A stretch of DNA of 64,000 nucleotides, taken from Paenibacillus sp. IHBB 10380 (lineage in GTDB: Bacteria > Bacillota > Bacilli > Paenibacillales > Paenibacillaceae). Made by a program: the position numbers and the translations under genes. The stretch is taken from the NCBI RefSeq assembly GCF_000949425.1, contig NZ_CP010976.1, positions 5,394,001 through 5,458,000 on the forward strand, written 5' to 3'. Position 1 is the first letter of the stretch. Each line of letters starts with the position of its first letter. Below the pieces are notes generated by a model that did no database searches, was not told the DNA's origin, and was given only the letters and a program-made list of their open reading frames with translations. This document shows, piece after piece, positions 1-64,000 of the stretch.

Positions 1-564
1 GATATGCGAATCGCTGAGAAGGAGATGGTTGCACTATCCAAAACATGTGATCAACTTAAAGAGAATATAGATGAGCTGCGAGGACGAATTGCAGATTTGA
101 AGAATGAGCGACTATGTAAGTGTGGTAAGGTTGTGGCATTGGATGTGAATTTCTGTCCTCATTGTGGCACAAAGATGTCAGAAGATCAGCCGAAACAGCA
201 GCAGGAGAATGAGGTTTATGGCGAGAAGAGAACAATATACCCAGAGCCGCTGAATACTCTTACCCCTGAATCAATTCTGTTCGAGGATGATGATGAGATT
301 TTTGTAGAAGATGATGTAGAAGATGCATCTCAAGATTTAGAGCGTGAGCGTAGACAAGTTGAGGGACTAGAGCGTGAACGTGAGCGGCAACTCGAGCTAG
401 ACAGACGTATTCGTTATTGGAACGATAACAATCATAGTGAAGATACTGGCTTGGATGATGAAGAGGGTGCAGAAAAAGAAAGAACCTTTAAATGCCAAAT
501 TTGTGCCGCAGATCTAACGCTAGGTTCCAAATGGTGCCCACGTTGTGGTGCTGAACAGATTTAA
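1..564 (+). CDS. Zinc-ribbon protein, C-terminal part (left-truncated)
   Basis: The reading frame is open at the left edge, so the protein probably starts outside the window; the ATG at position 4 has no visible ribosome site. The first 35 or so residues look like a coiled coil. Two zinc-ribbon-like cysteine sets follow: CKCG...CPHCG near residues 38-55 and CQIC...CPRCG at the very C-terminus. Between them lies a strongly acidic, then Arg/Glu-rich, low-complexity linker. Such double zinc-ribbon proteins are common in Firmicutes, but the pathway cannot be told from this fragment. It may share a transcript with the regulator 80 bases downstream. Confidence 0.75.
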   Translation, partial: DMRIAEKEMVALSKTCDQLKENIDELRGRIADLKNERLCKCGKVVALDVNFCPHCGTKMSEDQPKQQQENEVYGEKRTIYPEPLNTLTPESILFEDDDEIFVEDDVEDASQDLERERRQVEGLERERERQLELDRRIRYWNDNNHSEDTGLDDEEGAEKERTFKCQICAADLTLGSKWCPRCGAEQI

Positions 565-643
565 TTTAAATAATAATCTTAAATAGGGATTAGATAAGCT
601 TTTCATACAGGAATGTGTTCAGGCAGCTTGGGAGGGCAACAGT

Positions 644-1459
644 ATGGAACAATTGTTACATCATCTACGGACTCTAGGATTCATAGAGATGGAAGCCAAA
701 ATTATGGTCGAATTGGCAGGTAGTGGGCCTTCTTCGGGATATGAAGTTGCCAAAAGAATGGGTGTATCACGCTCGAATGTATATGCCACACTTCAACGGC
801 TATCTCAGCAAGGTTTTCTTCAGTGCAGTACGGGAGAGCCCATCCGGTATAACATGCTGAAGATTGAGGAATTGACACGAATGATTTCTGGTCAAATGAA
901 GGAGTCTCTGTCCTTCATTGAGAGTAGAATGCCACGAGCTCAGGAGGAGACTCCACCTTTCTATCATGTCGAAGGGGAACGCAAAGTTCTAGACACGTTA
1001 GTTCGTGAGATGGAAAAGGCAAATCGAGAAATTGTGATTGATGTGTGCCGTGAAGAAGCAGCTTTATTGAGGAATGAGCTAGAGCAAGTGGAGAGTAGAG
1101 GCGTGAAGCTGTTATGGTCTACGGATGGGGGCGATGCTGCTATGAGCCGTTACTCAACATGGCCCTCTTGGGACAATGGATCAGCCCGTGATTCTTCGAT
1201 TACTGGACGTAAATTCTCGTTTGTTATTGATAGGCACTGGTGTATGTTGGGCATGCGCGGGGAAGACTCTAGTAAGACGGTAGCTATGGTAACGGATCAC
1301 CCTGTGATGACGGAGTTGCTCCTAAGCCATTTCACTCAAGAAATGGTGCTCTACGAAGTAGAGAAAGACATCGGCAGTGAGTTGGTAGATCGTTATGGTC
1401 CGCATTACGAGGAAATTTATCGTAAGTATGTGGGCGCGGATATTCAGGATGAAGATTAA
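644..1459 (+). CDS. TrmB-family transcriptional regulator
   Basis: A 271-residue protein with an N-terminal winged helix-turn-helix at about residues 8-70 (GFIEMEAKIMVEL, then SGYEVAKRMGVSRSNVYATLQRL), typical of the TrmB sugar-specific regulators. The C-terminal half (EIVIDVCREEAALLRNELEQVESRGVKLLW) resembles the PLD-like effector domain of the same family. The start is backed by GGGAGG about 8 bases upstream. The ligand and target genes are not evident; the next gene is a small unknown protein that may be co-transcribed. Function as a DNA-binding regulator is fairly sure; the sugar specificity of the family is not demonstrated here. Confidence 0.8.
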   Translation: MEQLLHHLRTLGFIEMEAKIMVELAGSGPSSGYEVAKRMGVSRSNVYATLQRLSQQGFLQCSTGEPIRYNMLKIEELTRMISGQMKESLSFIESRMPRAQEETPPFYHVEGERKVLDTLVREMEKANREIVIDVCREEAALLRNELEQVESRGVKLLWSTDGGDAAMSRYSTWPSWDNGSARDSSITGRKFSFVIDRHWCMLGMRGEDSSKTVAMVTDHPVMTELLLSHFTQEMVLYEVEKDIGSELVDRYGPHYEEIYRKYVGADIQDED

Positions 1460-1514
1460 TGCAATCTCAGAGCAAACTCACTTGTGAGTTATAACAGAAG
1501 CGGAGGACGAATCA

Positions 1515-1802
1515 ATGGAATGTCTCGTACACTTTGAAGTGAAACATAAGAATAACGAGTCGAAACAACTAAGGGGCCTTATTTTCTTGAACGATCAGCA
1601 ACAGCCTGGAGATGAACAGTTGCTGCAAATGTTTAGAGATATGAAGTTTAATATGGTCATTGCTGACCGAGATACACTCCTGTTCAAACCTGTAGATCCA
1701 TCAGCAGACTATGTCTCGATTCGAATCATTGAATTAGATATGGGTGAGGATCGTTACACGGAGGATAGAGATTTGAAAACTATTCTCTCGAATTTTTTGT
1801 GA
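1515..1802 (+). CDS. Conserved small hypothetical protein
   Basis: A 95-residue soluble, acidic protein with no signal peptide or membrane segment. I do not recognise a family. The start is supported by GGAGGA 7 bases upstream, and the gene follows the TrmB-type regulator by 55 bases, so the two may be co-transcribed. The pattern of alternating hydrophobic residues suggests a small mixed alpha/beta fold. No function is assigned. Confidence 0.6.
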   Translation: MECLVHFEVKHKNNESKQLRGLIFLNDQQQPGDEQLLQMFRDMKFNMVIADRDTLLFKPVDPSADYVSIRIIELDMGEDRYTEDRDLKTILSNFL

Positions 1803-1929
1803 TTTATTCCTAACGGAACATCCAGACAAATTTCTCTTTATTTTATGGTGTCATATACGGTATAATTCAGGCATTGTCGTTTGATGTCAGTCTTTGACTC
1901 TTTGTGTCAGATTGTATGTGACCGTTTTA

Positions 1930-2008
1930 TATTGCTCTCGTATAGGTGCAGGAATAGGCCTGCATGTCTCTACCCGATCACCGGAATGATTGGACTACGG
2001 AGTAACAA
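1930..2008 (+). promoter_or_regulatory. Guanine-type purine riboswitch aptamer
   Basis: The purine aptamer signature is present: P1 strand CTCGTA, P2 arms GTGCAGG and CCTGCAT around an AATAGG-type loop, the J2/3 segment CTCTACC, P3 CCGATCA/TGATTGG with a CCGGAA loop, and the closing GACTACGG. The nucleotide equivalent to position 74 is C (GACTA rather than GATTA), which marks guanine/xanthine-type over adenine-type aptamers. It precedes an intrinsic terminator and xpt-pbuX, the classic target. Binding guanine or hypoxanthine should favour termination. Confidence 0.92.
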
Positions 2009-2102
2009 TACATACCATTGGTTTCTGTATCTTTTTCAAGATCTATGTTGTTTATAGCATAGAGCGGGAGAAGGTACAGGAACTTTTATGTTTGTTATTC
2101 TG

Positions 2103-2156
2103 AAACCCATTATTCCTATGCCGAGCCCTCGGTATTGGAGAATGGGTTTTTTTTAA
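2103..2156 (+). terminator. Riboswitch-controlled intrinsic terminator
   Basis: Long hairpin with arms AAACCCATT and AATGGGTTT, containing an inner CCGAG/CTCGG stem, followed by eight T. It lies between the guanine aptamer and xpt, where a purine riboswitch expression platform is expected. Confidence 0.88.
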
Positions 2157-2173
2157 ATATAAGAGAGTAGTTT

Positions 2174-2247
2174 TTACTGTACTTTGCTTATGTTTTTACG
2201 AGAAACGGTTTCCGTTCCTTAAAGGACGGCGAAGCCGTTTCTTCTTC
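2174..2247. repeat. Dispersed palindromic repeat, copy A
   Basis: Inverted repeat with the core GAAACGG...GCGAAGCCGTTTC plus a shared left flank TTTGCTTATGTTTTTACGAG. It matches 11401-11475 in the same orientation and 4270-4320 in inverted orientation. It sits in the xpt leader, after the riboswitch terminator and before the ribosome site. The left arm of this copy has diverged. Confidence 0.7.
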
Positions 2248-2259
2248 AATTGTGAATAA

Positions 2260-2868
<609 letters not shown>

Positions 2869-2895
2869 TTATTATATAGGGGGAAGCAGTACAAC

Positions 2896-4248
2896 ATGGG
2901 ACATCAGAATCAACCGAGGCAAGAGCCTGTATTTAACAAAAATCGTCATCCACTACAAACATTTTCGCTTGGTCTCCAGCACGTATTAGCTATGTATGCT
3001 GGCGCTGTTATTGTACCCCTTATTGTTGCGAGGGCATTAGGCTTAACAACAGAACAATTGACTTATTTAATCTCGATTGATTTACTAGCTTGTGGTGTGG
3101 CAACACTCCTTCAAGTGTGGGGGAATCGTTTCTTCGGAATTGGTCTTCCCGTAATGTTAGGATGTGCGTTTCAAGCTGTGTCTCCGATGATCGCCATCGG
3201 ATTGAATGACGGAGTCTCTGCTATTTATGGGGCCATCATTGCATCGGGTATTTTTGTTATTGTCTTCTCTGGCTTATTCGGTAAATTAATAGCTTTCTTT
3301 CCACCTGTGGTGACGGGTTCGGTTGTCACAATTATCGGTGTAACCTTGATTCCTGTGGCATTAACGGATCTTGGTGGAGGCAATGGAGCTGCAGATTTCG
3401 GCAGTCCTACGAATCTCATGTTAGGATTCGGGGTATTATTATTTATTATTGTAATGAGCCGTTTCACGACAGGATTCATTCGTTCAATTTCAGTACTTGT
3501 CGGTCTAATTGTCGGTACAACTGCCGCAGCTATATTCGGTCACGTAGACCTTGGGCCACTGAGGGAAGCTAGTTGGTTCCACGCCGTACAGCCTTTCTAT
3601 TTTGGCAAACCGACTTTTCATATATCTGCCATTCTTACGATGATTCTAGTTGCAATTGTTAGCATCACAGAATCTACAGGTGTGTTTATGGCCCTAGGTA
3701 AAATTGTGAATAAAGACATCACGTCTAAGGACCTTACTCGTGGGTATCGTGCGGAGGGGATCGCTATCGTTATTGGTGGATTATTTAATTCCTTTCCGTA
3801 TACAACATATTCTCAGAATGTCGGTTTAATTCAGATGAGCCGTGTGAAGACTAGAGATGTCATTGTTGTAGCAGGTGGACTCTTGGTGGTCATCGGCTTT
3901 ATACCGAAGATTGCGGCTTTAACACAGCTCATCCCTTCCTCCGTATTGGGTGGAGCGATGGTCGCATTGTTCGGAATGGTCGTCTCTTCGGGTATTCGGA
4001 TGCTCGGTGACCAAGTGGATCTCAATCGATATGAGAATTTGTTCGTTATTGCCTGTTCCGTAGGGATGGGTCTTGGTGTAACCGTGGTACCCGATATATT
4101 CGCACAATTACCTGACTGGGCTCGTATCCTTGTAGACAACGGGATTATTGCAGGTAGTGTAACAGCTATAGCGTTAAACTTACTCTTTAATGGTCTAAAG
4201 GGGTCTAGGGCTGGTCAAGTACATGCAGATGAGAGTCATGCTTCTTAA
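2896..4248 (+). CDS. pbuX: Xanthine permease, NCS2 family
   Basis: A 450-residue integral membrane protein with about 12-14 hydrophobic segments, matching the nucleobase:cation symporter-2 family. The N-terminal SLGLQHVLAMYAGAVIVPLIV and the conserved FNSFPYTTYSQNVGLIQMS region are characteristic of xanthine/urate permeases. It brings xanthine into the cell for Xpt. The start has AGGGGGAA about 9 bases upstream. It shares the riboswitch-controlled operon with xpt. A palindromic repeat copy follows the stop codon. Confidence 0.93.
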   Translation: MGHQNQPRQEPVFNKNRHPLQTFSLGLQHVLAMYAGAVIVPLIVARALGLTTEQLTYLISIDLLACGVATLLQVWGNRFFGIGLPVMLGCAFQAVSPMIAIGLNDGVSAIYGAIIASGIFVIVFSGLFGKLIAFFPPVVTGSVVTIIGVTLIPVALTDLGGGNGAADFGSPTNLMLGFGVLLFIIVMSRFTTGFIRSISVLVGLIVGTTAAAIFGHVDLGPLREASWFHAVQPFYFGKPTFHISAILTMILVAIVSITESTGVFMALGKIVNKDITSKDLTRGYRAEGIAIVIGGLFNSFPYTTYSQNVGLIQMSRVKTRDVIVVAGGLLVVIGFIPKIAALTQLIPSSVLGGAMVALFGMVVSSGIRMLGDQVDLNRYENLFVIACSVGMGLGVTVVPDIFAQLPDWARILVDNGIIAGSVTAIALNLLFNGLKGSRAGQVHADESHAS

Positions 4249-4269
4249 GTTACCATAATATAAGTATTC

Positions 4270-4320
4270 AAGAAGAAACGGCTTCGCAGTCCACTCATGG
4301 ATAGCGAAGCCGTTTCGTTG
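4270..4320. repeat. Dispersed palindromic repeat, copy C (inverted)
   Basis: Near-perfect inverted repeat: GAAACGGCTTCGC (4275-4287) and GCGAAGCCGTTTC (4304-4316). It is the inverted counterpart of the copies at 2174-2247 and 11401-11475; the AAGAAGAAACGG end here is the reverse complement of CCGTTTCTTCTT in those copies. Lying between converging pbuX and the DUF4870 gene, it may also act as a weak bidirectional terminator, although a T-run is lacking. Confidence 0.75.
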
Positions 4321-4349
4321 TTCGTAGGATATGGATAAAGCCAATATGA

Positions 4350-4688
4350 TCATAAGTGCCGGAGCTGTCTTTCGGCGATTTCTCCAATCCAAGGAAGCTT
4401 GAACCATTTACCTTGAGCTGCTTGCATGATCAGAACGACCCATAACACAAGCGTTAGAATAGATAAAAGGGAGGCCACGAGTGGACCGATAAGAGGCACG
4501 AATCCTGTGAGTACATGGGCAACCATAAGACCTCCGAAAGCCATTACGGATTGCAGAGAGTGGAATAAGACCAATCGACTGCGTTTCTCTACAGCTAGAA
4601 AAATGATACCTCCAATAAAAGTGAATAAATAGCAGAGCATCGCAGCCATATTCTCAGGTATACCGGTAGAAGATTTGAATGGTGACAG
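4350..4688 (-). CDS. DUF4870-family membrane protein
   Basis: Small protein with three predicted membrane segments (CYLFTFIGGIIFLAVE, VMAFGGLMVAHVLTGFVPLIG, ASLLSILTLVLWVVLIM) and the family motif LVLFHSLQSV. The first ATG is at 4649, but the in-frame codons upstream (FKSSTGIPEN) match the conserved STGxxEN start of this family as I know it. The only plausible start before the upstream stop is a CTG at 4688, which has AAGGAGA 10 bases before it. I therefore favour the CTG start; the 99-residue ATG form is the conservative alternative. Function unknown. Confidence 0.75.
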   Translation of the reverse strand: MSPFKSSTGIPENMAAMLCYLFTFIGGIIFLAVEKRSRLVLFHSLQSVMAFGGLMVAHVLTGFVPLIGPLVASLLSILTLVLWVVLIMQAAQGKWFKLPWIGEIAERQLRHL

Positions 4689-5264
4689 GGAAGATCACTC
4701 TCCTTATTCTCTGGAAAAAACGATTCCTTTTACCCTATGAATGTGTTAGACAAGTTATGTATAGCATTTTTTGATTCACGTGGGGTGGATATAAAACACA
4801 GTCAGCAGGTGCCGAAGCACAATTTAATACTAGAGCATATCATGTCCGTATGGAGCATAGTTTTGGAGTATATACAGAATGAAATGATCTATATTCGGAG
4901 TCATGATGGGGGTAGGATGTTTCGGTTGATCACAAAAAGGCTATGTGTCTTGGGAGTGATTATGAGTGACTTGGGTATTTTATGCACCAAATGAAGATGA
5001 AATAGATGTTTTTTAAACAATTTTTAGGTAATTTAGGTAAAGATTTTATGGGATAGCTGTTACCTAGAACAAAATATGGTACAATAGAATGGAGTGATTC
5101 AGCTTCATCCTTATGGGGTATTTATAATGTTAGAGCCTGAGTGATGGTTCGAAGAGCTTCTATCCACTTCATACTGCTTACTACTTCACGATGTTTATAA
5201 GGAAGATCTTTTCGGCATTCTCTTAACCCGAGCTTTTCATTCAGCGTTATGGGAGGGAACAATT
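4689..5264. other. Gene-poor interval with a long leader region
   Basis: No convincing gene. An 85-codon plus-strand ORF at 4737-4994 lacks a ribosome site and protein-like composition. A TACAAT at 5080-5085 could be a -10 element for the small gene at 5265, giving a leader of about 170 bases; no good -35 is seen. Confidence 0.4.
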
Positions 5265-5453
5265 ATGGCAACGAAAGGTCATAACGAAGTCAAGGAAAGT
5301 CTGCGGGAGATGACACGAATTTTCCGGCCTAAGGATCCAAAGAAGTTTGTAAAGGATTACGTCCGGAAATACCATATTATGGGAGGATACGAAGAGGAAC
5401 TAACCTCAGTGGTAGAACACGAGCTTGGACGAATGGATTCTTCCGTTTCTTAG
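5265..5453 (+). CDS. Small conserved hypothetical protein
   Basis: A 62-residue, highly charged soluble protein (KGHNEVKESLREMTRIFRP, then DPKKFVKDYVRKYHIMGGYEEEL). The start is supported by GGGAGGG 7 bases upstream. No membrane segment or recognised domain. It stands alone between the DUF4870 gene and the oxidase operon. The ribosome site and codon usage make it a likely real gene; no function can be offered. Confidence 0.6.
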   Translation: MATKGHNEVKESLREMTRIFRPKDPKKFVKDYVRKYHIMGGYEEELTSVVEHELGRMDSSVS

Positions 5454-5536
5454 ATGAAATAATGATTATTAACAATAGTGAAAGATCCCTATAGACTGTT
5501 TTCTGCGCTAATTATTGCAGATCACGGTTTTTTTTG

Positions 5537-5603
5537 TGCATAAATAGACATATAAAATGCAATAAATAGACATACAATAGGCAATGAATGTACATATAAT
5601 AGG
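5537..5603. repeat. Three imperfect direct repeats upstream of the oxidase operon
   Basis: Three units of about 21-23 bases sharing TGCA(A)TAAATAGACATA(C/T)AATAGG: 5537-5557, 5558-5580 and 5581-5603. They lie about 40 bases before a TATAAT at 5642-5647. Spacing near two helical turns would suit a regulator binding side by side; ResD is a candidate by analogy with B. subtilis cta genes, but the motif is not diagnostic. Confidence 0.6.
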
Positions 5604-5671
5604 GAGAAATTAACTTTGTATTCTCTGTTGGGAGAACGCTTTATAATACTATGTAAACAAATTATTTATAA

Positions 5672-5685
5672 TGTAAACGTTTACA
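5672..5685. promoter_or_regulatory. CcpA catabolite-responsive element (cre)
   Basis: TGTAAACGTTTACA is a perfect 14-base palindrome and fits the cre consensus TGWAANCGNTNWCA. It lies about 200 bases upstream of ctaC and just after a TATAAT (5642-5647), a position suited to repression. CcpA control of ctaCDEF is known in Bacillus subtilis. Confidence 0.82.
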
Positions 5686-5885
5686 AAAGCTTATTTGGCG
5701 CGATTTTTTAAATATTTGAACAATTTGTGAACTGTTCTTGAGTCATTGACAAAGTACTACCATAAACTTATATTAAATAGGTGATTGTTTTTATTGACAG
5801 AGCTATGTTTTTCGTGATAATACAGGTGTGTTTCCGTGCATGTGGTCGGTGGTACCTGTGAAATTTGTAAAAGTGGGGTAGATAA

Positions 5886-6929
5886 ATGATGAAATGGTGG
5901 CAGCCTGTGAAGCGAATCCTTCCCATGTTAGCGGTGTTTTCCCTGCTGTTAGCTGGTTGTGGCCGTGAGGACTTGTCGGTATTAAGACCGCAAGGACCTG
6001 TGGCACAGGGACAGTACGATCTAATGAAGCTTTCAATCTCAATTATGGTTGTGGTATTACTAGTCGTGTTTGTAATTGCGGGATATGTCATGATTAAATT
6101 CCGTAGAAGACCGGGTCAGACAGAAATACCTGAGCAAGTGGAAGGCAATTTCAAGCTGGAGATCATTTGGACCGTTATTCCTTTGATTTTAGTGCTAGTT
6201 CTTGCAGTTCCTACTGTGCGGGAAGTATTTGCTTTTGCAAATGATCATTCCGATGACAAGAATGCTGTACATGTGAAAGTAACTTCACATCAATACTGGT
6301 GGGAATTTGATTATCCTCAGTATGATATTAAGACAGCACAGGATTTGATTATTCCAACGAATAAAGATATTGCGTTTGAATTGAAAACAGTAGATGTGAT
6401 TCACTCTTTCTGGGTTCCTTCCTTGTCAGGGAAGATGGATACCAATCCAGATGGTACGCTGAATAAGTTCAGCTTCAGTACTGCTAAAGAAGGCGTTTAC
6501 TTAGGTAAGTGTGCAGAATTTTGTGGTACATCTCATGGTCTTATGGAATTCAAAGTTAAAGCTGTGAGTGAGGATGCATTTGATGCGTGGGTAGCTTCAA
6601 TGAAAGCACCTGTGGAACCAATCGCTGATCAAGCGCTTGCCCTAACCTTCAAGAACCAATGTTTGTCTTGTCATGCCATTGGTGATCAAGGGGGATCGGC
6701 TGGACCGAACCTTACAGGAATTGGTTCGCGTGAAACCGTGGCAAGTATCTTGTTGAATGCAGAAGGTAGTCAAGGTGGAGATCCTGTCGTGGATAACCTC
6801 AAAGAATGGCTTCATGATCCGCAATCTGTGAAACCAGGTAATAAGATGCCAGCACCTAAAGATCTCGGACTTACCGATGAAGAAATTGATGGTATTGCGG
6901 AGTACTTGGCTAACTCCACATTGAAATAA
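5886..6929 (+). CDS. ctaC: Cytochrome caa3 oxidase subunit II, with cytochrome c domain
   Basis: Subunit II accepts electrons from cytochrome c and passes them through the CuA centre to subunit I. A lipoprotein signal peptide ends in LLAGC (Cys25). Two membrane segments follow (about 47-70 and 93-112). The CuA motif CAEFCGTSHGLM has Cys209, Cys213, His217 and Met220. A fused C-terminal cytochrome c domain carries CLSCH (259-263), which defines the caa3 type. 347 residues is normal for this fusion. It heads the ctaCDEF operon, behind a cre site and a repeat array. Confidence 0.96.
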   Translation: MMKWWQPVKRILPMLAVFSLLLAGCGREDLSVLRPQGPVAQGQYDLMKLSISIMVVVLLVVFVIAGYVMIKFRRRPGQTEIPEQVEGNFKLEIIWTVIPLILVLVLAVPTVREVFAFANDHSDDKNAVHVKVTSHQYWWEFDYPQYDIKTAQDLIIPTNKDIAFELKTVDVIHSFWVPSLSGKMDTNPDGTLNKFSFSTAKEGVYLGKCAEFCGTSHGLMEFKVKAVSEDAFDAWVASMKAPVEPIADQALALTFKNQCLSCHAIGDQGGSAGPNLTGIGSRETVASILLNAEGSQGGDPVVDNLKEWLHDPQSVKPGNKMPAPKDLGLTDEEIDGIAEYLANSTLK

Positions 6930-6965
6930 TAATCTCAGTTGGGACTTTAGAAGGGGGTACAAACC

Positions 6966-8849
6966 TTGGCTCACGCACATAGTGTTAAGCGTTACAAGGG
7001 CTTGATGGATTGGCTAACGACAGTCGATCACAAAAAAATAGCTGTTCTTTATTTGCTTGGTGGAACATTGTTTTTTGGTATCGGCGGAATTGAGGCCATA
7101 ATAATTCGTCTTCAATTAATTAAACCAATGAACGATTTAGTATCTGCTCAAACTTTTAATGAATTAATTACGATGCACGGAACAACGATGATCTTTCTCG
7201 GCGTTATGCCAATCATCTTTGCACTAATGAACGCACTTATTCCGTTACAGATTGGCGCACGCGACGTAGCCTTTCCTTTTCTGAATTCCCTCGGATTCTG
7301 GACTTTCCTATTCGGGGGACTTCTACTGAATTTAAGTTGGTTTATGGGTGGAGCACCTGATGCCGGATGGACGGCGTATACTCCGTTGTCTGGTACGAAG
7401 TTCAGCACGACTCACGGGGTTGACTTTTATACCGTCGGCTTGCAACTCGCAGGACTGGGTACCTTGATTGGTGGTATTAACTTCCTAGCTACTATCATCA
7501 CCATGCGTGCTCCAGGGATGTCATTCATGCGTATGCCTATGTTTACATGGACTACCTTTATTACTTCCGCGATGATATTGTTTGCCTTCCCTGCGATTAC
7601 AGTGGGATTGGTACTCTTGACCTTTGACCGGATTCTAGGAGCGAATTTCTTTGACGTTGCAGGTGGCGGTAACCCCATTCTGTGGCAACATATTTTTTGG
7701 ATATTCGGGCATCCTGAAGTATATGTCTTGATTTTGCCTGCCTTTGGTATTATCTCAGAAGTTATTCCAACATTTGCTCGTAAACGTCTTTTTGGTTATA
7801 GTTCCATGGTGTTTGCAACCATCCTTATTGCATTTCTTGGATTCATGGTATGGGCGCATCACATGTTTACAACAGGACTTGGTCCTGTAGCTAACGCCTT
7901 ATTCTCGATCTCGACGATGTTAATTGCTGTTCCGACAGGGATCAAAATCTTTAACTGGATGTTCACCATGTGGGGCGGTCAAGTGCGATTTACGAGTGCG
8001 AACTTGTTCGCTGTTGGGTTTATCCCGACGTTCACCATGGGCGGAATTACAGGTGTTATGCTCGCTTCTGCTCCGGCTGACTTCCAGTTCCATGATACAT
8101 ACTTTGTCGTAGCGCATTTTCACTACGTTATTGTAGGTGGTCTGGTATTTGGATTATTCGCGGGTCTACACTTTTGGTGGCCGAAGATGTTCGGACGTAT
8201 GCTTAATGAAACGATTGGTAAATGGACGTTCTGGACATTCGCTATCGGATTCCATATGACATTCTTTGTACAACATTTCTTGGGTCTCTTGGGAATGCAA
8301 CGCCGTGTATTTACGTATTTGCCCAACCAAGGGTTTGATACAATGAATCTAGTGAGTACGTTGGGTGCTATTCTGATGGGCATAGGTGTTATGCTCTTCC
8401 TTTTCAATGCGTTTCATTCATTTACTAAGCCTAAGGGTGTGGCGAACGATCCGTGGGAAGATGGACGTACACTAGAATGGTCTATACCATCTCCACCGCC
8501 AGAATATAATTTCAAACAAATACCACTAGTACGCGGTCTCGATGCTTTTTGGAAAGAAAAGATGGCTGGACATCAGGAAATGACTCCGGCAGAACCGGTC
8601 GGCTCGATCCATATGCCTTCACCAACCATTCTTCCTTTTGTCATGTCCGTGGGTATTTTCATCGCAGGCCTTGGTTTAATGTTCAGTGGTGAGCAATTCT
8701 CTAATTCGTTCATGAGCTTCATATTTAATAACTGGATTGTATGTGGATTAGGTCTTCTTATCACTTTCGGTTCTATGGTGCTGAGATCGCTCTTTGACGA
8801 TCACGGCTGGCATATCGAACTTGAGGAATTGGAAGAGGAGGGAGTATAA
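6966..8849 (+). CDS. ctaD: Cytochrome c oxidase subunit I
   Basis: Catalytic haem-copper subunit of the caa3 oxidase, a 627-residue membrane protein. Visible signatures are the CuB/Tyr cross-link region WIFGHPEVYVLILPAFG, the CuB histidines WAHHMFTTG, and the haem ligands HDTYFVVAHFHYV. The start is TTG at 6966, giving AHAHSVKRYKGLMDWL; AGAAGGGGGT lies 9 bases upstream and no ATG fits. The C-terminal stretch after about residue 530 forms the extra segments usual in Bacillales enzymes. Part of ctaCDEF. Confidence 0.96.
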   Translation: MAHAHSVKRYKGLMDWLTTVDHKKIAVLYLLGGTLFFGIGGIEAIIIRLQLIKPMNDLVSAQTFNELITMHGTTMIFLGVMPIIFALMNALIPLQIGARDVAFPFLNSLGFWTFLFGGLLLNLSWFMGGAPDAGWTAYTPLSGTKFSTTHGVDFYTVGLQLAGLGTLIGGINFLATIITMRAPGMSFMRMPMFTWTTFITSAMILFAFPAITVGLVLLTFDRILGANFFDVAGGGNPILWQHIFWIFGHPEVYVLILPAFGIISEVIPTFARKRLFGYSSMVFATILIAFLGFMVWAHHMFTTGLGPVANALFSISTMLIAVPTGIKIFNWMFTMWGGQVRFTSANLFAVGFIPTFTMGGITGVMLASAPADFQFHDTYFVVAHFHYVIVGGLVFGLFAGLHFWWPKMFGRMLNETIGKWTFWTFAIGFHMTFFVQHFLGLLGMQRRVFTYLPNQGFDTMNLVSTLGAILMGIGVMLFLFNAFHSFTKPKGVANDPWEDGRTLEWSIPSPPPEYNFKQIPLVRGLDAFWKEKMAGHQEMTPAEPVGSIHMPSPTILPFVMSVGIFIAGLGLMFSGEQFSNSFMSFIFNNWIVCGLGLLITFGSMVLRSLFDDHGWHIELEELEEEGV

Positions 8850-8851
8850 GC

Positions 8852-9475
8852 ATGGCATCAGCACACACAGAAGTTGACGGTAAATTGCCAAATGAACCTG
8901 AGAAGGCGACATTGGAAGGTCGTAACAAGATACTTGGTTTTTGGCTCTTTCTTGGTGGTGAGGCCGTGCTTTTCGGTACACTCTTTGCCACATTCCTTAC
9001 GCTTCGTAATCAGACTAATGAGGGTCCAACGGCGAATGAACTGTTCTCATTACCGTTGACTGCCATGGCAACAATGCTCTTGTTAGTAAGTAGCTTGACG
9101 AGTGTATTCGCTATTCAGGCTATGCATCGTCATAATCTTCCTTCCTTGATACGATGGTTATTTATCACAGTTTTACTTGGGCTTGTATTTCTAGGCTTGG
9201 AAATTTATGAGTTCGCGGAGTATATGATTAAAGATGACTTTGGTATGTCAACGAGTGCGTTTAGCTCGGCTTTCTATACGTTAGTTGGCTTCCACGGAGC
9301 TCACGTAGCATTCGGGGTTGTATGGATCGGAATATTGATTGGACAGCTGTACAGAAAAGGATTGACGGTCGTAACCGCGCCGAAAATTTATGTGTCTGCA
9401 ATTTACTGGCACTTTATTGACGTCGTATGGGTATTTATTTTTACGGTCGTTTACCTACTTGGAAAGGTGGGCTAA
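8852..9475 (+). CDS. ctaE: Cytochrome c oxidase subunit III
   Basis: A 207-residue protein with five membrane segments, as in the short bacterial subunit III. Recognisable blocks are KILGFWLFLGGEAVLFGTLFATFLTLR, YTLVGFHGAHVAFGV and YWHFIDVVWVFIFTVVYL. It stabilises subunit I in the caa3 complex. It starts two bases after the ctaD stop; the AGAGGAGGG inside the ctaD end serves as the ribosome site, so translation is probably coupled. Confidence 0.95.
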   Translation: MASAHTEVDGKLPNEPEKATLEGRNKILGFWLFLGGEAVLFGTLFATFLTLRNQTNEGPTANELFSLPLTAMATMLLLVSSLTSVFAIQAMHRHNLPSLIRWLFITVLLGLVFLGLEIYEFAEYMIKDDFGMSTSAFSSAFYTLVGFHGAHVAFGVVWIGILIGQLYRKGLTVVTAPKIYVSAIYWHFIDVVWVFIFTVVYLLGKVG

Positions 9476-9478
9476 AGT

Positions 9479-9799
9479 ATGACTGTAGACCAGCAAACAG
9501 AGAACCAAGTGGTTCATCGCAGTACTCGGCATGAGGGTCCTCAAAAACATATTGTTGCCTTTATTTTCTCCATTGTACTCACGGCGATCGCTTTTGCTGC
9601 TGTAGCAGCAGGCGACGTGAATCCAACGTTTACAATTTCTCTGTTGTTGTTCATGGCAGTGTTGCAAGTTATTGTGCAGATGGGATTCTGGATGCACTTG
9701 AAAGATAAAGGTCATTTGATGCCCATTCTCTTCATGGTCGGTGGATTTTTCGTCGCAGGTACGGCAATTATTACTGCATTGTTCTGGATGTGGTGGTAA
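9479..9799 (+). CDS. ctaF: Cytochrome c oxidase subunit IV
   Basis: A 106-residue protein with three membrane segments and the family pattern QVIVQMGFWMHLKDKGHLMPILFM, typical of the bacterial prokaryotic subunit IV (COX4 pro / CtaF). It begins three bases after ctaE, with AAAGGTGGG overlapping the ctaE stop. It is the last gene before a strong intrinsic terminator. Confidence 0.93.
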   Translation: MTVDQQTENQVVHRSTRHEGPQKHIVAFIFSIVLTAIAFAAVAAGDVNPTFTISLLLFMAVLQVIVQMGFWMHLKDKGHLMPILFMVGGFFVAGTAIITALFWMWW

Positions 9800-9805
9800 A
9801 ATGAG

Positions 9806-9836
9806 AAAGAGGTGGCTTGGGCCACCTCTTTTTTTA
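9806..9836 (+). terminator. Terminator of ctaCDEF
   Basis: Perfect hairpin AAAGAGGTGGC / GCCACCTCTTT with a TTGG loop and a T7 run, directly after ctaF. It separates the structural genes from ctaG, which has its own possible -10 (TATAAT, 9889-9894). Confidence 0.93.
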
Positions 9837-9971
9837 AATGATAAGGGTTTATGAATTTCACTCTGTATTCGTTAGAAGTTTAAAGTACTATAATAAGATG
9901 TAATAGGCGTTCATTCGTGATGTTTGTCACTAATTAGACAGAAAATTACCCGGTGAGTAGGAGGTATTCAC

Positions 9972-10883
9972 ATGCTGGGATTAGAATACTTTAGCTTTGC
10001 GGACTTGTGGAGTCCTTTGTTTCTAACAGCTATGCTCTTGGTAACAGCTACGTATTTACTCATAACAGGACCTATGAGTGAGAAGTTTGCAACAGCGGAG
10101 CCTACTTCAGTAGCTAAGAAGATTATGTTCATGAGTGGGATGTTTCTGCTTTATTTAGCTCAAGGGGGACCTGTTAGTCTATTAGGGCATATGATGTTTT
10201 CCTTTCATATGTTGACTATGGCATTCTCCTATCTAGCAGCACCACCATTAATCATGCTGGGTATTCCTACATGGTTGTGGCGAGCTATTCTAAAAGTGAA
10301 CCCCTTCAAGCCTTTAGGATTTCTAGCGAGGCCTATTGTAGCGGCAGTTCTCTTTAATGGCTTGTTCTCGCTTTATCATATCGCGGTAATCCATGATTAC
10401 GTGATGTTGAATTTTACTGCGCATCGCTTGTATTATATTGTATTATTCATAACTTCTGTACTGATGTGGTGGACGCTTATCAATCCACTTCCAGAAGGGA
10501 AACAAGGGTCAAGTCTGGCAAAAATGGGTTATATTTTTCTGAATATGGTTCTGCTCACCCCAGCCTGTGGTCTAATCATATTTGCTTCGCACACGCTGTA
10601 TGCGACTTATAGTGATCCTGTTGTATGGGCTGAAGCTATGGGATACTGTATAAGTGGAGATCCAACGGTATTATTGCAAAATTTCGGTGGACCCACTTTC
10701 TTTAGCATAATGAGTCCACTGGTTGATCAACAAGTTGGCGGTATCGCTATGAAGTTTATTCAGGAGTTTATTTTTGGATCAATGTTGGCCTATGTATTCT
10801 TTCAGTGGTATAGGAAGGAGAACCGTGAAGATGAGGATGCAAAGTCTGATGATCTCTCGGATCAATCTCTGAATCATGTGTAA
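9972..10883 (+). CDS. ctaG: Cytochrome c oxidase assembly factor CtaG
   Basis: A 303-residue membrane protein with about seven hydrophobic segments, of the caa3_CtaG family needed for copper insertion or assembly of the caa3 oxidase in Bacillus. Typical stretches are FSFHMLTMAFSYLAAPPLIMLG, HDYVMLNFTAHRLYYI and DQQVGGIAMKFIQEFIFGSML. The start has TAGGAGG 8 bases upstream. It lies after the ctaCDEF terminator, with TATAAT at 9889-9894 as a possible separate promoter, and is followed by the DUF420 gene. Confidence 0.93.
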   Translation: MLGLEYFSFADLWSPLFLTAMLLVTATYLLITGPMSEKFATAEPTSVAKKIMFMSGMFLLYLAQGGPVSLLGHMMFSFHMLTMAFSYLAAPPLIMLGIPTWLWRAILKVNPFKPLGFLARPIVAAVLFNGLFSLYHIAVIHDYVMLNFTAHRLYYIVLFITSVLMWWTLINPLPEGKQGSSLAKMGYIFLNMVLLTPACGLIIFASHTLYATYSDPVVWAEAMGYCISGDPTVLLQNFGGPTFFSIMSPLVDQQVGGIAMKFIQEFIFGSMLAYVFFQWYRKENREDEDAKSDDLSDQSLNHV

Positions 10884-10914
10884 ATTTTAAAGGTCTTTAA
10901 GGAGGAACATCATC

Positions 10915-11379
10915 ATGGATTTGTATATTATACTTCCAACCATCAGTACCTCATTCATTGTCATTAGTGCAATACTAGTAGCTATTGGTTGGGGGCTCAT
11001 TATTAAAGGGAAGAGAGAAGCGCATAAGAAGGTCATGATCGCTGGAGCTATAGCGGCATTATTATTCTTCATTATCTATATGTCCCGAACTATATTCGTA
11101 GGTAATACTTCATGGGGCGGTTCAGAGGAGCTTCAGATCTACTATCAGATCTTCCTGATATTCCATATTACACTGGCTACAGTAGCAGCTGTATTTGGAA
11201 TTACGACACTTGTACTTGGGTTCAAGGAAAAATACTCTAAGCACCGTAAATGGGGTAAGATCACATCCATTATGTGGTTTTTCACCGCGATAACGGGCGT
11301 TGCTGTTTATGTACTCCTGTATGTTCTATTCCCGGGCGGACATACGAAACCTGTATGGGAAGTCATCTTGGGGATCTAA
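10915..11379 (+). CDS. DUF420 membrane protein (YozB-like)
   Basis: A 154-residue protein with four membrane segments; the pattern LPTISTSFIVISAILVAIGW, KREAHKKVMIAG and FHITLATVAAVFGI fits DUF420, often found next to cta genes. It probably helps oxidase assembly or copper handling, but that is inference from context. AAGGAGGAA lies 8 bases before the start, 31 bases after ctaG, so the two form an operon. Confidence 0.88.
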   Translation: MDLYIILPTISTSFIVISAILVAIGWGLIIKGKREAHKKVMIAGAIAALLFFIIYMSRTIFVGNTSWGGSEELQIYYQIFLIFHITLATVAAVFGITTLVLGFKEKYSKHRKWGKITSIMWFFTAITGVAVYVLLYVLFPGGHTKPVWEVILGI

Positions 11380-11400
11380 ATATAGGAAAGTAAAAATTCC

Positions 11401-11475
11401 CACTACACTTTGCTTGTATTTCTACGAGAAACGGCTTCGCGATCCCTTTAAGGATGGCGAAGCCGTTTCTTCTTG
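11401..11475. repeat. Dispersed palindromic repeat, copy B
   Basis: GAAACGGCTTCGC (11428-11440) and GCGAAGCCGTTTC (11457-11469) form a 13-base-arm inverted repeat. The left flank CACTTTGCTTGTATTTCTACGA aligns with copy A at 2174-2200. It lies just after the DUF420 gene. Confidence 0.75.
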
Positions 11476-11497
11476 TGTGGAATGTTGAAATTGACGA

Positions 11498-11558
11498 TTG
11501 ACACTTGAAATAAGTACACTGTATACTGTGTATAAAGATATATACAGTAGACACAGTG
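11498..11558 (+). promoter_or_regulatory. Promoter with inverted-repeat operator of the GntR/ABC operon
   Basis: A sigma-A promoter TTGACA (11498-11503), 18-base spacer, TATACT (11522-11527). Over the -10 lies an inverted repeat with arms CACTGT-A-TACTGT (11517-11529) and ACAGTA-GAC-ACAGTG (11544-11558). The operon encodes a YtrA-type GntR repressor, whose known B. subtilis relative binds AGTGTA/TACACT-type sites, so autoregulation is likely. Confidence 0.78.
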
Positions 11559-11594
11559 AGTGAGAATTTAACCATTCATAGGGAGCGATACTAA

Positions 11595-12329
11595 GTGAAA
11601 CAAAAAGTGATGAGAGACGCTTGGATGGTTACTAAAAAAGATTTGAAGAGCGAAAGATTTATGATTCTATGGTCAATTATCTTTATGGTTTATACAGGAG
11701 GAGCGACTGGAACTCTAATTGAGAGCGGGCTGAGTCATCAAGACATGGAACAATTCTTTAGCCCCTTCGTTGATAGTATGATGCTTATGCTTATTCCTAT
11801 GCTGGGGTTTTATTTCTCCAGGAAGTCGTTCAAGTATTTAACAGAGGACTCATATACACAGATGCTTGCGTACTTCCGAACATTACCTATTGCCCCTAAT
11901 GTCATTATGAGAGCTAGACATATACAGTTGGGAATCGCATTCATTCTGAACAGTATCGTCTTTTTTACCGTCATATATGTTAGTAGTTATCATATTCGAT
12001 TACAATTATCGATCTTACCGTATATGGCCTTCGCTCTGATATGGATTGGATATTCAATAGCAATAAATGGGTTATATATCTACTTAGAATTTTTGTGTAA
12101 CGGGAAGAAATATTTCTGGATGACGATGTTCCTTATGTTGATCACGGTCATTGTAGGTTTAGGGATACACTTTATGGGTGTAAATATACTGGAATTAACA
12201 TTAGATAGTGCCAAAGCGTATGGATTCGGATCACCGTTCATGTGGGCTGCTCTGATCGGGGGAGTAGTTACCCTAGTTCTATGTGGCAAGTTAACACTTC
12301 ATAAGCTCCAGATGAGAGATCTGGTTTAA
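11595..12329 (+). CDS. ABC transporter permease (ABC-2-like)
   Basis: A 244-residue protein with about six membrane segments (for example IIFMVYTGGATGTLIESG, MMLMLIPMLGFYFS, LGIAFILNSIVFFTVIYVS). It starts with GTG at 11595; ATAGGGAGCG lies upstream. It resembles the membrane partner of small Bacillus GntR-regulated ABC systems (Ytr-like). The regulator and an ATPase gene follow in the same direction. Substrate unknown; such systems often respond to cell-wall-active compounds. Confidence 0.78.
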   Translation: MKQKVMRDAWMVTKKDLKSERFMILWSIIFMVYTGGATGTLIESGLSHQDMEQFFSPFVDSMMLMLIPMLGFYFSRKSFKYLTEDSYTQMLAYFRTLPIAPNVIMRARHIQLGIAFILNSIVFFTVIYVSSYHIRLQLSILPYMAFALIWIGYSIAINGLYIYLEFLCNGKKYFWMTMFLMLITVIVGLGIHFMGVNILELTLDSAKAYGFGSPFMWAALIGGVVTLVLCGKLTLHKLQMRDLV

Positions 12330-12373
12330 CAAGGAAATATAACTGAATAGAGTGTAGAAGTGAGGTGTGAAAG

Positions 12374-12778
12374 GTGTGGATTCCAATTCAAATTAATGAG
12401 AATAGTGCGGAGCCGCTTTATCATCAAATTGAGACCCAATTGAGATCGCTCATTATTAATGGACAGATTGAAGAAGGCAAACTTTTACCATCGATCAGGG
12501 AATTTGCTGGGGGATTGAACTGTAGTGTCATTACCGTTAGAAGAGTGTATCAGGATTTAGAGAGTGAAGGACTTCTGAGAACGAAGCAAGGGACAGGAAC
12601 CTTTGTTGCTAAAGTTGGGCAGCCACAACGTGAAATATTTCGAAGGGAAGCTGTAGAAGAAGCCCTAAATAAGGCAGTTGATGTTGGGATCTCTGTTCAG
12701 TGTAGTGAGGAAGAATTGAGCAAATTGTTTCTGAGCATTGTGAATCGTAAATATCATGGTGAGGAAGGGGATGAGTAA
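12374..12778 (+). CDS. GntR-family regulator, YtrA type
   Basis: A 134-residue protein with an N-terminal winged helix (AEPLYHQIETQLRSLI, then LPSIREFAGGLNCSVITVRRVYQDLE, then RTKQGTGTFVA) and the short C-terminal tail typical of the YtrA subfamily. It starts with GTG at 12374, with GTGAGGTG upstream. It probably represses its own operon through the inverted repeat at 11517-11558; inducers are unknown. It sits between permease and ATPase genes, as in related systems. Confidence 0.87.
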   Translation: MWIPIQINENSAEPLYHQIETQLRSLIINGQIEEGKLLPSIREFAGGLNCSVITVRRVYQDLESEGLLRTKQGTGTFVAKVGQPQREIFRREAVEEALNKAVDVGISVQCSEEELSKLFLSIVNRKYHGEEGDE

Positions 12779-12783
12779 CACAT

Positions 12784-13674
12784 ATGGATCAGATCGCAAT
12801 TGAGCTCCGAGGTGTCAAGAAGGAACGTCGAACCACAACGATTGGGCCACTTAACCTCTCCATTCCTCAAGGCTATGTGATTGGAATGGTCGGTGAGAAC
12901 GGCGCAGGTAAAAGCACATTAATTCATATGATGATGCAGACCATTATTCCAGATGAAGGAAGTATACAATGGTTCGGAGAATCTTACCAGAGTCCCCTCC
13001 CCCTAGGAATTAGACGGAATATTGGATATGTAGCTGAAAATACGAATAGTGAGGAAAATAACTTAACCGTAGAGGAGGCATCTAAATTCCGAGCCTATTG
13101 GTACCCTGAGTGGGATCATGAGTTGTTCGAAGAACTGATGACGAAGTTCAAGGTTCCGCGTGGGATGAAGTTGAGCAAGATGTCCAAGGGTGAAAGGCGA
13201 AAGTTCGAAATATCAGCGGCGCTGGCGCCTCATCCCAAGCTATTACTACTTGATGAGCCTTCTTCTGGGTTAGACCCTTTTGCCTGGAAAATGATGATGG
13301 ATGTCCTTAATGAGTATATGATGCAAGGGGATACAACGATTCTGTTGTCCACTCATATTGTAGATGAAGTCAGAAGGCTTGCCGACTACATTATGCTTAT
13401 GCATCAGGGGCAAGTATATGGCATGTTGGAGAAAGACAGTCTCATGGATAACTGGAAAGAAATATGGGTTAGTGGTGATGCCGATTTGGTAGAGGATTTA
13501 CCAGGAGTGATAGAGTGGCATCAGGAATCTAAGGGTGTATTGCGAATAATTACGACGGAGTGTCTAAGTGTTGAACGAATTCTTCAGGAATCTGGGATTG
13601 CTATTATCAGGACACGAGGTCTAGAGCTTGATGAAATATTAAGTCTATGGATACAAAGACAAATAACTGCCTAA
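12784..13674 (+). CDS. ABC transporter ATP-binding protein
   Basis: A 296-residue ATPase with Walker A GENGAGKST (about residues 39-47), signature SKGERRK, Walker B LLLLDEPSSGLDP and switch histidine LLSTHIVDEV. It powers the permease encoded at 11595. AAGGGGATGAG precedes the start, which lies five bases after the GntR gene, so they are co-translated. Substrate not evident. Confidence 0.9.
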   Translation: MDQIAIELRGVKKERRTTTIGPLNLSIPQGYVIGMVGENGAGKSTLIHMMMQTIIPDEGSIQWFGESYQSPLPLGIRRNIGYVAENTNSEENNLTVEEASKFRAYWYPEWDHELFEELMTKFKVPRGMKLSKMSKGERRKFEISAALAPHPKLLLLDEPSSGLDPFAWKMMMDVLNEYMMQGDTTILLSTHIVDEVRRLADYIMLMHQGQVYGMLEKDSLMDNWKEIWVSGDADLVEDLPGVIEWHQESKGVLRIITTECLSVERILQESGIAIIRTRGLELDEILSLWIQRQITA

Positions 13675-13695
13675 GTGCAGTGAGAGAGGGGTAAT

Positions 13696-14607
13696 ATGAA
13701 TATGGAATCTTTGAAATTGGAACATGTAGTCAAGCAATACGGAGATAAGACAGCAGTAAATCAATTGTCTCTGAAGGTAGAAGAAGGGGAAATCTACGGA
13801 CTTCTTGGCGCTAATGGAGCGGGTAAAACAACAACAATGAGGATGGTGCTAGGTCTCATTTATCCTGATGGTGGGGAGATAAGTTATAACGGTAAACCAC
13901 ATAGTGCAGAACTTCAGCAAATTATGGGGTACTTACCAGAGGAACGAGGACTTTATCCGAAGGTTAAGGTTAGTGAACAGATTACTTATTTAGCACAGCT
14001 TCGGGGAGTGTCTAAGAAACAGGCAGATAAGAACCTTCGTTATTGGCTAGAACGCTTTGAAGTTCCTGAGTATTATGATAAAAAAATAGAAGAGCTCTCC
14101 AAAGGTAATCAGCAAAAAATGGGCTTCATAGCTGCTGTAGTACATAGTCCTCAAATTCTTATACTAGATGAAGCATTCAGCGGCTTGGACCCTGTAAATG
14201 TAGAGCTATTAAAGTCTACAGTTAAAGAACTACGCGATAAAGGAACTAGCATATTGTTCTCCACTCACCGCATGGAGCATGTAGAGGAACTATGCCAGAA
14301 CATTACGATTATGCATCGTTCGAATCCGATCATTCAAGGAAGATTGAAAGAAATCAAAGGCAGATACCCGCGTGAGCAAGTCATTCTTAACACAACAAGT
14401 GAAGTTACAGGCATAGAGAATATTGCGGGTGTAACGAAGGTAGAGCCACAAGAACAGGGAGGATATGTAATTACCATATCTGACGCATCAGCAGCGCAGC
14501 TTATATTGCAAACGGCTATGCAACAAAGTGTAGTAGAGCGTTTTGAAATAAAGGAACCCACATTAAATCAAATATTTATTAAAGAGGTAGGTGAGTCTAA
14601 TGAATAA
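13696..14607 (+). CDS. ABC transporter ATP-binding protein, NatA-like
   Basis: A 303-residue ATPase: Walker A GANGAGKTTT, signature LSKGNQQKMGF, Walker B ILILDEAFSGLDP, H-loop STHRMEHVEELC. The C-terminal extension after residue 220 (REQVILNTTSEVTG...) is typical of DUF4162-type NatA and bacitracin-export ATPases. The stop overlaps the next gene, a NatB-like permease. AGAGGGGT lies upstream. Known NatAB exports sodium; here that is a family-level inference. Confidence 0.88.
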   Translation: MNMESLKLEHVVKQYGDKTAVNQLSLKVEEGEIYGLLGANGAGKTTTMRMVLGLIYPDGGEISYNGKPHSAELQQIMGYLPEERGLYPKVKVSEQITYLAQLRGVSKKQADKNLRYWLERFEVPEYYDKKIEELSKGNQQKMGFIAAVVHSPQILILDEAFSGLDPVNVELLKSTVKELRDKGTSILFSTHRMEHVEELCQNITIMHRSNPIIQGRLKEIKGRYPREQVILNTTSEVTGIENIAGVTKVEPQEQGGYVITISDASAAQLILQTAMQQSVVERFEIKEPTLNQIFIKEVGESNE

Positions 14608-15892
14608 GATGGGGACTGTAATTGGATTTACATTTCGAAATAAAGTGAAAACCAAATCCTTCCTAGTAACGACCATTATTCTAGCATTAATCATGTCCAT
14701 TGGTATTAATATTCCGTATTTCATACAGTTATTTACGGGGGATGACTTGAAGAATGAAGTTACAAAAATCGGTCTTGTATATGAGCAACAAGTCGAGCTG
14801 GCAGATCAATTGGATTCATATTGGCAAGCACAGAAGAGCGGCGACTTCACCTTCGTGAAATATGATATGGCAAATGAAGAAACCTTAAATAAAGATATTG
14901 AAGAAGGCAAAATCGAAGGTTATCTACAGTTTGTATCAGATGAGAAAGCAGTGTTCCCAGCTGTTCTTTATTCTTCTGACGAAGAGAACGGTCTGAGTCC
15001 AGTAGTTCAGGCAGATTTAACGGGTGCATTACAAGCTGTTAAGATGCAATATATTGTAAAGGGTGCACTAACTGCGGAACAGACAGCAGCGTTGGCAACC
15101 CCGGTGCAGTTGGATTCACGTCAAGTAAATAATACTTCGACGGATGTGCCTGATACAGAAGAAGAGGTTGCTCAGAAAGTGATCAATTATGGTGTGGTCT
15201 ACGTGTTGTTAATTCTGTTCTTCTTCACTTCGATCTCTACTGGAAATATGATTGCCTCTGAAGTAACAACGGAGAAGAGCTCACGGATTATGGAAATTCT
15301 AATTACGAGTGTGTCACCAATTTACCAAATGTTCGGAAAGATTATAGGGATGTTCTTAGTAGGATTAACACAGATCGCTGTATTTATTATAGTAGTCATA
15401 GGGAATGTGATGATGCCGCAAAATAAAGCCATCCTAGCCGACTTTGACCTAAATCTTTCAAATGTAAGCATAGATGTGCTAGTCTACGGATTTATCTTCT
15501 ACTTGCTAGGTTACTTCCTGTTTGCCGTATTATTCGCTGCAGTCGGTTCTATCGTTAGCCGCACAGAAGACTTAGCACAAGCGGTTATGCCGATTACGAT
15601 GCTGACCTTAGCAGCATTCTACATCGCAACATTCAGCTTCGGAGTACCTAATTCCATGCTAATGAAAGTAGCAACCTATATCCCGTTCTTCTCACCTACT
15701 ACGGTGATCGTCCGAATCGGTGTTGGAGATATCGCTATTTGGGAGATCTGGGTATCCATACTTATCTTAGTTGTATCTATTCTCGTATTAGGTTGGTTAT
15801 CCGCGAAGATCTACCGTACAGGTGTACTGATGTATGGTAAACGCCCAACCATGAAAGAACTTCGTAAAGCGATGAAGGCTTATAAGATATAG
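14600..15892 (+). CDS. ABC transporter permease, NatB-like (ABC-2 family)
   Basis: About 430 residues: an N-terminal membrane segment (FLVTTIILALIMSIGINIPYFI), a large extracytoplasmic domain (to about residue 190), then five or six membrane segments ending in ISILVLGWLSAKIYRTGVLMYGKR. This is the NatB/YhaP architecture. I choose ATG at 14600, overlapping the NatA-like stop by eight bases, over the GTG at 14591; AGAGGT at 14583-14588 fits it better. Works with the upstream ATPase. Confidence 0.87.
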   Translation: MNKMGTVIGFTFRNKVKTKSFLVTTIILALIMSIGINIPYFIQLFTGDDLKNEVTKIGLVYEQQVELADQLDSYWQAQKSGDFTFVKYDMANEETLNKDIEEGKIEGYLQFVSDEKAVFPAVLYSSDEENGLSPVVQADLTGALQAVKMQYIVKGALTAEQTAALATPVQLDSRQVNNTSTDVPDTEEEVAQKVINYGVVYVLLILFFFTSISTGNMIASEVTTEKSSRIMEILITSVSPIYQMFGKIIGMFLVGLTQIAVFIIVVIGNVMMPQNKAILADFDLNLSNVSIDVLVYGFIFYLLGYFLFAVLFAAVGSIVSRTEDLAQAVMPITMLTLAAFYIATFSFGVPNSMLMKVATYIPFFSPTTVIVRIGVGDIAIWEIWVSILILVVSILVLGWLSAKIYRTGVLMYGKRPTMKELRKAMKAYKI

Positions 15893-15987
15893 ATTTAAGT
15901 TTGAGAATGTGTGTAAACTTTATGGTATATTGACGTTCGCTTGAGTGTATAATGGCATTAGCTTTAGGTTATAATGGCATTGAATTT

Positions 15988-16030
15988 AAAACCCAGTTGC
16001 AGCATTTCCTTGCTGTAACTGGGTTTTTCT
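15988..16030 (+). terminator. Terminator after the NatAB-like operon
   Basis: Hairpin AAAACCCAGTTGCAGC / GCTGTAACTGGGTTTT with T-rich tail. It is preceded by two copies of ATAATGGCATT (15949 and 15971) of unknown meaning. Confidence 0.9.
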
Positions 16031-16580
16031 TTTGAACTGTACTGAATTCAATTGTTATGGAGTAGTTAATTTAGCCCAAACTGCACTTTCTATAATAATG
16101 ACGTTTCTATGTAAAGTGAGGTTTTTGTTACACAGTAAAGATACATACAGTAGTATTGTTCAATGACATTATAGATATGGGGGAAATCTTGAGGGGATAA
16201 TCAAAAAATCAATGGAATGAAGATTAATGAAAAATAAAGTTAAAAGCTACCCAAAAAGCAGCCATCTTAATCATCAATGAAATGAATGTCAGATGAAAAT
16301 AAAGTATTAAACTCTTCATTAAGCTCCCATGAAAATTAAATTAGCTCAAAACCTGAAAAAGAGCAAAATAAAGTAGACCCAGAATAACACTTTTAAAAAA
16401 AAAGCTGAGCCTCGTGAGTAATCCATATAGAACTTGTAAGATCTTTAAAAAAAAGCAAAAATATCTTTGACAACAAACATAAAGGCAGGGCTGGTGCAAC
16501 AACCAAAAAAGGATTAATCTCCCATGAGTGCTACCCATATAGGGCGCGACATTCTGTGATGCACCGTGGTGGTCGGAGTC
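16031..16580. other. AT-rich region without a supportable gene
   Basis: Many A-runs (for example around 16390-16400 and 16446-16456) and no ORF with a ribosome site. The minus-strand 65-codon hydrophobic ORF at 16341-16538 could be the debris of a decayed membrane-protein gene, but nothing proves it. It borders the repeat-rich cassette-like array on its right. Confidence 0.4.
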
Positions 16581-16582
16581 AG

Positions 16583-16724
16583 ACTAACGGTTGGGCTCTA
16601 TGGCACGATAGCTTATCGACCTTCTTCGCCAGCCGTACAAACAGTATAGACAGTGGCATCCATTTTCATCCTCTGTGGTGCAGCGCTGTTCTTGCGCTGC
16701 ATGTATGGCTAACGGGCAGTATAG
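16583..16724. repeat. Cassette-type repeat pair, copy 1
   Basis: A diverged left motif ACTAACGG...CACGATAG (16583-16611) and a right motif CTAACGGGCAGTATAG (16709-16724), with a strong stem in between (GCAGCGC...GCGCTGC, 16680-16700). It has the same left-motif, hairpin, right-motif layout as the elements at 17338-17445, 18015-18093 and 18665-18786. Confidence 0.65.
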
Positions 16725-16808
16725 CGTAATAGTCCTCTTCTTTATATATATGATACAATACCCCATAAAGGGATGTGGATTGTCTTTTACATGAAGAGGG
16801 GATTGTTA

Positions 16809-17336
16809 ATGCAAACAGTTTATATAGTGTCAGGACCAGCAGGAGTCGGAAAGTCAACGACTTCAAGTATATTAGTGAGTGCCTTAAAAAACAGTGCAAA
16901 TATTTCAGGTGATGATGTAAGCCATATGCACATTAATGGTCGTCAGAAGCCTTGGGAGAGTGAACTGGAGTTATCCCTTATTTGGAATAATATCTTGAGT
17001 CTTACTCAAAATTTCCTTCTCAATGGAATTGATGTTGTAATTGATTATGTTACTTTCCCAGATGAGGCATATTGGCTTAAAGATAAGTTGAAGGGGTTAA
17101 CCGAAAATGTCGTCTATGTGGTTTTATGGAGTGACCATGAGACTCTGTTAAAAAGAGACCAATTGAGGTTGCCCGAACACCAGATGGGAGAGCGGTGTCT
17201 TATTTTAATCGAAGAATTCAAAGAATCAGGATTTAAAAATAAACATTTGCTCGATACGAGTAAGACAATTGCTGATGGTATCCATCTAGTTATCGAAGAG
17301 ATTGTAAACAATAAACAATACAGGTTAGAGGATTAA
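16809..17336 (+). CDS. P-loop kinase-like protein (AAA family)
   Basis: About 175 residues beginning QTVYIVSGPAGVGKSTTSS, a clear Walker A (GPAGVGKS). Later VVIDYVTFPDEAYW and LWSDHETLLKRDQLR fit the small-molecule or nucleotide kinase fold of gene-cassette type proteins. The start is set at ATG 16809, with AAGAGGGG 8 bases upstream, rather than the in-frame ATG at 16773. It is flanked on both sides by the CTAACGGGCAG element. Substrate unknown. Confidence 0.78.
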   Translation: MQTVYIVSGPAGVGKSTTSSILVSALKNSANISGDDVSHMHINGRQKPWESELELSLIWNNILSLTQNFLLNGIDVVIDYVTFPDEAYWLKDKLKGLTENVVYVVLWSDHETLLKRDQLRLPEHQMGERCLILIEEFKESGFKNKHLLDTSKTIADGIHLVIEEIVNNKQYRLED

Positions 17337-17337
17337 G

Positions 17338-17445
17338 CTAGCGGGAAACATTGGTTGAATATCAGTCAACATATTAATTGTCGCCTTTTTTCTGTCGCAT
17401 CCGGATGAAACTACGCACTTCTTCTTGAACTAACGGGCAGGATAG
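17338..17445. repeat. Cassette-type repeat pair, copy 2
   Basis: Left motif CTAGCGGGAAAC (17338-17349) touches the stop of the kinase gene; right motif GAACTAACGGGCAGGATAG is at 17427-17445. The inner 17363-17440 segment (CATATTAATTGT...CTTTTTTCTGTCG...ATCCGGATGA...) is almost identical to 18704-18782. Confidence 0.8.
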
Positions 17446-17513
17446 TTTAACAAAATATGGAATTGGACTAGGAGATTTGAATATCTGATTTAAATAGAAA
17501 TGAGGAAATATCA

Positions 17514-18017
17514 ATGGTAACTATACAAAAGGTCGAATATGATCAAAAATCAACTTTAAGAAATCTCCTCGAGCTGTATAATTATGATTTTGGTGAATTT
17601 GACCCAGAAGATGTAAATGAAAACGGCTTATATGGTTACTTGTATCTGGATCACTATTGGACAGAAGAAGGCAGACATCCCTTTTTTATACGTGTAGATG
17701 GAAAACTCGCTGGATTTGCGCTAGTAAGAAGGATTGGAACAAATGAACATATTCAACCAATTTATTCGGTGGCTGAATTCTTTGTAATGAAAAAATACAG
17801 GAAACTTGGAGTAGGTCTAATCGCTTCTAATGAAATATTTAATCGATTCTGCGGAATTTGGAAAGTTGCTCAAATAGAGACTAATAAACCAGCCCAAATA
17901 TTTTGGAGAAAGGTAATTGAAAGATATACAAATAACGGCTTCGAAGAGGTTAGAGAAGATGATTGGGATGGTCCAATACAAACATTTTCTAACGAAAATC
18001 ATATAGTCATCGATTGA
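17514..18017 (+). CDS. GNAT-family N-acetyltransferase
   Basis: A 167-residue protein with the acetyl-CoA-binding region FFVMKKYRKLGVGLIASNEIF (motif A, R/Q-x-x-G-x-G/A as RKLGVG) and the family ending YTNNGFEEVREDD. It would transfer an acetyl group to an unknown amine. TGAGGAAA lies just upstream of ATG 17514. It sits alone between two copies of the repeat, like its neighbours, and is probably a cassette-borne gene. Confidence 0.85.
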   Translation: MVTIQKVEYDQKSTLRNLLELYNYDFGEFDPEDVNENGLYGYLYLDHYWTEEGRHPFFIRVDGKLAGFALVRRIGTNEHIQPIYSVAEFFVMKKYRKLGVGLIASNEIFNRFCGIWKVAQIETNKPAQIFWRKVIERYTNNGFEEVREDDWDGPIQTFSNENHIVID

Positions 18018-18093
18018 ACTAAAGGGACACTATAGTTCAATAAAGAAAGGGCTGCCGTGAGGTAGCTCTTTGTTCAACTAACGGGCAGGATAG
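18015..18093. repeat. Cassette-type repeat pair, copy 3
   Basis: Left motif GAACTAAAGGGACACTATAG (18016-18035), then a hairpin AAAGGGCTGCC / GGTAGCTCTTT, then right motif CAACTAACGGGCAGGATAG (18075-18093). It begins inside the stop codon of the GNAT gene. The hairpin also looks like a terminator. Confidence 0.78.
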
Positions 18094-18216
18094 TATGGTG
18101 GCGATTAATTATCTTTACAAAAGCTTCCCTTTTCCACGTTTGACTCTGTATGATAGTACAGAAGATTTATCAAGGGGATTAATCTTTTAATAAATTAGAA
18201 ATACGGAGGCTGAGTA

Positions 18217-18663
18217 ATGCTAAACAAAATTGTCCCATATGAAGAAAACTATCATGATAATTTAATAGATATTTGGTACAAGGCTGTGTGTCATACACAC
18301 ACATTTTTGACTGATGAGGATATTGAATTTTATCATCAGATGCTTCAAAACGGAGCACTAAATGAAGTTGAGATTTGGTTGGAATTGAACGAAAATAAAG
18401 AACCGACAGGGTTTATTGGGCTTGACGGAGCAAAGATAGAGATGCTATTCGTAGATCCCAAATATCACGGAAGGGGTATAGGTAGTCGATTGATAAAACA
18501 TGCCGAAAAATTAAAAGGCAGCAATCTCCAGGTTGATGTGAATGAGCAAAACGATGGAGCGTACACATTCTATAAACGGTTTGGTTTTGTACAGATAGGA
18601 CGATCGGAATTGGACAGTTCAGGACGACCTTTCCCCTTACTTCATCTAGTAATAAAGAGTTAA
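18217..18663 (+). CDS. GNAT-family N-acetyltransferase
   Basis: A 148-residue acetyltransferase with the core IEMLFVDPKYHGRGIGSRLIKHAE (acetyl-CoA loop HGRGIG) and NDGAYTFYKRFGFVQIGRSELDSSGRPFPLLHL, close to the PA-acyltransferase/YjaB type. The start has GGAGGC 9 bases upstream. It ends directly at the next repeat element. Substrate unknown. Confidence 0.9.
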   Translation: MLNKIVPYEENYHDNLIDIWYKAVCHTHTFLTDEDIEFYHQMLQNGALNEVEIWLELNENKEPTGFIGLDGAKIEMLFVDPKYHGRGIGSRLIKHAEKLKGSNLQVDVNEQNDGAYTFYKRFGFVQIGRSELDSSGRPFPLLHLVIKS

Positions 18664-18664
18664 G

Positions 18665-18786
18665 CTAACGGGAAACGATAGTTCTATAAGGAATTATTGG
18701 AGTCAGCCAACATATTAATTGTTGGTCTTTTTTCTGTCGTATCCGGATGATACTATGCACTTCTTCTTGAACTAACGAGCAGTAGA
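18665..18786. repeat. Cassette-type repeat pair, copy 4
   Basis: Left motif CTAACGGGAAACGATAG (18665-18681), inner hairpin CCAAC/GTTGG around CATATTAATT with a T-run, right motif GAACTAACGAGCAGTAGAG (18769-18786). About 79 bases (18704-18782) are nearly identical to 17363-17440. Confidence 0.8.
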
Positions 18787-18851
18787 GCGTTAAATGGGAG
18801 AGTCTATTCGAATTCTTGCTGTGACACAAACAAAAAAATCAAGAAGACTTA

Positions 18852-19064
18852 TTGGGTAATGTAGTGATAGTAAACTTTAGCTTCAAAAATAATGTGTATT
18901 CAATGAATTTGGAGAAACGATCCTTCTCGGATGAAAACATTATCATGGAATTAACTATTTTTAGCGATAAACAGTCTACAGATTTAACTGATGAGTTATA
19001 TCAATTAAAGTATCAAAGAAATAGCTCCCCCCAGATAATCATAGCAGTAAAAATTCTTAAATAA
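18852..19064 (+). CDS. Possible small hypothetical protein
   Basis: A 70-codon ORF starting with TTG or with GTG at 18864; no clear ribosome site. It stands where the array would hold one more single-gene unit, after the fourth repeat element and just before a strong terminator. The protein is rich in Asn, Ser and Lys and matches nothing I recognise. It may be a degraded cassette gene. Confidence 0.3.
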   Translation: MGNVVIVNFSFKNNVYSMNLEKRSFSDENIIMELTIFSDKQSTDLTDELYQLKYQRNSSPQIIIAVKILK

Positions 19065-19065
19065 A

Positions 19066-19113
19066 AAAGTGCTGAAGTTAGGCAGAATCTCTGCTAGCTT
19101 TCAGCACTTTTTG
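19066..19113. terminator. Bidirectional terminator
   Basis: Hairpin with arms AAAAAGTGCTGAA and TTCAGCACTTTTT and an inner GGCAGA/TCTGC(C) stem. It is T-rich on both strands and lies between the array and the convergent transporter gene. Confidence 0.9.
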
Positions 19114-19155
19114 TTTCTCTCTTAATAAGCACTCAAAAAGGTAAGTGGTTTCATA

Positions 19156-20517
19156 CTAAAAAACCGCAACTATTTTATCAAGTATTCCAGTAATATCAAG
19201 AAATACGATGATAATGACTAAAGGAATAATGAATCTCATGATAAAAAACCATATATTAAATGCAGTAGCCCCTAACCGAGAATGCTGTAATAGTTCCTCC
19301 CGCAAAGTGCTTTTCTTAATCTTAAGGGGTACGAAGATAGAGATTAACAACACGCCTAGTGGCATTAAAATATTACTAACTAAATAATCGGCTGAATCAA
19401 ATAAATTGTTCGAGAAGATTAAAATATCAGCAAAAACACTATAGGATAATGCAGAGGGAATGCCTACTACAAAGATTAAAATACCAATCATAAATGCATA
19501 TTTTTTTCTCTTCTCCTCTTTTCCTTTAACTGTAGATGCTACAATGATTTCTAACATAGAGAAAGCAGAAGTTAATGTAGCAAATAGAAATAATGCTAAA
19601 AAACCTAATAAGAAAACTTCTCCAAAAATAATTTGATCAAACACAGCAGGCAATACAACAAACAACAAACCAGGTCCTTCAGCGGGTTCTAAACCTAGTG
19701 AGAATACAGCTGGGAAGATTGCTAATCCTGCCAATAATGCGATCAATAAATTCATGGCAACGATTGAAATAGCCGGTTGAATTAAGCTTTCTTTTTTTGA
19801 AAGATATGAACTATAAGTAACCATTACGGATACTCCGACACTTAAGGAGAAGAAAGCTTGACCCATCGCAAACAGAATGTTTTGAGATGTGATTCTCGAG
19901 AAATCAGGTGCTAGAAAGAATTTCACACCTTCCATGGCGTTATCGAGTGTTAGTGAGCGAATGATTAGAACTATGAATAGTACGAATAACGTGGGCATCA
20001 AAATTTTACTCACTTTTTCAATACCATTTTGAATCCCTTTTGCTACAACTAAAACGGTGATAGCCAAAAATACAAATTGAGCTCCAATAACCAAGATAGG
20101 ATTTCCAATCGTTATGTTAAAGACCGATCCATAATTGGCTCCCTCGCTAATGATTCCACCAAACAAACCTTTTACAAAATAGATAACAATCCAACCACCA
20201 ATGACGCTATAAAAAGACAATAATAGGAAACAGGTAAATACCCCTAACTTTCCAATCCAATGCCACTTGCTATTAGGAGCTAAACTACGATAAGCACTAA
20301 TGGCTTCCTTTTGTGTGCTTCTACCAATAACAAACTCTGCTAATAACAATGGAAAACCCATAAATAAAGAAAATAAGATAAATAGAAGAAAGAATGCACC
20401 GCCTCCACTTATACCCGTAACATAAGGAAGTTTCCATATTGCACCTACCCCTATAGCTGAACCTGCTGCTGATAAAATAAAACCAATCTTCGATGACCAT
20501 TGCTCTGTTGTTTGCAC
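19156..20517 (-). CDS. Sodium-dependent transporter, NSS/SNF family
   Basis: About 453 residues, 11-12 membrane segments. The N-terminal [30 protein letters not shown] is the hallmark of neurotransmitter:sodium symporters, bacterial members of which carry amino acids. The frame is open further upstream, but that part overlaps the T-box terminator; I set the start at GTG 20517, with GGATGG 6 bases before it. A T-box leader whose specifier reads as a Phe codon lies directly upstream, so import of phenylalanine or another aromatic amino acid is the best guess. Confidence 0.87.
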
Positions 20518-20569
20518 GCTAATCCATCCATTCTTTTTTATTATGTCCTTTATAAAACAAAGTAAAAGA

Positions 20570-20614
20570 CAGAAAAAAGCCACATCTCTATCTTTAACGA
20601 TAGGGACGTGGCTC
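20570..20614 (-). terminator. T-box terminator
   Basis: On the minus strand: GAGCCACGTCCCTATC, loop, GATAGAGATGTGGCTTTTTT. It directly follows the T-box sequence and precedes the transporter start by about 50 bases. Confidence 0.92.
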
Positions 20615-20840
20615 ATCACGCGGTACCACCCTAATTGGAAACAATACGTGTTTCCCACTTGGTCAAATAACGGTTTGATCCGTTTTTATACTAATTTCAA
20701 TAAGTTACAGTATAAAAAAAAGCTCCAAGAATGAAATTCACCTAGTCTTTGTATCAGTTTCCACCAACCACTGATTCTCTGTTAACAGGGAGACCGGCTT
20801 AATAAAGTTCTTGTCGTCGCTCATTCGATATTTATAATAA
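20570..20840 (-). promoter_or_regulatory. T-box leader, probable Phe specifier
   Basis: The T-box AGGGTGGTACCGCG is read on the minus strand at 20632-20619. Upstream is a stem I region with GGTGGAAAC, and the specifier segment GGTGAATTTCATTCTTGGAGC (about 20740-20720). TTC (20735-20733), or TTT in the neighbouring phase, is the likely specifier; both code for Phe. Uncharged tRNA would stabilise the antiterminator and turn on the transporter. Confidence 0.9.
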
Positions 20841-20848
20841 TAAACGAA

Positions 20849-20877
20849 ATTATAGTATGATAGCACCTAAAGGTCAA
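20849..20877 (-). promoter_or_regulatory. Sigma-A promoter of the T-box leader
   Basis: Minus strand TTGACC, 17-base spacer, TATAAT; a near-consensus promoter placed just before the leader RNA. Confidence 0.87.
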
Positions 20878-20894
20878 CCCCTTTCACATGACAC

Positions 20895-20927
20895 AACAAT
20901 CCATATTGATCTGGATTGTTCTTTTTT
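20895..20927 (+). terminator. Orphan intrinsic terminator
   Basis: AACAATCC / GGATTGTT hairpin with CTTTTTT on the plus strand. No plus-strand gene lies just upstream; it may insulate the MCP gene from antisense read-through of the T-box locus. Confidence 0.6.
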
Positions 20928-21062
20928 ATCGTTCAGTGAATGGTGAAGACTCCCCTCATAATATTTTTATTTCATATTAACAAACAGTGACTATAAGTAA
21001 ATGAACTCCGTTTTCCGATAAAAAAGAGTACTAAAGAAATAGAAGGTTGGAGATGAGAGTAA

Positions 21063-23126
21063 GTGGGAATAACCAAAGGTCAACAGAACAAAAGCATCAG
21101 AAATATGTCTTTAAAGGTCAAGCTGCCGATACTTATAAGTGTGTTGGTGGCGATCGTATTAATCAGTTCTAGCTTTTTTACGTATCTGATAAGCTCTGAG
21201 TTATTGCTCAAGAAAAGTACAGATGAAGTAGTAGCCAATGCGAATCGGCTAGGTGAAGGCTTAGATAGCTCAGTTCAATTGTTGGAGCAGACCTCGCATT
21301 TGTTTGCAGTTAATGGTACGATTCGCAAATTACTTGTCCTAAGAAGTGAGAATGAAATGTCGGATGACGAATTCTTCTCTAAGAATAACGAAGAGTATAC
21401 GGAATCTCTTGATCTATTACGGGAAAGCTTGGAGGTGACACAAGGCATTCAATCTTTGACAGTAACGGATACTAAGGGAATTATTGTCGCGAGCAGCTCC
21501 CCTGATAATGTCAAAGAAGATCGCTTTGATCGTGGATATTTGCAGGAGGCTCTGAAGGGGAATTTCAATGTCAGCGAAGCGCTCATATCAAGAACAACGA
21601 ATGCTCTAATCTCTGTGTTTACACAGCCTATTAAAGATAGTAGTGGCCAAGTTATAGGTGTCCTACTCGTAACGGTTAACACCTCTTTTTTTGTGGAGAA
21701 ATTGGATGATATCCAAATTAATGGTGAGGGAAAGATATCTATAATCGACCGATTAGGCACATATATTTATGAATCCACAGACAAGAGTCTAATTGGTCAA
21801 AAGATAAATGAGGAGAAATATTCAGAAGCCATTAGTGCACAAGCGACTGGAGATGTTGTTACGGACACAATTGATGATCCACTAAGTTATGTGCATTATA
21901 CTAAGATTCCAGAGGCGGATTGGTCCGTTATTGTAGAGGATAGCTATAAGGATATTAAAAGGCCGCTTGAACAGCTTCTACAATACAGTATTATTGTAAC
22001 ATTAGTAGCTGTTATGATTGCTGTAGCTTGTGGTATATTCGTATCTCGTTCCATTACGAAACCGATTCTTCGATTAACCGGCTTATTCAAAAGGTTAGCT
22101 GCGGGGGATTTAACTGTATCAGCGCAAGGTAAGTACGATAGCGAATTCAAAGATTTGGCAGATAGCGTCAACGTTATGGTTGAGCAAAATAAAACACTAA
22201 TTGGTAATATGAATGCATCGATCGAAGTATTAACCCTTAGTACGGCGGAGCTCGAATCTAACTCTAAGCAGACATCTCGTTCTGTTAATGAGACTTCAGC
22301 CACAACGATGGAGATTGCCAAGGCTATGGAGTCACAGGCTCATGATACGGAGCATATGGTCGGGAAGTTCAGCCAACTAGGCGATAAGATCTTTACGATT
22401 AATCATAGAGCACAGACGGTAAAAGGTAGCACCGAAGCAATAATGGAAGTATTCCATAGCAGCAAAGAGGTTATAGATAATCTTATGAATAACAACCGTA
22501 AGAACGAAGAAGAAGTTAGCATCATCTCATCTATTACATTGAAGTTGGAAGAGAGCTCTAACAATATCAGTAACATCACTGGGGCGATCTCAAACATTGC
22601 TAAACAAACAAATCTTCTAGCCCTCAACGCTTCTATTGAAGCTGCAAGAGCCGGCGAACACGGAAAAGGTTTTGCAGTAGTCGCTACGGAAATTCGGAAA
22701 TTAGCAGAGCAAAGCTCTAAACAATCCAATGATATCTATGATATTATTCAGCAGACATTGCAGTTCGTGTCGGAGAACAACGATAGCGTGTTGGAGATTA
22801 AAGGAATCTCAGAAAAGCAGGATGAGTATGTAAATCATACGCAGGCAGCATTCCAAACGATTGTGGATAATGTAGTTGAAATTACAGAACAGATCAAAGA
22901 GATGGCTAGTGAGGTAGCCTCAATGGAGCAAGATAAGAATGAGGTACTAGACGCTACACAAGGTTTATCTGCTTCTGGTGAAGAAGTATCAGCATCGGTC
23001 GAGGAAGTAACAGCGACGATGTATGAGCAATCCTCAATGGTTCAGCAGCTTGCTGATATGGTGGGGACGATTGATCAGCTTAGCATTGAATTGAAAGAAG
23101 CCGTATCAAAATTCAAAATGAAATAA
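21063..23126 (+). CDS. Methyl-accepting chemotaxis protein
   Basis: A 687-residue receptor: N-terminal membrane segment (about 16-38, [23 protein letters not shown]), a large extracellular dCache-like sensor (about 40-295), second membrane segment (about 302-328), HAMP ([23 protein letters not shown]), and a signalling domain with the CheA/CheW-binding hairpin [30 protein letters not shown]. Start GTG at 21063 has GGAGATGAG upstream. It signals to the flagellar motor through CheA; ligand unknown. Monocistronic with its own terminator. Confidence 0.95.
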
Positions 23127-23145
23127 AAAATTCCAGATAGTCAAG

Positions 23146-23197
23146 GACCTACATGACATTAACGATTCAGCTTGTTAATGTCATGTGGGTCTTTTGC
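23146..23197 (+). terminator. Terminator of the MCP gene
   Basis: Long hairpin GACCTACATGACATTAAC / GTTAATGTCATGTGGGTC followed by TTTT. Confidence 0.93.
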
Positions 23198-23278
23198 CTG
23201 TTCGTGTTATTAATGTTTTTGGAAACAGGGTTAGGATTCTTGAGCAAGTTAAAATAAGGAGATGTGGGAGGCGTTCTA

Positions 23279-23393
23279 ATGGAATTCGTGATGATATGTT
23301 CAACTGTAGGTATTTTGGGTTTGATCAGTATCCTACATGTTTATTGGGCTTATGGGGGTCGCTGTTGTTTTCTTTCTTCGGGCGATAGGTGAC
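23279..23393 (+). pseudogene. Remnant of a DUF3995-type membrane protein gene
   Basis: A 37-codon ORF with a good ribosome site (GGAGATGTGGGAGG). Its sequence LGLISILHVYWAYGGRC matches the conserved N-terminal segment of DUF3995 proteins as I know them (ISLLHxYWAxGG), which are normally well over 100 residues. After GGR it runs into unrelated residues and a stop, as after a frameshift or deletion. I read it as a broken gene; the rest of the family sequence is not seen downstream. Confidence 0.5.
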
Positions 23394-23584
23394 TTTAGAT
23401 ATATAGGATTTTCAAGAAAATAAAGAACACTGTATTCGCTAGGAACGATACGTGGTTCTATAGTCCACTTTGTTTGTATTTCGGGTTAACATGTCTGATT
23501 ATTTTGCTGTAGCATTGATGATAAACATGGCGGACATATATACGGAACTTCATTATATTTTATAAAACCCATTAAATGAATTGG

Positions 23585-23613
23585 TTTACAATATTTTCTT
23601 TTAAATATATAAT
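23585..23613 (+). promoter_or_regulatory. Sigma-A promoter of the comQ-like operon
   Basis: TTTACA (23585-23590), 17-base spacer, TATAAT (23608-23613). The transcript would begin about 40 bases before the comQ-like start. Confidence 0.75.
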
Positions 23614-23658
23614 TTGTTCAGGCTCCTTCTCGAATAATATGTATAAGGGGAGAACAAA

Positions 23659-24558
23659 ATGAATATTGCGGCAATGAGAGAGAGTATTGATGATGAAATA
23701 CGAGGAAGGGACCTTTTTGAGAAATACAACACGGTCTCGTCAATTGATATTTTAGAAGTTATACACTTAAAAGAGAGATTAGAGCAATTCAGTTGGGGAA
23801 TATTTTATTTATACATACACTCCTTTAAGAATGATCATATAGGAAAGCAAGATATAGCTATTGCGGCAAACGTTGAAATGCTTTGCCTATCCTCAAAAAT
23901 ACTGGATGACTTTCTTGATGAAGATACTTCGATCAGTGAAATAATCAGTAAGCAAAATGTAGTTCTTTTGTTTACCAATTTATTGATTGAATCGTTGAAG
24001 CAACTTTGTAATCATCCCTCCTATGAGCATGGTCTTGTGTACTTGCAAGAAGCGATTTATGGAGAGTGGCTGGATGTTAATAAAACGGTGCTTGATGGTA
24101 TTACTGAACAGGAGTACTTGGACAATATCATTCAGAAAACAGTCTCTATCTTTAAATTTGTAGCCATTTTTGCAAATCCGGAAAAACGGCCTCTTTGGGA
24201 TGGTTTCTCAACTTATGCGGGTACAGCTATGCAACTGTCAAATGATATGAATGCTGTCTTTAATGATGACAAAAGCGATTTATTAAAATTAAAACCAACG
24301 CTTCCTTTGCTTAAATCACTCAATGTGCTGAATGAGGATAAAAAAGCGGAGATGGAAAGGATGTTCTCATCCATTCTGAAGGGCAACACATCTCTAGATC
24401 CGATTAGAGAAGCGATAATAGCTAGTGGTTCTTTAGATTATTGTCTGTTATTACGTGAATTGTATAAGGAGAAATGTATTGGATTGCTCAATGAACATTT
24501 TCCTGAGAAAGAGCTTTTAGTACAAGAGTTACTGGAATATTTGGAATTGGTAAATTAG
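23659..24558 (+). CDS. comQ: ComQ-like isoprenyl transferase
   Basis: A 299-residue member of the polyprenyl synthase fold. The first Asp-rich motif DDFLDED is at 83-89, the second region NDMNAVFNDDKSDLLK with KPTLPLL at 195-218, as in ComQ, which attaches an isoprenoid to a Trp of the ComX pheromone. The start has AAGGGGAGAAC upstream. The next two genes are a ComP-like kinase and ComA-like regulator, which argues strongly for ComQ rather than a housekeeping prenyl synthase. No peptide gene lies between comQ and the kinase, unlike the usual order. Confidence 0.85.
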   Translation: MNIAAMRESIDDEIRGRDLFEKYNTVSSIDILEVIHLKERLEQFSWGIFYLYIHSFKNDHIGKQDIAIAANVEMLCLSSKILDDFLDEDTSISEIISKQNVVLLFTNLLIESLKQLCNHPSYEHGLVYLQEAIYGEWLDVNKTVLDGITEQEYLDNIIQKTVSIFKFVAIFANPEKRPLWDGFSTYAGTAMQLSNDMNAVFNDDKSDLLKLKPTLPLLKSLNVLNEDKKAEMERMFSSILKGNTSLDPIREAIIASGSLDYCLLLRELYKEKCIGLLNEHFPEKELLVQELLEYLELVN

Positions 24559-26559
24559 ATGAACAATAAGCTGATTGGCTTTATTCCTATCAATGCTATA
24601 TTAATGATCATTACCATTGTCTATTTCAATAATCAGAATAGTAGTGGCTTGGCTAATGACGTTATTTTTAGTTGTTTTCTAATATGTATAGGCACCGTTG
24701 TATACTTGAATTCTTCCAAAATATCCGCCTCCAAATGGTTCATAATACTGATTTATATTACGGCATGGATATTGCTTTTGCTGAATGGGCCTTCCCGTAT
24801 CTTCTTCGGGTTAAGCCGTATTCTCATGAGCTTGGCACCCATCGTACTATTTATTTTTTTTGTACACTTTACCAACATTCCTCGCAAACGTCTCTATAAA
24901 AAATGTTGTGTTTCACTGTGGATATCCGGCTTTCTTACTTTGATTGCTTTGCTTAGCTTTAATGAGTACCTAAGTTATTGTTTATTTATCCATCTCCTTT
25001 TTGCGATATTTTATTGCATTTACCTTTCATTCAAGTACAAGTCTAAACAGCGAAAAATACTAAGCCGGTATCAAACCATTTTAAACTTGGCGATGTTGGT
25101 GTCATTGCTACCCTTTATTATTACGCATACTTTTTTAAGAAAATTTCTTTCAGAAGAGGTTCAACTATATTCCATATATACATTTGTTGCTTTGCCTATT
25201 GTCGTTGGGTATATCCTAATTAACCGAAATGAATTGCAAATAGGTATCAATTATAGATTTTTAGCAAAGATTGCACTCATAACACTAGGTGAAGTTGCTA
25301 TATTTATTATTTTTTGTATTTATGTAACGGATCTTTCCCTAATACAATCACTATTGATTTTGTTCGTAGTAAGTATCATATATTTTAGTTCTTTATTAAT
25401 TCAAAGGCACTTTTCAACCCAACAATTATACATAGTGAATCAAACGAAGGAAAAGTTAGAGAAAGAACGACTCGAAATTTTGCAGAGAATTACTTACGAT
25501 AGTTATCTGTCCACATTAAGCAATTTGATCAATCAATTCATTCAGAAAACGATTTCTTTAAATGGTACCTTAATTATCTGGAAAGAAAATCATCAGAGTT
25601 TTATCTTGGAGCAAAGTGGTGTATTTGAACATTTATCATTAAAAAAATATAACCAAAATCAGTTGAAAAGCACATTGCACACGATAACCTTTGGGCAAAA
25701 ACAATATTTTTCATTTCCTTTAAAATATAAGAATATAGTTAATGGTTGGTTGATTATCGGCCAAAAATTAAATAAGGAAAAGTTCACGCCTGAAGATATC
25801 AATAAGATAACGATCCTAGCCGATACGATTTGTGAAATACTAAAAACAACAGAAATCCTGCATGGAAATCAGCAACGTTACATTCAATTGCCCAGCATAA
25901 AATATGACGAATATCTTAATATCACTTTGGTGCAAAAAGTTGAAGAAATCAGGCGGAATTTCGCTTTATATTTGCACGATGACATATTGCAATCGATACT
26001 TGCCGTTAAGAATATGACGGAATCATTGGTAACACCCCAGAAAGATACTCAGCAACTTATTATAACGACTTTCCAAGATTTAAATAAATCCATCAGAGAA
26101 AAAATGTTCGATATTTATCCCTCGACGTTGTCTGATCTGGGGCTTTATCAAAGCATTAGTATTATGTGCGAGAAATTGAAGCGAGAAGCTGTTCATCAGC
26201 CGCATTTAAAAATACGATTAGAAGCTGAACCCTTATTAGAAGTGGACAACAAACTGCAATATACTATTTTTAGAACGGTTAAAGAACTGCTACAGAATGC
26301 TATTAAACATGCTCAGGCTAATGAGATCAGGATCTCTCTTAATATGTTGAACAATCGAATTCTTATAATAGATGTCATTGATGATGGCAAAGGATTTGAT
26401 ATTGCAGCTGATCTCGAGAAAAACAGGTATACAAATCATATCGGGCTGCTAACGATTAAACAAGAAATAAATGATTTACAAGGTGAGTTCACCATTAAGA
26501 ATAATATGGAATCCGGAACACATATTCAAATTAGAATTCCAATGAAAGGAAATGAGTAA
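24559..26559 (+). CDS. comP: ComP-like membrane histidine kinase
   Basis: A 666-residue sensor kinase. The N-terminal 285 residues hold about ten membrane segments, as in ComP, then a linker/GAF-like region, a HisKA_3 phosphoacceptor ALYLHDDILQSI (His473) and a HATPase domain (ELLQNAIKHA, DVIDDGKGFD, IGLLTIKQEI). It should sense an extracellular prenylated peptide and phosphorylate the regulator encoded next. Its ATG directly abuts the comQ stop without a good ribosome site, which implies translational coupling. Confidence 0.85.
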   Translation: MNNKLIGFIPINAILMIITIVYFNNQNSSGLANDVIFSCFLICIGTVVYLNSSKISASKWFIILIYITAWILLLLNGPSRIFFGLSRILMSLAPIVLFIFFVHFTNIPRKRLYKKCCVSLWISGFLTLIALLSFNEYLSYCLFIHLLFAIFYCIYLSFKYKSKQRKILSRYQTILNLAMLVSLLPFIITHTFLRKFLSEEVQLYSIYTFVALPIVVGYILINRNELQIGINYRFLAKIALITLGEVAIFIIFCIYVTDLSLIQSLLILFVVSIIYFSSLLIQRHFSTQQLYIVNQTKEKLEKERLEILQRITYDSYLSTLSNLINQFIQKTISLNGTLIIWKENHQSFILEQSGVFEHLSLKKYNQNQLKSTLHTITFGQKQYFSFPLKYKNIVNGWLIIGQKLNKEKFTPEDINKITILADTICEILKTTEILHGNQQRYIQLPSIKYDEYLNITLVQKVEEIRRNFALYLHDDILQSILAVKNMTESLVTPQKDTQQLIITTFQDLNKSIREKMFDIYPSTLSDLGLYQSISIMCEKLKREAVHQPHLKIRLEAEPLLEVDNKLQYTIFRTVKELLQNAIKHAQANEIRISLNMLNNRILIIDVIDDGKGFDIAADLEKNRYTNHIGLLTIKQEINDLQGEFTIKNNMESGTHIQIRIPMKGNE

Positions 26560-26562
26560 ACG

Positions 26563-27159
26563 ATGCATATTATGTTATTTGATGATCATGAACTTTTTGC
26601 CAAAAGCTTAGAAATCTCAATTAGTAACAGTGTTACCAAATTTGAAACGTATACCTCTCCCGCAAACATTTTGAACATTCTAGAAAAAAAGCTACCGGAC
26701 ATACTGTTGATGGATATTCATATGGGTGATTTTAATGGGTTGGATATTTCGCAAATGATATTGGAAAAGTACCCTAGTCTGAAAATAATTTTTCTGTCCG
26801 GTTACGACTTGGTAGAGTATCATAATAAAGCTATTAAAATGGGGGCAAAAGGGTTCATTAGTAAAAATATATCGATTAATAGTTTGATTGGAAAAATAAA
26901 ATTGGTTGCAGATGGTGCCATTATCTTTCCTAAATATGATTCTGAAATTGAACCACTCACAGATCGGGAGAAAGAAATTTTACAATTAACCTCAGAAGGA
27001 TTAAGACAGCAGGAGGTTGCGGATAAACTATTTATAAGTCGCCGAACGGTCAATAATCATATTCAAACCATTAACGAAAAATTCAGTGTCAATTCTAGTA
27101 TTGCCGCAACGGTACGTGGAATTGAGCTAGGGATTGTAAAATTAAAACATAAAAAATAA
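26563..27159 (+). CDS. comA: ComA-like response regulator, NarL/LuxR type
   Basis: A 198-residue regulator: receiver domain with Asp51 (DILLMDIHMG) and a C-terminal LuxR helix-turn-helix (LTDREKEILQLTSEGLRQQEVADKLFISRRTVNNHIQTINEKF). It lies three bases after the kinase gene; AAAGGAAATGAG covers the kinase end. It should be the output of the ComQXP-like pathway. Targets are not known; in B. subtilis ComA controls srfA and competence. Confidence 0.87.
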   Translation: MHIMLFDDHELFAKSLEISISNSVTKFETYTSPANILNILEKKLPDILLMDIHMGDFNGLDISQMILEKYPSLKIIFLSGYDLVEYHNKAIKMGAKGFISKNISINSLIGKIKLVADGAIIFPKYDSEIEPLTDREKEILQLTSEGLRQQEVADKLFISRRTVNNHIQTINEKFSVNSSIAATVRGIELGIVKLKHKK

Positions 27160-27197
27160 AGACTGCTTATCCTATCTAATCAGCTCTTGTTTTCCTG

Positions 27198-27247
27198 AAA
27201 AAACGACGAACTGCGCCTGCTACTGAGCGGCTTACAGTTTCGTCGTA
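27198..27247 (-). terminator. Terminator of the XRE gene
   Basis: Minus strand ACGACGAAACTG...CAGTTCGTCGTTTTTT, overlapping the last codons of the XRE gene. It also separates it from the converging comA-like gene. Confidence 0.75.
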
Positions 27248-27462
27248 ACATCGTCACTATCTTCTTTAACAAATACTAATATGTCAGAGGGTAAACATTG
27301 CAAGTTGTTACATAATTGGTCCAATAATTCAAATCGTATAGACTTGTGCTTACCATTTTTTAGATTAGATAGATTTGATGGTGTAATACCTATTTTCTCA
27401 GAAAGTTCTATCAGTTTCATTCTTCTTTTTACCATGACTAAATCAAGATCAATTTTGATCAA
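27232..27462 (-). CDS. XRE-family transcriptional regulator (YozG-like)
   Basis: A 76-residue one-domain Cro/CI-type protein: KRRMKLIELSEKIGITPSNLSNLKNGKHKSIRFELLDQLCNNLQCLPSDIL is a full helix-turn-helix domain. It starts with TTG at 27462, supported by GGGAGGT 7 bases upstream. It is placed divergently to the ComX-like gene and convergently to comA, inside the quorum-sensing locus, so it might control the peptide gene. Confidence 0.85.
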   Translation of the reverse strand: MIKIDLDLVMVKRRMKLIELSEKIGITPSNLSNLKNGKHKSIRFELLDQLCNNLQCLPSDILVFVKEDSDDVTTKL

Positions 27463-27662
27463 TAGTACGACCTCCCACTATATTTTCTTCCATATGATAT
27501 TAGATTGTATACAAGAAACTTTTTATGTTAATGAGTATATTGTGCATTAGGTTGTATTTCTTCACTGTATCAATAAATTGTTATCATATTGCACAATTTA
27601 CTCATTCTTATTTCCTTTTCTTGTAATATACTTCAATCAATAAACAGAAATGGAGGATGAAA

Positions 27663-27848
27663 ATGATGAGGACGGATATGCTTTGGAATTTGGTACAGGA
27701 AGTGAGGGGTGGACAATTGCTTTTGGCGGATGTTCAAGCTAATGTCGCTCCTAATGTTTTTGAGAAGTTAACACTTATTTTAGGTAATTCACAGAAACAA
27801 AATGTTTCTAATTTTGTTAAAGCGTCCAAAGGAGAATGGCCAACCTAA
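27663..27848 (+). CDS. comX: Candidate ComX-type pheromone precursor
   Basis: About 61 residues. The pattern LVQEVRGGQLLLADVQANVAPNVFEKL resembles the ComX precursor body (compare ACLIGFDVQETETIIKAY in B. subtilis), and it ends in KASKGEWPT with a single Trp three residues from the C-terminus, where ComX has its prenylated Trp. The ATG at 27657 touches GGAGG, so I choose 27663 (or 27666), spaced 6-9 bases. No membrane segment or signal peptide, as for ComX. Identity as the substrate of the nearby ComQ-like enzyme is inference. Confidence 0.65.
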   Translation: MMRTDMLWNLVQEVRGGQLLLADVQANVAPNVFEKLTLILGNSQKQNVSNFVKASKGEWPT

Positions 27849-28189
27849 TCAGCTATATGTACAAGTAACCAGAACGGAAAATGCATTTTTCTAACTAACC
27901 CATGTCTTACAATGCGATGTACATCATGCGCTTATAGGAGTATTAATACATAAATCTTGGCTAGAGTCGTTCCAATTAGATGCCAGCGACTAGGTACTGA
28001 ACATTTAAGTGAATGAATGATTAAGTATCTCAAATTTTTAATTATCCACGCTGCTGCTAAATGGGCTATTCCTTATTGTTTATAGGATTTCTATAACTTA
28101 TTTCATGTCAATAACCCAGTTAATTCTAACTGGGTTATTTTCCATTTTCAGCAACCTATTGCAATAAATAATGTTATCTAGTATTGTTT
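27849..28189 (+). terminator. Gene-free interval ending in a terminator (28107-28147)
   Basis: After the ComX-like gene there is no ORF for about 250 bases. At 28111-28140 ATAACCCAGTTA / TAACTGGGTTAT forms a hairpin followed by TTTTCC; it probably ends the peptide transcript. A very similar hairpin stands at 29929-29957. Confidence 0.65.
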
Positions 28190-28211
28190 ACTTACCGACC
28201 GTTAAGTAAGT
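28190..28211. promoter_or_regulatory. Probable TetR operator
   Basis: Inverted repeat with outer arms ACTTAC (28190-28195) and GTAAGT (28206-28211) and inner CTTA-N-CG-N2-CG-N-TAAG, about 24 bases before the tetR start. The size fits TetR-family operators; autoregulation is inferred. Confidence 0.7.
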
Positions 28212-28234
28212 ATTTGGGAAGGATGTTAAGAGAA

Positions 28235-28816
28235 ATGAATATGAATGCAACGTATGCTGTCATTTTGGAAACAGGGTACCACTTATTTGCTGAGCATGGT
28301 TTTGAAAAAACAAGTATGGCGATGATTGCCAAAGAGGTAGGGATATCAAAGCCTGCGCTGTACTATCATTTTTCGTCTAAAAAAGATATTATCGATGTGA
28401 TTTTTGACGAGATTTGCCAAAGTATTGGGTTTGCTAACTTTTTTAGTGTCCAGGACTACACGAAGGATAATTTTGAAGAGAAGCTTATTTCAGATGGCCT
28501 AAGTATTATTAACAGACAATATGAAGACGACTATTACTCACGCATCATGAATCAATTCCAAGCGCTGGGTTACCGGAATCCAAACTATTCACACAAATTA
28601 ATCGAAAGCTTGGAAGGATTTACTACGGGTTTTGTTGAGCTGTTGCGACACGGGGCTTCGATTGGGGCTGTCGATGACAAAGATACGCTTATTAAGGCAC
28701 AAATGCTGACCATGATCATTGATAGCATAGATAATTTTATTAGCTACAAGTTGGAGTATCGCTACGATGACATCTGGACTAAAGCGGTCAAAACCATTGT
28801 AAAGGAGATGTCGTGA
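28235..28816 (+). CDS. TetR-family transcriptional regulator
   Basis: About 193 residues with an N-terminal TetR helix-turn-helix (GYHLFAEHGFEKTSMAMIAKEVGISKPALYYHFSSKKDI) and a helical ligand-binding domain. The frame is open upstream to 28184, but those codons cover the operator; I set the start at ATG 28235, with GGAAGG 12 bases upstream (ATG 28223 is the alternative). It is followed one base after the stop by a DUF418 gene, its likely target and operon partner. Confidence 0.88.
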   Translation: MNMNATYAVILETGYHLFAEHGFEKTSMAMIAKEVGISKPALYYHFSSKKDIIDVIFDEICQSIGFANFFSVQDYTKDNFEEKLISDGLSIINRQYEDDYYSRIMNQFQALGYRNPNYSHKLIESLEGFTTGFVELLRHGASIGAVDDKDTLIKAQMLTMIIDSIDNFISYKLEYRYDDIWTKAVKTIVKEMS

Positions 28817-28817
28817 A

Positions 28818-29897
28818 ATGAGTCAGTCTACACAGCGAATAACTGCTTTTGATTTTGCGCGAGCCTTGGCATTTTTCGGAATGCTTATCGTGAACTATAA
28901 GCTTGCAATGCAGGCAGAAAACGATGGTGCAGCATGGTTGAGAGCCATAGCAGGTCTATTTGAGGGAAGAGCAGCAGCATTGTTTGTCGTGCTGGCAGGC
29001 ATTGGAGTGTCATTAATGACCACGAAAGCAAGAAATTCAATGGACAAGGACGTTATTCGTCAAAGTCGGAACAACTTGTACCGTAGAGCTATTTTCCTTT
29101 TCATAATAGGTATTTATCTTCTGGTCATGGGCTGGACCGCCGATATTTTGCATTATTACGCGGTGTTTATGCTTGTAGCTTCGGTCTTGATTACAGCATC
29201 TGATAAAATAATACTCAGCCTGTTTGCGGTTATCCTGTTAGCATCCCAGTCATTTTTGATCTTGTTCGATTATAGTAAAGGTTGGAACACGAACTTTCAC
29301 GAATATGCAGGCTTTTGGACGGTGGAAGGATTTATTCGCAATCTCTTTCTCAATGGTTTCCACCCCATCTTCCCCTGGGTGTGCTTTTTCATAATCGGCC
29401 TGTGGTTAGGTAGAAAACGCTGGTTGTATAAGGGGAATCGATCAAGGTTACTGCTTTATTCGTTGTCAGGGACTGTTGTTTTTGAGGCAATTTCCTATGG
29501 CCTAATTAAAGGGACTTCTTCTATACTCGATATAGAGTCAGCGAACTATTTGTTTACGACGAAACCGATGCCACCTACGATATTGTATGTATTATCTGCA
29601 ACTTGTTTAGCGGTGGCCATCATTACTATCAGTTTTTATTTGGTTGAAAAATTAGGGCATTTTCGTCTGACGCAGGCGTTAATAAACACTGGACAGCTTT
29701 CATTATCTCATTATGTCGGGCATATATTCATTGGATTGGGTTTTCTTGAGATCGTTGGATATTTGGACAATGGAAGCCTTTCTTTTGCAATCGCATACGG
29801 ATGTATCTATTTTATTATCGCCATGATCTTTTCATATGTGTGGAGAAAATGGATGAAAAGAGGTCCGGTTGAACTGATCATGCGGAGATGGTGCTGA
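28818..29897 (+). CDS. DUF418-family membrane protein
   Basis: A 359-residue protein with about nine or ten membrane segments. RITAFDFARALAFFGMLIVNYKLA and LSLSHYVGHIFIGLGFLE plus KRGPVELIMRRW match the DUF418/YeiB family (a heparan-alpha-glucosaminide acyltransferase-like fold). AAGGAGATG precedes the start. Regulated by the adjacent TetR, so it may respond to a toxic or membrane-active compound; substrate unknown. Confidence 0.85.
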   Translation: MSQSTQRITAFDFARALAFFGMLIVNYKLAMQAENDGAAWLRAIAGLFEGRAAALFVVLAGIGVSLMTTKARNSMDKDVIRQSRNNLYRRAIFLFIIGIYLLVMGWTADILHYYAVFMLVASVLITASDKIILSLFAVILLASQSFLILFDYSKGWNTNFHEYAGFWTVEGFIRNLFLNGFHPIFPWVCFFIIGLWLGRKRWLYKGNRSRLLLYSLSGTVVFEAISYGLIKGTSSILDIESANYLFTTKPMPPTILYVLSATCLAVAIITISFYLVEKLGHFRLTQALINTGQLSLSHYVGHIFIGLGFLEIVGYLDNGSLSFAIAYGCIYFIIAMIFSYVWRKWMKRGPVELIMRRWC

Positions 29898-29926
29898 GTG
29901 TTTGATTTGAACTCAATTCATGTCAA

Positions 29927-29957
29927 TACCCCAGTTAGAGTTAACTGGGGTATTGAT
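29927..29957 (+). terminator. Hairpin after the DUF418 gene
   Basis: ATACCCCAGTTA / TAACTGGGGTAT preceded by CATGTCA, nearly the same as the hairpin at 28105-28140. A long T-run is missing, so termination strength is uncertain. Confidence 0.65.
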
Positions 29958-29981
29958 CATTTATGGTTTACTAAGTCTTAT

Positions 29982-31781
<1,800 letters not shown>

Positions 31782-31807
31782 TCAAGCGGAGCAAATTCTA
31801 TTCCTAT

Positions 31808-31842
31808 AGAAAAAGACTGCATCTGAGTAAGAGGCAGTCTTA
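31808..31842 (-). terminator. TPP riboswitch terminator
   Basis: Minus strand AAGACTGC / GCAGTCTT followed by TTTCTAT, between the TPP aptamer and thiC. Confidence 0.87.
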
Positions 31843-31871
31843 GAGTAGACAAATAGAAATAGAACTCCAAT

Positions 31872-31953
31872 TCCTCCGCTGGCATTATCCAGATCAGGTT
31901 TGACGGTCGATAGTTACAACTATCCTCTCAGCCTGGTCCCACCAAGCTCCCGT
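31872..31953 (-). promoter_or_regulatory. TPP (THI-box) riboswitch
   Basis: Minus strand contains the aptamer signatures in order: GGGAGC, CTGAGAGGA, ACCTGATCTGGATAATGCCAGCG (split here across the two conserved halves) and AGGGAA. With the terminator downstream it should reduce thiC transcription when TPP is high. Confidence 0.95.
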
Positions 31954-32082
31954 AATATATAATTGCTAAACAAAGTATAACCAATTAGTAAAGAATATCC
32001 AAGTTTAATTTAAACCGTCAACATGACTTATTCTACAATATGGATAAGGCCAAGGCACCCAATGATTATTCGTACTTCATTA

Positions 32083-33294
32083 TCACACGGAGGTATTTAA
32101 ACTCGGATCATTAACAACCTTATGCGAAGCACGTGGCTTGCCGCTGAGTGAGAGATAAGTCCACATCCTAAGAAGTCTCTCGATTGGACCGTTCTTAAAT
32201 CGTCGTAGTAGCAGGCTCGTTAGTACAGCCTGTACAGTATATATGAGCAGGGCCAATAGAAAGCCGTTCACAATGCCGATTTGTCCGAACCAACCCAGCC
32301 CATAACCATAAAATAAGGTCGTACAAATGACAGTTTGCATCAAATAGTTCGTCATCGACATGCGACCGACCGATTCAAACGCCGATACGAGCACTGATCG
32401 CTTCGATAAGTGCGATAGCACCAGTGCTAGTGCAAAAATATATCCAAGTGCGAGAAGCTGCCCTCCCGCCGTAAGGAATACGCCGCTCCAAGGGGATTGT
32501 GGTTGGAGTTCAGCTATGCTCTTAAACGCTAGACCAAGCGGCAGAAGGATCGCCGTCGCCCACACGTATCTACGTCTTTCTCGCCGCGGATTGTGAAACC
32601 ACTGTTTGCTTGCAGCGGCAATCCCGAACAAGAACATCGGAAGCAGCAGGAACGGTGTGAAGAACATCACGATAATTATAGCGCCTGGCGGCAAATCAAG
32701 CGGATCCTCGTTAAAGCGAAACTTAGTAATCTCTTGATAGGTCCCCTCACCATAGACTTCAATAGATGTTGCGACATACTGCTGCATCCGCGCTTCTTCT
32801 TTAACTGTCTTCTTCTCGATACCATAGCTTAGGCCCGCCATCAATATGCTCAGTATGATTCCCCATATCATTAGCGTCTTCGGCTTCCTCTTAACGAATA
32901 GTAGCAAAGTAAAGCCCGTTACCCCGTAGGCTAGTAAAATGTCGCCCTCCCATAGTAATAGGCTGTGCATCAAGCCTAACGCAATGAGCATGAAGAAGCG
33001 CCGAGCTAACACCCATCCAGGCTTTAAGTTACGCTTCACCAAGCTTCCCCGAAGCTTATATAAGCTATAGCCAAACAGGAACATAAAGATCGGCATAAAA
33101 CTTCCGACAACTGTAATTTTCAGTATATGATGAAATATCGTGTCCAAGCTTGTAGGGTTAAATTGTTGTAGTTCCCCTTGTCCGTACATCCCATACTGGA
33201 AAATGAGCATATTTGCAATAAGTATACCGAGTAAGCAGAAGCCGCGAATCGCATCTATAACGCGAATGCGGTTTCCTGTGTCTATTTGATTCAT
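32083..33294 (-). CDS. DUF418-family membrane protein
   Basis: About 403 residues with nine or ten membrane segments. RIRVIDAIRGFCLLGILIANML, SFMPIFMFLFGYS, SMTNYLMQTVICTTLFYG and NGPIERLLRMWTY are DUF418/YeiB hallmarks. I set the start at ATG 33294, with AGAGAGGTGAT 8 bases upstream, rather than the open frame to 33327. It is divergent from a two-component system, which may control it. It is distinct in sequence from the DUF418 protein at 28818. Confidence 0.87.
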   Translation of the reverse strand: MNQIDTGNRIRVIDAIRGFCLLGILIANMLIFQYGMYGQGELQQFNPTSLDTIFHHILKITVVGSFMPIFMFLFGYSLYKLRGSLVKRNLKPGWVLARRFFMLIALGLMHSLLLWEGDILLAYGVTGFTLLLFVKRKPKTLMIWGIILSILMAGLSYGIEKKTVKEEARMQQYVATSIEVYGEGTYQEITKFRFNEDPLDLPPGAIIIVMFFTPFLLLPMFLFGIAAASKQWFHNPRRERRRYVWATAILLPLGLAFKSIAELQPQSPWSGVFLTAGGQLLALGYIFALALVLSHLSKRSVLVSAFESVGRMSMTNYLMQTVICTTLFYGYGLGWFGQIGIVNGFLLALLIYTVQAVLTSLLLRRFKNGPIERLLRMWTYLSLSGKPRASHKVVNDPSLNTSV

Positions 33295-33435
33295 CTTTAC
33301 TATCACCTCTCTTACAATCATAATCAATCAAGCTGAACAGCTAAGGAACAGAACCATAACATGAACTTAACTTTTTATAACTCTGTTCAACAGATGTTAA
33401 GGTTTATATGCTAGCATTACATCAGGTGATGAAGA

Positions 33436-34161
33436 ATGAATATGAATAAAATAGTTATCGTTGATGATGAACCCTCTATTGTAAAAATGCTGCAACTTGT
33501 GCTCCAAAAGGAAGGATTTCACCAATTATATACAGCTGGAACCTGCCAAGAAGCACTCGATACGATTGCTCGTAACGGAGCTGATATCGTTCTGCTCGAT
33601 GTTATGCTACCGGACGGTAGTGGTTTTGAATTATGTTCGCAAATACGCCAATTAGGCAACCCACATATTTTATTTTTGACTGCCAAGGTGTCTGATCTGG
33701 ACGTTCTGACTGGATTCGCGATGGGTGGCGATGATTACATTACGAAGCCGTTTAATCCGCTTGAGATAGCCGCCCGCATTAAGGCTCGTCTGCGGCGCAT
33801 TGATGAGATTGGCAAACCTGTGGCAAGAAACAATACTGTGGCACAAACTGTGTATAGCTATGGCCGCTTTCAATTAAATGAAGCTGCAGGGGAGCTACTT
33901 GTAGATGGTGCTGTTGTTACCTGTCCGGCTCAAGTGTTTCAGCTGTTATTGTATTTCTGCAAAAATCCCGGCATTGTCTTCTCTAAAGCGCAACTATATG
34001 AAGCCGTGTGGAGTATCGATGGACTTGGAGATGATAATACCGTGATGGTCCATATTCGCCGCATTCGTGAACGGATTGAGCATGATCCGAGTTTGCCTAC
34101 CCATCTGCTGACTGTCCGCGGACTAGGCTATAAGCTGGCTAAGGAGCCGATCAACGTATGA
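33436..34161 (+). CDS. OmpR-family response regulator
   Basis: A 241-residue regulator: receiver domain with phosphoacceptor Asp55 (ADIVLLDVMLPDGSG), then a winged-helix DNA-binding domain (FSKAQLYEAVWSIDGLGDDNTVMVHIRRIRERIE, VRGLGYKL). The stop overlaps the kinase start by four bases. Possible target: the divergent DUF418 gene. Input unknown. Confidence 0.92.
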   Translation: MNMNKIVIVDDEPSIVKMLQLVLQKEGFHQLYTAGTCQEALDTIARNGADIVLLDVMLPDGSGFELCSQIRQLGNPHILFLTAKVSDLDVLTGFAMGGDDYITKPFNPLEIAARIKARLRRIDEIGKPVARNNTVAQTVYSYGRFQLNEAAGELLVDGAVVTCPAQVFQLLLYFCKNPGIVFSKAQLYEAVWSIDGLGDDNTVMVHIRRIRERIEHDPSLPTHLLTVRGLGYKLAKEPINV

Positions 34162-35894
34162 AGATACAGCGTAGGATGGCTTTCCATTTTACATACCAAC
34201 TGATTGTGTACTCGGTTCTCATAATCATCTCGATGACGATACTCTTCCTAGTCTTGATTAATAAAATCACAAATGATGAGCTTAAACGTAACCTTCCCGT
34301 GGCTGCGCTTGATTCCGTCATAAGCGAAACTTACTATCAGAATGATAAGATTAAGTTCTCCTCTCATTGGAATAAGTTCATTAAGGAAAAAAACATGTGG
34401 TTGCAGATCCTCGGATCTAAAGGGGACGTCATTTATGAAGTGAATACGGATTCAGATCAGCCCACAGCTTATTCGGTCACTCAGCTGCTAACGCTTCAAG
34501 AAACGGGGAAATACAATCATTACTTCGTTAATATGAAGCTGGATAACTCGTATGAATCGCCTCTATTATTCCTACTCGGCTTTGAGAATCCTCGTCAGGA
34601 GCAGCTCGCGTTGTGGTACGACAGCTATCAGGAGGACGGACTCGTTGCCGAAGGTTATAAGGAAGCAATGCTCAAGCAACTAAAGGAGACAAACAGTTAC
34701 TTAACGATCGTCAATCTGGAGGGTGAAAGCATTCAAACGATTGGCAAACCCTCATCCTCTATGGATAGCTACGAGCCACTGGAGATCTTATCGATGAAGC
34801 AGGCCCCTGGAAATTTCGATACGAATGTGGTCGTTTATCAATCAGATAAGAATGCAATGACATGGATAGTTCATACCCCCAATCAACCAGGAAGTTTCAA
34901 CGATCAGCCTATTTTGAAAGAGTTCATTCATATCTTCATTTGGGTAGCCGGCTCGATTCTCGTGTTGTCACTCTCCATTTCAATCTGGCACGGCTATCGT
35001 TACGGTCAGCCGCTTATTCTGTTTACAGGGTGGTTCGAGCGAATGGGTAAAGGGCTCTATGCGGAAGTGCTCACGCCGAAAGATCGTCGCAGGGTGTTTC
35101 GTAAAAATGGTAAGCTCCGTATCCGTTATCGTCTATATCGGGAGGTCATTCAATCCTTCTATCAAATGGCCGAGCAGCTCGCACAAACAGAGAAAGATCG
35201 CTTCCAATTAGAGAAGACCCGTGAGGAATGGATGAGTGGTATTTCGCATGACCTGCGAACGCCTCTATCGACTATACAGGGTTATGGCTACATTTTGGAA
35301 AGCTCGCCAGCGGTTTGGAGTCAAGAGGAACTTCAGGAGATGGGCAAGATGATTCGTGAGAAGAGTGACTACATGCTGGACCTGATCACCGATTTTTCAC
35401 ATATTTATCAATTAAAGCAAGGTGCTATATTCATGGATCAGCATGATATCGAGCTTGGTGAGCTAACGCGTAGATCAGTTCTAAAATATGTGAATGACGT
35501 GACGCTTGCAAATGTGGAATTTCAATACGAGGGCGATGATCAGCCCGTGCCAGTTATCGGCAACGAGAAATGGCTACAGCGACTTATGGATAATCTGCTA
35601 TCTAATGCAGTGAAGCATAACTCTTCGGGTGTAACCATTACTGTAGTGTGCGGTATGTTGAATGACGAAGCCTTTATTCAAGTGTCAGACAATGGCCGCG
35701 GTATGGACGAGGAGACGATAGGCAAGCTCTTCGAACGCTATTACCGTGGGACGAACACGGAAGAGACTACCGCCGGATCAGGTCTTGGTATGAGTATCGC
35801 CAAAATGGTCGTCGAAGCCCATCTCGGGCGAATTGACATACGCTCTACGATTGGCAGAGGCACGACTATTTTTGTATATTTTCCAATTAAATGA
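34158..35894 (+). CDS. Sensor histidine kinase
   Basis: A 578-residue kinase: N-terminal membrane segment (about 12-34), extracellular sensor to about residue 255, second membrane segment (about 256-280), HisKA with ISHDLRTPLSTIQGYG (His364), and HATPase (NLLSNAVKHN, VSDNGRGMDEE, GSGLGMSIAKMVVEAHLG). It is cotranslated with the upstream OmpR-type regulator via an ATGA overlap. The stimulus is not evident. Confidence 0.92.
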   Translation: MKIQRRMAFHFTYQLIVYSVLIIISMTILFLVLINKITNDELKRNLPVAALDSVISETYYQNDKIKFSSHWNKFIKEKNMWLQILGSKGDVIYEVNTDSDQPTAYSVTQLLTLQETGKYNHYFVNMKLDNSYESPLLFLLGFENPRQEQLALWYDSYQEDGLVAEGYKEAMLKQLKETNSYLTIVNLEGESIQTIGKPSSSMDSYEPLEILSMKQAPGNFDTNVVVYQSDKNAMTWIVHTPNQPGSFNDQPILKEFIHIFIWVAGSILVLSLSISIWHGYRYGQPLILFTGWFERMGKGLYAEVLTPKDRRRVFRKNGKLRIRYRLYREVIQSFYQMAEQLAQTEKDRFQLEKTREEWMSGISHDLRTPLSTIQGYGYILESSPAVWSQEELQEMGKMIREKSDYMLDLITDFSHIYQLKQGAIFMDQHDIELGELTRRSVLKYVNDVTLANVEFQYEGDDQPVPVIGNEKWLQRLMDNLLSNAVKHNSSGVTITVVCGMLNDEAFIQVSDNGRGMDEETIGKLFERYYRGTNTEETTAGSGLGMSIAKMVVEAHLGRIDIRSTIGRGTTIFVYFPIK

Positions 35895-35905
35895 GCTATT
35901 AACCC

Positions 35906-35944
35906 GAATGATGGACACTTTGAAGAAAAGTGTCCATCATTCAA
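35906..35944. terminator. Bidirectional hairpin between the kinase gene and uppP
   Basis: AATGATGGACACTTT / AAAAGTGTCCATCATT, a near-perfect 15-base-arm inverted repeat between converging genes. T-runs are short, so strength is uncertain. Confidence 0.78.
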
Positions 35945-35956
35945 TACATTAAAAAT

Positions 35957-36772
35957 TTATAACATGAATAATAATATAAATGCACTTAATAAGAAGCAGT
36001 ACCATGAGAAATATTTAAGCTGACCGCGTTCCATAATCCCCATGAACCATCTCATAGAGAAGTAGGAAGCCACTAATGAACAGACAAAAGCTAGTGCGTA
36101 GGGAAGCGCTAATGTTCCCAGATTAGGATCATGTAATAGGTTCGAGCCTTCAAGAATCATACCCCCTACACTTACAGGGATGTATAAGAAGAAGGAAAAT
36201 TTCAGTGCAGTTGATTGCTTTAAACCAATTCCCATACCCGCTACAATCGTAGCTCCGGATCGACTGACTCCCGGAATTAATGCAACCGTCTGGGCAAGTC
36301 CGATGATGATAGCATCTTTAAGTCTAAGCCCAGCCTCATTCTTACGCCCACGTAGATTGCGGATCAACCATAAGGCAATTCCCGTCACTAAGAGTGCAAT
36401 AGCGATCGTTAATAATCCCTTTAATGCCTCAGCGATCCAATCATTAAATAGAAATCCGATTAACCCAGCAGGAATCGTGGCAATCACAAGATACAGAATG
36501 AAGTGAAAATCCTTTTTGTATTGCTCATCACGGCCAGTTAAGTACAGCAATCCATGCTTTCCTAGCTGGATCAGATCGTTCTTGTATATGAGCAGAATAG
36601 CGAGTAGTGAAGCGAAATTGACAAGGACCTCAAAGCTAAGTCCTTCAATTTCTAATCCAAAAAGCTTTTGCACAATAATGACATGTGCACTGGAGGAGAC
36701 AGGAATCGGTTCTGTAACACCTTGTACTAAGCCCAAGAAGGCGTATTTAAGCAATGTTATGAAATCATTCAT
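35957..36772 (-). CDS. uppP: Undecaprenyl-diphosphatase
   Basis: A 271-residue membrane phosphatase that recycles undecaprenyl pyrophosphate for cell-wall synthesis and gives bacitracin tolerance. Both family motifs are present: GVTEPIPVSSSAHVII and IPGVSRSGATIVAG. The first motif is slightly unusual (usual form GLTEFLPVSSTGHL), seen in one Firmicute subgroup. ACGAGGTG lies upstream of ATG 36772. Confidence 0.92.
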   Translation of the reverse strand: MNDFITLLKYAFLGLVQGVTEPIPVSSSAHVIIVQKLFGLEIEGLSFEVLVNFASLLAILLIYKNDLIQLGKHGLLYLTGRDEQYKKDFHFILYLVIATIPAGLIGFLFNDWIAEALKGLLTIAIALLVTGIALWLIRNLRGRKNEAGLRLKDAIIIGLAQTVALIPGVSRSGATIVAGMGIGLKQSTALKFSFFLYIPVSVGGMILEGSNLLHDPNLGTLALPYALAFVCSLVASYFSMRWFMGIMERGQLKYFSWYCFLLSAFILLFML

Positions 36773-36790
36773 CTTGTTTGTAACACCTCG

Positions 36791-37546
36791 TTAGTGAAGA
36801 TTGTGGAGAAACACCATACCATGGACATACCGGCGAGAGAGAGACTGGAAGCAGGATGTGTGAACAGAGGTTAAGGCTACATGAATGGCCGTTTGTAATG
36901 TTTCCCTCTGTTCGTCAGACAACTCTGCTTTGTGTGCGACATAATCTTTTGCTACCTCATTAATCATTTGGTCCCATTTATAGACGAAATCTGTCCGGTC
37001 ACCCCTGTAATTGCGGTAACGTTCATCAAGTTCCTCGAATAGCTCAGCATAGGAGGAATAGAAATCAAGGGGATGAATCAGATGCGTGTCTTGGTTATCC
37101 TGACCTCGAAATAAAATTTGGAAAAACTTACGCATCGTGTCGTAATCCAGCGTTGATCTAAGATCTTCAATGATAAAGAATAGTGCGGCTTGTTGTAACG
37201 AATACTTCTTACCTTCCTCTGCATGTCCAATAAAATGTTTGAAATCTCGTTTCACCCAGTTCTGAACGGATGTAATAGAGAAATAGGTGTACTCAATTTG
37301 AGATCCTAGGGACACAATATCATGAAGAGAAAAGGCGGGATGAGTATCGGTCTTGATCATTTTTTCGATAATAGGCGGAAGTGCGGTCGAGATGAAGGCA
37401 GACATCGATGTCCCTTTTGCGAATTCTTGTTTGTGGTTTGCTCTCCATATGTCTTGGATGACGGTTCGTGGAGAGTTCGTTGCACCTGCTTGTAGGGAAA
37501 GCAATAAGGTTGCCATATCTTTGCGTGTAAACGTTAAAGTTTCCAT
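36791..37546 (-). CDS. DUF1836 protein
   Basis: A 251-residue soluble protein. The central IEYTYFSITSVQNWVKRDFKHFIG and IEDLRSTLDY match the DUF1836 family, which contains a helix-turn-helix-like region and may regulate transcription. GAAAGGTG precedes the start. It lies 18 bases upstream of uppP on the same strand and may share its transcript. Function unknown. Confidence 0.72.
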   Translation of the reverse strand: METLTFTRKDMATLLLSLQAGATNSPRTVIQDIWRANHKQEFAKGTSMSAFISTALPPIIEKMIKTDTHPAFSLHDIVSLGSQIEYTYFSITSVQNWVKRDFKHFIGHAEEGKKYSLQQAALFFIIEDLRSTLDYDTMRKFFQILFRGQDNQDTHLIHPLDFYSSYAELFEELDERYRNYRGDRTDFVYKWDQMINEVAKDYVAHKAELSDEQRETLQTAIHVALTSVHTSCFQSLSRRYVHGMVFLHNLH

Positions 37547-37785
37547 AGAAACACCTTTCTATAATGACTAGTTCATATGAACTCATCATAAAATGATTAT
37601 ACGGTTGTGTCAAAAGGATATATAGAAAGAGAATAACCACTGTAGTTCCATTAGCGAGGTAAAATAGTCAAATTTAACCTCATATCAACGCTAGAGCCAT
37701 TTGATATGGAGAGTATAACACAATATAATAAGTTCATAAGAACTACTTTACTGAACAACTCAAACAATATAAGAGGGAGCTCGAT

Positions 37786-39093
37786 ATGTTACTGAATTTA
37801 TTTCTGGTTGCTTTACTGATTGTGCTTACAGCATTCTTTGTGGCTACGGAGTTTGCAGTCATTAAACTTCGACCGAGCAGAGTGGATCAAATGGTTATGG
37901 AAGGAAAGAAGAATGCTTTAGCTGTAAAAAAAGTAACGAGTAACTTAGATGGTTATTTATCTGCCTGTCAGTTAGGGATTACAATTACTGCCCTTGGACT
38001 TGGGTGGTTGGGTGAGCCTACAGTAGAGAAAATTCTGTTCCCTCTATTCGAACGACTTGGAATTGGTGAAAGTACGGGACATCTTTTTGCATTTATTATT
38101 GCTTTCGTGTCCATAACATTTCTCCACGTCGTGATTGGTGAACTTGCACCAAAGACACTTGCCATTCAGAAGGCAGAGCAGATCGCGGTGATTACTGCGC
38201 CAATTATTATATTATTTAACAAGGTTATGTATCCTTTCATCTGGATATTGAATGGTTCCGCGAATGGATTAGTAAAAATGTTCGGAATTATGCCTGCTAG
38301 TGAACATGAAGAAGCCCACTCGGAAGAAGAGATTCGTATTATTCTCTCTGAGAGCTATGAGAGTGGAAAAATTAATCAGACTGAATTCGGATATGTAGAT
38401 CGTATTTTCACATTTGATGAACTACTGGCTAGAGAGATCATGGTACCGCGTACGGATATGATTTGTTTAGATGCCAATCAGACACTTGCAGAGAATATAG
38501 CCGTTATCAAAATAGAGCAATATACACGTTTTCTAGTGACTAAAGGAAGTAAGGATCATATTATAGGTTTCGTGAATACGAAAAAATTTTTCCTGAACTA
38601 TGATAACAATCCAGACTTCGATTTTAATGCACTCATTCAGCCTGTTCTGACGGTTCCTGAGACGTTGCCTATTAAATCATTGCTACTGAGAATGCAACAA
38701 GAACAGGTTCATATTGCACTATTGGTTGACGAATATGGAGGTACTTCTGGATTAATTACGATTGAAGATATTCTAGAAGAAATTGTCGGAGAAATTCGTG
38801 ATGAATTTGATGCAGATGAGAAGAAACCGATTGAAGCATGTGGTGATGGTCGATACCTAGTGCAAGGTAATACTTCGATTGATGAATTGAATCAGCTTCT
38901 TGGCATAACCATTGAACATGAGGATGTGGATTCCATTGGTGGGTGGCTATATAGTAGACAACCAGAGCTTGGAAAAGGTGTAGAGTGGCGCTATGGTCAG
39001 CTTACCTTCATTATTCGAGAAAAGGATAAATATCGGGTTCGTAAAGTTGAGATTATTCGCCATGATGACGAAGTAACCAAAGAAAAACTTTAA
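37786..39093 (+). CDS. CNNM/CorC (HlyC) family membrane protein with CBS domains
   Basis: A 435-residue protein: N-terminal CNNM (DUF21) membrane domain with four hydrophobic segments (to about 185), a CBS pair (REIMVPRTDMICLDANQTLAENIAVI, VDEYGGTSGLITIEDILEEIVGEI) and a C-terminal CorC_HlyC domain (RYLVQGNTSIDELNQLLGI). Relatives export or homeostatically control magnesium. The start has AGAGGGAGC upstream. Monocistronic. Confidence 0.92.
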   Translation: MLLNLFLVALLIVLTAFFVATEFAVIKLRPSRVDQMVMEGKKNALAVKKVTSNLDGYLSACQLGITITALGLGWLGEPTVEKILFPLFERLGIGESTGHLFAFIIAFVSITFLHVVIGELAPKTLAIQKAEQIAVITAPIIILFNKVMYPFIWILNGSANGLVKMFGIMPASEHEEAHSEEEIRIILSESYESGKINQTEFGYVDRIFTFDELLAREIMVPRTDMICLDANQTLAENIAVIKIEQYTRFLVTKGSKDHIIGFVNTKKFFLNYDNNPDFDFNALIQPVLTVPETLPIKSLLLRMQQEQVHIALLVDEYGGTSGLITIEDILEEIVGEIRDEFDADEKKPIEACGDGRYLVQGNTSIDELNQLLGITIEHEDVDSIGGWLYSRQPELGKGVEWRYGQLTFIIREKDKYRVRKVEIIRHDDEVTKEKL

Positions 39094-39170
39094 AATATAA
39101 TAAAGAGAGCCTAGCTAAATTAGGGCATCAAGGGATTTTAAGAATTAGTGTGAGTAAAAGGAATAAAGCT

Positions 39171-39218
39171 GGCGAATGACCCTAGACTTGTTAGTTAGTC
39201 GGGGTTATTCGCTTTTTT
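39171..39218 (+). terminator. Terminator of the CNNM gene
   Basis: GGCGAATGACCC / GGGGTTATTCGC with TTTTTT. Confidence 0.82.
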
Positions 39219-39270
39219 CAAGACGAGAACCGAAGATCATATTGTTTGAATAGTAAAGTCAGGGGGAACA

Positions 39271-39954
39271 ATGGATAAAATTCAATATTTATCACAATTC
39301 AATTTACTGAATTCGCTGTCAATGGAAGATTTAATAGAAATGGATCAATTAACCTCTATCACAATTATCCCGAAAAATAAGTTTATTCAAACACCAGAAA
39401 CTTTTTCTGAAGGATTTTACTTTGTGAAAAAAGGAAAAGTGCGGATATATAGGCTGAATGCTGAGGGGAAGCAATTCACCTTGGATATACTCAGTGAAGG
39501 AAATGTCTTTGGCGAAATGGATGCAATCTCGTTAGGAACACGGGATATGTATATTGAAACGATAGAGGAAAGTCACATTTGCTTGATGAATAAGGAAAGG
39601 TTTGAAAGTTTTATAATTCAGCGTCCACGATTTATGATGAAGTTAATCAAAGTGTTGAGTGATCGAATTATTGCTATGAGTCATTTAGCTCAAAGTTTAG
39701 CTCTTGGGAATCTACACGATAAAATTTTGGATGTTCTTATAAAGCTGTCTGATCAATTTGGACTTACGAGTAATGAAGAGTATTACAAAATTGATTTACC
39801 CCTTTCACATCAGGAGCTTGCGAATCTAGTTGGAGCCACTAGAGAAGCTGTGACTGTAGCTTTACAAGAACTTGCGATAGAGGGAATCATTAAGACAGGA
39901 TTTAAAACAATTTATATCCATCGTGAAAAGCTTTTGGAGAGAAATATGGCTTAA
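39271..39954 (+). CDS. Crp/Fnr-family transcriptional regulator
   Basis: A 227-residue protein: cyclic-nucleotide-binding-like beta barrel (FYFVKKGKVRIYRLNAEGKQFTLDILSEGNVFGEMDAI) and C-terminal winged helix (LPLSHQELANLVGATREAVTVALQELAIEGII). No Cys cluster of the FNR type is seen. AGGGGGAA precedes the start. A peroxiredoxin gene follows 93 bases later and may be its target. Confidence 0.9.
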   Translation: MDKIQYLSQFNLLNSLSMEDLIEMDQLTSITIIPKNKFIQTPETFSEGFYFVKKGKVRIYRLNAEGKQFTLDILSEGNVFGEMDAISLGTRDMYIETIEESHICLMNKERFESFIIQRPRFMMKLIKVLSDRIIAMSHLAQSLALGNLHDKILDVLIKLSDQFGLTSNEEYYKIDLPLSHQELANLVGATREAVTVALQELAIEGIIKTGFKTIYIHREKLLERNMA

Positions 39955-40047
39955 AGGATGAGTTGTAAACTGCATTTACATCTTTATTGAAAATAAAGAA
40001 GTATCGTATAAACGTTAAATAAATATACGATATGGAGAAATGATTCT

Positions 40048-40707
40048 ATGGAGAAGCCAATATCTCAAAAATTGCAAATGGATTTAGATTTAGCAACCGC
40101 ACAAATGGAAGAGATGCTTCCCAAAGAAGCACTGGATGCATTCGATAGATCGATTCAGGATCAGCGAGCATCTGATTCCGGTAAAGGGTTAAGGGTTGGA
40201 ACCAAGGCGCCGGACTTCACTTTAGCTGATCCTACAGGTAAAACAATAACTTTGTCTGAAGAAACAGCAAAAGGTCCTGTTGTTCTTATATTCTACCGCG
40301 GCATATGGTGTCCATTTTGTAACTTGGAGTTACTGGCATACCAGCGAATAATGGATGATATTAAGGAAATTGGCGCTCAATTGATCGCTGTTAGCCCGCA
40401 AACCCCAGATCATTCTGCATTTATACAAGAAAAGAACGAATTAAGTTTCCATGTTTTAAGTGACTTGGGAAATCAAACAGCAGAAAAATATAATCTTAAA
40501 TGTAGAGTGCCTGAATATGTACATGAAATCTATAGATCATTGGACATTTCACTTGATACATTTAACGGTGATAATTCTTGGGAGATTCCAGTACCAGCTA
40601 CTTATGTTATTGATAAAGAAGGTATAATCTGTTCAGCAAATGCTGATGCAGACTATAAAAAACGTATGGAGCCTACTGAAGTATTGCATATCCTCCATTC
40701 TCTTTAA
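40048..40707 (+). CDS. Peroxiredoxin-like (AhpC/TSA) protein
   Basis: A 219-residue protein of the thioredoxin fold. RVGTKAPDFTLADPTGKTITLS begins the domain at about residue 49 and FYRGIWCPFCNLEL carries a CPFC pair (Cys88, Cys91), a CxxC variant rather than the usual PxxxTxxC of AhpC. It probably reduces peroxides. TATGGAGAAATG lies upstream. The Crp-family regulator gene precedes it. Confidence 0.88.
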   Translation: MEKPISQKLQMDLDLATAQMEEMLPKEALDAFDRSIQDQRASDSGKGLRVGTKAPDFTLADPTGKTITLSEETAKGPVVLIFYRGIWCPFCNLELLAYQRIMDDIKEIGAQLIAVSPQTPDHSAFIQEKNELSFHVLSDLGNQTAEKYNLKCRVPEYVHEIYRSLDISLDTFNGDNSWEIPVPATYVIDKEGIICSANADADYKKRMEPTEVLHILHSL

Positions 40708-40759
40708 TAGAGCTTTCTAAGGCGATTGGATTTCATCGTATTAAAGGGGGAAGCGATTC

Positions 40760-41629
40760 ATGGATAATGAAAAGGAAATTATAATTTCTGATGCAATTTT
40801 ACAACGAAAAGGGGCTCGAAAAGTATTAGATATTCCGGCTGAAGTAGTCACACTGCTTCAGAGGGGGCAATTACAAACGGTTAATCTGACAGAATGGCTG
40901 GCAGTTGATCATTCAATGCTACTGGAAAATGTTCTTCATGAGCTTGAATTACAGCAAGACTCGGATACCATTTTATCCGGACTGGCTCAATTAAATGAAA
41001 AGAAGATGATGAGAATCATACCTGCCATCGCTCGCGAGTGGCTGAGTATGTTAGATAGGAAATCGGAAAAGGAAGGTTCTCGAATCTTCAATGCGCTAGC
41101 CACTCATCGTTCAGATAGCGTTCGCTGTTGGGCTTGCTATATTATTGGACTAGATCAACGGTTAAGTATAGAAAAAAAATTGACAAGCATTCGCCCATTT
41201 GCTGCGGATTCTCATTTTGGTGTTCGCGAGATTGCATGGATGGGCGTAAGGGAATCAATTTCAAAGGAATTAATGGAATCCCTTGATATCCTAAAAGATT
41301 GGGTGCGCGATAAAGATGCGAACATCAGGAGATTTGCTATCGAATCGACCCGTCCGCAAGGCGTGTGGGCCAAGCATATTACAGAGTTAAAGGAGAATCC
41401 TGAGATGGCTATTTCGCTTCTGGAAGCTGTGAAATCCGATCCAGTCAAATATGTTCAGGACTCCGTAGGGAATTGGCTAAATGATGCTAGTAAAACTAAT
41501 CCTGATTGGGTGATGCACATCTGTGATGAGTGGTTGGAGGCCTCGGATATGAAGGAAACGAAACGGATCGTGATTCGGGCTCAAAGAAGCTTAATGAAAT
41601 CACACCCGTTGACTAACCCAAATGAATAG
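40760..41629 (+). CDS. DNA alkylation repair-like HEAT-repeat protein
   Basis: A 289-residue all-helical protein. HFGVREIAWMGVRESI, DANIRRFAIESTRPQGVWAKHI and VQDSVGNWLNDASKTNPDWV are typical of the AlkC/AlkD HEAT-like glycosylase superfamily that removes 3-methyladenine. The catalytic residues cannot be judged without alignment, so enzymatic activity is uncertain. AAAGGGGGAAGC precedes the start. Confidence 0.75.
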   Translation: MDNEKEIIISDAILQRKGARKVLDIPAEVVTLLQRGQLQTVNLTEWLAVDHSMLLENVLHELELQQDSDTILSGLAQLNEKKMMRIIPAIAREWLSMLDRKSEKEGSRIFNALATHRSDSVRCWACYIIGLDQRLSIEKKLTSIRPFAADSHFGVREIAWMGVRESISKELMESLDILKDWVRDKDANIRRFAIESTRPQGVWAKHITELKENPEMAISLLEAVKSDPVKYVQDSVGNWLNDASKTNPDWVMHICDEWLEASDMKETKRIVIRAQRSLMKSHPLTNPNE

Positions 41630-41742
41630 CGCTAAAGAAATTATATTGTAATTACTCTTAAATCATGGCATAATGAAATGTTAGCTCATACAATGTGTAT
41701 TGGGCATTATTGTCATATGACTTTATGGAGGTAAACAATATA

Positions 41743-43692
41743 GTGGAGCGTTATCCTTTCGAGCATGATCCTTCCAAGCCCTTTATTCCACAAGTAGGGG
41801 ATTGGGTAGCAGATGTATTCTACGAATTATTGCCAGCAGCGGGCTTTGAAGTTCGTGATGAACAGATATATATGGCGTTTCAATTGGAGCGTGCTTTTGC
41901 CGAGAAGAAGGCTATTTTTGCAGAAGCGGGAGTGGGGACAGGGAAGACGCTAGTCTATTTACTATATGCTATTTGTTATGCCCGTTACACTCGCAAGCCA
42001 GCAATTATTGCTTGTGCGGATGAGTCGCTTATTGAGCAGCTCGTGAAGCCTGAAGGCGATATTGCGAAGTTAGCGCAGCATCTTAGTCTAGCGATTGATG
42101 CCAGACTAGGAAAGTCACCTGATCAATATGTTTGTTTAGTAAAGCTTGATCGGGCTAGACTCGCAGATGAACAGGGTGCGCAGTGGGAAGATCTATATGA
42201 GAATTTACCGGATTTTGTTCATAGCCCTGGACCCATGCAGAAATTCTATGCCTATGGAGATCGTAAGAACTATCCTCATCTAAATGATGAGCAGTGGCAT
42301 AAGATTAACTGGGACACTTTCCAGGATTGCTTCACATGCGATCGACGGCATCGCTGTGGGCAAACACTTTCAAGAGAGTACTACCGTCATTCGACAGACT
42401 TAATTATATGCTCCCATGATTATTATATGGAACATGTGTGGACGTATGAGGGAAGAAAGCGGGAAGGTCAGTTGCCTCTGCTTCCGGATCATTGTACTGT
42501 CGTATTTGATGAAGGTCATCTACTTGAATCTGCCGCGATGAAGGCACTTGGATATAAGATGAAACATGTTGTATTTGAAGAACTGATTCTGCGGTTATTA
42601 CAAGGAACTGTGAGAGAAGCGTTAGCAGTACTTATTGATGAAGCGATCGAACAAAGTGAAATCATGTTTGATGTGTTAGGTCGACAAAGTGAAAGTATTC
42701 CCGGATCTGAACGGAAGCACATTCATTTGAATGATCAGCTCCTGCGGGAAGTTCATCGGTTCCGGAGTATACTAACTGCGATTGAAGAAGAGCTGGTATT
42801 TGAGAGTGAGCTGTATACACTGGATGATTACCAACTACGTATAGTCGAGGAACATATTGAGATGATGCAGAAGGCTTTAGGATTGTTTGAGAACTCAGAA
42901 GCTTTGATCTGTTGGGCAACAGACAGTGAAGACGGATTGACGTTATCCATCATGCCGAAGACGGTTAAAGAAGTGCTGCAAGAACGGGTATTCAGCACGA
43001 AGATGCCGATTATTTTCTCTTCTGCGACATTATCTGTGGATAGCTCATTCGATTATGTGGCGGAGAGTCTAGGGCTAGAATCCTATTTATCCTTCTCTGT
43101 GAATTCACCATATGATTATGAACATCAAATGAAGGCCTTTGCACCGAAATTGGCAAGCGGTGAGACATTTACCGTCAAGATGGAGATTGCAGGGCAACTG
43201 CTGGAACGTACAAATGGGAGAGCGTTAATCTTGTTCCGCACCCATGAGGAGTTACAGCAGTTTAAGCAGCAGATTTCAAATGATAAGCGTTATGCTTCCA
43301 TGACCTTTTATTATGAAGGGGATCAGGAGATCAGTTATCTTATTTCGGCTTTTCAACGAGACGAAGCGAGTGTGCTGTGTGCAGTTAGTCTGTGGGAAGG
43401 GCTTGATGTACCTGGACCATCCTTATCCAACGTCATTATATGGTCATTACCATTTCCTCCTCAAGATCCTGTATTTATGGCTAAACGTAATGCTTCATCA
43501 TCTCCTTTTGAGGAAGTTGATCTGCCGTACATGTTGCTACGTTTACGCCAAGGAATTGGTCGTCTAATTCGCACAAGCAGCGATCAAGGTATCATTGCCA
43601 TTCTATGCGAGGAATTACAACAGAATGCTGCTGTGCGAGAGCATGTTCTGTCGGTAATGCCAGAGGGTGTATCTCTACAAGAGACGTTATAG
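41743..43692 (+). CDS. DinG/XPD-type ATP-dependent helicase
   Basis: About 649 residues. Walker A AEAGVGTGKTLVYLLYA, Walker B VVFDEGHLLES (DEGH), four Cys of an iron-sulfur cluster (CFTCDRRHRC with a later ICSH), and motif VI LRLRQGIGRLIRT mark a superfamily 2 XPD-like helicase of the DinG group. The frame is open to an ATG at 41695, but GGAGG at 41727-41731 fits a GTG start at 41743 (VERYPFEHDPSKP). Role: DNA repair or resolution of unusual structures, by family. Confidence 0.88.
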   Translation: MERYPFEHDPSKPFIPQVGDWVADVFYELLPAAGFEVRDEQIYMAFQLERAFAEKKAIFAEAGVGTGKTLVYLLYAICYARYTRKPAIIACADESLIEQLVKPEGDIAKLAQHLSLAIDARLGKSPDQYVCLVKLDRARLADEQGAQWEDLYENLPDFVHSPGPMQKFYAYGDRKNYPHLNDEQWHKINWDTFQDCFTCDRRHRCGQTLSREYYRHSTDLIICSHDYYMEHVWTYEGRKREGQLPLLPDHCTVVFDEGHLLESAAMKALGYKMKHVVFEELILRLLQGTVREALAVLIDEAIEQSEIMFDVLGRQSESIPGSERKHIHLNDQLLREVHRFRSILTAIEEELVFESELYTLDDYQLRIVEEHIEMMQKALGLFENSEALICWATDSEDGLTLSIMPKTVKEVLQERVFSTKMPIIFSSATLSVDSSFDYVAESLGLESYLSFSVNSPYDYEHQMKAFAPKLASGETFTVKMEIAGQLLERTNGRALILFRTHEELQQFKQQISNDKRYASMTFYYEGDQEISYLISAFQRDEASVLCAVSLWEGLDVPGPSLSNVIIWSLPFPPQDPVFMAKRNASSSPFEEVDLPYMLLRLRQGIGRLIRTSSDQGIIAILCEELQQNAAVREHVLSVMPEGVSLQETL

Positions 43693-43739
43693 ATAGGCAG
43701 AGGTCATGCCAAGCTGCGACATAGCTTGATGATATACAG

Positions 43740-43783
43740 TAAAAAACCTTAATTCATCAGAAATGATGGATTAAGGTTTTTGT
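43740..43783 (+). terminator. Terminator of the helicase gene
   Basis: AAAAACCTTAATTCATC / GATGGATTAAGGTTTTTG hairpin, T-rich tail; also suits the converging DUF4190 gene. Confidence 0.88.
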
Positions 43784-43819
43784 GTATGTATGTCGTTAAG
43801 AATTTGAAGTCTGGAGTAG

Positions 43820-44173
43820 CTAATATGAATTAATTTCAATTGTAGTAGAATACATAGCAAGAATCAGAATTATAAGAATAATGGCGTAAATCGCAGTACC
43901 GACAATTCCGCATACAAGACCAGCTATCGCCAGACCACGTCCTTGTTCGTCTTTGTATTTAAGTTCTTTGAGAGAGAGACTTCCGAAGATAATAGCAAGG
44001 ATTCCTATAATAAAACCAATGTAGGGAATAGCAATGGATAATATGCCAAGTACGAATGTAGCGAAAGATTTGCCGTTCAATGTAGCGAAAGATTTCCCGT
44101 TCGTTGTTGCAGGTGGCATAGGCGGTGGATAGTTATTAGACGGCCCATTTAAATCGTTGGAAAGTTGATTCAT
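43820..44173 (-). CDS. DUF4190 membrane protein
   Basis: A 117-residue protein with two membrane segments (FVLGILSIAIPYIGFIIGILAIIFG and GLAIAGLVCGIVGTAIYAIILIILIL), the DUF4190 pattern. AAGGAGG precedes ATG 44173. The N-terminal part carries a fresh tandem duplication of eight codons (NGKSFATL / NGKSFATF). Function unknown. Confidence 0.85.
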   Translation of the reverse strand: MNQLSNDLNGPSNNYPPPMPPATTNGKSFATLNGKSFATFVLGILSIAIPYIGFIIGILAIIFGSLSLKELKYKDEQGRGLAIAGLVCGIVGTAIYAIILIILILAMYSTTIEINSY

Positions 44174-44278
44174 AGGATGAATCCTCCTTAGTGGTACTTA
44201 TTACAGGTCTAAGTATACCTAGGTATGTCCATAATTACCACCATTTACTTATGAAGGTAAGTGACACTTCTTAACCTA

Positions 44279-45514
44279 TTAGGGTTGTGTAACCGAACCT
44301 ATAAATAACCAAGCCTTACTTTGTGTATCTTCAATCGCAAAGAAGAACGGTCGATTGAGGGTCATAGTCACAGGTTCTGAAGGGGGAGCGGACCCGGCGT
44401 CTACGAGTACACTCGTTACTGCTGTAGCTTCTGTTCCTTTTTCATTCACTTCGATTAATGTTTCATGCATGATTGAACTGATATAAAGAGGTAGTTCATT
44501 AGACATTTGCGAGAAATCAGCTTCTTCGGGCTGGAAAGCTTTCTTCATCCCTAAGTTCTGCAGCACGGTCTTTAATTGTTGCTTATATTCAACTTTGAAG
44601 CGGGGTAGACCTATGTCCACAGTATTGTAATCATAGGGTTGCTGCCATGGAGAAGGGTTATTCCAGAGCTCTTGTTGGAGCTCATCTAGTGACGATTGCT
44701 CACTTGGTAGAATAATGAGCATGGACATCCGTCCGTCTCCATAAGGGAGTCTAATCGATTTCCAGTTCTTGGTCTCAGCATAGGGAAAGGAGTATTGCTG
44801 CCGCATCATTTGAACTTGCTGAGTAGATCCGTCCTGCCGTGTGAATGATTGTTCCTGTGTATGATCTTCGGAGAATGGATGCTGCCATGTTCCATTGAAA
44901 TAGATCACATTGATAAGAACAGACAGGGTGTCTTCACTTAAGGGTTGATTAAGAATGTGAGTGATTTTATCTCGGGTATGTTTCTCAACCCAATTATTAA
45001 TTTTATCCATTGTTTTAGTATTACATAATTTCAAAGAGTGAATGTCAGCATTGTAGCTATCTTTACTCGCGCGAAGAAAAGGCTTTTTAAACTCCATTCC
45101 TTCTTTGACCCAGACTGAATTCGCTATATCCAGTTGAATGCCGTTATCGGAACCTGAGAGTAGCTTTCTTAATTGTTCATTATATGTATTCAATTCCTCT
45201 AAATCTAAGCCCTCCCACCCCAGCGTCTTTGCCATTTCTAACGCCGTTTCTCCGGCGCTCCCATTATAGGCGAGTGCTAGTCCAGTAGATATGCTATATG
45301 GAGAAATCATCACATTCTCTCCCCCACCACTTTCAACAAGCTGGCGATGAAGCTGTAAGCCCAGTGTATTCTCAGCCTGTATGATCTGAGGATCTATGAG
45401 ATTTACGGCTTGCTGTCTTTCTTTCAGAGATAATGCGGGTGAAGCTTGGCTAGATGCTGAACAAGCCGGGAGTATAAGCGTAAGCAGACAGATGAGAACC
45501 CGTAATTTATACAA
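44279..45514 (-). CDS. Serpin-type protease inhibitor, lipoprotein
   Basis: About 411 residues. An N-terminal signal peptide ends in a lipobox (LILPAC), so the protein is probably anchored outside the membrane. The fold is serpin: NVMISPYSISTGLALAYNGS, VNVIYFNGTWQHPFS-type strand, hinge NEKGTEATAVTSV, and signature LNRPFFFAIEDTQSKAWLFIGSV. The reactive loop is VLVDAGSAPPSEP. I set a TTG start at 45514, 9 bases after AAGGAG; TTG at 45523 touches it. It would inhibit extracellular serine or cysteine proteases. Confidence 0.9.
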   Translation of the reverse strand: MYKLRVLICLLTLILPACSASSQASPALSLKERQQAVNLIDPQIIQAENTLGLQLHRQLVESGGGENVMISPYSISTGLALAYNGSAGETALEMAKTLGWEGLDLEELNTYNEQLRKLLSGSDNGIQLDIANSVWVKEGMEFKKPFLRASKDSYNADIHSLKLCNTKTMDKINNWVEKHTRDKITHILNQPLSEDTLSVLINVIYFNGTWQHPFSEDHTQEQSFTRQDGSTQQVQMMRQQYSFPYAETKNWKSIRLPYGDGRMSMLIILPSEQSSLDELQQELWNNPSPWQQPYDYNTVDIGLPRFKVEYKQQLKTVLQNLGMKKAFQPEEADFSQMSNELPLYISSIMHETLIEVNEKGTEATAVTSVLVDAGSAPPSEPVTMTLNRPFFFAIEDTQSKAWLFIGSVTQP

Positions 45515-45523
45515 ACAAGACAA

Positions 45524-45771
45524 CTCCTTATATTGAAACTATATATCAATCGGTACTTGTTAGACGAAATAAAGAGAGAGGATGTTGCATGAAAATGGAA
45601 ATATTAATCCTTTGATTGGCGGCATATTCAAAAAAAATTTGGGGGCAACAGCGATCGGAAGGACAATCCGTCGCGTAGCGGTCAGTTATCAACGCGATAC
45701 ATTTTTCAAGCACTGATTTTGGTGTTGAGCTCAATTCGTTACACTATATGATCTAAATAGGGGAATGAGCG
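45524..45771. other. Intergenic stretch without a confident gene
   Basis: A minus-strand 62-codon frame (45546-45734, TTG start) has no ribosome site. A 22-base segment (45709-45730, AGCACTGATTTTGGTGTTGA) recurs with two mismatches at 50090-50111. Nothing else is seen. Confidence 0.35.
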
Positions 45772-45873
45772 GTGTCTAATAGTGCGTACTTTATTGGTAA
45801 TAAATCATCTGATCAAGTGAGAAAGGCATTCGAAGCAGAGGGGATTGAAGTTCATTTATATTTACGTTTATAA
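45772..45873 (+). CDS. Possible 33-residue small protein
   Basis: GTG-started ORF with a plausible ribosome site (GGGGAATGAG). The product, MSNSAYFIGNKSSDQVRKAF followed by EAEGIEVHLYLRL, is amphipathic at its end. A terminator follows 30 bases later. It could be a real small gene or the remnant of a longer one; I know no homologue. Confidence 0.35.
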   Translation: MSNSAYFIGNKSSDQVRKAFEAEGIEVHLYLRL

Positions 45874-45903
45874 GTCACAATGAAATGAGTAGCTAATAAA
45901 AGT

Positions 45904-45932
45904 AAAAAGCAGCCTTAGAGGCTGCTTTTCTA
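45904..45932. terminator. Bidirectional terminator
   Basis: AAAAAGCAGCC / GGCTGCTTTT with loop TTAGA, between the small ORF and the converging MFS gene; T-rich on both strands. Confidence 0.87.
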
Positions 45933-45935
45933 TGT

Positions 45936-47231
45936 CTAAATGATGTACTCAATAGACGTATGTGTTCCCTTTGATCCCGGTTTGCGAGAGTCTCTAAACA
46001 TACTGTAATACAGAATGGAAGCCCCGACATAGAGTGTACCTGTAATGCTGAACGTGATTGCATATCCCCAATAATGGCCATAGGAAGTAATAAGATAGGA
46101 TTGAACAGGTCCCATTAATGCCCATCCCAGCATAAACGCTGTCTGTGTCATTGAATTGGCTATGCCTCGTTTAGAATCAGATACACGGTCGATTAAGACG
46201 GTGGATAGAATTGGATTCGCAGCGTTCATCAAGGCTTGTCTGAATAAAAAGCTAATGGCTGCGATAGCCAGTATATTAGTAAAACCGGTTAATAGTAGGA
46301 AGGGTAGAGAGAGCATCTGGAAGCATATGATGGCTTTTACAGATCCGATCCGTCCTGCAAGTGAGGGGCCGATAAGCATAGATACAATCGTCATAATTTG
46401 TCCTAATGAGATGAGTAGACCCACGGTGCTAAGCGAGACGGCGAAACGATTGGTGAAATACAGATTCAAATAGGGAATGACGAGTCCAGAACCAATTCCA
46501 ATGATGAGCTGTACTAAGGCGAATTGACCTATGATTTTGTATTCAGATTTCAATGTGCGATTGCGGACGGGCACAGTCTGAGGAACAACTGTGGGTGTAG
46601 CGTGGATAGATTTAACTGCTTTAGATGGCTCAATGATGAGTAATAGCGGAATAAACGCAGCAAACGTAGCGATCCCTCCGGTAGTTAGTACGATCTGCAA
46701 ACTTGAAACCCGATTCACCCCAAGACCTTGAAGCATATCTGCTAGAATCCCACCACCCATGCTTCCAATGACCTGTGAAGCTAACACAAGGGATGAATAA
46801 TAGCTAAAAACCCGTAGGCGCTGTGAAACAGGGACACTCTCGGCTAGAAAGGGTATAGCGAGTACTTGGAATATCGAAGTGAATAGTCCAGTCAAGACGG
46901 CAAAGGACAGTAGATTGAACTCGGTCACTAGGAAAGAGCGCCCAATGAAAGCAAGACCGGTGAATAGAGCTCCAATAATTAATAGACGCTTACGACTTGT
47001 TCGGTCACCAAGTAGTCCGACAGGAATGAACATGAGCGCCGTAGCTAAGGACTGAATACTAATGATCCTTCCATTCATGGCATCCGCATAACCAAGACCT
47101 TGGATAAACAGATTATATAATACGGAGAACATACCGCCTCCGATCTGAAATAAGATATTGGCTAGAAAAAATAATTTGATATTACGAGATAAACTGTTCC
47201 ATTCTCTCATCATTCGTTGTATGAAATTCAC
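45936..47231 (-). CDS. MFS transporter
   Basis: A 431-residue protein with 12 membrane segments. The loop 2-3 motif GLLGDRTSRKRLLIIG is the major-facilitator signature (GxxxDRxxRKR). It starts with GTG 47231; AGGGGGAA lies upstream on the minus strand. Probably a drug or small-molecule exporter; substrate unknown. Confidence 0.88.
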   Translation of the reverse strand: MNFIQRMMREWNSLSRNIKLFFLANILFQIGGGMFSVLYNLFIQGLGYADAMNGRIISIQSLATALMFIPVGLLGDRTSRKRLLIIGALFTGLAFIGRSFLVTEFNLLSFAVLTGLFTSIFQVLAIPFLAESVPVSQRLRVFSYYSSLVLASQVIGSMGGGILADMLQGLGVNRVSSLQIVLTTGGIATFAAFIPLLLIIEPSKAVKSIHATPTVVPQTVPVRNRTLKSEYKIIGQFALVQLIIGIGSGLVIPYLNLYFTNRFAVSLSTVGLLISLGQIMTIVSMLIGPSLAGRIGSVKAIICFQMLSLPFLLLTGFTNILAIAAISFLFRQALMNAANPILSTVLIDRVSDSKRGIANSMTQTAFMLGWALMGPVQSYLITSYGHYWGYAITFSITGTLYVGASILYYSMFRDSRKPGSKGTHTSIEYII

Positions 47232-47337
47232 GATATTCCCCCTAACTCTCTACGAACTAATCTTACTATTCTAGCAGTTATAGTAGTGACAAGGGAATGA
47301 TTTTTTAATCCAAGTATCCCTATTGAGTTGACAGTAA

Positions 47338-47366
47338 TTGAATGTCGGGGTATGATCATAAATATA
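47338..47366 (+). promoter_or_regulatory. Sigma-A promoter of metE
   Basis: TTGACA (47338-47343), 17-base spacer, TATGAT (47361-47366), about 75 bases before the riboswitch aptamer. Confidence 0.85.
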
Positions 47367-47439
47367 ATCATTACCGTTGAATAAAAATACAATTGCATGT
47401 ATAATATTCATCGTAATGAATGCTTGTGAAATTGAATAA

Positions 47440-47625
47440 TGTGGAATTAGGTGCTTCAGTTGAACGAATTGAAGCTTAAAAGGGAAGTTCGGTGTAATAC
47501 CGACGCGGTCCCGCCACTGTAACAGAGGAGTCACTGCTATATAGCCACTGATTGTATAATCGGGAAGGTAAGCAGATGGATTACGATTCTGGAGCCAGGA
47601 GACCTGCCTATTTTGACAGCACTGC
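47440..47625 (+). promoter_or_regulatory. Cobalamin riboswitch
   Basis: Contains AAAAGGGAAGTTCGGTG, GCGGTCCCGCCACTGTAA, GCCACTG...GGGAAGG and GAGCCAGGAGACCTGCC, the ordered B12-box elements. It controls the B12-independent methionine synthase: with cobalamin present, MetH can serve and metE can be shut off. Confidence 0.96.
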
Positions 47626-47680
47626 GTTTACCTACGGGAGATAGGAAGGTGTTAGAGATGGCCGCCAAATCAGGCATATT

Positions 47681-47728
47681 CAAAAGGCATCTTTATCCTC
47701 TTTGTGTTGGGTAAAGATGTCTTTTTGC
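47681..47728 (+). terminator. Riboswitch terminator before metE
   Basis: AAAAGGCATCTTTATCC / GGGTAAAGATGTCTTTTT hairpin ahead of the metE ribosome site. Confidence 0.9.
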
Positions 47729-47775
47729 TATGAACATATAAAGAGATTTGAAATAAGAGGAGGCACATTAACGAC

Positions 47776-50061
47776 ATGGTAAAGAGTAGTAATCTAGGGT
47801 ACCCACGTATTGGCGCGAACCGCGAATGGAAAAAAACGCTTGAATCTTTCTGGGCGGGTAAGATTAATGAAGAGGATCTGATTCATCAATTAGAATCTAT
47901 CCGATTAGACCATTTAAAGCTCCAACAAAGCAAGGGGATCGATCTCATTCCCTTGAATGATTTCACATTCTATGATCACATCCTGGATACGTCTGCTATG
48001 TTCGGTCTTGTTCCAGATCGCTTTGATTATGAGGGTGGGGTTGTTCCAGTCTCCACTTATTACGCGATGGCGAGAGGTGACAAGAATGGGACGGCATGTG
48101 AAATGACGAAATGGTTCAATACGAACTATCATTACATTGTGCCAGAATTGAATGGAGCTACTCCAGCTCTGACTAAGAATCAGCCGCTACATGCCTATCG
48201 TGAAGCTAAGGAAAAGTTAGGTATTGAAGGTAAGCCCGTATTGGTGGGTCTGTATACGTTCTTGAAGCTTGCTAAAGGATATGCAGCAGATCAACTGGAT
48301 GCATTAATTGAGCAGTTCCTACCCCTATATAGCCAGATTCTACAAGAGCTGGAGCAAGAGGGTGTGCAGTGGATTCAGATCGATGAGCCTATTCTAGTGA
48401 CTTCTTTAACGAAACAAGATAGAGAGAGAGTTCAGCATATTTATACAGTGTTGCATGCGGCTGCACCTAAGCTTAACATCATGCTACAGACGTATTTTGA
48501 AGCAGTTGATCATTATGAAGAAGTGATCTCGCTTCCAGTTCAGGGGTTCGGACTTGACCTTGTTCATGGACTAGAACAGAATTTGCAATCGATTAAAAAG
48601 TTCGGATTCCCAGAAGGAAAAACACTTGGTGCAGGTCTGATTGACGGACGTAACATTTGGCGTTCAAGTCTTGAATCTCCACTCCAATTGTTGAAAGAGC
48701 TATCTGAATTCGTATCTTATGATCGGATTGTGGTACAGCCTTCTTGCAGTCTACTGCATGTTCCGGTTAGCACTAAACCAGAGACGGCAATAGATCCTGT
48801 GTTAAAAGAGGCTTTAGCTTATGCGGATGAGAAGTTAGATGAGATTGTTCTTCTTGTCCAAGCTGCTAGCGGTCAAGAGGGTACAGATGCGAAGCTAAGT
48901 AATAGTAGAAACGCAGTCGAAGCGCTTAATGCGTCTCAGTCAAGAAATCGTGTTGAAGTTCGACAAGCTGCTGCGAATAGGGATTCACAGCCGTCGACAA
49001 GAAAGAGTGCCTTCAATAAACGCCAAGTTAGTCAGCAAGAGAAATGGCAGCTTCCATTCCTGCCGACAACGACAATCGGGAGTTTCCCACAGTCACCAGA
49101 GGTCAGAAAGGCTCGCCAAAGCTTCCGAAAAGGAGAATGGAGTAACGAGCAATATGAGAAGTTCATTCAAGATCAGATTCAAATATGGATTAAAATTCAA
49201 GAAGAGATTGGCATAGACGTACTCGTTCATGGTGAATTCGAACGAACGGATATGGTTGAATTCTTCGGCGAGAAATTGAATGGATTTGCCTTTACGTTGA
49301 ATGGTTGGGTACAATCCTATGGTTCACGCTGCGTGAAACCTCCGGTTATTTACGGAGATGTGGAGTTCATTGCTCCGATGACCGTGAAAGAAAGTGTCTA
49401 TGCCCAGTCTTTAACGGACAAACCCGTAAAAGGGATGTTGACAGGTCCATTGACGATATTGAACTGGTCCTTTGTACGTGATGATCTTCCTCGTAATGAA
49501 GTGGCCTTCCAGATTGCACTGGCATTAAGGGAGGAAGTTGAGGCCTTAGAGAAGGCTGGAATTGAGATGATTCAAGTCGATGAACCTGCACTTCGAGAAG
49601 GACTACCATTGAAGAAAGAGAAGTGGGATAGCTATCTGGAAGATTCCATTCTTGCTTTCCGTCTATCTACATCAACCGTAAAAGACACAACCCAAATTCA
49701 TACACATATGTGTTATTGTGAATTCCACGAGATGATTGATGCGATACGGGCACTAGATGCTGACGTTATCTCCATCGAAACATCACGTAGCCATGGTGAA
49801 CTTATTCATACTTTTGAAGAATCCACGTATGAGTTGGGTATTGGATTAGGGGTATATGATATTCATAGTCCAAGAATTCCAGCTGTGGAGGAAATGGTAT
49901 CTATGATCGATAGAGCTTTACAGGTATTAGACCCAGCATTATTCTGGATTAATCCGGACTGTGGGTTGAAGACACGTGGAATGGAAGAGACGGTAGCATC
50001 TTTGGAACACATGGTGCAAGCGACTCAAATCGCTAGAGAAGCAAGAAAAGTAACGAATTAA
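47776..50061 (+). CDS. metE: Cobalamin-independent methionine synthase
   Basis: Transfers a methyl group from 5-methyltetrahydrofolate polyglutamate to homocysteine. 761 residues, the usual size. N-terminal SSNLGYPRIGANREWKKTLE, the C-terminal barrel start LPTTTIGSFPQSPEVRKAR, and zinc ligands in HTHMCYCEF (His, Cys) with a later NPDCGLKTR (Cys) are all present. A low-complexity, charged linker (about 375-420, rich in Asn, Arg, Ser, Gln) joins the two barrels. AAGAGGAGG precedes the start. Controlled by the B12 riboswitch. Confidence 0.97.
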   Translation: MVKSSNLGYPRIGANREWKKTLESFWAGKINEEDLIHQLESIRLDHLKLQQSKGIDLIPLNDFTFYDHILDTSAMFGLVPDRFDYEGGVVPVSTYYAMARGDKNGTACEMTKWFNTNYHYIVPELNGATPALTKNQPLHAYREAKEKLGIEGKPVLVGLYTFLKLAKGYAADQLDALIEQFLPLYSQILQELEQEGVQWIQIDEPILVTSLTKQDRERVQHIYTVLHAAAPKLNIMLQTYFEAVDHYEEVISLPVQGFGLDLVHGLEQNLQSIKKFGFPEGKTLGAGLIDGRNIWRSSLESPLQLLKELSEFVSYDRIVVQPSCSLLHVPVSTKPETAIDPVLKEALAYADEKLDEIVLLVQAASGQEGTDAKLSNSRNAVEALNASQSRNRVEVRQAAANRDSQPSTRKSAFNKRQVSQQEKWQLPFLPTTTIGSFPQSPEVRKARQSFRKGEWSNEQYEKFIQDQIQIWIKIQEEIGIDVLVHGEFERTDMVEFFGEKLNGFAFTLNGWVQSYGSRCVKPPVIYGDVEFIAPMTVKESVYAQSLTDKPVKGMLTGPLTILNWSFVRDDLPRNEVAFQIALALREEVEALEKAGIEMIQVDEPALREGLPLKKEKWDSYLEDSILAFRLSTSTVKDTTQIHTHMCYCEFHEMIDAIRALDADVISIETSRSHGELIHTFEESTYELGIGLGVYDIHSPRIPAVEEMVSMIDRALQVLDPALFWINPDCGLKTRGMEETVASLEHMVQATQIAREARKVTN

Positions 50062-50373
50062 AATTTTTATAAAAAGGTTACGCACTATAAGCACTGATGA
50101 TGGTGTTGAGCCATAATAAGAAGGCCAGATTTCCCTGATATAACAGGGGGATTTGGTCTTTTTGAAATGACATAACAAAATGACATCATGATGTGAACCA
50201 TCTTTGGAATGTGATGGAGAACGACAACGAGCATCGTTTGAGAATTCCAAGCTTGGAAATAATTATGCTGTCTGTTACTATAAGTGTGAATATAGTAGTT
50301 CGACACAATTCTATCAAACCCGGGAAATGGGCGATCCATATCCATCATAAAAGGGTTTAACTGAGAGGTTACC
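50062..50373 (+). terminator. Interval after metE with terminator (50120-50163)
   Basis: AAGGCCAGATTTCCC / GGGGGATTTGGTCTT hairpin followed by TTT ends the metE transcript. The remaining 200 bases up to the kinase gene must hold its promoter; none is convincing. A 22-base segment here (50090-50111) resembles 45709-45730. Confidence 0.75.
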
Positions 50374-51357
50374 GTGAGAAAAAAATCGATGAATGGCGTT
50401 TTAGCTCGAAACACGATGCTTGGAGATGAAGAAATATATCAAATTCGTAGAATATTATCCCGTAGTGAGCTGTCTGTTGTGTATATCGTACGTCATGTAG
50501 ATACAGGAATCATGAGCGTGATCAAAGAGTTCTTTCCGAGTGCCTTGGCTCGTCGTTCTTCCGACGGTAAGACACTTCAATACTTGCAAGCTTCGGTCTC
50601 GCCACAATTTGTGAAGCTAATGGAGGCATTTCAGCGGGAAGCTTGGGCATTACGTGATCTACAGCACCCAGCAATCGTCCGTTATGAGGACTACTTCGAA
50701 GGGAACGGGACAGCGTATCTAGTGATGGAGTATTGCCGAGGTATAACGTTGGACCGAGTCGTGAGAAAGAATGAGCAGAGCATGAATGCTAACTTTCTAC
50801 GAACTTCCATGCTTCCGCTGATCGGGGCGATGGAACATATTCATCAACAAGGATTCGTACACCGAGATATAAAACCTGCCAATATTATCATTGGGGAGGA
50901 TGGACGGAGCAAGTTGATTGATTTCGGGTCTGTCATTCGTTATACAGAATCTGATGCCGATCGCCCCATCTTTACTACGGCTGGATATTCACCCTTAGAA
51001 TTGTACTCAAATAAGTCGTTACAGACCCCTGCGGCGGATATTTATAGCTTAGCGGCAACACTATACTTTTGCTGTATCGGAGCAGCGCCTACAGCTGTGC
51101 CGACACGGTTATTTGAAGATAAGTTGGAGTCGGTTCGCTTCTTAAATAAAGACATTTCGCCTTTCTTATCGCGTGTCATTCATTGGGGGCTTTCTCTTTC
51201 CACCGATAAGAGGTGTGGCTCCCTTCGATGGTTTAGAGCGGCACTACGAGCAGAATATATATTACAAAAAAAGAGTGTGGTTCGGCTAACGGGTCGTAAA
51301 CCCACAGCTGTACCACACTCCCTTCCAACAGAGCGAGAATTCCACCACTCAGACTAG
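50374..51357 (+). CDS. Serine/threonine protein kinase
   Basis: A 327-residue eukaryote-like kinase without a membrane segment. Lys51 (VIKEFF), Glu89 in helix C, catalytic loop VHRDIKPANII (Asp165) and DFG (183-185) are all intact, so it should be active. The start is GTG with GAGAGG 7 bases upstream. It opens the cluster that also has FHA and PP2C proteins, so it probably phosphorylates cluster proteins that the FHA domains read. Its end overlaps the convergent VWA gene by four bases. Confidence 0.92.
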   Translation: MRKKSMNGVLARNTMLGDEEIYQIRRILSRSELSVVYIVRHVDTGIMSVIKEFFPSALARRSSDGKTLQYLQASVSPQFVKLMEAFQREAWALRDLQHPAIVRYEDYFEGNGTAYLVMEYCRGITLDRVVRKNEQSMNANFLRTSMLPLIGAMEHIHQQGFVHRDIKPANIIIGEDGRSKLIDFGSVIRYTESDADRPIFTTAGYSPLELYSNKSLQTPAADIYSLAATLYFCCIGAAPTAVPTRLFEDKLESVRFLNKDISPFLSRVIHWGLSLSTDKRCGSLRWFRAALRAEYILQKKSVVRLTGRKPTAVPHSLPTEREFHHSD

Positions 51358-53408
51358 GCTGAGTGGTTGGTATTGTTCCCTGTATAAATGGTAGTAACGG
51401 GTTTAACCGCCTTATAGCGAAGTTCAATCTCGGTCTTCCCATCTTCAAAGGTGATATACAATTTATCATTGAAGTGGAGGGCTTCTTTCTTGTTTTTAGG
51501 AAGAGGAGATTTCCCCCGAACCACAGCACAACGTGTATGATGTCTGACATATAATGCCCCATTCTTTCCCGGTTCGAATATAATATATTCGCTCTCCGGC
51601 AGGTTCTCATTCACATCAAGACTTCGGAATAACTGCATCAGAGTAATCTGTCTGCCTGGAAATGAAGTCAGCGGCCAAGACTTGACTGGAATATCCGTAC
51701 CGCTGGCTGTATTTAAGAAATAGCCTTCCAGCTTTCCTGCAAATTCCGGTTTAGGACGTAACCAGAGGTACATAAGAATGCCAACAATGAGAATAACGGC
51801 TACGGCAGCACCTATAATCTTATAAAGTGTATATTTGGATTGAATAGTCAGGTGGAAGAGAGCCGTCACGGTTCCACCTTCAGAGTCTGTTGCCAAGATT
51901 GCTATTTCCGATTGACCTGTACGCTTGGGCGTTAAAGTTAGCGTGCTTCCAAGTAATTCTGTAGGTAACTTGTCCCCCATTGCCTCCGGCAGTGAATAGG
52001 TTATGAGATCCTGATTAGGGTCCTGAATATATTTCCCGAGATCCAATGTGATTGCCCCATCTTCTTTGATGAAATTCAAATCCAATGACCCTGTTACTTG
52101 GGGAGGGAGGTTAGTGATTTTCACTTTATTGGATGAGCTCTCACGATAGAAGTTGGGTCCGTCAATCATGACTTTCCAAACATACTCCCCTGAATTAGGA
52201 AACGTATAATCTGTTCGAAAACCTTTGTTAGTATTGGTCATAGGAATACGCTGTTCTTCCTTACTTTCAACCTCTTTGACTACCAATTCGGCCTTCAGGC
52301 TGGTGTACACCGCATCATCTTTCAACCTCGTTGTTGCTCCGGGTGTTGCAAGATAGGCTTCAATCTCTGAAGGTTTCCCCTTGATCGGTTTATCATGACT
52401 GAGCTTGGCCTCAGCCTCTAGATTATAACTTCCTAACAGATTGATCTTGATCCAATCTCCTTGTTTACCTTTGAACTTAAGCACTGCAGTTCCTTGTTTC
52501 GGGTTAGAAATTTTCATTAAGGAATACTTATCGGATTTGAAAAGTCTCGTATTCTCAGAGTTGAAATATATTTGTGTTTCTTTTAATGGATGTTCTGAGA
52601 GCAGAATAATATTTGCTTCCTCCATGCTTGAATTGGGAAGTTTTACTTTGACTTCCTGTAGTTTACCTGTCGCTGTAACTCCTGCAACAGGTACGAGTAC
52701 AGATCGTATCTCGCTGGCGAAAATTTGATTGAATATTTCAGGAAGATCGTCAGCACTACTTGTCATGAATGACGCTCCCCCCGTCTGGGAAGCGATTTGT
52801 TCTAGTTCCTTCTGGTTTACGGTACCGTCATGATTAAGTCCGATCGTGTAAATCGGGAACCCGTTCTTATCTGCTTTGGCTATAGCTGCTGTTACGTCTT
52901 TATCGGAATCTTGTTTCGCTCGCTCACCACTAGAAGGACCGAAATCGGTCTCCCCATCGGATAATAGAATGAGAAAGGGTAATCTGCCCTGAACTTGAGA
53001 AGATTGATCTGAATTCCCCGCCTCTAGCACTTCAGCCCCTTTGAGGAGACCTAGTCCCATATCGGTATAATTGGATCGTTTTAATTCATTAATTTGTTGC
53101 TTGAGTGCCTTCTTCTTCTCCACCACAGCAATGGAAGTGAGAGGTTGGGAAGCCACAATACGATCATTATAGGCTACGAAGCCGACCCGTGTACGACTAG
53201 CTTCACTCATATCCATGAATAGTTGGATAACCTCAGCCGATATACGATCTTTATCACTAGTACTCATGGAGAAGCTCGTATCCAGAACGAAAACGGCATC
53301 AAAAGCCTTGCCACTAGTATCTTTAACAGATGCCTCTGCGTAGATTGTCGAAGCTGCAAAAAATATGAATCCGAAAAACAGGTAAAAAGTCCTTGATAAT
53401 ATTCTCAT
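51354..53408 (-). CDS. VWA-domain membrane-anchored protein
   Basis: A 684-residue protein with a signal peptide (FFGFIFFAASTIYAEA), a von Willebrand A domain whose metal site VFVLDTSFSMS (DxSxS) is intact, Ig-like beta regions, one C-terminal membrane segment (about 548-570, IIGAAVAVILIVGILMYLWL) and a cytoplasmic tail of about 115 residues. The tail (YIIFEPGKNGALYVRHH, LHFNDKLYITFEDGKTEIEL) looks FHA-like. It could link an external adhesive domain to the phospho-signalling set. AGGTGG precedes ATG 53408. Confidence 0.85.
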   Translation of the reverse strand: MRILSRTFYLFFGFIFFAASTIYAEASVKDTSGKAFDAVFVLDTSFSMSTSDKDRISAEVIQLFMDMSEASRTRVGFVAYNDRIVASQPLTSIAVVEKKKALKQQINELKRSNYTDMGLGLLKGAEVLEAGNSDQSSQVQGRLPFLILLSDGETDFGPSSGERAKQDSDKDVTAAIAKADKNGFPIYTIGLNHDGTVNQKELEQIASQTGGASFMTSSADDLPEIFNQIFASEIRSVLVPVAGVTATGKLQEVKVKLPNSSMEEANIILLSEHPLKETQIYFNSENTRLFKSDKYSLMKISNPKQGTAVLKFKGKQGDWIKINLLGSYNLEAEAKLSHDKPIKGKPSEIEAYLATPGATTRLKDDAVYTSLKAELVVKEVESKEEQRIPMTNTNKGFRTDYTFPNSGEYVWKVMIDGPNFYRESSSNKVKITNLPPQVTGSLDLNFIKEDGAITLDLGKYIQDPNQDLITYSLPEAMGDKLPTELLGSTLTLTPKRTGQSEIAILATDSEGGTVTALFHLTIQSKYTLYKIIGAAVAVILIVGILMYLWLRPKPEFAGKLEGYFLNTASGTDIPVKSWPLTSFPGRQITLMQLFRSLDVNENLPESEYIIFEPGKNGALYVRHHTRCAVVRGKSPLPKNKKEALHFNDKLYITFEDGKTEIELRYKAVKPVTTIYTGNNTNHSA

Positions 53409-53680
53409 GTTTTTGTAAAACCACCTTTTTTTCAGTTACTAAATGGGTTGTAAGTATGTATAAAATAGGCATGGGAAGCGGGAGTAGAAGCTTTTGTGAT
53501 TTATAAAAATAGGACTGTTGGTTTAAATATATTTTTGATGGGTTGTAAAAAGTTTACACAAAAAAGTTTATCGGTAATTGTTCCTTGAATATTAATAGTT
53601 ATCCAATAATTAGGACCTTATACGGACTTCAAATGCCAGTTCTCTCCTAAATTTAGGTCCAAATACCCCGTAATATACTT

Positions 53681-53720
53681 CGGTTCTATATATTGACAAT
53701 ATAGAACATATTTCCTTAAT
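53681..53720 (+). promoter_or_regulatory. Promoter with palindromic operator for the sheath-tube operon
   Basis: TTGACA (53691-53696), 18-base spacer, TAATAT (53715-53720). The -35 sits in the loop of a perfect inverted repeat: GTTCTATAT (53681-53689) and ATATAGAAC (53697-53705). A bound dimer would block RNA polymerase. The RNA would have a leader of roughly 130 bases before the first short ORF. Confidence 0.7.
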
Positions 53721-53861
53721 ATTAACCCCATGACACGGGAAATTTTTGGGAATGAAGTCTTATTTGCTCGAAATGAATCATTGTGATGATGGGAAGAGCA
53801 GAAGAAAGAATGACCACACTTCTCAAGTCGGAGTATGCAGTAAACGGGGAGAGGAGGAGGC

Positions 53862-53930
53862 ATGAATTTTTATGAGCCGTCAAATCCTGAATTTTGGGGT
53901 CTTGAGACACGAGTGGCTTGTAAACATTGA
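53862..53930 (+). CDS. 22-residue leader ORF upstream of the sheath gene
   Basis: ATG 53862 has an outstanding ribosome site (GGGGAGAGGAGGAGG), better than that of the sheath gene itself. The product MNFYEPSNPEFWGLETRVAC plus KH ends 12 bases before the sheath ATG, which has almost no ribosome site of its own. This suggests translational coupling or a short functional peptide. No homologue known to me. Confidence 0.5.
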   Translation: MNFYEPSNPEFWGLETRVACKH

Positions 53931-53942
53931 TGCTGACCATTC

Positions 53943-56111
53943 ATGGACATTATCAATCAAACGAATCGGACGATGCTTTTTGAGGAAATCAATCCAGAGA
54001 AATTAGATCTTGTAACTATCGTAGGGGATGTTAAAGGAATTGACAGCCTGAGCGATGACAAAGTCAAAGAGATCCACCAACACCTCTTGGTGAACAATTT
54101 TGATGAATTTCTAGACAAATTTTCACCAAGTGTGTACTCATTCTTTAATGCTGCCAATCAGAAAGTGATGTATGCCTTGAAGAAGCCTGAAGGATTAGCA
54201 GAAGATTGTATTTCTGAGATCCGCATTGATCAGAATAATGATTTCTTAAAGATGTTATTTACACTTATCGATACGAAACGCAGTCAGGGTATTACGAATG
54301 TGGATTTCAAATTCGAGAATTTACTCGATATGATTTCTCCGAAAAAAGTGATGGATGATATTCGCCAAGTGCGTAAGGAAATCCACTACCTATTCGGACA
54401 GTATGAGAAGTTAGATGAGGGTGATCCCAAGAAGTTAGACCTTGGAGACAAGCTGAATACCATGTTTGAAGACGCAAGTCAGAATTACAACAATGTCATG
54501 GCGATGTTGCCACTTGCCATTGAGGATATTAAGACCCGTCTTCTACTAGGTAATTCTCAAGAAGAGAATATGTCTGAAGCGATCCGTATCGGTACTTTAA
54601 CCATTGGAGACAGTGGGGAATTGAAGATTATCGAGGCACCAAAAAGTGAAAGTACAGAATTGCTATTGCTTGATGAGAGTGGAACCAATGAACTGGTGAA
54701 CGTCTTTGAAGATGATTATAACAGTGTTACAGAATCCCCTTCAGGGTATGTCAAAGATCTTGTCGTGCGTACGTTCTGCCCACTTCCGGCTGTGCATGAA
54801 GAAGTAGATATCTCAACAGAAATTCAGAATTATAATACCTATTTAGAATTTTACAAGACAGCTAAGGATGATTTCGTCAAAACGGTCAAGCCATTGGTTG
54901 AGAAAATTCTTGGCGTCAAGATGTTCTTTGATCAATATGCGATTAAGAACAAAGGGATGTTACCGTCACTTCTGATTACGAATACCAAGCTTGAGATGAT
55001 GGTCAAAAGTAGCAATATCCCGAGACTTGAAACATTCCTGAATACGGTGAATTCCAAGAATGAATTCTCTGATACCATCTGGTTCGGTATTGTGCCTTCC
55101 ATCGAGCTAGAAACGGCAGGTCACGCTAAAGTGAGTCGTGAACGTTTCCGTGGGAATGAGAAAATCGTTAAGCAGGATGGGAATAACCTTGAATCGCTAA
55201 CGATGCTTCTTCAGGTCATTAAGGATTACAAAGTGCAGTTGTTCTTCAACTTTCAATCTGGAGAAGATACAACGTTTAGCAGTATGGCAACAGCAGGCAT
55301 TGATAAATACATCGACAAATGTGCTCCATTGCTTCGTAAGGAATACAGCGAATTTGCGATTCCTTGTGTACCTAACTTCACCATTATTCCGAAGGATAAA
55401 TCGGGTGTGGTGATTGATAGTCGTATGCTTCAGACAGAGGATGGAGCGCAGCTCTCCAAGGAGAAGGAAGATATTCTGAAATTGTGGATTGAAGGCGTGT
55501 ATGTAGGCGCTTCTTATGTAGCGGCGGGTATTGTGGCTGCTTATCAATGTCCAGAATATTTGAAAGAATCCTTCAAGAATGTGAGTAGGGAGTTCCCTGG
55601 TGTTCGCTATGATATTGAGGCTAAGGACAACAGTTTGCGTTCTGTCACAACGATGGCCAAGGAAATCACTGGATTCACGAACAATATTAAGGATTCTATT
55701 AATCGCAAGAACTTTGGATTTGTATTCTCCTCGGAGAGTGCTCAGCTACAGGATAAAGATATCCGTCGGATCACTGTCTATAAAGCGAGAAGCCTAGCTG
55801 CTTCGGAAGACGGGTTCGACTCGATCTATAAGACACTTGTCAGTACCTATATAGAGCGTATTCTTCGCTTTCAGACAGGTGACTTCAAACATGAGAATAT
55901 CGTGAAATTCTTCAGTAACAATCCCGGCAGTCAAAAGAGTAAGTGGCTGGGTACGCGAGGATTCATCAACTCCATTATTCAAGATGGAGACGATATGACC
56001 TATGTGATCGATGAGAAAAATAACCTGTGTCACATTGACTTGATCTTTAACGGTAACGTGAAGAACTTGGAAGTGATGATTACCAAAGCAACGAGTACTG
56101 TTAAAGCATGA
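53943..56111 (+). CDS. Contractile sheath-like protein (TssC/phage tail sheath type)
   Basis: A 722-residue soluble protein. The C-terminal third follows the TssC layout: an Ala/Gly-rich helix (LWIEGVYVGASYVAAGIVAAYQ), then YKTLVSTYIERILRFQTGDFKHENIVKFF, comparable to YLKAIMRDKIGSFKSREDVQ in TssC, then HIDLIFNGNVKNLEVMITKA. The N-terminal 240 residues could stand for TssB. The next gene encodes a tube-like protein, which supports the call. No clear ribosome site; probably coupled to the leader ORF. Identification rests on pattern and context, not on alignment. Confidence 0.68.
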   Translation: MDIINQTNRTMLFEEINPEKLDLVTIVGDVKGIDSLSDDKVKEIHQHLLVNNFDEFLDKFSPSVYSFFNAANQKVMYALKKPEGLAEDCISEIRIDQNNDFLKMLFTLIDTKRSQGITNVDFKFENLLDMISPKKVMDDIRQVRKEIHYLFGQYEKLDEGDPKKLDLGDKLNTMFEDASQNYNNVMAMLPLAIEDIKTRLLLGNSQEENMSEAIRIGTLTIGDSGELKIIEAPKSESTELLLLDESGTNELVNVFEDDYNSVTESPSGYVKDLVVRTFCPLPAVHEEVDISTEIQNYNTYLEFYKTAKDDFVKTVKPLVEKILGVKMFFDQYAIKNKGMLPSLLITNTKLEMMVKSSNIPRLETFLNTVNSKNEFSDTIWFGIVPSIELETAGHAKVSRERFRGNEKIVKQDGNNLESLTMLLQVIKDYKVQLFFNFQSGEDTTFSSMATAGIDKYIDKCAPLLRKEYSEFAIPCVPNFTIIPKDKSGVVIDSRMLQTEDGAQLSKEKEDILKLWIEGVYVGASYVAAGIVAAYQCPEYLKESFKNVSREFPGVRYDIEAKDNSLRSVTTMAKEITGFTNNIKDSINRKNFGFVFSSESAQLQDKDIRRITVYKARSLAASEDGFDSIYKTLVSTYIERILRFQTGDFKHENIVKFFSNNPGSQKSKWLGTRGFINSIIQDGDDMTYVIDEKNNLCHIDLIFNGNVKNLEVMITKATSTVKA

Positions 56112-56134
56112 TCGGTTCACTAAAGCGTATGTTC

Positions 56135-56196
56135 GAGGCGTTCTTTAATAAGCTCGCCTCTACACATAAATTCTGGAGACGATCAAACGCTCCAGA
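56135..56196 (+). promoter_or_regulatory. Two RNA hairpins between sheath and tube genes
   Basis: GAGGCG (56135-56140)/CGCCTC (56155-56160) and TCTGGAG (56172-56178)/CTCCAGA (56190-56196). Without T-runs they are not terminators; they could protect or process the mRNA so that the tube is made at a different level. Confidence 0.5.
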
Positions 56197-56230
56197 CCCA
56201 ATATTAGCCATTTTAAAGGAGGAAGTATTA

Positions 56231-56662
56231 ATGGGATTTATTCTTAAAGTAGAAGGCGCAGAAACGATTGAACTAGGTATGGACAACATTCAGAAGGTTG
56301 TATACGACACGGATACACCGGATGACTCCAACGCAAGATCAACAGATGTAGGTTCAACACTAAGAATTAGTGGTAAAATCATCACCGCGACTGACGGGGA
56401 CAAAGCAGATGATACGCTGAAATTGGCTAACTGGTCACTTGTACCTGCTGAGAAGGCAGATTGCTACCGTAAAGTTACATTGAAAGTGATTGCAGCGGAC
56501 CAAGTTGTTCGTGAAGTAAGTTTCCCTAACGCCTTTGTGGTGGATTATACCGAAAGTTTCGGTGATTCCGAAGGGGTAGGAACATTTAACTTGTATATCA
56601 AGCAAAAGAAAGACAAAACAGAATTCGCTGCCATTCTAGGCGGATATGCATTCTCACAATAA
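56231..56662 (+). CDS. Hcp/tail-tube-like protein
   Basis: A 143-residue beta-rich protein (MGFILKVEGAETIELGMDNI at its start, VTLKVIAADQVVREVSFPNAF and GTFNLYIKQKKDK later). Length and strand pattern fit Hcp and phage T4 gp19-type tube proteins; clostridial homologues are, as I recall, labelled membrane-associated protease 1. ATG 56231 has a perfect AAAGGAGG. The same frame is open up to an ATG at 56108 that overlaps the sheath stop, giving a possible 184-residue form. It would stack into the inner tube. Confidence 0.75.
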   Translation: MGFILKVEGAETIELGMDNIQKVVYDTDTPDDSNARSTDVGSTLRISGKIITATDGDKADDTLKLANWSLVPAEKADCYRKVTLKVIAADQVVREVSFPNAFVVDYTESFGDSEGVGTFNLYIKQKKDKTEFAAILGGYAFSQ

Positions 56663-56703
56663 AGCATTTGCATCATTTGCCGCCTAATGAAGGCGACAAT
56701 CTT

Positions 56704-56744
56704 GCAATTTTAAGAGGCTTCGGCCTCTTAAAATGCTTTTTTTT
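56704..56744 (+). terminator. Terminator directly after the tube gene
   Basis: GCAATTTTAAGAGGC, TTCG tetraloop, GCCTCTTAAAATGC, then T8. One of the strongest hairpins in the window, placed inside an otherwise collinear cluster; it should give sheath and tube much higher RNA levels than the genes after it. Confidence 0.95.
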
Positions 56745-56809
56745 CTTTATTGTTCAGACCTTCTATTGTAATAGAGAGCGTTATACATAAAGGCGGGGGA
56801 TCAAGGTCA

Positions 56810-57256
56810 GTGACTAATTATTATCAAATTCTCGGTGTTGGTCGGGATGCACAAGCAGTAGAGATCAAACAAGCCTACCGACAATTAGCCAAGCGATACC
56901 ATCCAGATACGAATCAGGGCAGTGAAGAGGCTGCACAACGATTCAAACAGATCCATGAAGCATATGAGGTTCTGAGTAAGGAGTCCTCAAGACAGGCATA
57001 TGATGCTAAGTCAGCTAGTGCGAATAGTCAGAACACACATCAACGTAAGAATGCACAAAGTGAATCAACGGGTAGGTCGAAGACGAACCCCACAGCATTT
57101 AACGCCGAACAAATGCGTAAACAGTTTGATCAGTTTTTTGGATATCAAGATAAGTCGAAGGAAGGGTCTTCTCAATCTAAAAAAGAAGAGAACTCCAAAA
57201 ATCCACTCGATACTTCTGCCATATTCGATCGTTATTTTGGAACGAAAAGAAAATAA
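56810..57256 (+). CDS. J-domain (DnaJ-like) protein
   Basis: About 148 residues. [33 protein letters not shown] is a complete J-domain with the HPD motif; the rest is a Ser/Gln/Lys-rich tail with SAIFDRYFG near the end. It lacks the zinc-finger and C-terminal domains of DnaJ. The start is GTG 56810 with AAGG and GGGGGA upstream, not the ATG at 56750, which precedes the ribosome site. It is probably the partner of the Hsp70-like protein encoded at 63149. Confidence 0.88.
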
Positions 57257-57305
57257 ATAAATGAATGAATCGTGAATACCCCTTAAGGAGATGGAGGTGG
57301 CGGAT

Positions 57306-57842
57306 ATGAAGGCGCGTAAATCCGTGTGGATTATAGTGATTGATGTGATCATGTACGGCATTATAGCCGGCATTATTCTTTACACTTTATTACACCCTGA
57401 GGATCAAATATTGAAAATTTCAGTCACCGTGGGAGCGGCCTTTTTTATAGGTGCAATCCTATTGCAACGCTTGACTAGAAAGACTTCACGTACTGTAGAG
57501 AATCAGGTCGTGAAGTTGGTTCTATTAGATGACGATGGAGAACGTATGAAGGAATGGTACATCGAAGGAGAGACATCGTTACTCATTGGAAAAAACAGTC
57601 AACGCGGTGAAGTTGATATAGATTTATCGGAATGTGAATATGCGTCACTCATTAGTTCAGAGCATGCGGTACTGAACCGAGCGGGTGCACGGTGGTACAT
57701 TGAGGATATGGAATCCAATAGTGGGACGGGTATTAGACAAGCGGGAACAAGTACCGCTAGTAAGTTGGTTGTTGAAGAGCCGCTACAGATTGGAGCGGGA
57801 GATTTGATCTATATCGCCAACACGCGACTGCTAGTGAAATAA
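57306..57842 (+). CDS. Membrane-anchored FHA-domain protein
   Basis: About 178 residues. Two N-terminal membrane segments (VWIIVIDVIMYGIIAGIILYTLL and ISVTVGAAFFIGAILL) are followed by a cytoplasmic FHA domain: LLIGKNSQRGEVDIDL, ISSEHAVLNRAGARWYIEDMESNSGTGI (the S-x-x-H and N-S-G-T positions). It should bind phosphothreonine made by the cluster kinase and tether a partner to the membrane. ATG 57306 with GGAGG 9 bases upstream is preferred over ATG 57291. Confidence 0.88.
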   Translation: MKARKSVWIIVIDVIMYGIIAGIILYTLLHPEDQILKISVTVGAAFFIGAILLQRLTRKTSRTVENQVVKLVLLDDDGERMKEWYIEGETSLLIGKNSQRGEVDIDLSECEYASLISSEHAVLNRAGARWYIEDMESNSGTGIRQAGTSTASKLVVEEPLQIGAGDLIYIANTRLLVK

Positions 57843-57890
57843 ACGTATAGCCGCGCTTTGGACTAAGATATTTGGAGGAATGAAGACAAA

Positions 57891-58406
57891 ATGAGCTTGA
57901 CAAGATGCGCCAACGGACACATGTTCAGCACAAGAAAGCATGGTAATACGTGCCCCTACTGCAACATTACGGTAGAGGCTACGCCGAAGGGAGAGCCGAG
58001 AAGGCAGGCTCCAGTAGATGCAGAAGAGAAGACGATGCCCTATCTAGGGGAAACCATGAGTATTCATCCCGTTACGGGTTGGCTGGTTTGTATTGAGGGA
58101 CCTCAGATGGGTCAAGATTATCGGGTAATGTCAGAGAAGAATTTCATTGGACGCGCGGAGGAAATGCATATTCGTATTCTCGGAGACAATACCATTTCTC
58201 GTAGAAATCATGCTGTTATCGTCTATGATCCGAAGAAACGGAATTTCTATCTGCTTCCAGGGGATGCTTCAGGACTAGCCTATCATAATAACGAAGCAGT
58301 CTATTCACCTGCCGAGCTGGCGGCATATGATTTAATTCAACTGGGGCACAGTAAATTCATCTTCATTCCTCTGTGCGGCGCTCATTTCGAATGGGAAAAC
58401 AATTGA
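57891..58406 (+). CDS. Zinc-ribbon FHA-domain protein
   Basis: A 171-residue soluble protein. The N-terminus RCANGHMFSTRKHGNTCPYC holds one likely zinc site (C/H...CxxC). The FHA domain follows: FIGRAEEMHIRILGDNTISRRNHAVIVYDP, with R-A, S-R-R-x-H in place. It lacks the usual N-G-T/S in the last loop (here GDASGLAYHN), so ligand binding may be altered. TTTGGAGGAAT precedes the start. Homologous T6SS Fha proteins trigger assembly on phosphorylation. Confidence 0.88.
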   Translation: MSLTRCANGHMFSTRKHGNTCPYCNITVEATPKGEPRRQAPVDAEEKTMPYLGETMSIHPVTGWLVCIEGPQMGQDYRVMSEKNFIGRAEEMHIRILGDNTISRRNHAVIVYDPKKRNFYLLPGDASGLAYHNNEAVYSPAELAAYDLIQLGHSKFIFIPLCGAHFEWENN

Positions 58407-58413
58407 GGACGTG

Positions 58414-59274
58414 ATGTTAGCGATGTTGCAGACGGTAGAAATAGAGCATTATATCGTTATTTTATCAGCACTTATCTTATGGATTGTATTGTACTATATC
58501 CGGCGAGTACTCGTACGACGTCAATCAACCACGACCCCTACCACTGGGATTCAGATTGGGAATGGACAAAGTATCGGAAGACGGGAAGAGCAGGATGACT
58601 ATTTCTCCAGTTCAACCACTTCTGTCGGTACACTTGCAGTCATCGCCGATGGGATTAGCGGTTTGTCTAACGGAAGAATGGCGAGTACGCTCGCTGTAAC
58701 GGTGTTTAGCAAGGAATTTCTTTTATTGGAGAAGACGGAGGATTTCACTGAATTTTTCTCCAAGGCAGCAATGCAGAGTAATAGTGGAATTCTAGCCAAC
58801 CTAAGCGGAAGTAACGGTGGAACAACCTTGGTCACAGCTGTGGTATCTTCTGGAATGCTTCACTGGGCAGCGGTGGGAGATAGTATGATCTCGGTGTTCC
58901 GAGAGGGCGAATTTATCTCTATGAATTCCAAGCATACGGTCGAGACGTTACTTCACGAGCAAGTTCTTAGTGGAGAAATGACCAAAGAAGAAGCTGAGAC
59001 AAGCCCTGTCCGTAAGCATTTGGTCAATTATTTGGGATATGAAGGCTTTAGAAATATGGAGATCGGTGAACCCTTTCGTTTGCGCAAACAGGATAGAATT
59101 ATGCTTGCTAGTGATGGGATCTACGATGCTTTAAGTGAAGTAGAGCTTGAAGAAATGTTGAAGCAGAAGAAGCCAGTGGAAGACATCGCTGACGATATCA
59201 TCGAACAGATTGAGGCTCTAGGCTTAAGAAATCAGGACAATGCGACAGTTATTATACTAGAAAAGGGCTGGTGA
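58414..59274 (+). CDS. PP2C-type protein phosphatase, membrane-anchored
   Basis: About 286 residues. One N-terminal membrane segment (YIVILSALILWIVLYYI), then a PP2C domain with the metal-binding aspartates in place: GRREEQDDYF, VIADGISG, VGDSMISVF, LASDGIYDAL and DNATVII. It should remove phosphates placed by the cluster kinase. The start is probably ATG 58414 (GAGGA just upstream); GTG 58411 and ATG 58423 are alternatives. Confidence 0.9.
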   Translation: MLAMLQTVEIEHYIVILSALILWIVLYYIRRVLVRRQSTTTPTTGIQIGNGQSIGRREEQDDYFSSSTTSVGTLAVIADGISGLSNGRMASTLAVTVFSKEFLLLEKTEDFTEFFSKAAMQSNSGILANLSGSNGGTTLVTAVVSSGMLHWAAVGDSMISVFREGEFISMNSKHTVETLLHEQVLSGEMTKEEAETSPVRKHLVNYLGYEGFRNMEIGEPFRLRKQDRIMLASDGIYDALSEVELEEMLKQKKPVEDIADDIIEQIEALGLRNQDNATVIILEKGW

Positions 59275-59278
59275 TTCC

Positions 59279-61111
59279 TTGCGGCATCCGCAAATCCGGA
59301 TCGCTAGAGACAAGGGGGAACACATGCGGAAGGAGAACAGTGATTTCAAGACCGGTTTCGTTTCTGAAGCGGGTTCTTTTATTAATAATAAGGATTATTT
59401 CGCTTACATAGAGCTAGATGATATGGCTTGTTATGTCATTGCAGATGGGATCGATAACGATCAAGAAGCTCACAGTGCCGAGATGATAGCCAAGACGGTA
59501 TTAGAGAATTTCATAGAGCGTCCAACCTTATCGCGGAGACAACTTAAAAGCTCATTACATGAAGCACATGAATGGCTGAAGTTCGAGAGTCGGAGGGTTC
59601 GGTTGAAGGCCAGTCTACTGGTGGTAGTAACCAACTATACCAAGATGATCTGGGCATCCAGCGGTAACGCGAGGCTATATCATTTCCGTGGGGGAAGGCT
59701 CAATCAGAAAAGTAAAGATCAGAGTCTATCACAGGTTATGGCAGATGATGGTTTCCTCCCAGATGAGACTGTATCACAGCATGAGGAGCGTGGCAATTTA
59801 CTTCATTACATGGGTAATCCAGATCGTTTTCACCCGTATATTTCGCCTCGTATTCCCTTGTCAGATGGCGATGTGTTGTTACTCTGTACATCGGGATTAT
59901 GGGAGCAGGTTAATCTTCCAGAAATGCTTGATGCATTGGAGGAATGTAAAGAGCCAGAGGCTCTAACAGATACGCTTGAGGAGATACTTCTCAGCAAGCA
60001 GAAAAGAACCATCAACAATTACACGGCTGTCGCTATTTATACGGATAAGACGTATAAGGAGCCACCTAAGAATCGTAAGAAATGGATCAAACGTATTCTT
60101 ATTGCAATGATGGCTTTGCTGTTAACAGGTGGTGGAGTCTGGATTTATAAAGTAAGAGAAGCAAATCGGATCGCTGAAGCAGCCGCTAATATGGTGGAAT
60201 TCGAACGTGACGGAGACGAATATGCGGCAGATGGTGATTATAGTAAGGCGCTTAAATCATATAGCGAGGCAAGGAACGCAGCTTCCAAAGTGAAGGACAA
60301 GATTCATACCAACCTTATTGGAAGAAAGCAAAAACTGGCCCGGATGTTAGTTGACGGTGACGAATATTTGAAGGATAGCATCTACGATAAAGCCGTGTCT
60401 AGTTATACGAAGGCGCTAGAGAATGCGGATCATTGGGATATGTTCGATGAGGCGGATATCCAAGAAAGAATCGATCGTACGACGGATTATGAAGTTGTAA
60501 CAGAACAGATTAGGCAGGGAGACCTCAAATCTCAGGGTCAGGATTATAGCGGTGCTCTAGCTATTTACAAGAAGGCGAATACGGCCGCAATTGAAGTGTC
60601 GTACACCTCAGCTCAGAAGGATCTACAAGATAAGATGAGTAAGGCTCAGGAGAAACTGGATGCCGTGCAAATGGAGACGATTAACCTAAAGGGTGACAAG
60701 CTGGAGCAAAAAGGCGACCGCAGCTTCGATGCTCAAGATTATGCAGGGGCTATTGATAGCTACATGCAGGCACAGGAGAAATATCAGTCCACTGGCAAGT
60801 TGGAGCGGGTATTGGCGATGGAGCGCAAGATTGCTAAGGCGGATGAGAAGTTACATCCTGTCGTTCCTGTGGTTCCCGTAGTTCCCGAATCAGAAGCTAT
60901 GACAGATAATAGTAACTTTGCAGATCAAGGAACTCCTTTTCCCTACGAATCGGTGACAGAGACTGATCCACAGGCTTCTAGGAAAGAAACTGTAGCACCT
61001 CCTGCTGGTGTGGATGATAACAAACAGAATGTGAAGGATGTAACGACGGATGTAACAGCGGATGATTCAGACCCGATAAGCCCTACCCCTGAAAGCAAGG
61101 AGGAATTGTGA
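59279..61111 (+). CDS. PP2C-like domain fused to membrane segment and TPR-like repeats
   Basis: A 610-residue protein: PP2C-like domain (about 1-265), membrane segment (about 278-295, ILIAMMALLLTGGGVWIY), four TPR-like repeats each beginning GD(E/L/R) and containing Y-x-x-A-(L/V/I)-x-x-Y, and a Pro/Ser/Thr-rich tail (VVPVVPVVPES). IADG is kept, but SDG is replaced by TSG (LLLCTSGLWEQ) and the last DN by NN (NNYTAVAIY), so it is probably a pseudophosphatase. Positive charges before the segment place the repeats outside. Start TTG 59279; ATG 59324 with AAGGGGGAA is a strong alternative. Confidence 0.82.
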   Translation: MRHPQIRIARDKGEHMRKENSDFKTGFVSEAGSFINNKDYFAYIELDDMACYVIADGIDNDQEAHSAEMIAKTVLENFIERPTLSRRQLKSSLHEAHEWLKFESRRVRLKASLLVVVTNYTKMIWASSGNARLYHFRGGRLNQKSKDQSLSQVMADDGFLPDETVSQHEERGNLLHYMGNPDRFHPYISPRIPLSDGDVLLLCTSGLWEQVNLPEMLDALEECKEPEALTDTLEEILLSKQKRTINNYTAVAIYTDKTYKEPPKNRKKWIKRILIAMMALLLTGGGVWIYKVREANRIAEAAANMVEFERDGDEYAADGDYSKALKSYSEARNAASKVKDKIHTNLIGRKQKLARMLVDGDEYLKDSIYDKAVSSYTKALENADHWDMFDEADIQERIDRTTDYEVVTEQIRQGDLKSQGQDYSGALAIYKKANTAAIEVSYTSAQKDLQDKMSKAQEKLDAVQMETINLKGDKLEQKGDRSFDAQDYAGAIDSYMQAQEKYQSTGKLERVLAMERKIAKADEKLHPVVPVVPVVPESEAMTDNSNFADQGTPFPYESVTETDPQASRKETVAPPAGVDDNKQNVKDVTTDVTADDSDPISPTPESKEEL

Positions 61112-61114
61112 TTT

Positions 61115-62401
61115 ATGAAGGATATCGTACAGGACCGGATTAGCAGGATGGAGGATTTACAACAACGTCGCATGTTGAAGAATATGATGACAGGTGTGTT
61201 TCTGAATCTAGTAGAGTATCAGGATGATTTGAATCGGAAGTTGGAACGTCGGGTATTCGATGAGGTCGAAGGTGACGATGGGAAGCATGATGTCTTTACG
61301 GCGTTATGCTCAAGGGAAGAATTGGACCCGATACATGAATTTCTATACCCGATGATCCCACAGGATGCGGAAGTGCCTGTTATTGATATGAAAGGTATCG
61401 TCGATGCTTTGGCTCAGAAGGAAGAGGTACTGCTGACTACGCTATTTCTACAGTGTAATTATTCGTTAATTAGACAACTATTGCAAAGTGATAGGGAATT
61501 TCAGGGAGAACTACTCACCACGAAGGGACGATATACCGTTAAGGTTAGACTGAAGCAGAACAGGACTTATCAGGATCAGATTGAGAAACTGTACCATGTA
61601 TTTATCACTAACAGTCTTCCATGGAGAACGGTCAATCATCCCTATATACATAAATTTGTTGATGTACTGTTGACGGGGTGTGATGGGGAATTAGAAGAAA
61701 CGGAAGAAATCTCGCAAGTTACGGTTCATTTAGAAGAATACGAGGCATTCAAACGAATGAATCTTATACCGCTGTGGAACATTCAGAAGCTAGAGCTGAA
61801 GACGGGTGGATTTCCTATTCCGGCGGAAGACCGTGTGAATTATGAACATGTGCTTCCGTTACGTAAAACCGGGACTAGACATGGTTATCTTGTAGATGGC
61901 GATGAAGAGAACATCCGTTATATCAAGCGTACACAGGACGAGATTACGATCGTATCCCCCCGCGATAAATCAGATATATGGCATTTACTCCAGCTTGCAG
62001 AACCGGTAGACACGGTGATCGGTAAGCTGGATTATGACGTTATATCGAACCGTAAGGTAGAGGGGTTTATCGGCAAATACAGACATAAACAGGATCAAAG
62101 GGTGAGATCCAAGGGTGAGATCATTCGCATGACTCAGGCCTTTGCAGAATCGAAGATGCTAGAACTGGTCGATTACGAATTAGTAGAGTCTGGCGTGGGT
62201 CGTTCCGTTACCTATGAACTGAATCCTTTTGTTAGCGATCATGTACGGTCGGAGCAAGGAAAGACACGCATGCTTCTTCGGTTTCGGAGTAGAGAGAGTC
62301 GGGAAGAGAACCAGTTCATATTGGAGGATCTAATGAGCTTTCTCGTATCTGAGATTCAGCTAGCTTTCCCTGAATATAAGTGCGAAGGAGAATGGGCTTG
62401 A
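61115..62401 (+). CDS. Unrecognised cluster protein (428 residues)
   Basis: A soluble, charged, largely alpha/beta protein without signal or membrane segments. No motif is recognised; similar genes accompany the tube gene in other Firmicutes, as I recall, under uninformative names. AAGGAGG lies 11 bases before the ATG. Tight packing with neighbours (overlapping the next start by four bases) suggests complex formation; a baseplate role is possible but unproven. Confidence 0.78.
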   Translation: MKDIVQDRISRMEDLQQRRMLKNMMTGVFLNLVEYQDDLNRKLERRVFDEVEGDDGKHDVFTALCSREELDPIHEFLYPMIPQDAEVPVIDMKGIVDALAQKEEVLLTTLFLQCNYSLIRQLLQSDREFQGELLTTKGRYTVKVRLKQNRTYQDQIEKLYHVFITNSLPWRTVNHPYIHKFVDVLLTGCDGELEETEEISQVTVHLEEYEAFKRMNLIPLWNIQKLELKTGGFPIPAEDRVNYEHVLPLRKTGTRHGYLVDGDEENIRYIKRTQDEITIVSPRDKSDIWHLLQLAEPVDTVIGKLDYDVISNRKVEGFIGKYRHKQDQRVRSKGEIIRMTQAFAESKMLELVDYELVESGVGRSVTYELNPFVSDHVRSEQGKTRMLLRFRSRESREENQFILEDLMSFLVSEIQLAFPEYKCEGEWA

Positions 62402-63087
62402 ATTATATCTGGGACCTCATGATCCGCGGACAGGAATTAGGAATGGCCAAGAAAGACATCTACTTCATGCCTGCCAAAGTCTATTCGCCATATATGGAGC
62501 TTAGTCAAGAAGATCTGAATGCCATGACGGTTGGGCGTGACGTTGAGGTGAATCCGTACTATCGATTCCACGATATTTTTAATGGGATGTTCGATATCAA
62601 TAACTCCGAAGATATAGAACTACGCGGTGCATTGTTCGATATCTTAATTCATTTTTTGGCCGATATCGATTTGATGCAAGGGATGAACAAGCGGGAGTAT
62701 CACATCCGCTTTATCCTACGGGATATTCAAGAGGGTCTGCTAGGAGAACCCGTGAAAGAGAATATTTCACTGTTCGACCGAGAGGAACAGGAGACTATTG
62801 CAGCTAATGTGCTACGACTGTACGACACTGGAGAAGCACTTCATTTGTTGAGATATACAGTAAGTCAGATATTTCAACATTCGACGATATATGCGAACTG
62901 TGAGGAGAAGGATGAACTGCTGTTCTATATCGGACAGAAGGAGAATGAAACAGCACGTAACAAGCTTCAATTGATTATGGACCTGTTTCTCCCCATCCGG
63001 TATCGCGCAGAAGTGTACTGGAACGATCATTTCGGCATTATCGATGAAGATTATACGATGATTCAAGATCGTATCGCACTCTATTAA
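62398..63087 (+). CDS. Unrecognised cluster protein (229 residues)
   Basis: A soluble protein (NYIWDLMIRGQELGMAKKDI, later IDLMQGMNKREYHIRFILRDI, IENEKDE-type acidic stretches). No family recognised. The TTG start at 62398 has AAGGAG 7 bases upstream and overlaps the previous stop, a sign of translational coupling; the in-frame GTG 62380 and ATG 62392 fit less well. Role in the apparatus unknown. Confidence 0.75.
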   Translation: MNYIWDLMIRGQELGMAKKDIYFMPAKVYSPYMELSQEDLNAMTVGRDVEVNPYYRFHDIFNGMFDINNSEDIELRGALFDILIHFLADIDLMQGMNKREYHIRFILRDIQEGLLGEPVKENISLFDREEQETIAANVLRLYDTGEALHLLRYTVSQIFQHSTIYANCEEKDELLFYIGQKENETARNKLQLIMDLFLPIRYRAEVYWNDHFGIIDEDYTMIQDRIALY

Positions 63088-63148
63088 CAATCAGGTCTGT
63101 ACAGGCTGTAAGGATGACTTCACACATGATCAGTGAGGGGGAAAGGGC

Positions 63149-64000
63149 ATGAAGGGTTATTCCTACAAATTGCATAACAATCCCACAACGAAAGTCTCCG
63201 AACGTGGTGTGGCTAAGTATGGCCGAGATGAGCTTATGGAGATGACCACATTTCAGTTGCGGAATATTTGCTATAAACAAAGATTAGTTGAAGGACTGGG
63301 CAATAACTTGGACCGTGAAAGTCTAATCCGCATCATTATGAAGTATTTGAGTGCGGAGGAACGGTTATTCATAGGCCCCATCTGTGAGGGCGGCTTGGAT
63401 AGGGTTCAAAGTACGATTCGTAAGTATATGCAGCTTCCCTTACAGGGCGATGGAGGGATCCGTGTACCTGCAAGGCTGATTCTTTATTCAGGGATGGCTA
63501 TGGATAAGTCTGATAGTTATCGTGTAACAGCTACAGCACCGCTAACTGAATCGAACGTGTTATTGGTGAATGATCGGATGGAGCTATGCGGCATCCTTAA
63601 TCTGCAACAAGATGAGGGCAAGCATGGGCAATATTATCTGTCAACAGATCGTGAAACACAGTGGGTGCTTACATCCAATCGCCAGTATAGCCTATTATTC
63701 TTGCGCAAGCGTGAGTCGGAATACATCTACAATACCTATTATCAGGTGCATGACCAACCTCCAGCCAATATCCAATATTATAAGATTCCACTCGCAGAAC
63801 TGGAAATAAGAGAACTAGAAGAGACAAACGCCGTGCTTGCCATTGATTTCGGTACGTCTAACACGACGGCGGGTGCCTTTCTATATAACGGTTACGCGGC
63901 ATCGCCAAGTAGTCTAGATCTGCTAAATGGACAAATTCATATGGATGCCATTAACTACGTTAAGTTCCCTGATACCACGTATAAGAAGACGGAATGGATT
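63149..64000 (+). CDS. Hsp70/actin-fold ATPase with N-terminal extension (right-truncated)
   Basis: The frame starts at ATG 63149 (GTGAGGGGGAAAG upstream) and is open to the window edge, giving 284 residues so far. Residues 25-62 (ELMEMTTFQLRNICYKQRL, then LDRESLIRIIMKYL) resemble a SAP or Rho-N-like helical unit. From about residue 229, VLAIDFGTSNTTAGAFLYNG is the phosphate-1 motif of Hsp70 and related ATPases. A long non-ATPase region before it is unusual for DnaK. With the J-domain gene it suggests a dedicated chaperone for the apparatus. Confidence 0.8.
   Translation, partial: MKGYSYKLHNNPTTKVSERGVAKYGRDELMEMTTFQLRNICYKQRLVEGLGNNLDRESLIRIIMKYLSAEERLFIGPICEGGLDRVQSTIRKYMQLPLQGDGGIRVPARLILYSGMAMDKSDSYRVTATAPLTESNVLLVNDRMELCGILNLQQDEGKHGQYYLSTDRETQWVLTSNRQYSLLFLRKRESEYIYNTYYQVHDQPPANIQYYKIPLAELEIRELEETNAVLAIDFGTSNTTAGAFLYNGYAASPSSLDLLNGQIHMDAINYVKFPDTTYKKTEWI

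Follow-up and report, generated by a model that had tools for sequence, protein, structure and literature searches.

A conserved gene block of Paenibacillus and related Bacillota that probably encodes a distinct contractile injection machine

The window, a 64,000-nucleotide stretch of the Paenibacillus sp. IHBB 10380 genome (NZ_CP010976.1, positions 5,394,001 to 5,458,000), ends in a gene block (Table 1) in which an open-reading-frame check found every gene named in the original prediction to be intact. That prediction had placed together a sheath-like and an Hcp-like protein, a kinase, two FHA proteins, a PP2C pair, a VWA protein, a J-domain protein and an Hsp70-like ATPase; this composition was borne out, mostly by Pfam and, for the sheath, by structure prediction. 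The 428-aa and 235-aa proteins are core members that it had left unnamed. Generic scans of the block for promoters (28 against 29.7 expected) and terminators (8 against 9.3 expected) remained at chance level overall, and of their output we use a single element, the conserved hairpin that follows Hcp. Among the matches listed, public records carry misleading names, the sheath often appearing as a "transcriptional regulator" and the tube as "membrane-associated protease 1".

Table 1. Features of the block, with window coordinates and the basis of each assignment.
Feature	Position	Strand	Basis or remark
Ser/Thr protein kinase	50374..51357	+	PF00069 2.8e-34
VWA-domain membrane protein, accessory	51354..53408	-	PF00092 9.3e-20; C-terminal segment 531-549 (hydropathy)
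Contractile sheath protein, single chain, 722 aa	53943..56111	+	Predicted structure
Hcp/TssD-like tube protein, 143 aa	56231..56662	+	PF17642 below cut-off
Intrinsic terminator/attenuator after sheath-Hcp	56707..56734	+	12-bp stem, TTCG loop, T run
J-domain (DnaJ-like) protein	56750..57256	+	PF00226 1.2e-26
FHA protein, two N-terminal membrane segments	57291..57842	+	PF00498 4.5e-07; segments 12-30, 40-58 (hydropathy)
FHA protein, CxxxH...CxxC zinc-ribbon-like start	57891..58406	+	PF00498 6.9e-06; cysteines read off sequence
PP2C-type phosphatase, motifs intact	58411..59274	+	PF13672 (PP2C_2) 3.3e-13; N-terminal segment 9-27
Pseudo-PP2C, membrane segment, TPR-like tail	59279..61111	+	PP2C_2 0.0033, below cut-off
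428-aa core protein	61115..62401	+	Candidate TssF/gp6-like baseplate wedge
235-aa core protein, overlaps 428-aa gene	62395..63087	+	230 aa from ATG 62395, start per relatives
Hsp70-like ATPase, 883 aa, first part	63149..64000	+	Whole gene L002:1150-3801, beyond window end

Conservation was assessed in 80 named loci, here called relatives; per-gene counts skip loci too short for the gene concerned, which leaves denominators of 77 to 80 for core genes and 73 for the kinase and VWA genes. Ten core genes occur together in all 77 relatives with full coverage and follow the same sequence along the locus in 76, a fixed order that spans seven named genera; the grouping is thus not a product of chance. 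Presence across the phylum was read from a sample of 398 genomes, 13 of which carry the sheath. Six of these 13 were taken into one comparison, the downstream comparison subset comprised 6 of the 20 loci that had been checked for VgrG, and alignment A2 combined the window sequence with 100 of 231 proteins among the matches listed. In the 398-genome sample, the genes for the 428-aa protein, the Hsp70-like protein and VgrG are found only alongside the sheath. At E 0.001 the profile of the 428-aa family overlooked a single genome that carries the sheath (G380); a search of that genome's open reading frames alone gave 8.5e-09.

The original prediction of a sheath fold for the 722-aa protein is clear in structure comparison of the predicted model, in which the chain spans one-chain sheaths entirely, from residue 2-9 through 703-715. 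The nearest structures are CIS, AFP, pyocin and PVC chains, not T6SS entries. Pfam and NCBIfam gave no match to this protein, no PHROG fell below E 0.04, and its family profile retrieved from the PDB two unusable matches (E 0.012-0.014) to short stretches of NS1-type proteins. The tube protein following it has a weak Pfam match to PF17642 (0.0017, below cut-off) that recurs in 19/19 orthologues, the best at 0.0015 and still below cut-off. A broad Hcp profile found a sole PDB match, Hcp1 (6bdc, E 0.029), and a close-set profile found nothing usable. Mean column identity in the family is 85% (19 aligned sequences), and all 19 begin at 56231 rather than at the ATG at 56108 upstream, the relatives' starts having been picked by similarity. 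A hairpin with a T-rich tail lies 3' of Hcp in 54 of 79 relatives and 3' of five other genes in 0 or 1 of 78-80. A terminator at this point would suit a machine whose sheath and tube subunits are needed in much larger numbers than its remaining components.

For the remaining structural parts, the 428-aa protein is a candidate TssF/gp6-like baseplate wedge. The 235-aa protein, encoded in 78/78 relatives and retained by the most divergent clade in each of its two genomes, gave no match in Pfam or PDB searches. Family profiles of the 235-aa, 428-aa and a 258-aa protein yielded nothing usable from the PDB. When 28 proteins of the 428-aa family and 6 proteins of the 258-aa family were searched with Pfam, the matches were scattered, each confined to one or two proteins. 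VgrG starts ~2.7 kb beyond the window end (Phage_GPD 2.3e-10, above the Pfam cut-off) and is followed by a PAAR-like protein (DUF4280 7.7e-17, likewise above cut-off) and then by a VgrG-toxin fusion. Of the baseplate and spike genes looked for in the adjoining sequence, VgrG and the PAAR-like protein are present, and gp25, baseplate J and AAA+ genes were not found near the block. With a clear sheath fold and spike genes in the adjoining sequence, the original prediction withstood both of the refutation checks proposed for it.

The kinase, present in 67/73 relatives, is predicted to be active from its intact HRDIKPAN and DFG motifs; 32 of 33 aligned sequences read DFG and one DLG. PADLOC matched only this gene, its targets being defence proteins that contain a kinase (best mad6, 5.1e-43), and a defence-system reading was dropped because sheath and spike stand beside it. 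Both FHA proteins and the PP2C are each encoded in 79/79 relatives, the latter with its ADG, SDG and QDN motifs intact. The pseudo-PP2C is equally constant (79/79). It matches NCBIfam Stp1_PP2C below cut-off (1.3e-19, 70.7 bits, cut-off 230), and its membrane segment (273-291) barely reaches the hydropathy threshold. Among the 25 of its 32 sequences with letters listed, the second metal motif is lost in all, and the aspartate of the third is retained in 4. The VWA gene is found in 55/73 relatives and is absent from all nine Lysinibacillus loci with enough upstream sequence. Four block proteins carry predicted membrane segments, one of them two, and we infer that the machine is membrane-linked. 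A set of the PpkA-Fha-PppA kind (motif-intact kinase, FHA partner and PP2C) is present and linked to the machine, which the kinase, FHA proteins and phosphatase would switch. This phospho-relay is not universal in the system: the 20 kb covered at the loci of the two relatives that diverge most do not contain it. The chaperone-type genes comprise the J-domain gene, in 79/79 relatives, and the Hsp70-like gene, in 77/77 relatives and in exactly the 13 of 398 genomes that bear the sheath; the product of the latter falls below the cut-off for Pfam HSP70 (0.00079).

Taken together, these features make it very probable that Bacillota possess a distinct contractile injection system and that the block encodes its machine module. 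It looks like a spring-loaded, so far unrecognised toxin injector against neighbour cells in Paenibacillus and many related Gram-positives. Sheath and tube would be built in the cytoplasm upon a baseplate of the 428-aa (TssF/gp6-like), 235-aa and 258-aa proteins and VgrG. The membrane-spanning FHA, PP2C and pseudo-PP2C proteins may anchor the machine to the one membrane of the cell or act as sensors in it. By analogy with PpkA, Fha and PppA in T6SS, assembly or firing would be licensed when the kinase phosphorylates ligands of the FHA proteins, a step that PP2C would undo. Contraction would then push Hcp, VgrG, PAAR and a fused toxin across the cell wall into an adjacent, mainly bacterial, cell, with the Hsp70-like ATPase and J-protein perhaps serving sheath subunit assembly or recycling in ClpV's place.

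The folds of sheath, tube and spike all derive from tails, as would be expected of a prophage tail that has decayed or been domesticated and carries toxin cargo. We nevertheless consider this origin most improbable. The original prediction's statement that the block is no ordinary prophage tail holds, because phage, viral-contig and plasmid collections gave no match; prophage and plasmid readings were dropped. tblastn against 50,697 phage records found nothing, and the viral contigs that fitted the search patterns held no relatives of the system. A PHROG scan of eight proteins produced nothing below E 0.019, the value of VgrG against a tail protein family; capsid and terminase were not found among 19 cluster proteins, and the gene order is fixed across genera. 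In a further reading the genes form an intracellular scaffold that resembles a sheath and serves chaperoning and phospho-signalling, and the nearby toxins are unrelated. This would agree with the kinase, J-protein, Hsp70-like and PP2C genes that make up much of the block. It is very unlikely given the company that VgrG keeps: the gene occurs in 11 of the 398 genomes, all 11 sheath-bearing, and in 20/20 relatives (chosen for the sheath out of the 80 named loci), and the two genomes of the divergent clade both have it directly 3' of Hcp.

A different matter is how the machine is deployed. An intracellular or released particle, like Streptomyces CIS or eCIS, acting in the producer or after lysis, shares the core claim and disputes only the anchored mode. 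The structural kinship of the single-chain sheath to CIS, AFP, pyocin and PVC speaks for such a particle, as do the one membrane that Paenibacillus possesses and the fact that no known membrane complex was found (no Pfam match to TssJLM, or to ClpV, among 19 cluster proteins). Against it stand the gp25 family missing from the genome, a block with no baseplate J nearby, cluster proteins (again 19) devoid of AAA+ or LysM matches in Pfam, VgrG-fused toxins adjoined by immunity-type genes, as in contact weapons, and membrane segments in several conserved partners. We regard a released or intracellular particle as a possible but rather unlikely mode, and anchored, contact-dependent action as the probable one.

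The broader proposal stands at even chances: that this is a separate CIS class, a widespread membrane-anchored contact weapon of Bacillota, with an Hsp70-like/J-protein sheath cycle instead of an AAA+ unfoldase and its own kinase-FHA-PP2C-pseudo-PP2C firing licence, and that the orphan VgrG-DUF4280 and VgrG-Rhs toxins found in Gram-positive genomes belong to this machine. Contractile toxin weapons have mostly been studied in Gram-negative bacteria, and the locus offers a concrete, conserved candidate machine. If the proposal is right, common Gram-positive genera, among them Paenibacillus, Brevibacillus and Lysinibacillus, practise T6SS-like antagonism, which raises the questions of what anchors a sheath in a cell that has one membrane and whether Hsp70 can substitute for ClpV.

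The system shares with T6SS i-iii a putative Hcp/TssD-like tube (by a weak match), a VgrG spike, VgrG-fused toxins including Rhs, and satellite vgrG islands, and its kinase-FHA-PP2C set resembles the PpkA-Fha-PppA control set described for T6SS in the part of PMC12607579 consulted. A DUF4280-kind PAAR-like tip is likewise found in Francisella IglG, according to the consulted text of PMC5014421. The system differs from T6SS in its Gram-positive host, in a one-chain sheath in place of TssB and TssC (neither family was matched among cluster proteins in Pfam or NCBIfam), and in its chaperone genes, a core Hsp70-like ATPase accompanied by a J-protein. In line with the original prediction, the block does not look like a classical T6SS: its sheath is a single chain, and the genome as a whole lacks both the gp25/TssE and the TssK family. 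For gp25/TssE (PF04965) the whole genome gave 0 matches (controls positive, 2/14), which leaves room for a diverged gp25 fold; for TssK (PF05936) it also gave 0 (control positive, 1/14), and the 258-aa protein could still have a TssK-like fold. The SrfB family (PF07520) is matched just above cut-off (4.1e-07) by the Hsp70-like protein of a divergent relative (L144), whereas the window's Hsp70-like protein has no SrfB match.

The eCIS/PLTS (AFP, PVC) and Streptomyces CIS share the sheath fold, their chains being the top structural matches, but here gp25, an adjacent baseplate J and AAA+ or LysM matches in the cluster are lacking, and a phospho-relay and an Hsp70-like protein are present. An eCIS reading was dropped, gp25 being absent from the genome and baseplate J confined to three distant places in it. 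Firmicutes eCIS were catalogued in 2014 and 2021, and the portions consulted of these catalogues (PMC4122934, PMC8213781) do not mention this gene set. The Brevibacillus brevis sheath of this family is BBR47_44820; a garbled range in the 2014 table as consulted, Bbr47_4220-42-70 (PMC4122934), looks like another locus. Among the matches listed, titles and abstract starts of open-licence literature contained no description of the gene set, which may be described elsewhere. One precedent is a survey whose consulted passages postulate an "unknown phage-like translocation system" for Gram-positives from Phage_GPD beside PAAR_H2 (DUF4280) in Firmicutes, and state that the surroundings of that pair contained no conserved genes of eCIS or T6SS (PMC8651086). 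We infer that its PAAR_H2 proteins are DUF4280 proteins of the present family. The VgrG and DUF4280 pair described here is of the same kind, with the difference that a machine is now recognised upstream, in the same gene string.

The window spans contig positions 5394001-5458000 of a 5.79 Mb genome. The candidate contractile injection system is encoded mainly by a plus-strand run of genes, the last of which, for the Hsp70-like ATPase, extends past the window end. Its neighbours on either side are collected in the table. On the minus strand at 44279-45523, a product read off the sequence resembles a secreted serpin.

Features of the block and of its downstream and remote islands. Plain coordinates are window positions; L002 is the overlapping stretch at contig positions 5456000-5475999 (window coordinate = L002 + 61999) and L149 another stretch of the same genome (2161000-2180999).
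Feature	Position	Evidence or content
Kinase, then VWA protein (opposite strand)	upstream of 53943	ORFs and Pfam
Plus-strand gene run	starts at 53943	sheath, Hcp-like, J-protein, FHA (two membrane segments), second FHA, PP2C
Plus-strand run, continued		pseudo-PP2C (degenerate; membrane segment, TPR-like tail), 428-aa, 235-aa, 883-aa Hsp70-like
258-aa protein	L002:3830-4606	just past window end
VgrG	L002:4702-6243	PF05954, 2.3e-10
Pentapeptide-repeat protein	after VgrG in L002	
Imm11-like protein	L002:7437-7964	Imm11, 0.00042, below cut-off
DUF4280 PAAR-like protein	L002:7936-8595	7.7e-17
VgrG fused to ADP-ribosyltransferase domain, 1081 aa	L002:8558-11803	1.3e-15
ADP-ribosylglycohydrolase	L002:11803-13035	4.5e-77
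Second vgrG island, remote from main block	L149:4955-12098	214-aa, VgrG, pentapeptide, Imm11-like, PAAR-like, 937-aa VgrG-toxin

A pattern scan of one genome per species (84,980 species) gave 348 stretches encoding a sheath relative. The best 80 of these 348 were kept and belong to Paenibacillus, Brevibacillus, Aneurinibacillus, Lysinibacillus, Sporosarcina, Cohnella, Solibacillus and one Bacillales assembly without a genus, the closest named sheath relative being that of Paenibacillus glacialis (97%). Ten genes were taken as the core: sheath, Hcp, J-protein, two FHA, PP2C, pseudo-PP2C, 428-aa, 235-aa and Hsp70-like. All ten occur in each of the 77 sufficiently long loci, in identical order in 76; the odd one out is a locus with a tandem sheath-Hcp copy. 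Where named, the listed sheath relatives are often annotated 'transcriptional regulator' and the listed tube relatives 'membrane-associated protease 1', and such annotations hide the system in public databases; searching the open-licence literature for the latter name returned nothing.

Within one sample of 398 Bacillota genomes, used for all four proteins, the sheath was found in 13, and a search with the profile of the Hsp70-like protein, at E of 1e-20 or better, recovered exactly those 13. The 428-aa profile (12/398) and VgrG (11/398) fell wholly inside the sheath set. Fisher p values for co-occurrence with the sheath (Hsp70-like 1e-24, 428-aa 5e-22, VgrG 9e-20) are guides only, because related genomes are not independent. 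The distribution is patchy, with a sheath in four of the seven sampled genomes of the host's own family.

The tube assignment draws on PF17642 (TssD), which matches 19/19 Hcp-like orthologues and also the Hcp-like proteins of both divergent relatives tested, always below the curated cut-off; a broader Hcp profile run against the PDB (E up to 10) had Hcp1 6bdc as its sole, weak match (E 0.029). A strong hairpin followed by a T run (56707-56734) lies 3' of the sheath and tube genes. Of 79 relatives, 54 have a hairpin of this kind 3' of Hcp. For five comparison genes (sheath, the two FHA, PP2C and 235-aa), with 78-80 relatives scored per gene, the count is 0 or 1 every time (p 3e-21 for Hcp versus the next best gene, although the relatives are not independent of one another). 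This position fits a sheath-tube bicistron produced in excess. The sheath and Hcp genes are duplicated in tandem in P. popilliae, and in one divergent genome an Hcp-like match occupies a 241-aa frame about 6 kb from the sheath gene (L145:15434-16156).

VgrG was present in all 20 relatives tested. Downstream stretches read in six relatives (L127-L132) share the order VgrG, pentapeptide, Imm11-like, PAAR-like and second VgrG, to which L127 and L130 add further genes; the Hsp70-like and then the 258-aa gene precede VgrG in all five stretches reaching that far. The second VgrG is long-tailed in L128, L129 and L130, tailless in L127 and L132, and truncated by the contig end in L131; L127 holds an additional gene set with an 1838-aa second-type VgrG. 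VgrG-Rhs proteins are encoded in Sporosarcina limicola (1837 aa), Brevibacillus laterosporus (2028 aa) and P. pabuli (at least 1781 aa). In four of the five relatives read across this interval, a 211-233-aa gene similar to the 214-aa gene of the remote island separates the 258-aa gene from VgrG; the main locus of the host genome lacks it.

In that main locus, the ADP-ribosylglycohydrolase is probably the immunity gene for the VgrG-ADP-ribosyltransferase toxin. Further downstream the locus continues with orphan toxin tails and genes of immunity type. The first of the orphans has 1347 nt in common with the VgrG-toxin gene at 98.9%, and is followed by two SUKH genes and weaker Imm3 and LHH-nuclease matches. 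By analogy with T6SS, this layout is that of polymorphic effectors directed mainly against bacteria. The Imm11-like gene adjoins the PAAR-like gene, or lies one gene off, in both islands of the host and in the six relatives read, and in the divergent L144 it is next to a DUF4280 gene (Imm11, 3.1e-09). Instead of conferring immunity, its product may serve the tip as a fixed adaptor or chaperone.

The two most divergent genomes, L143 and L144 (sheath 26-28% identical), share the order sheath, Hcp, VgrG, 428-aa, 235-aa. Hsp70-like and 258-aa genes follow in L144, with DUF4280 and Imm11-like genes upstream; its 428-aa gene was detected only by the 428-aa profile search of the 398-genome sample (2.1e-07). 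In L143 the gene after the 235-aa one encodes a 530-aa product that matches Hsp70 weakly (7e-04), the full Hsp70-like match sits outside the 20 kb read, and no 258-aa match was seen within it. Neither 20-kb stretch contains kinase, FHA or PP2C matches. Because these genomes keep the Hsp70-like protein without such a phospho-relay in the 20 kb read, the machine core includes that protein and the relay looks like a module of Bacillales type. A further genome, L148, has the same modules in a different order. Also near the sheath genes are proteins of about 1000 aa with weak Hsp70 matches (L143:15351-18380, L144:1596-4577), and a 517-aa protein (L143:840-2390) begins, by eye, like an actin/Hsp70-type ATPase; the machine may thus use two or more ATPases of this type. 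The Hsp70-like protein at L144:13012-15825 matches SrfB (PF07520, 4.1e-07), a hint that SrfB-type proteins elsewhere in bacteria may belong to similar machines.

Family searches of the whole genome found neither gp25 nor TssK, and no baseplate J lies near the block; Baseplate_J genes at contig positions 3730411, 3301604 and 2932906, each more than 1.7 Mb away, probably belong to prophages or phage tails. The block genes had no relatives in the collections of phages, viral contigs and plasmids that were searched. Earlier surveys recorded T6SS, PVC or eCIS in Firmicutes (PMC3482391, PMC4122934, PMC8213781), and the portions of them consulted make no mention of this gene set; among the matches listed, the open-licence literature, as far as seen, gave no prior description of it. 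By analogy the system would work as T6SS does, and its sheath is CIS-like, but it falls short of membership in either; it comes close to being a new class of contractile injection system.
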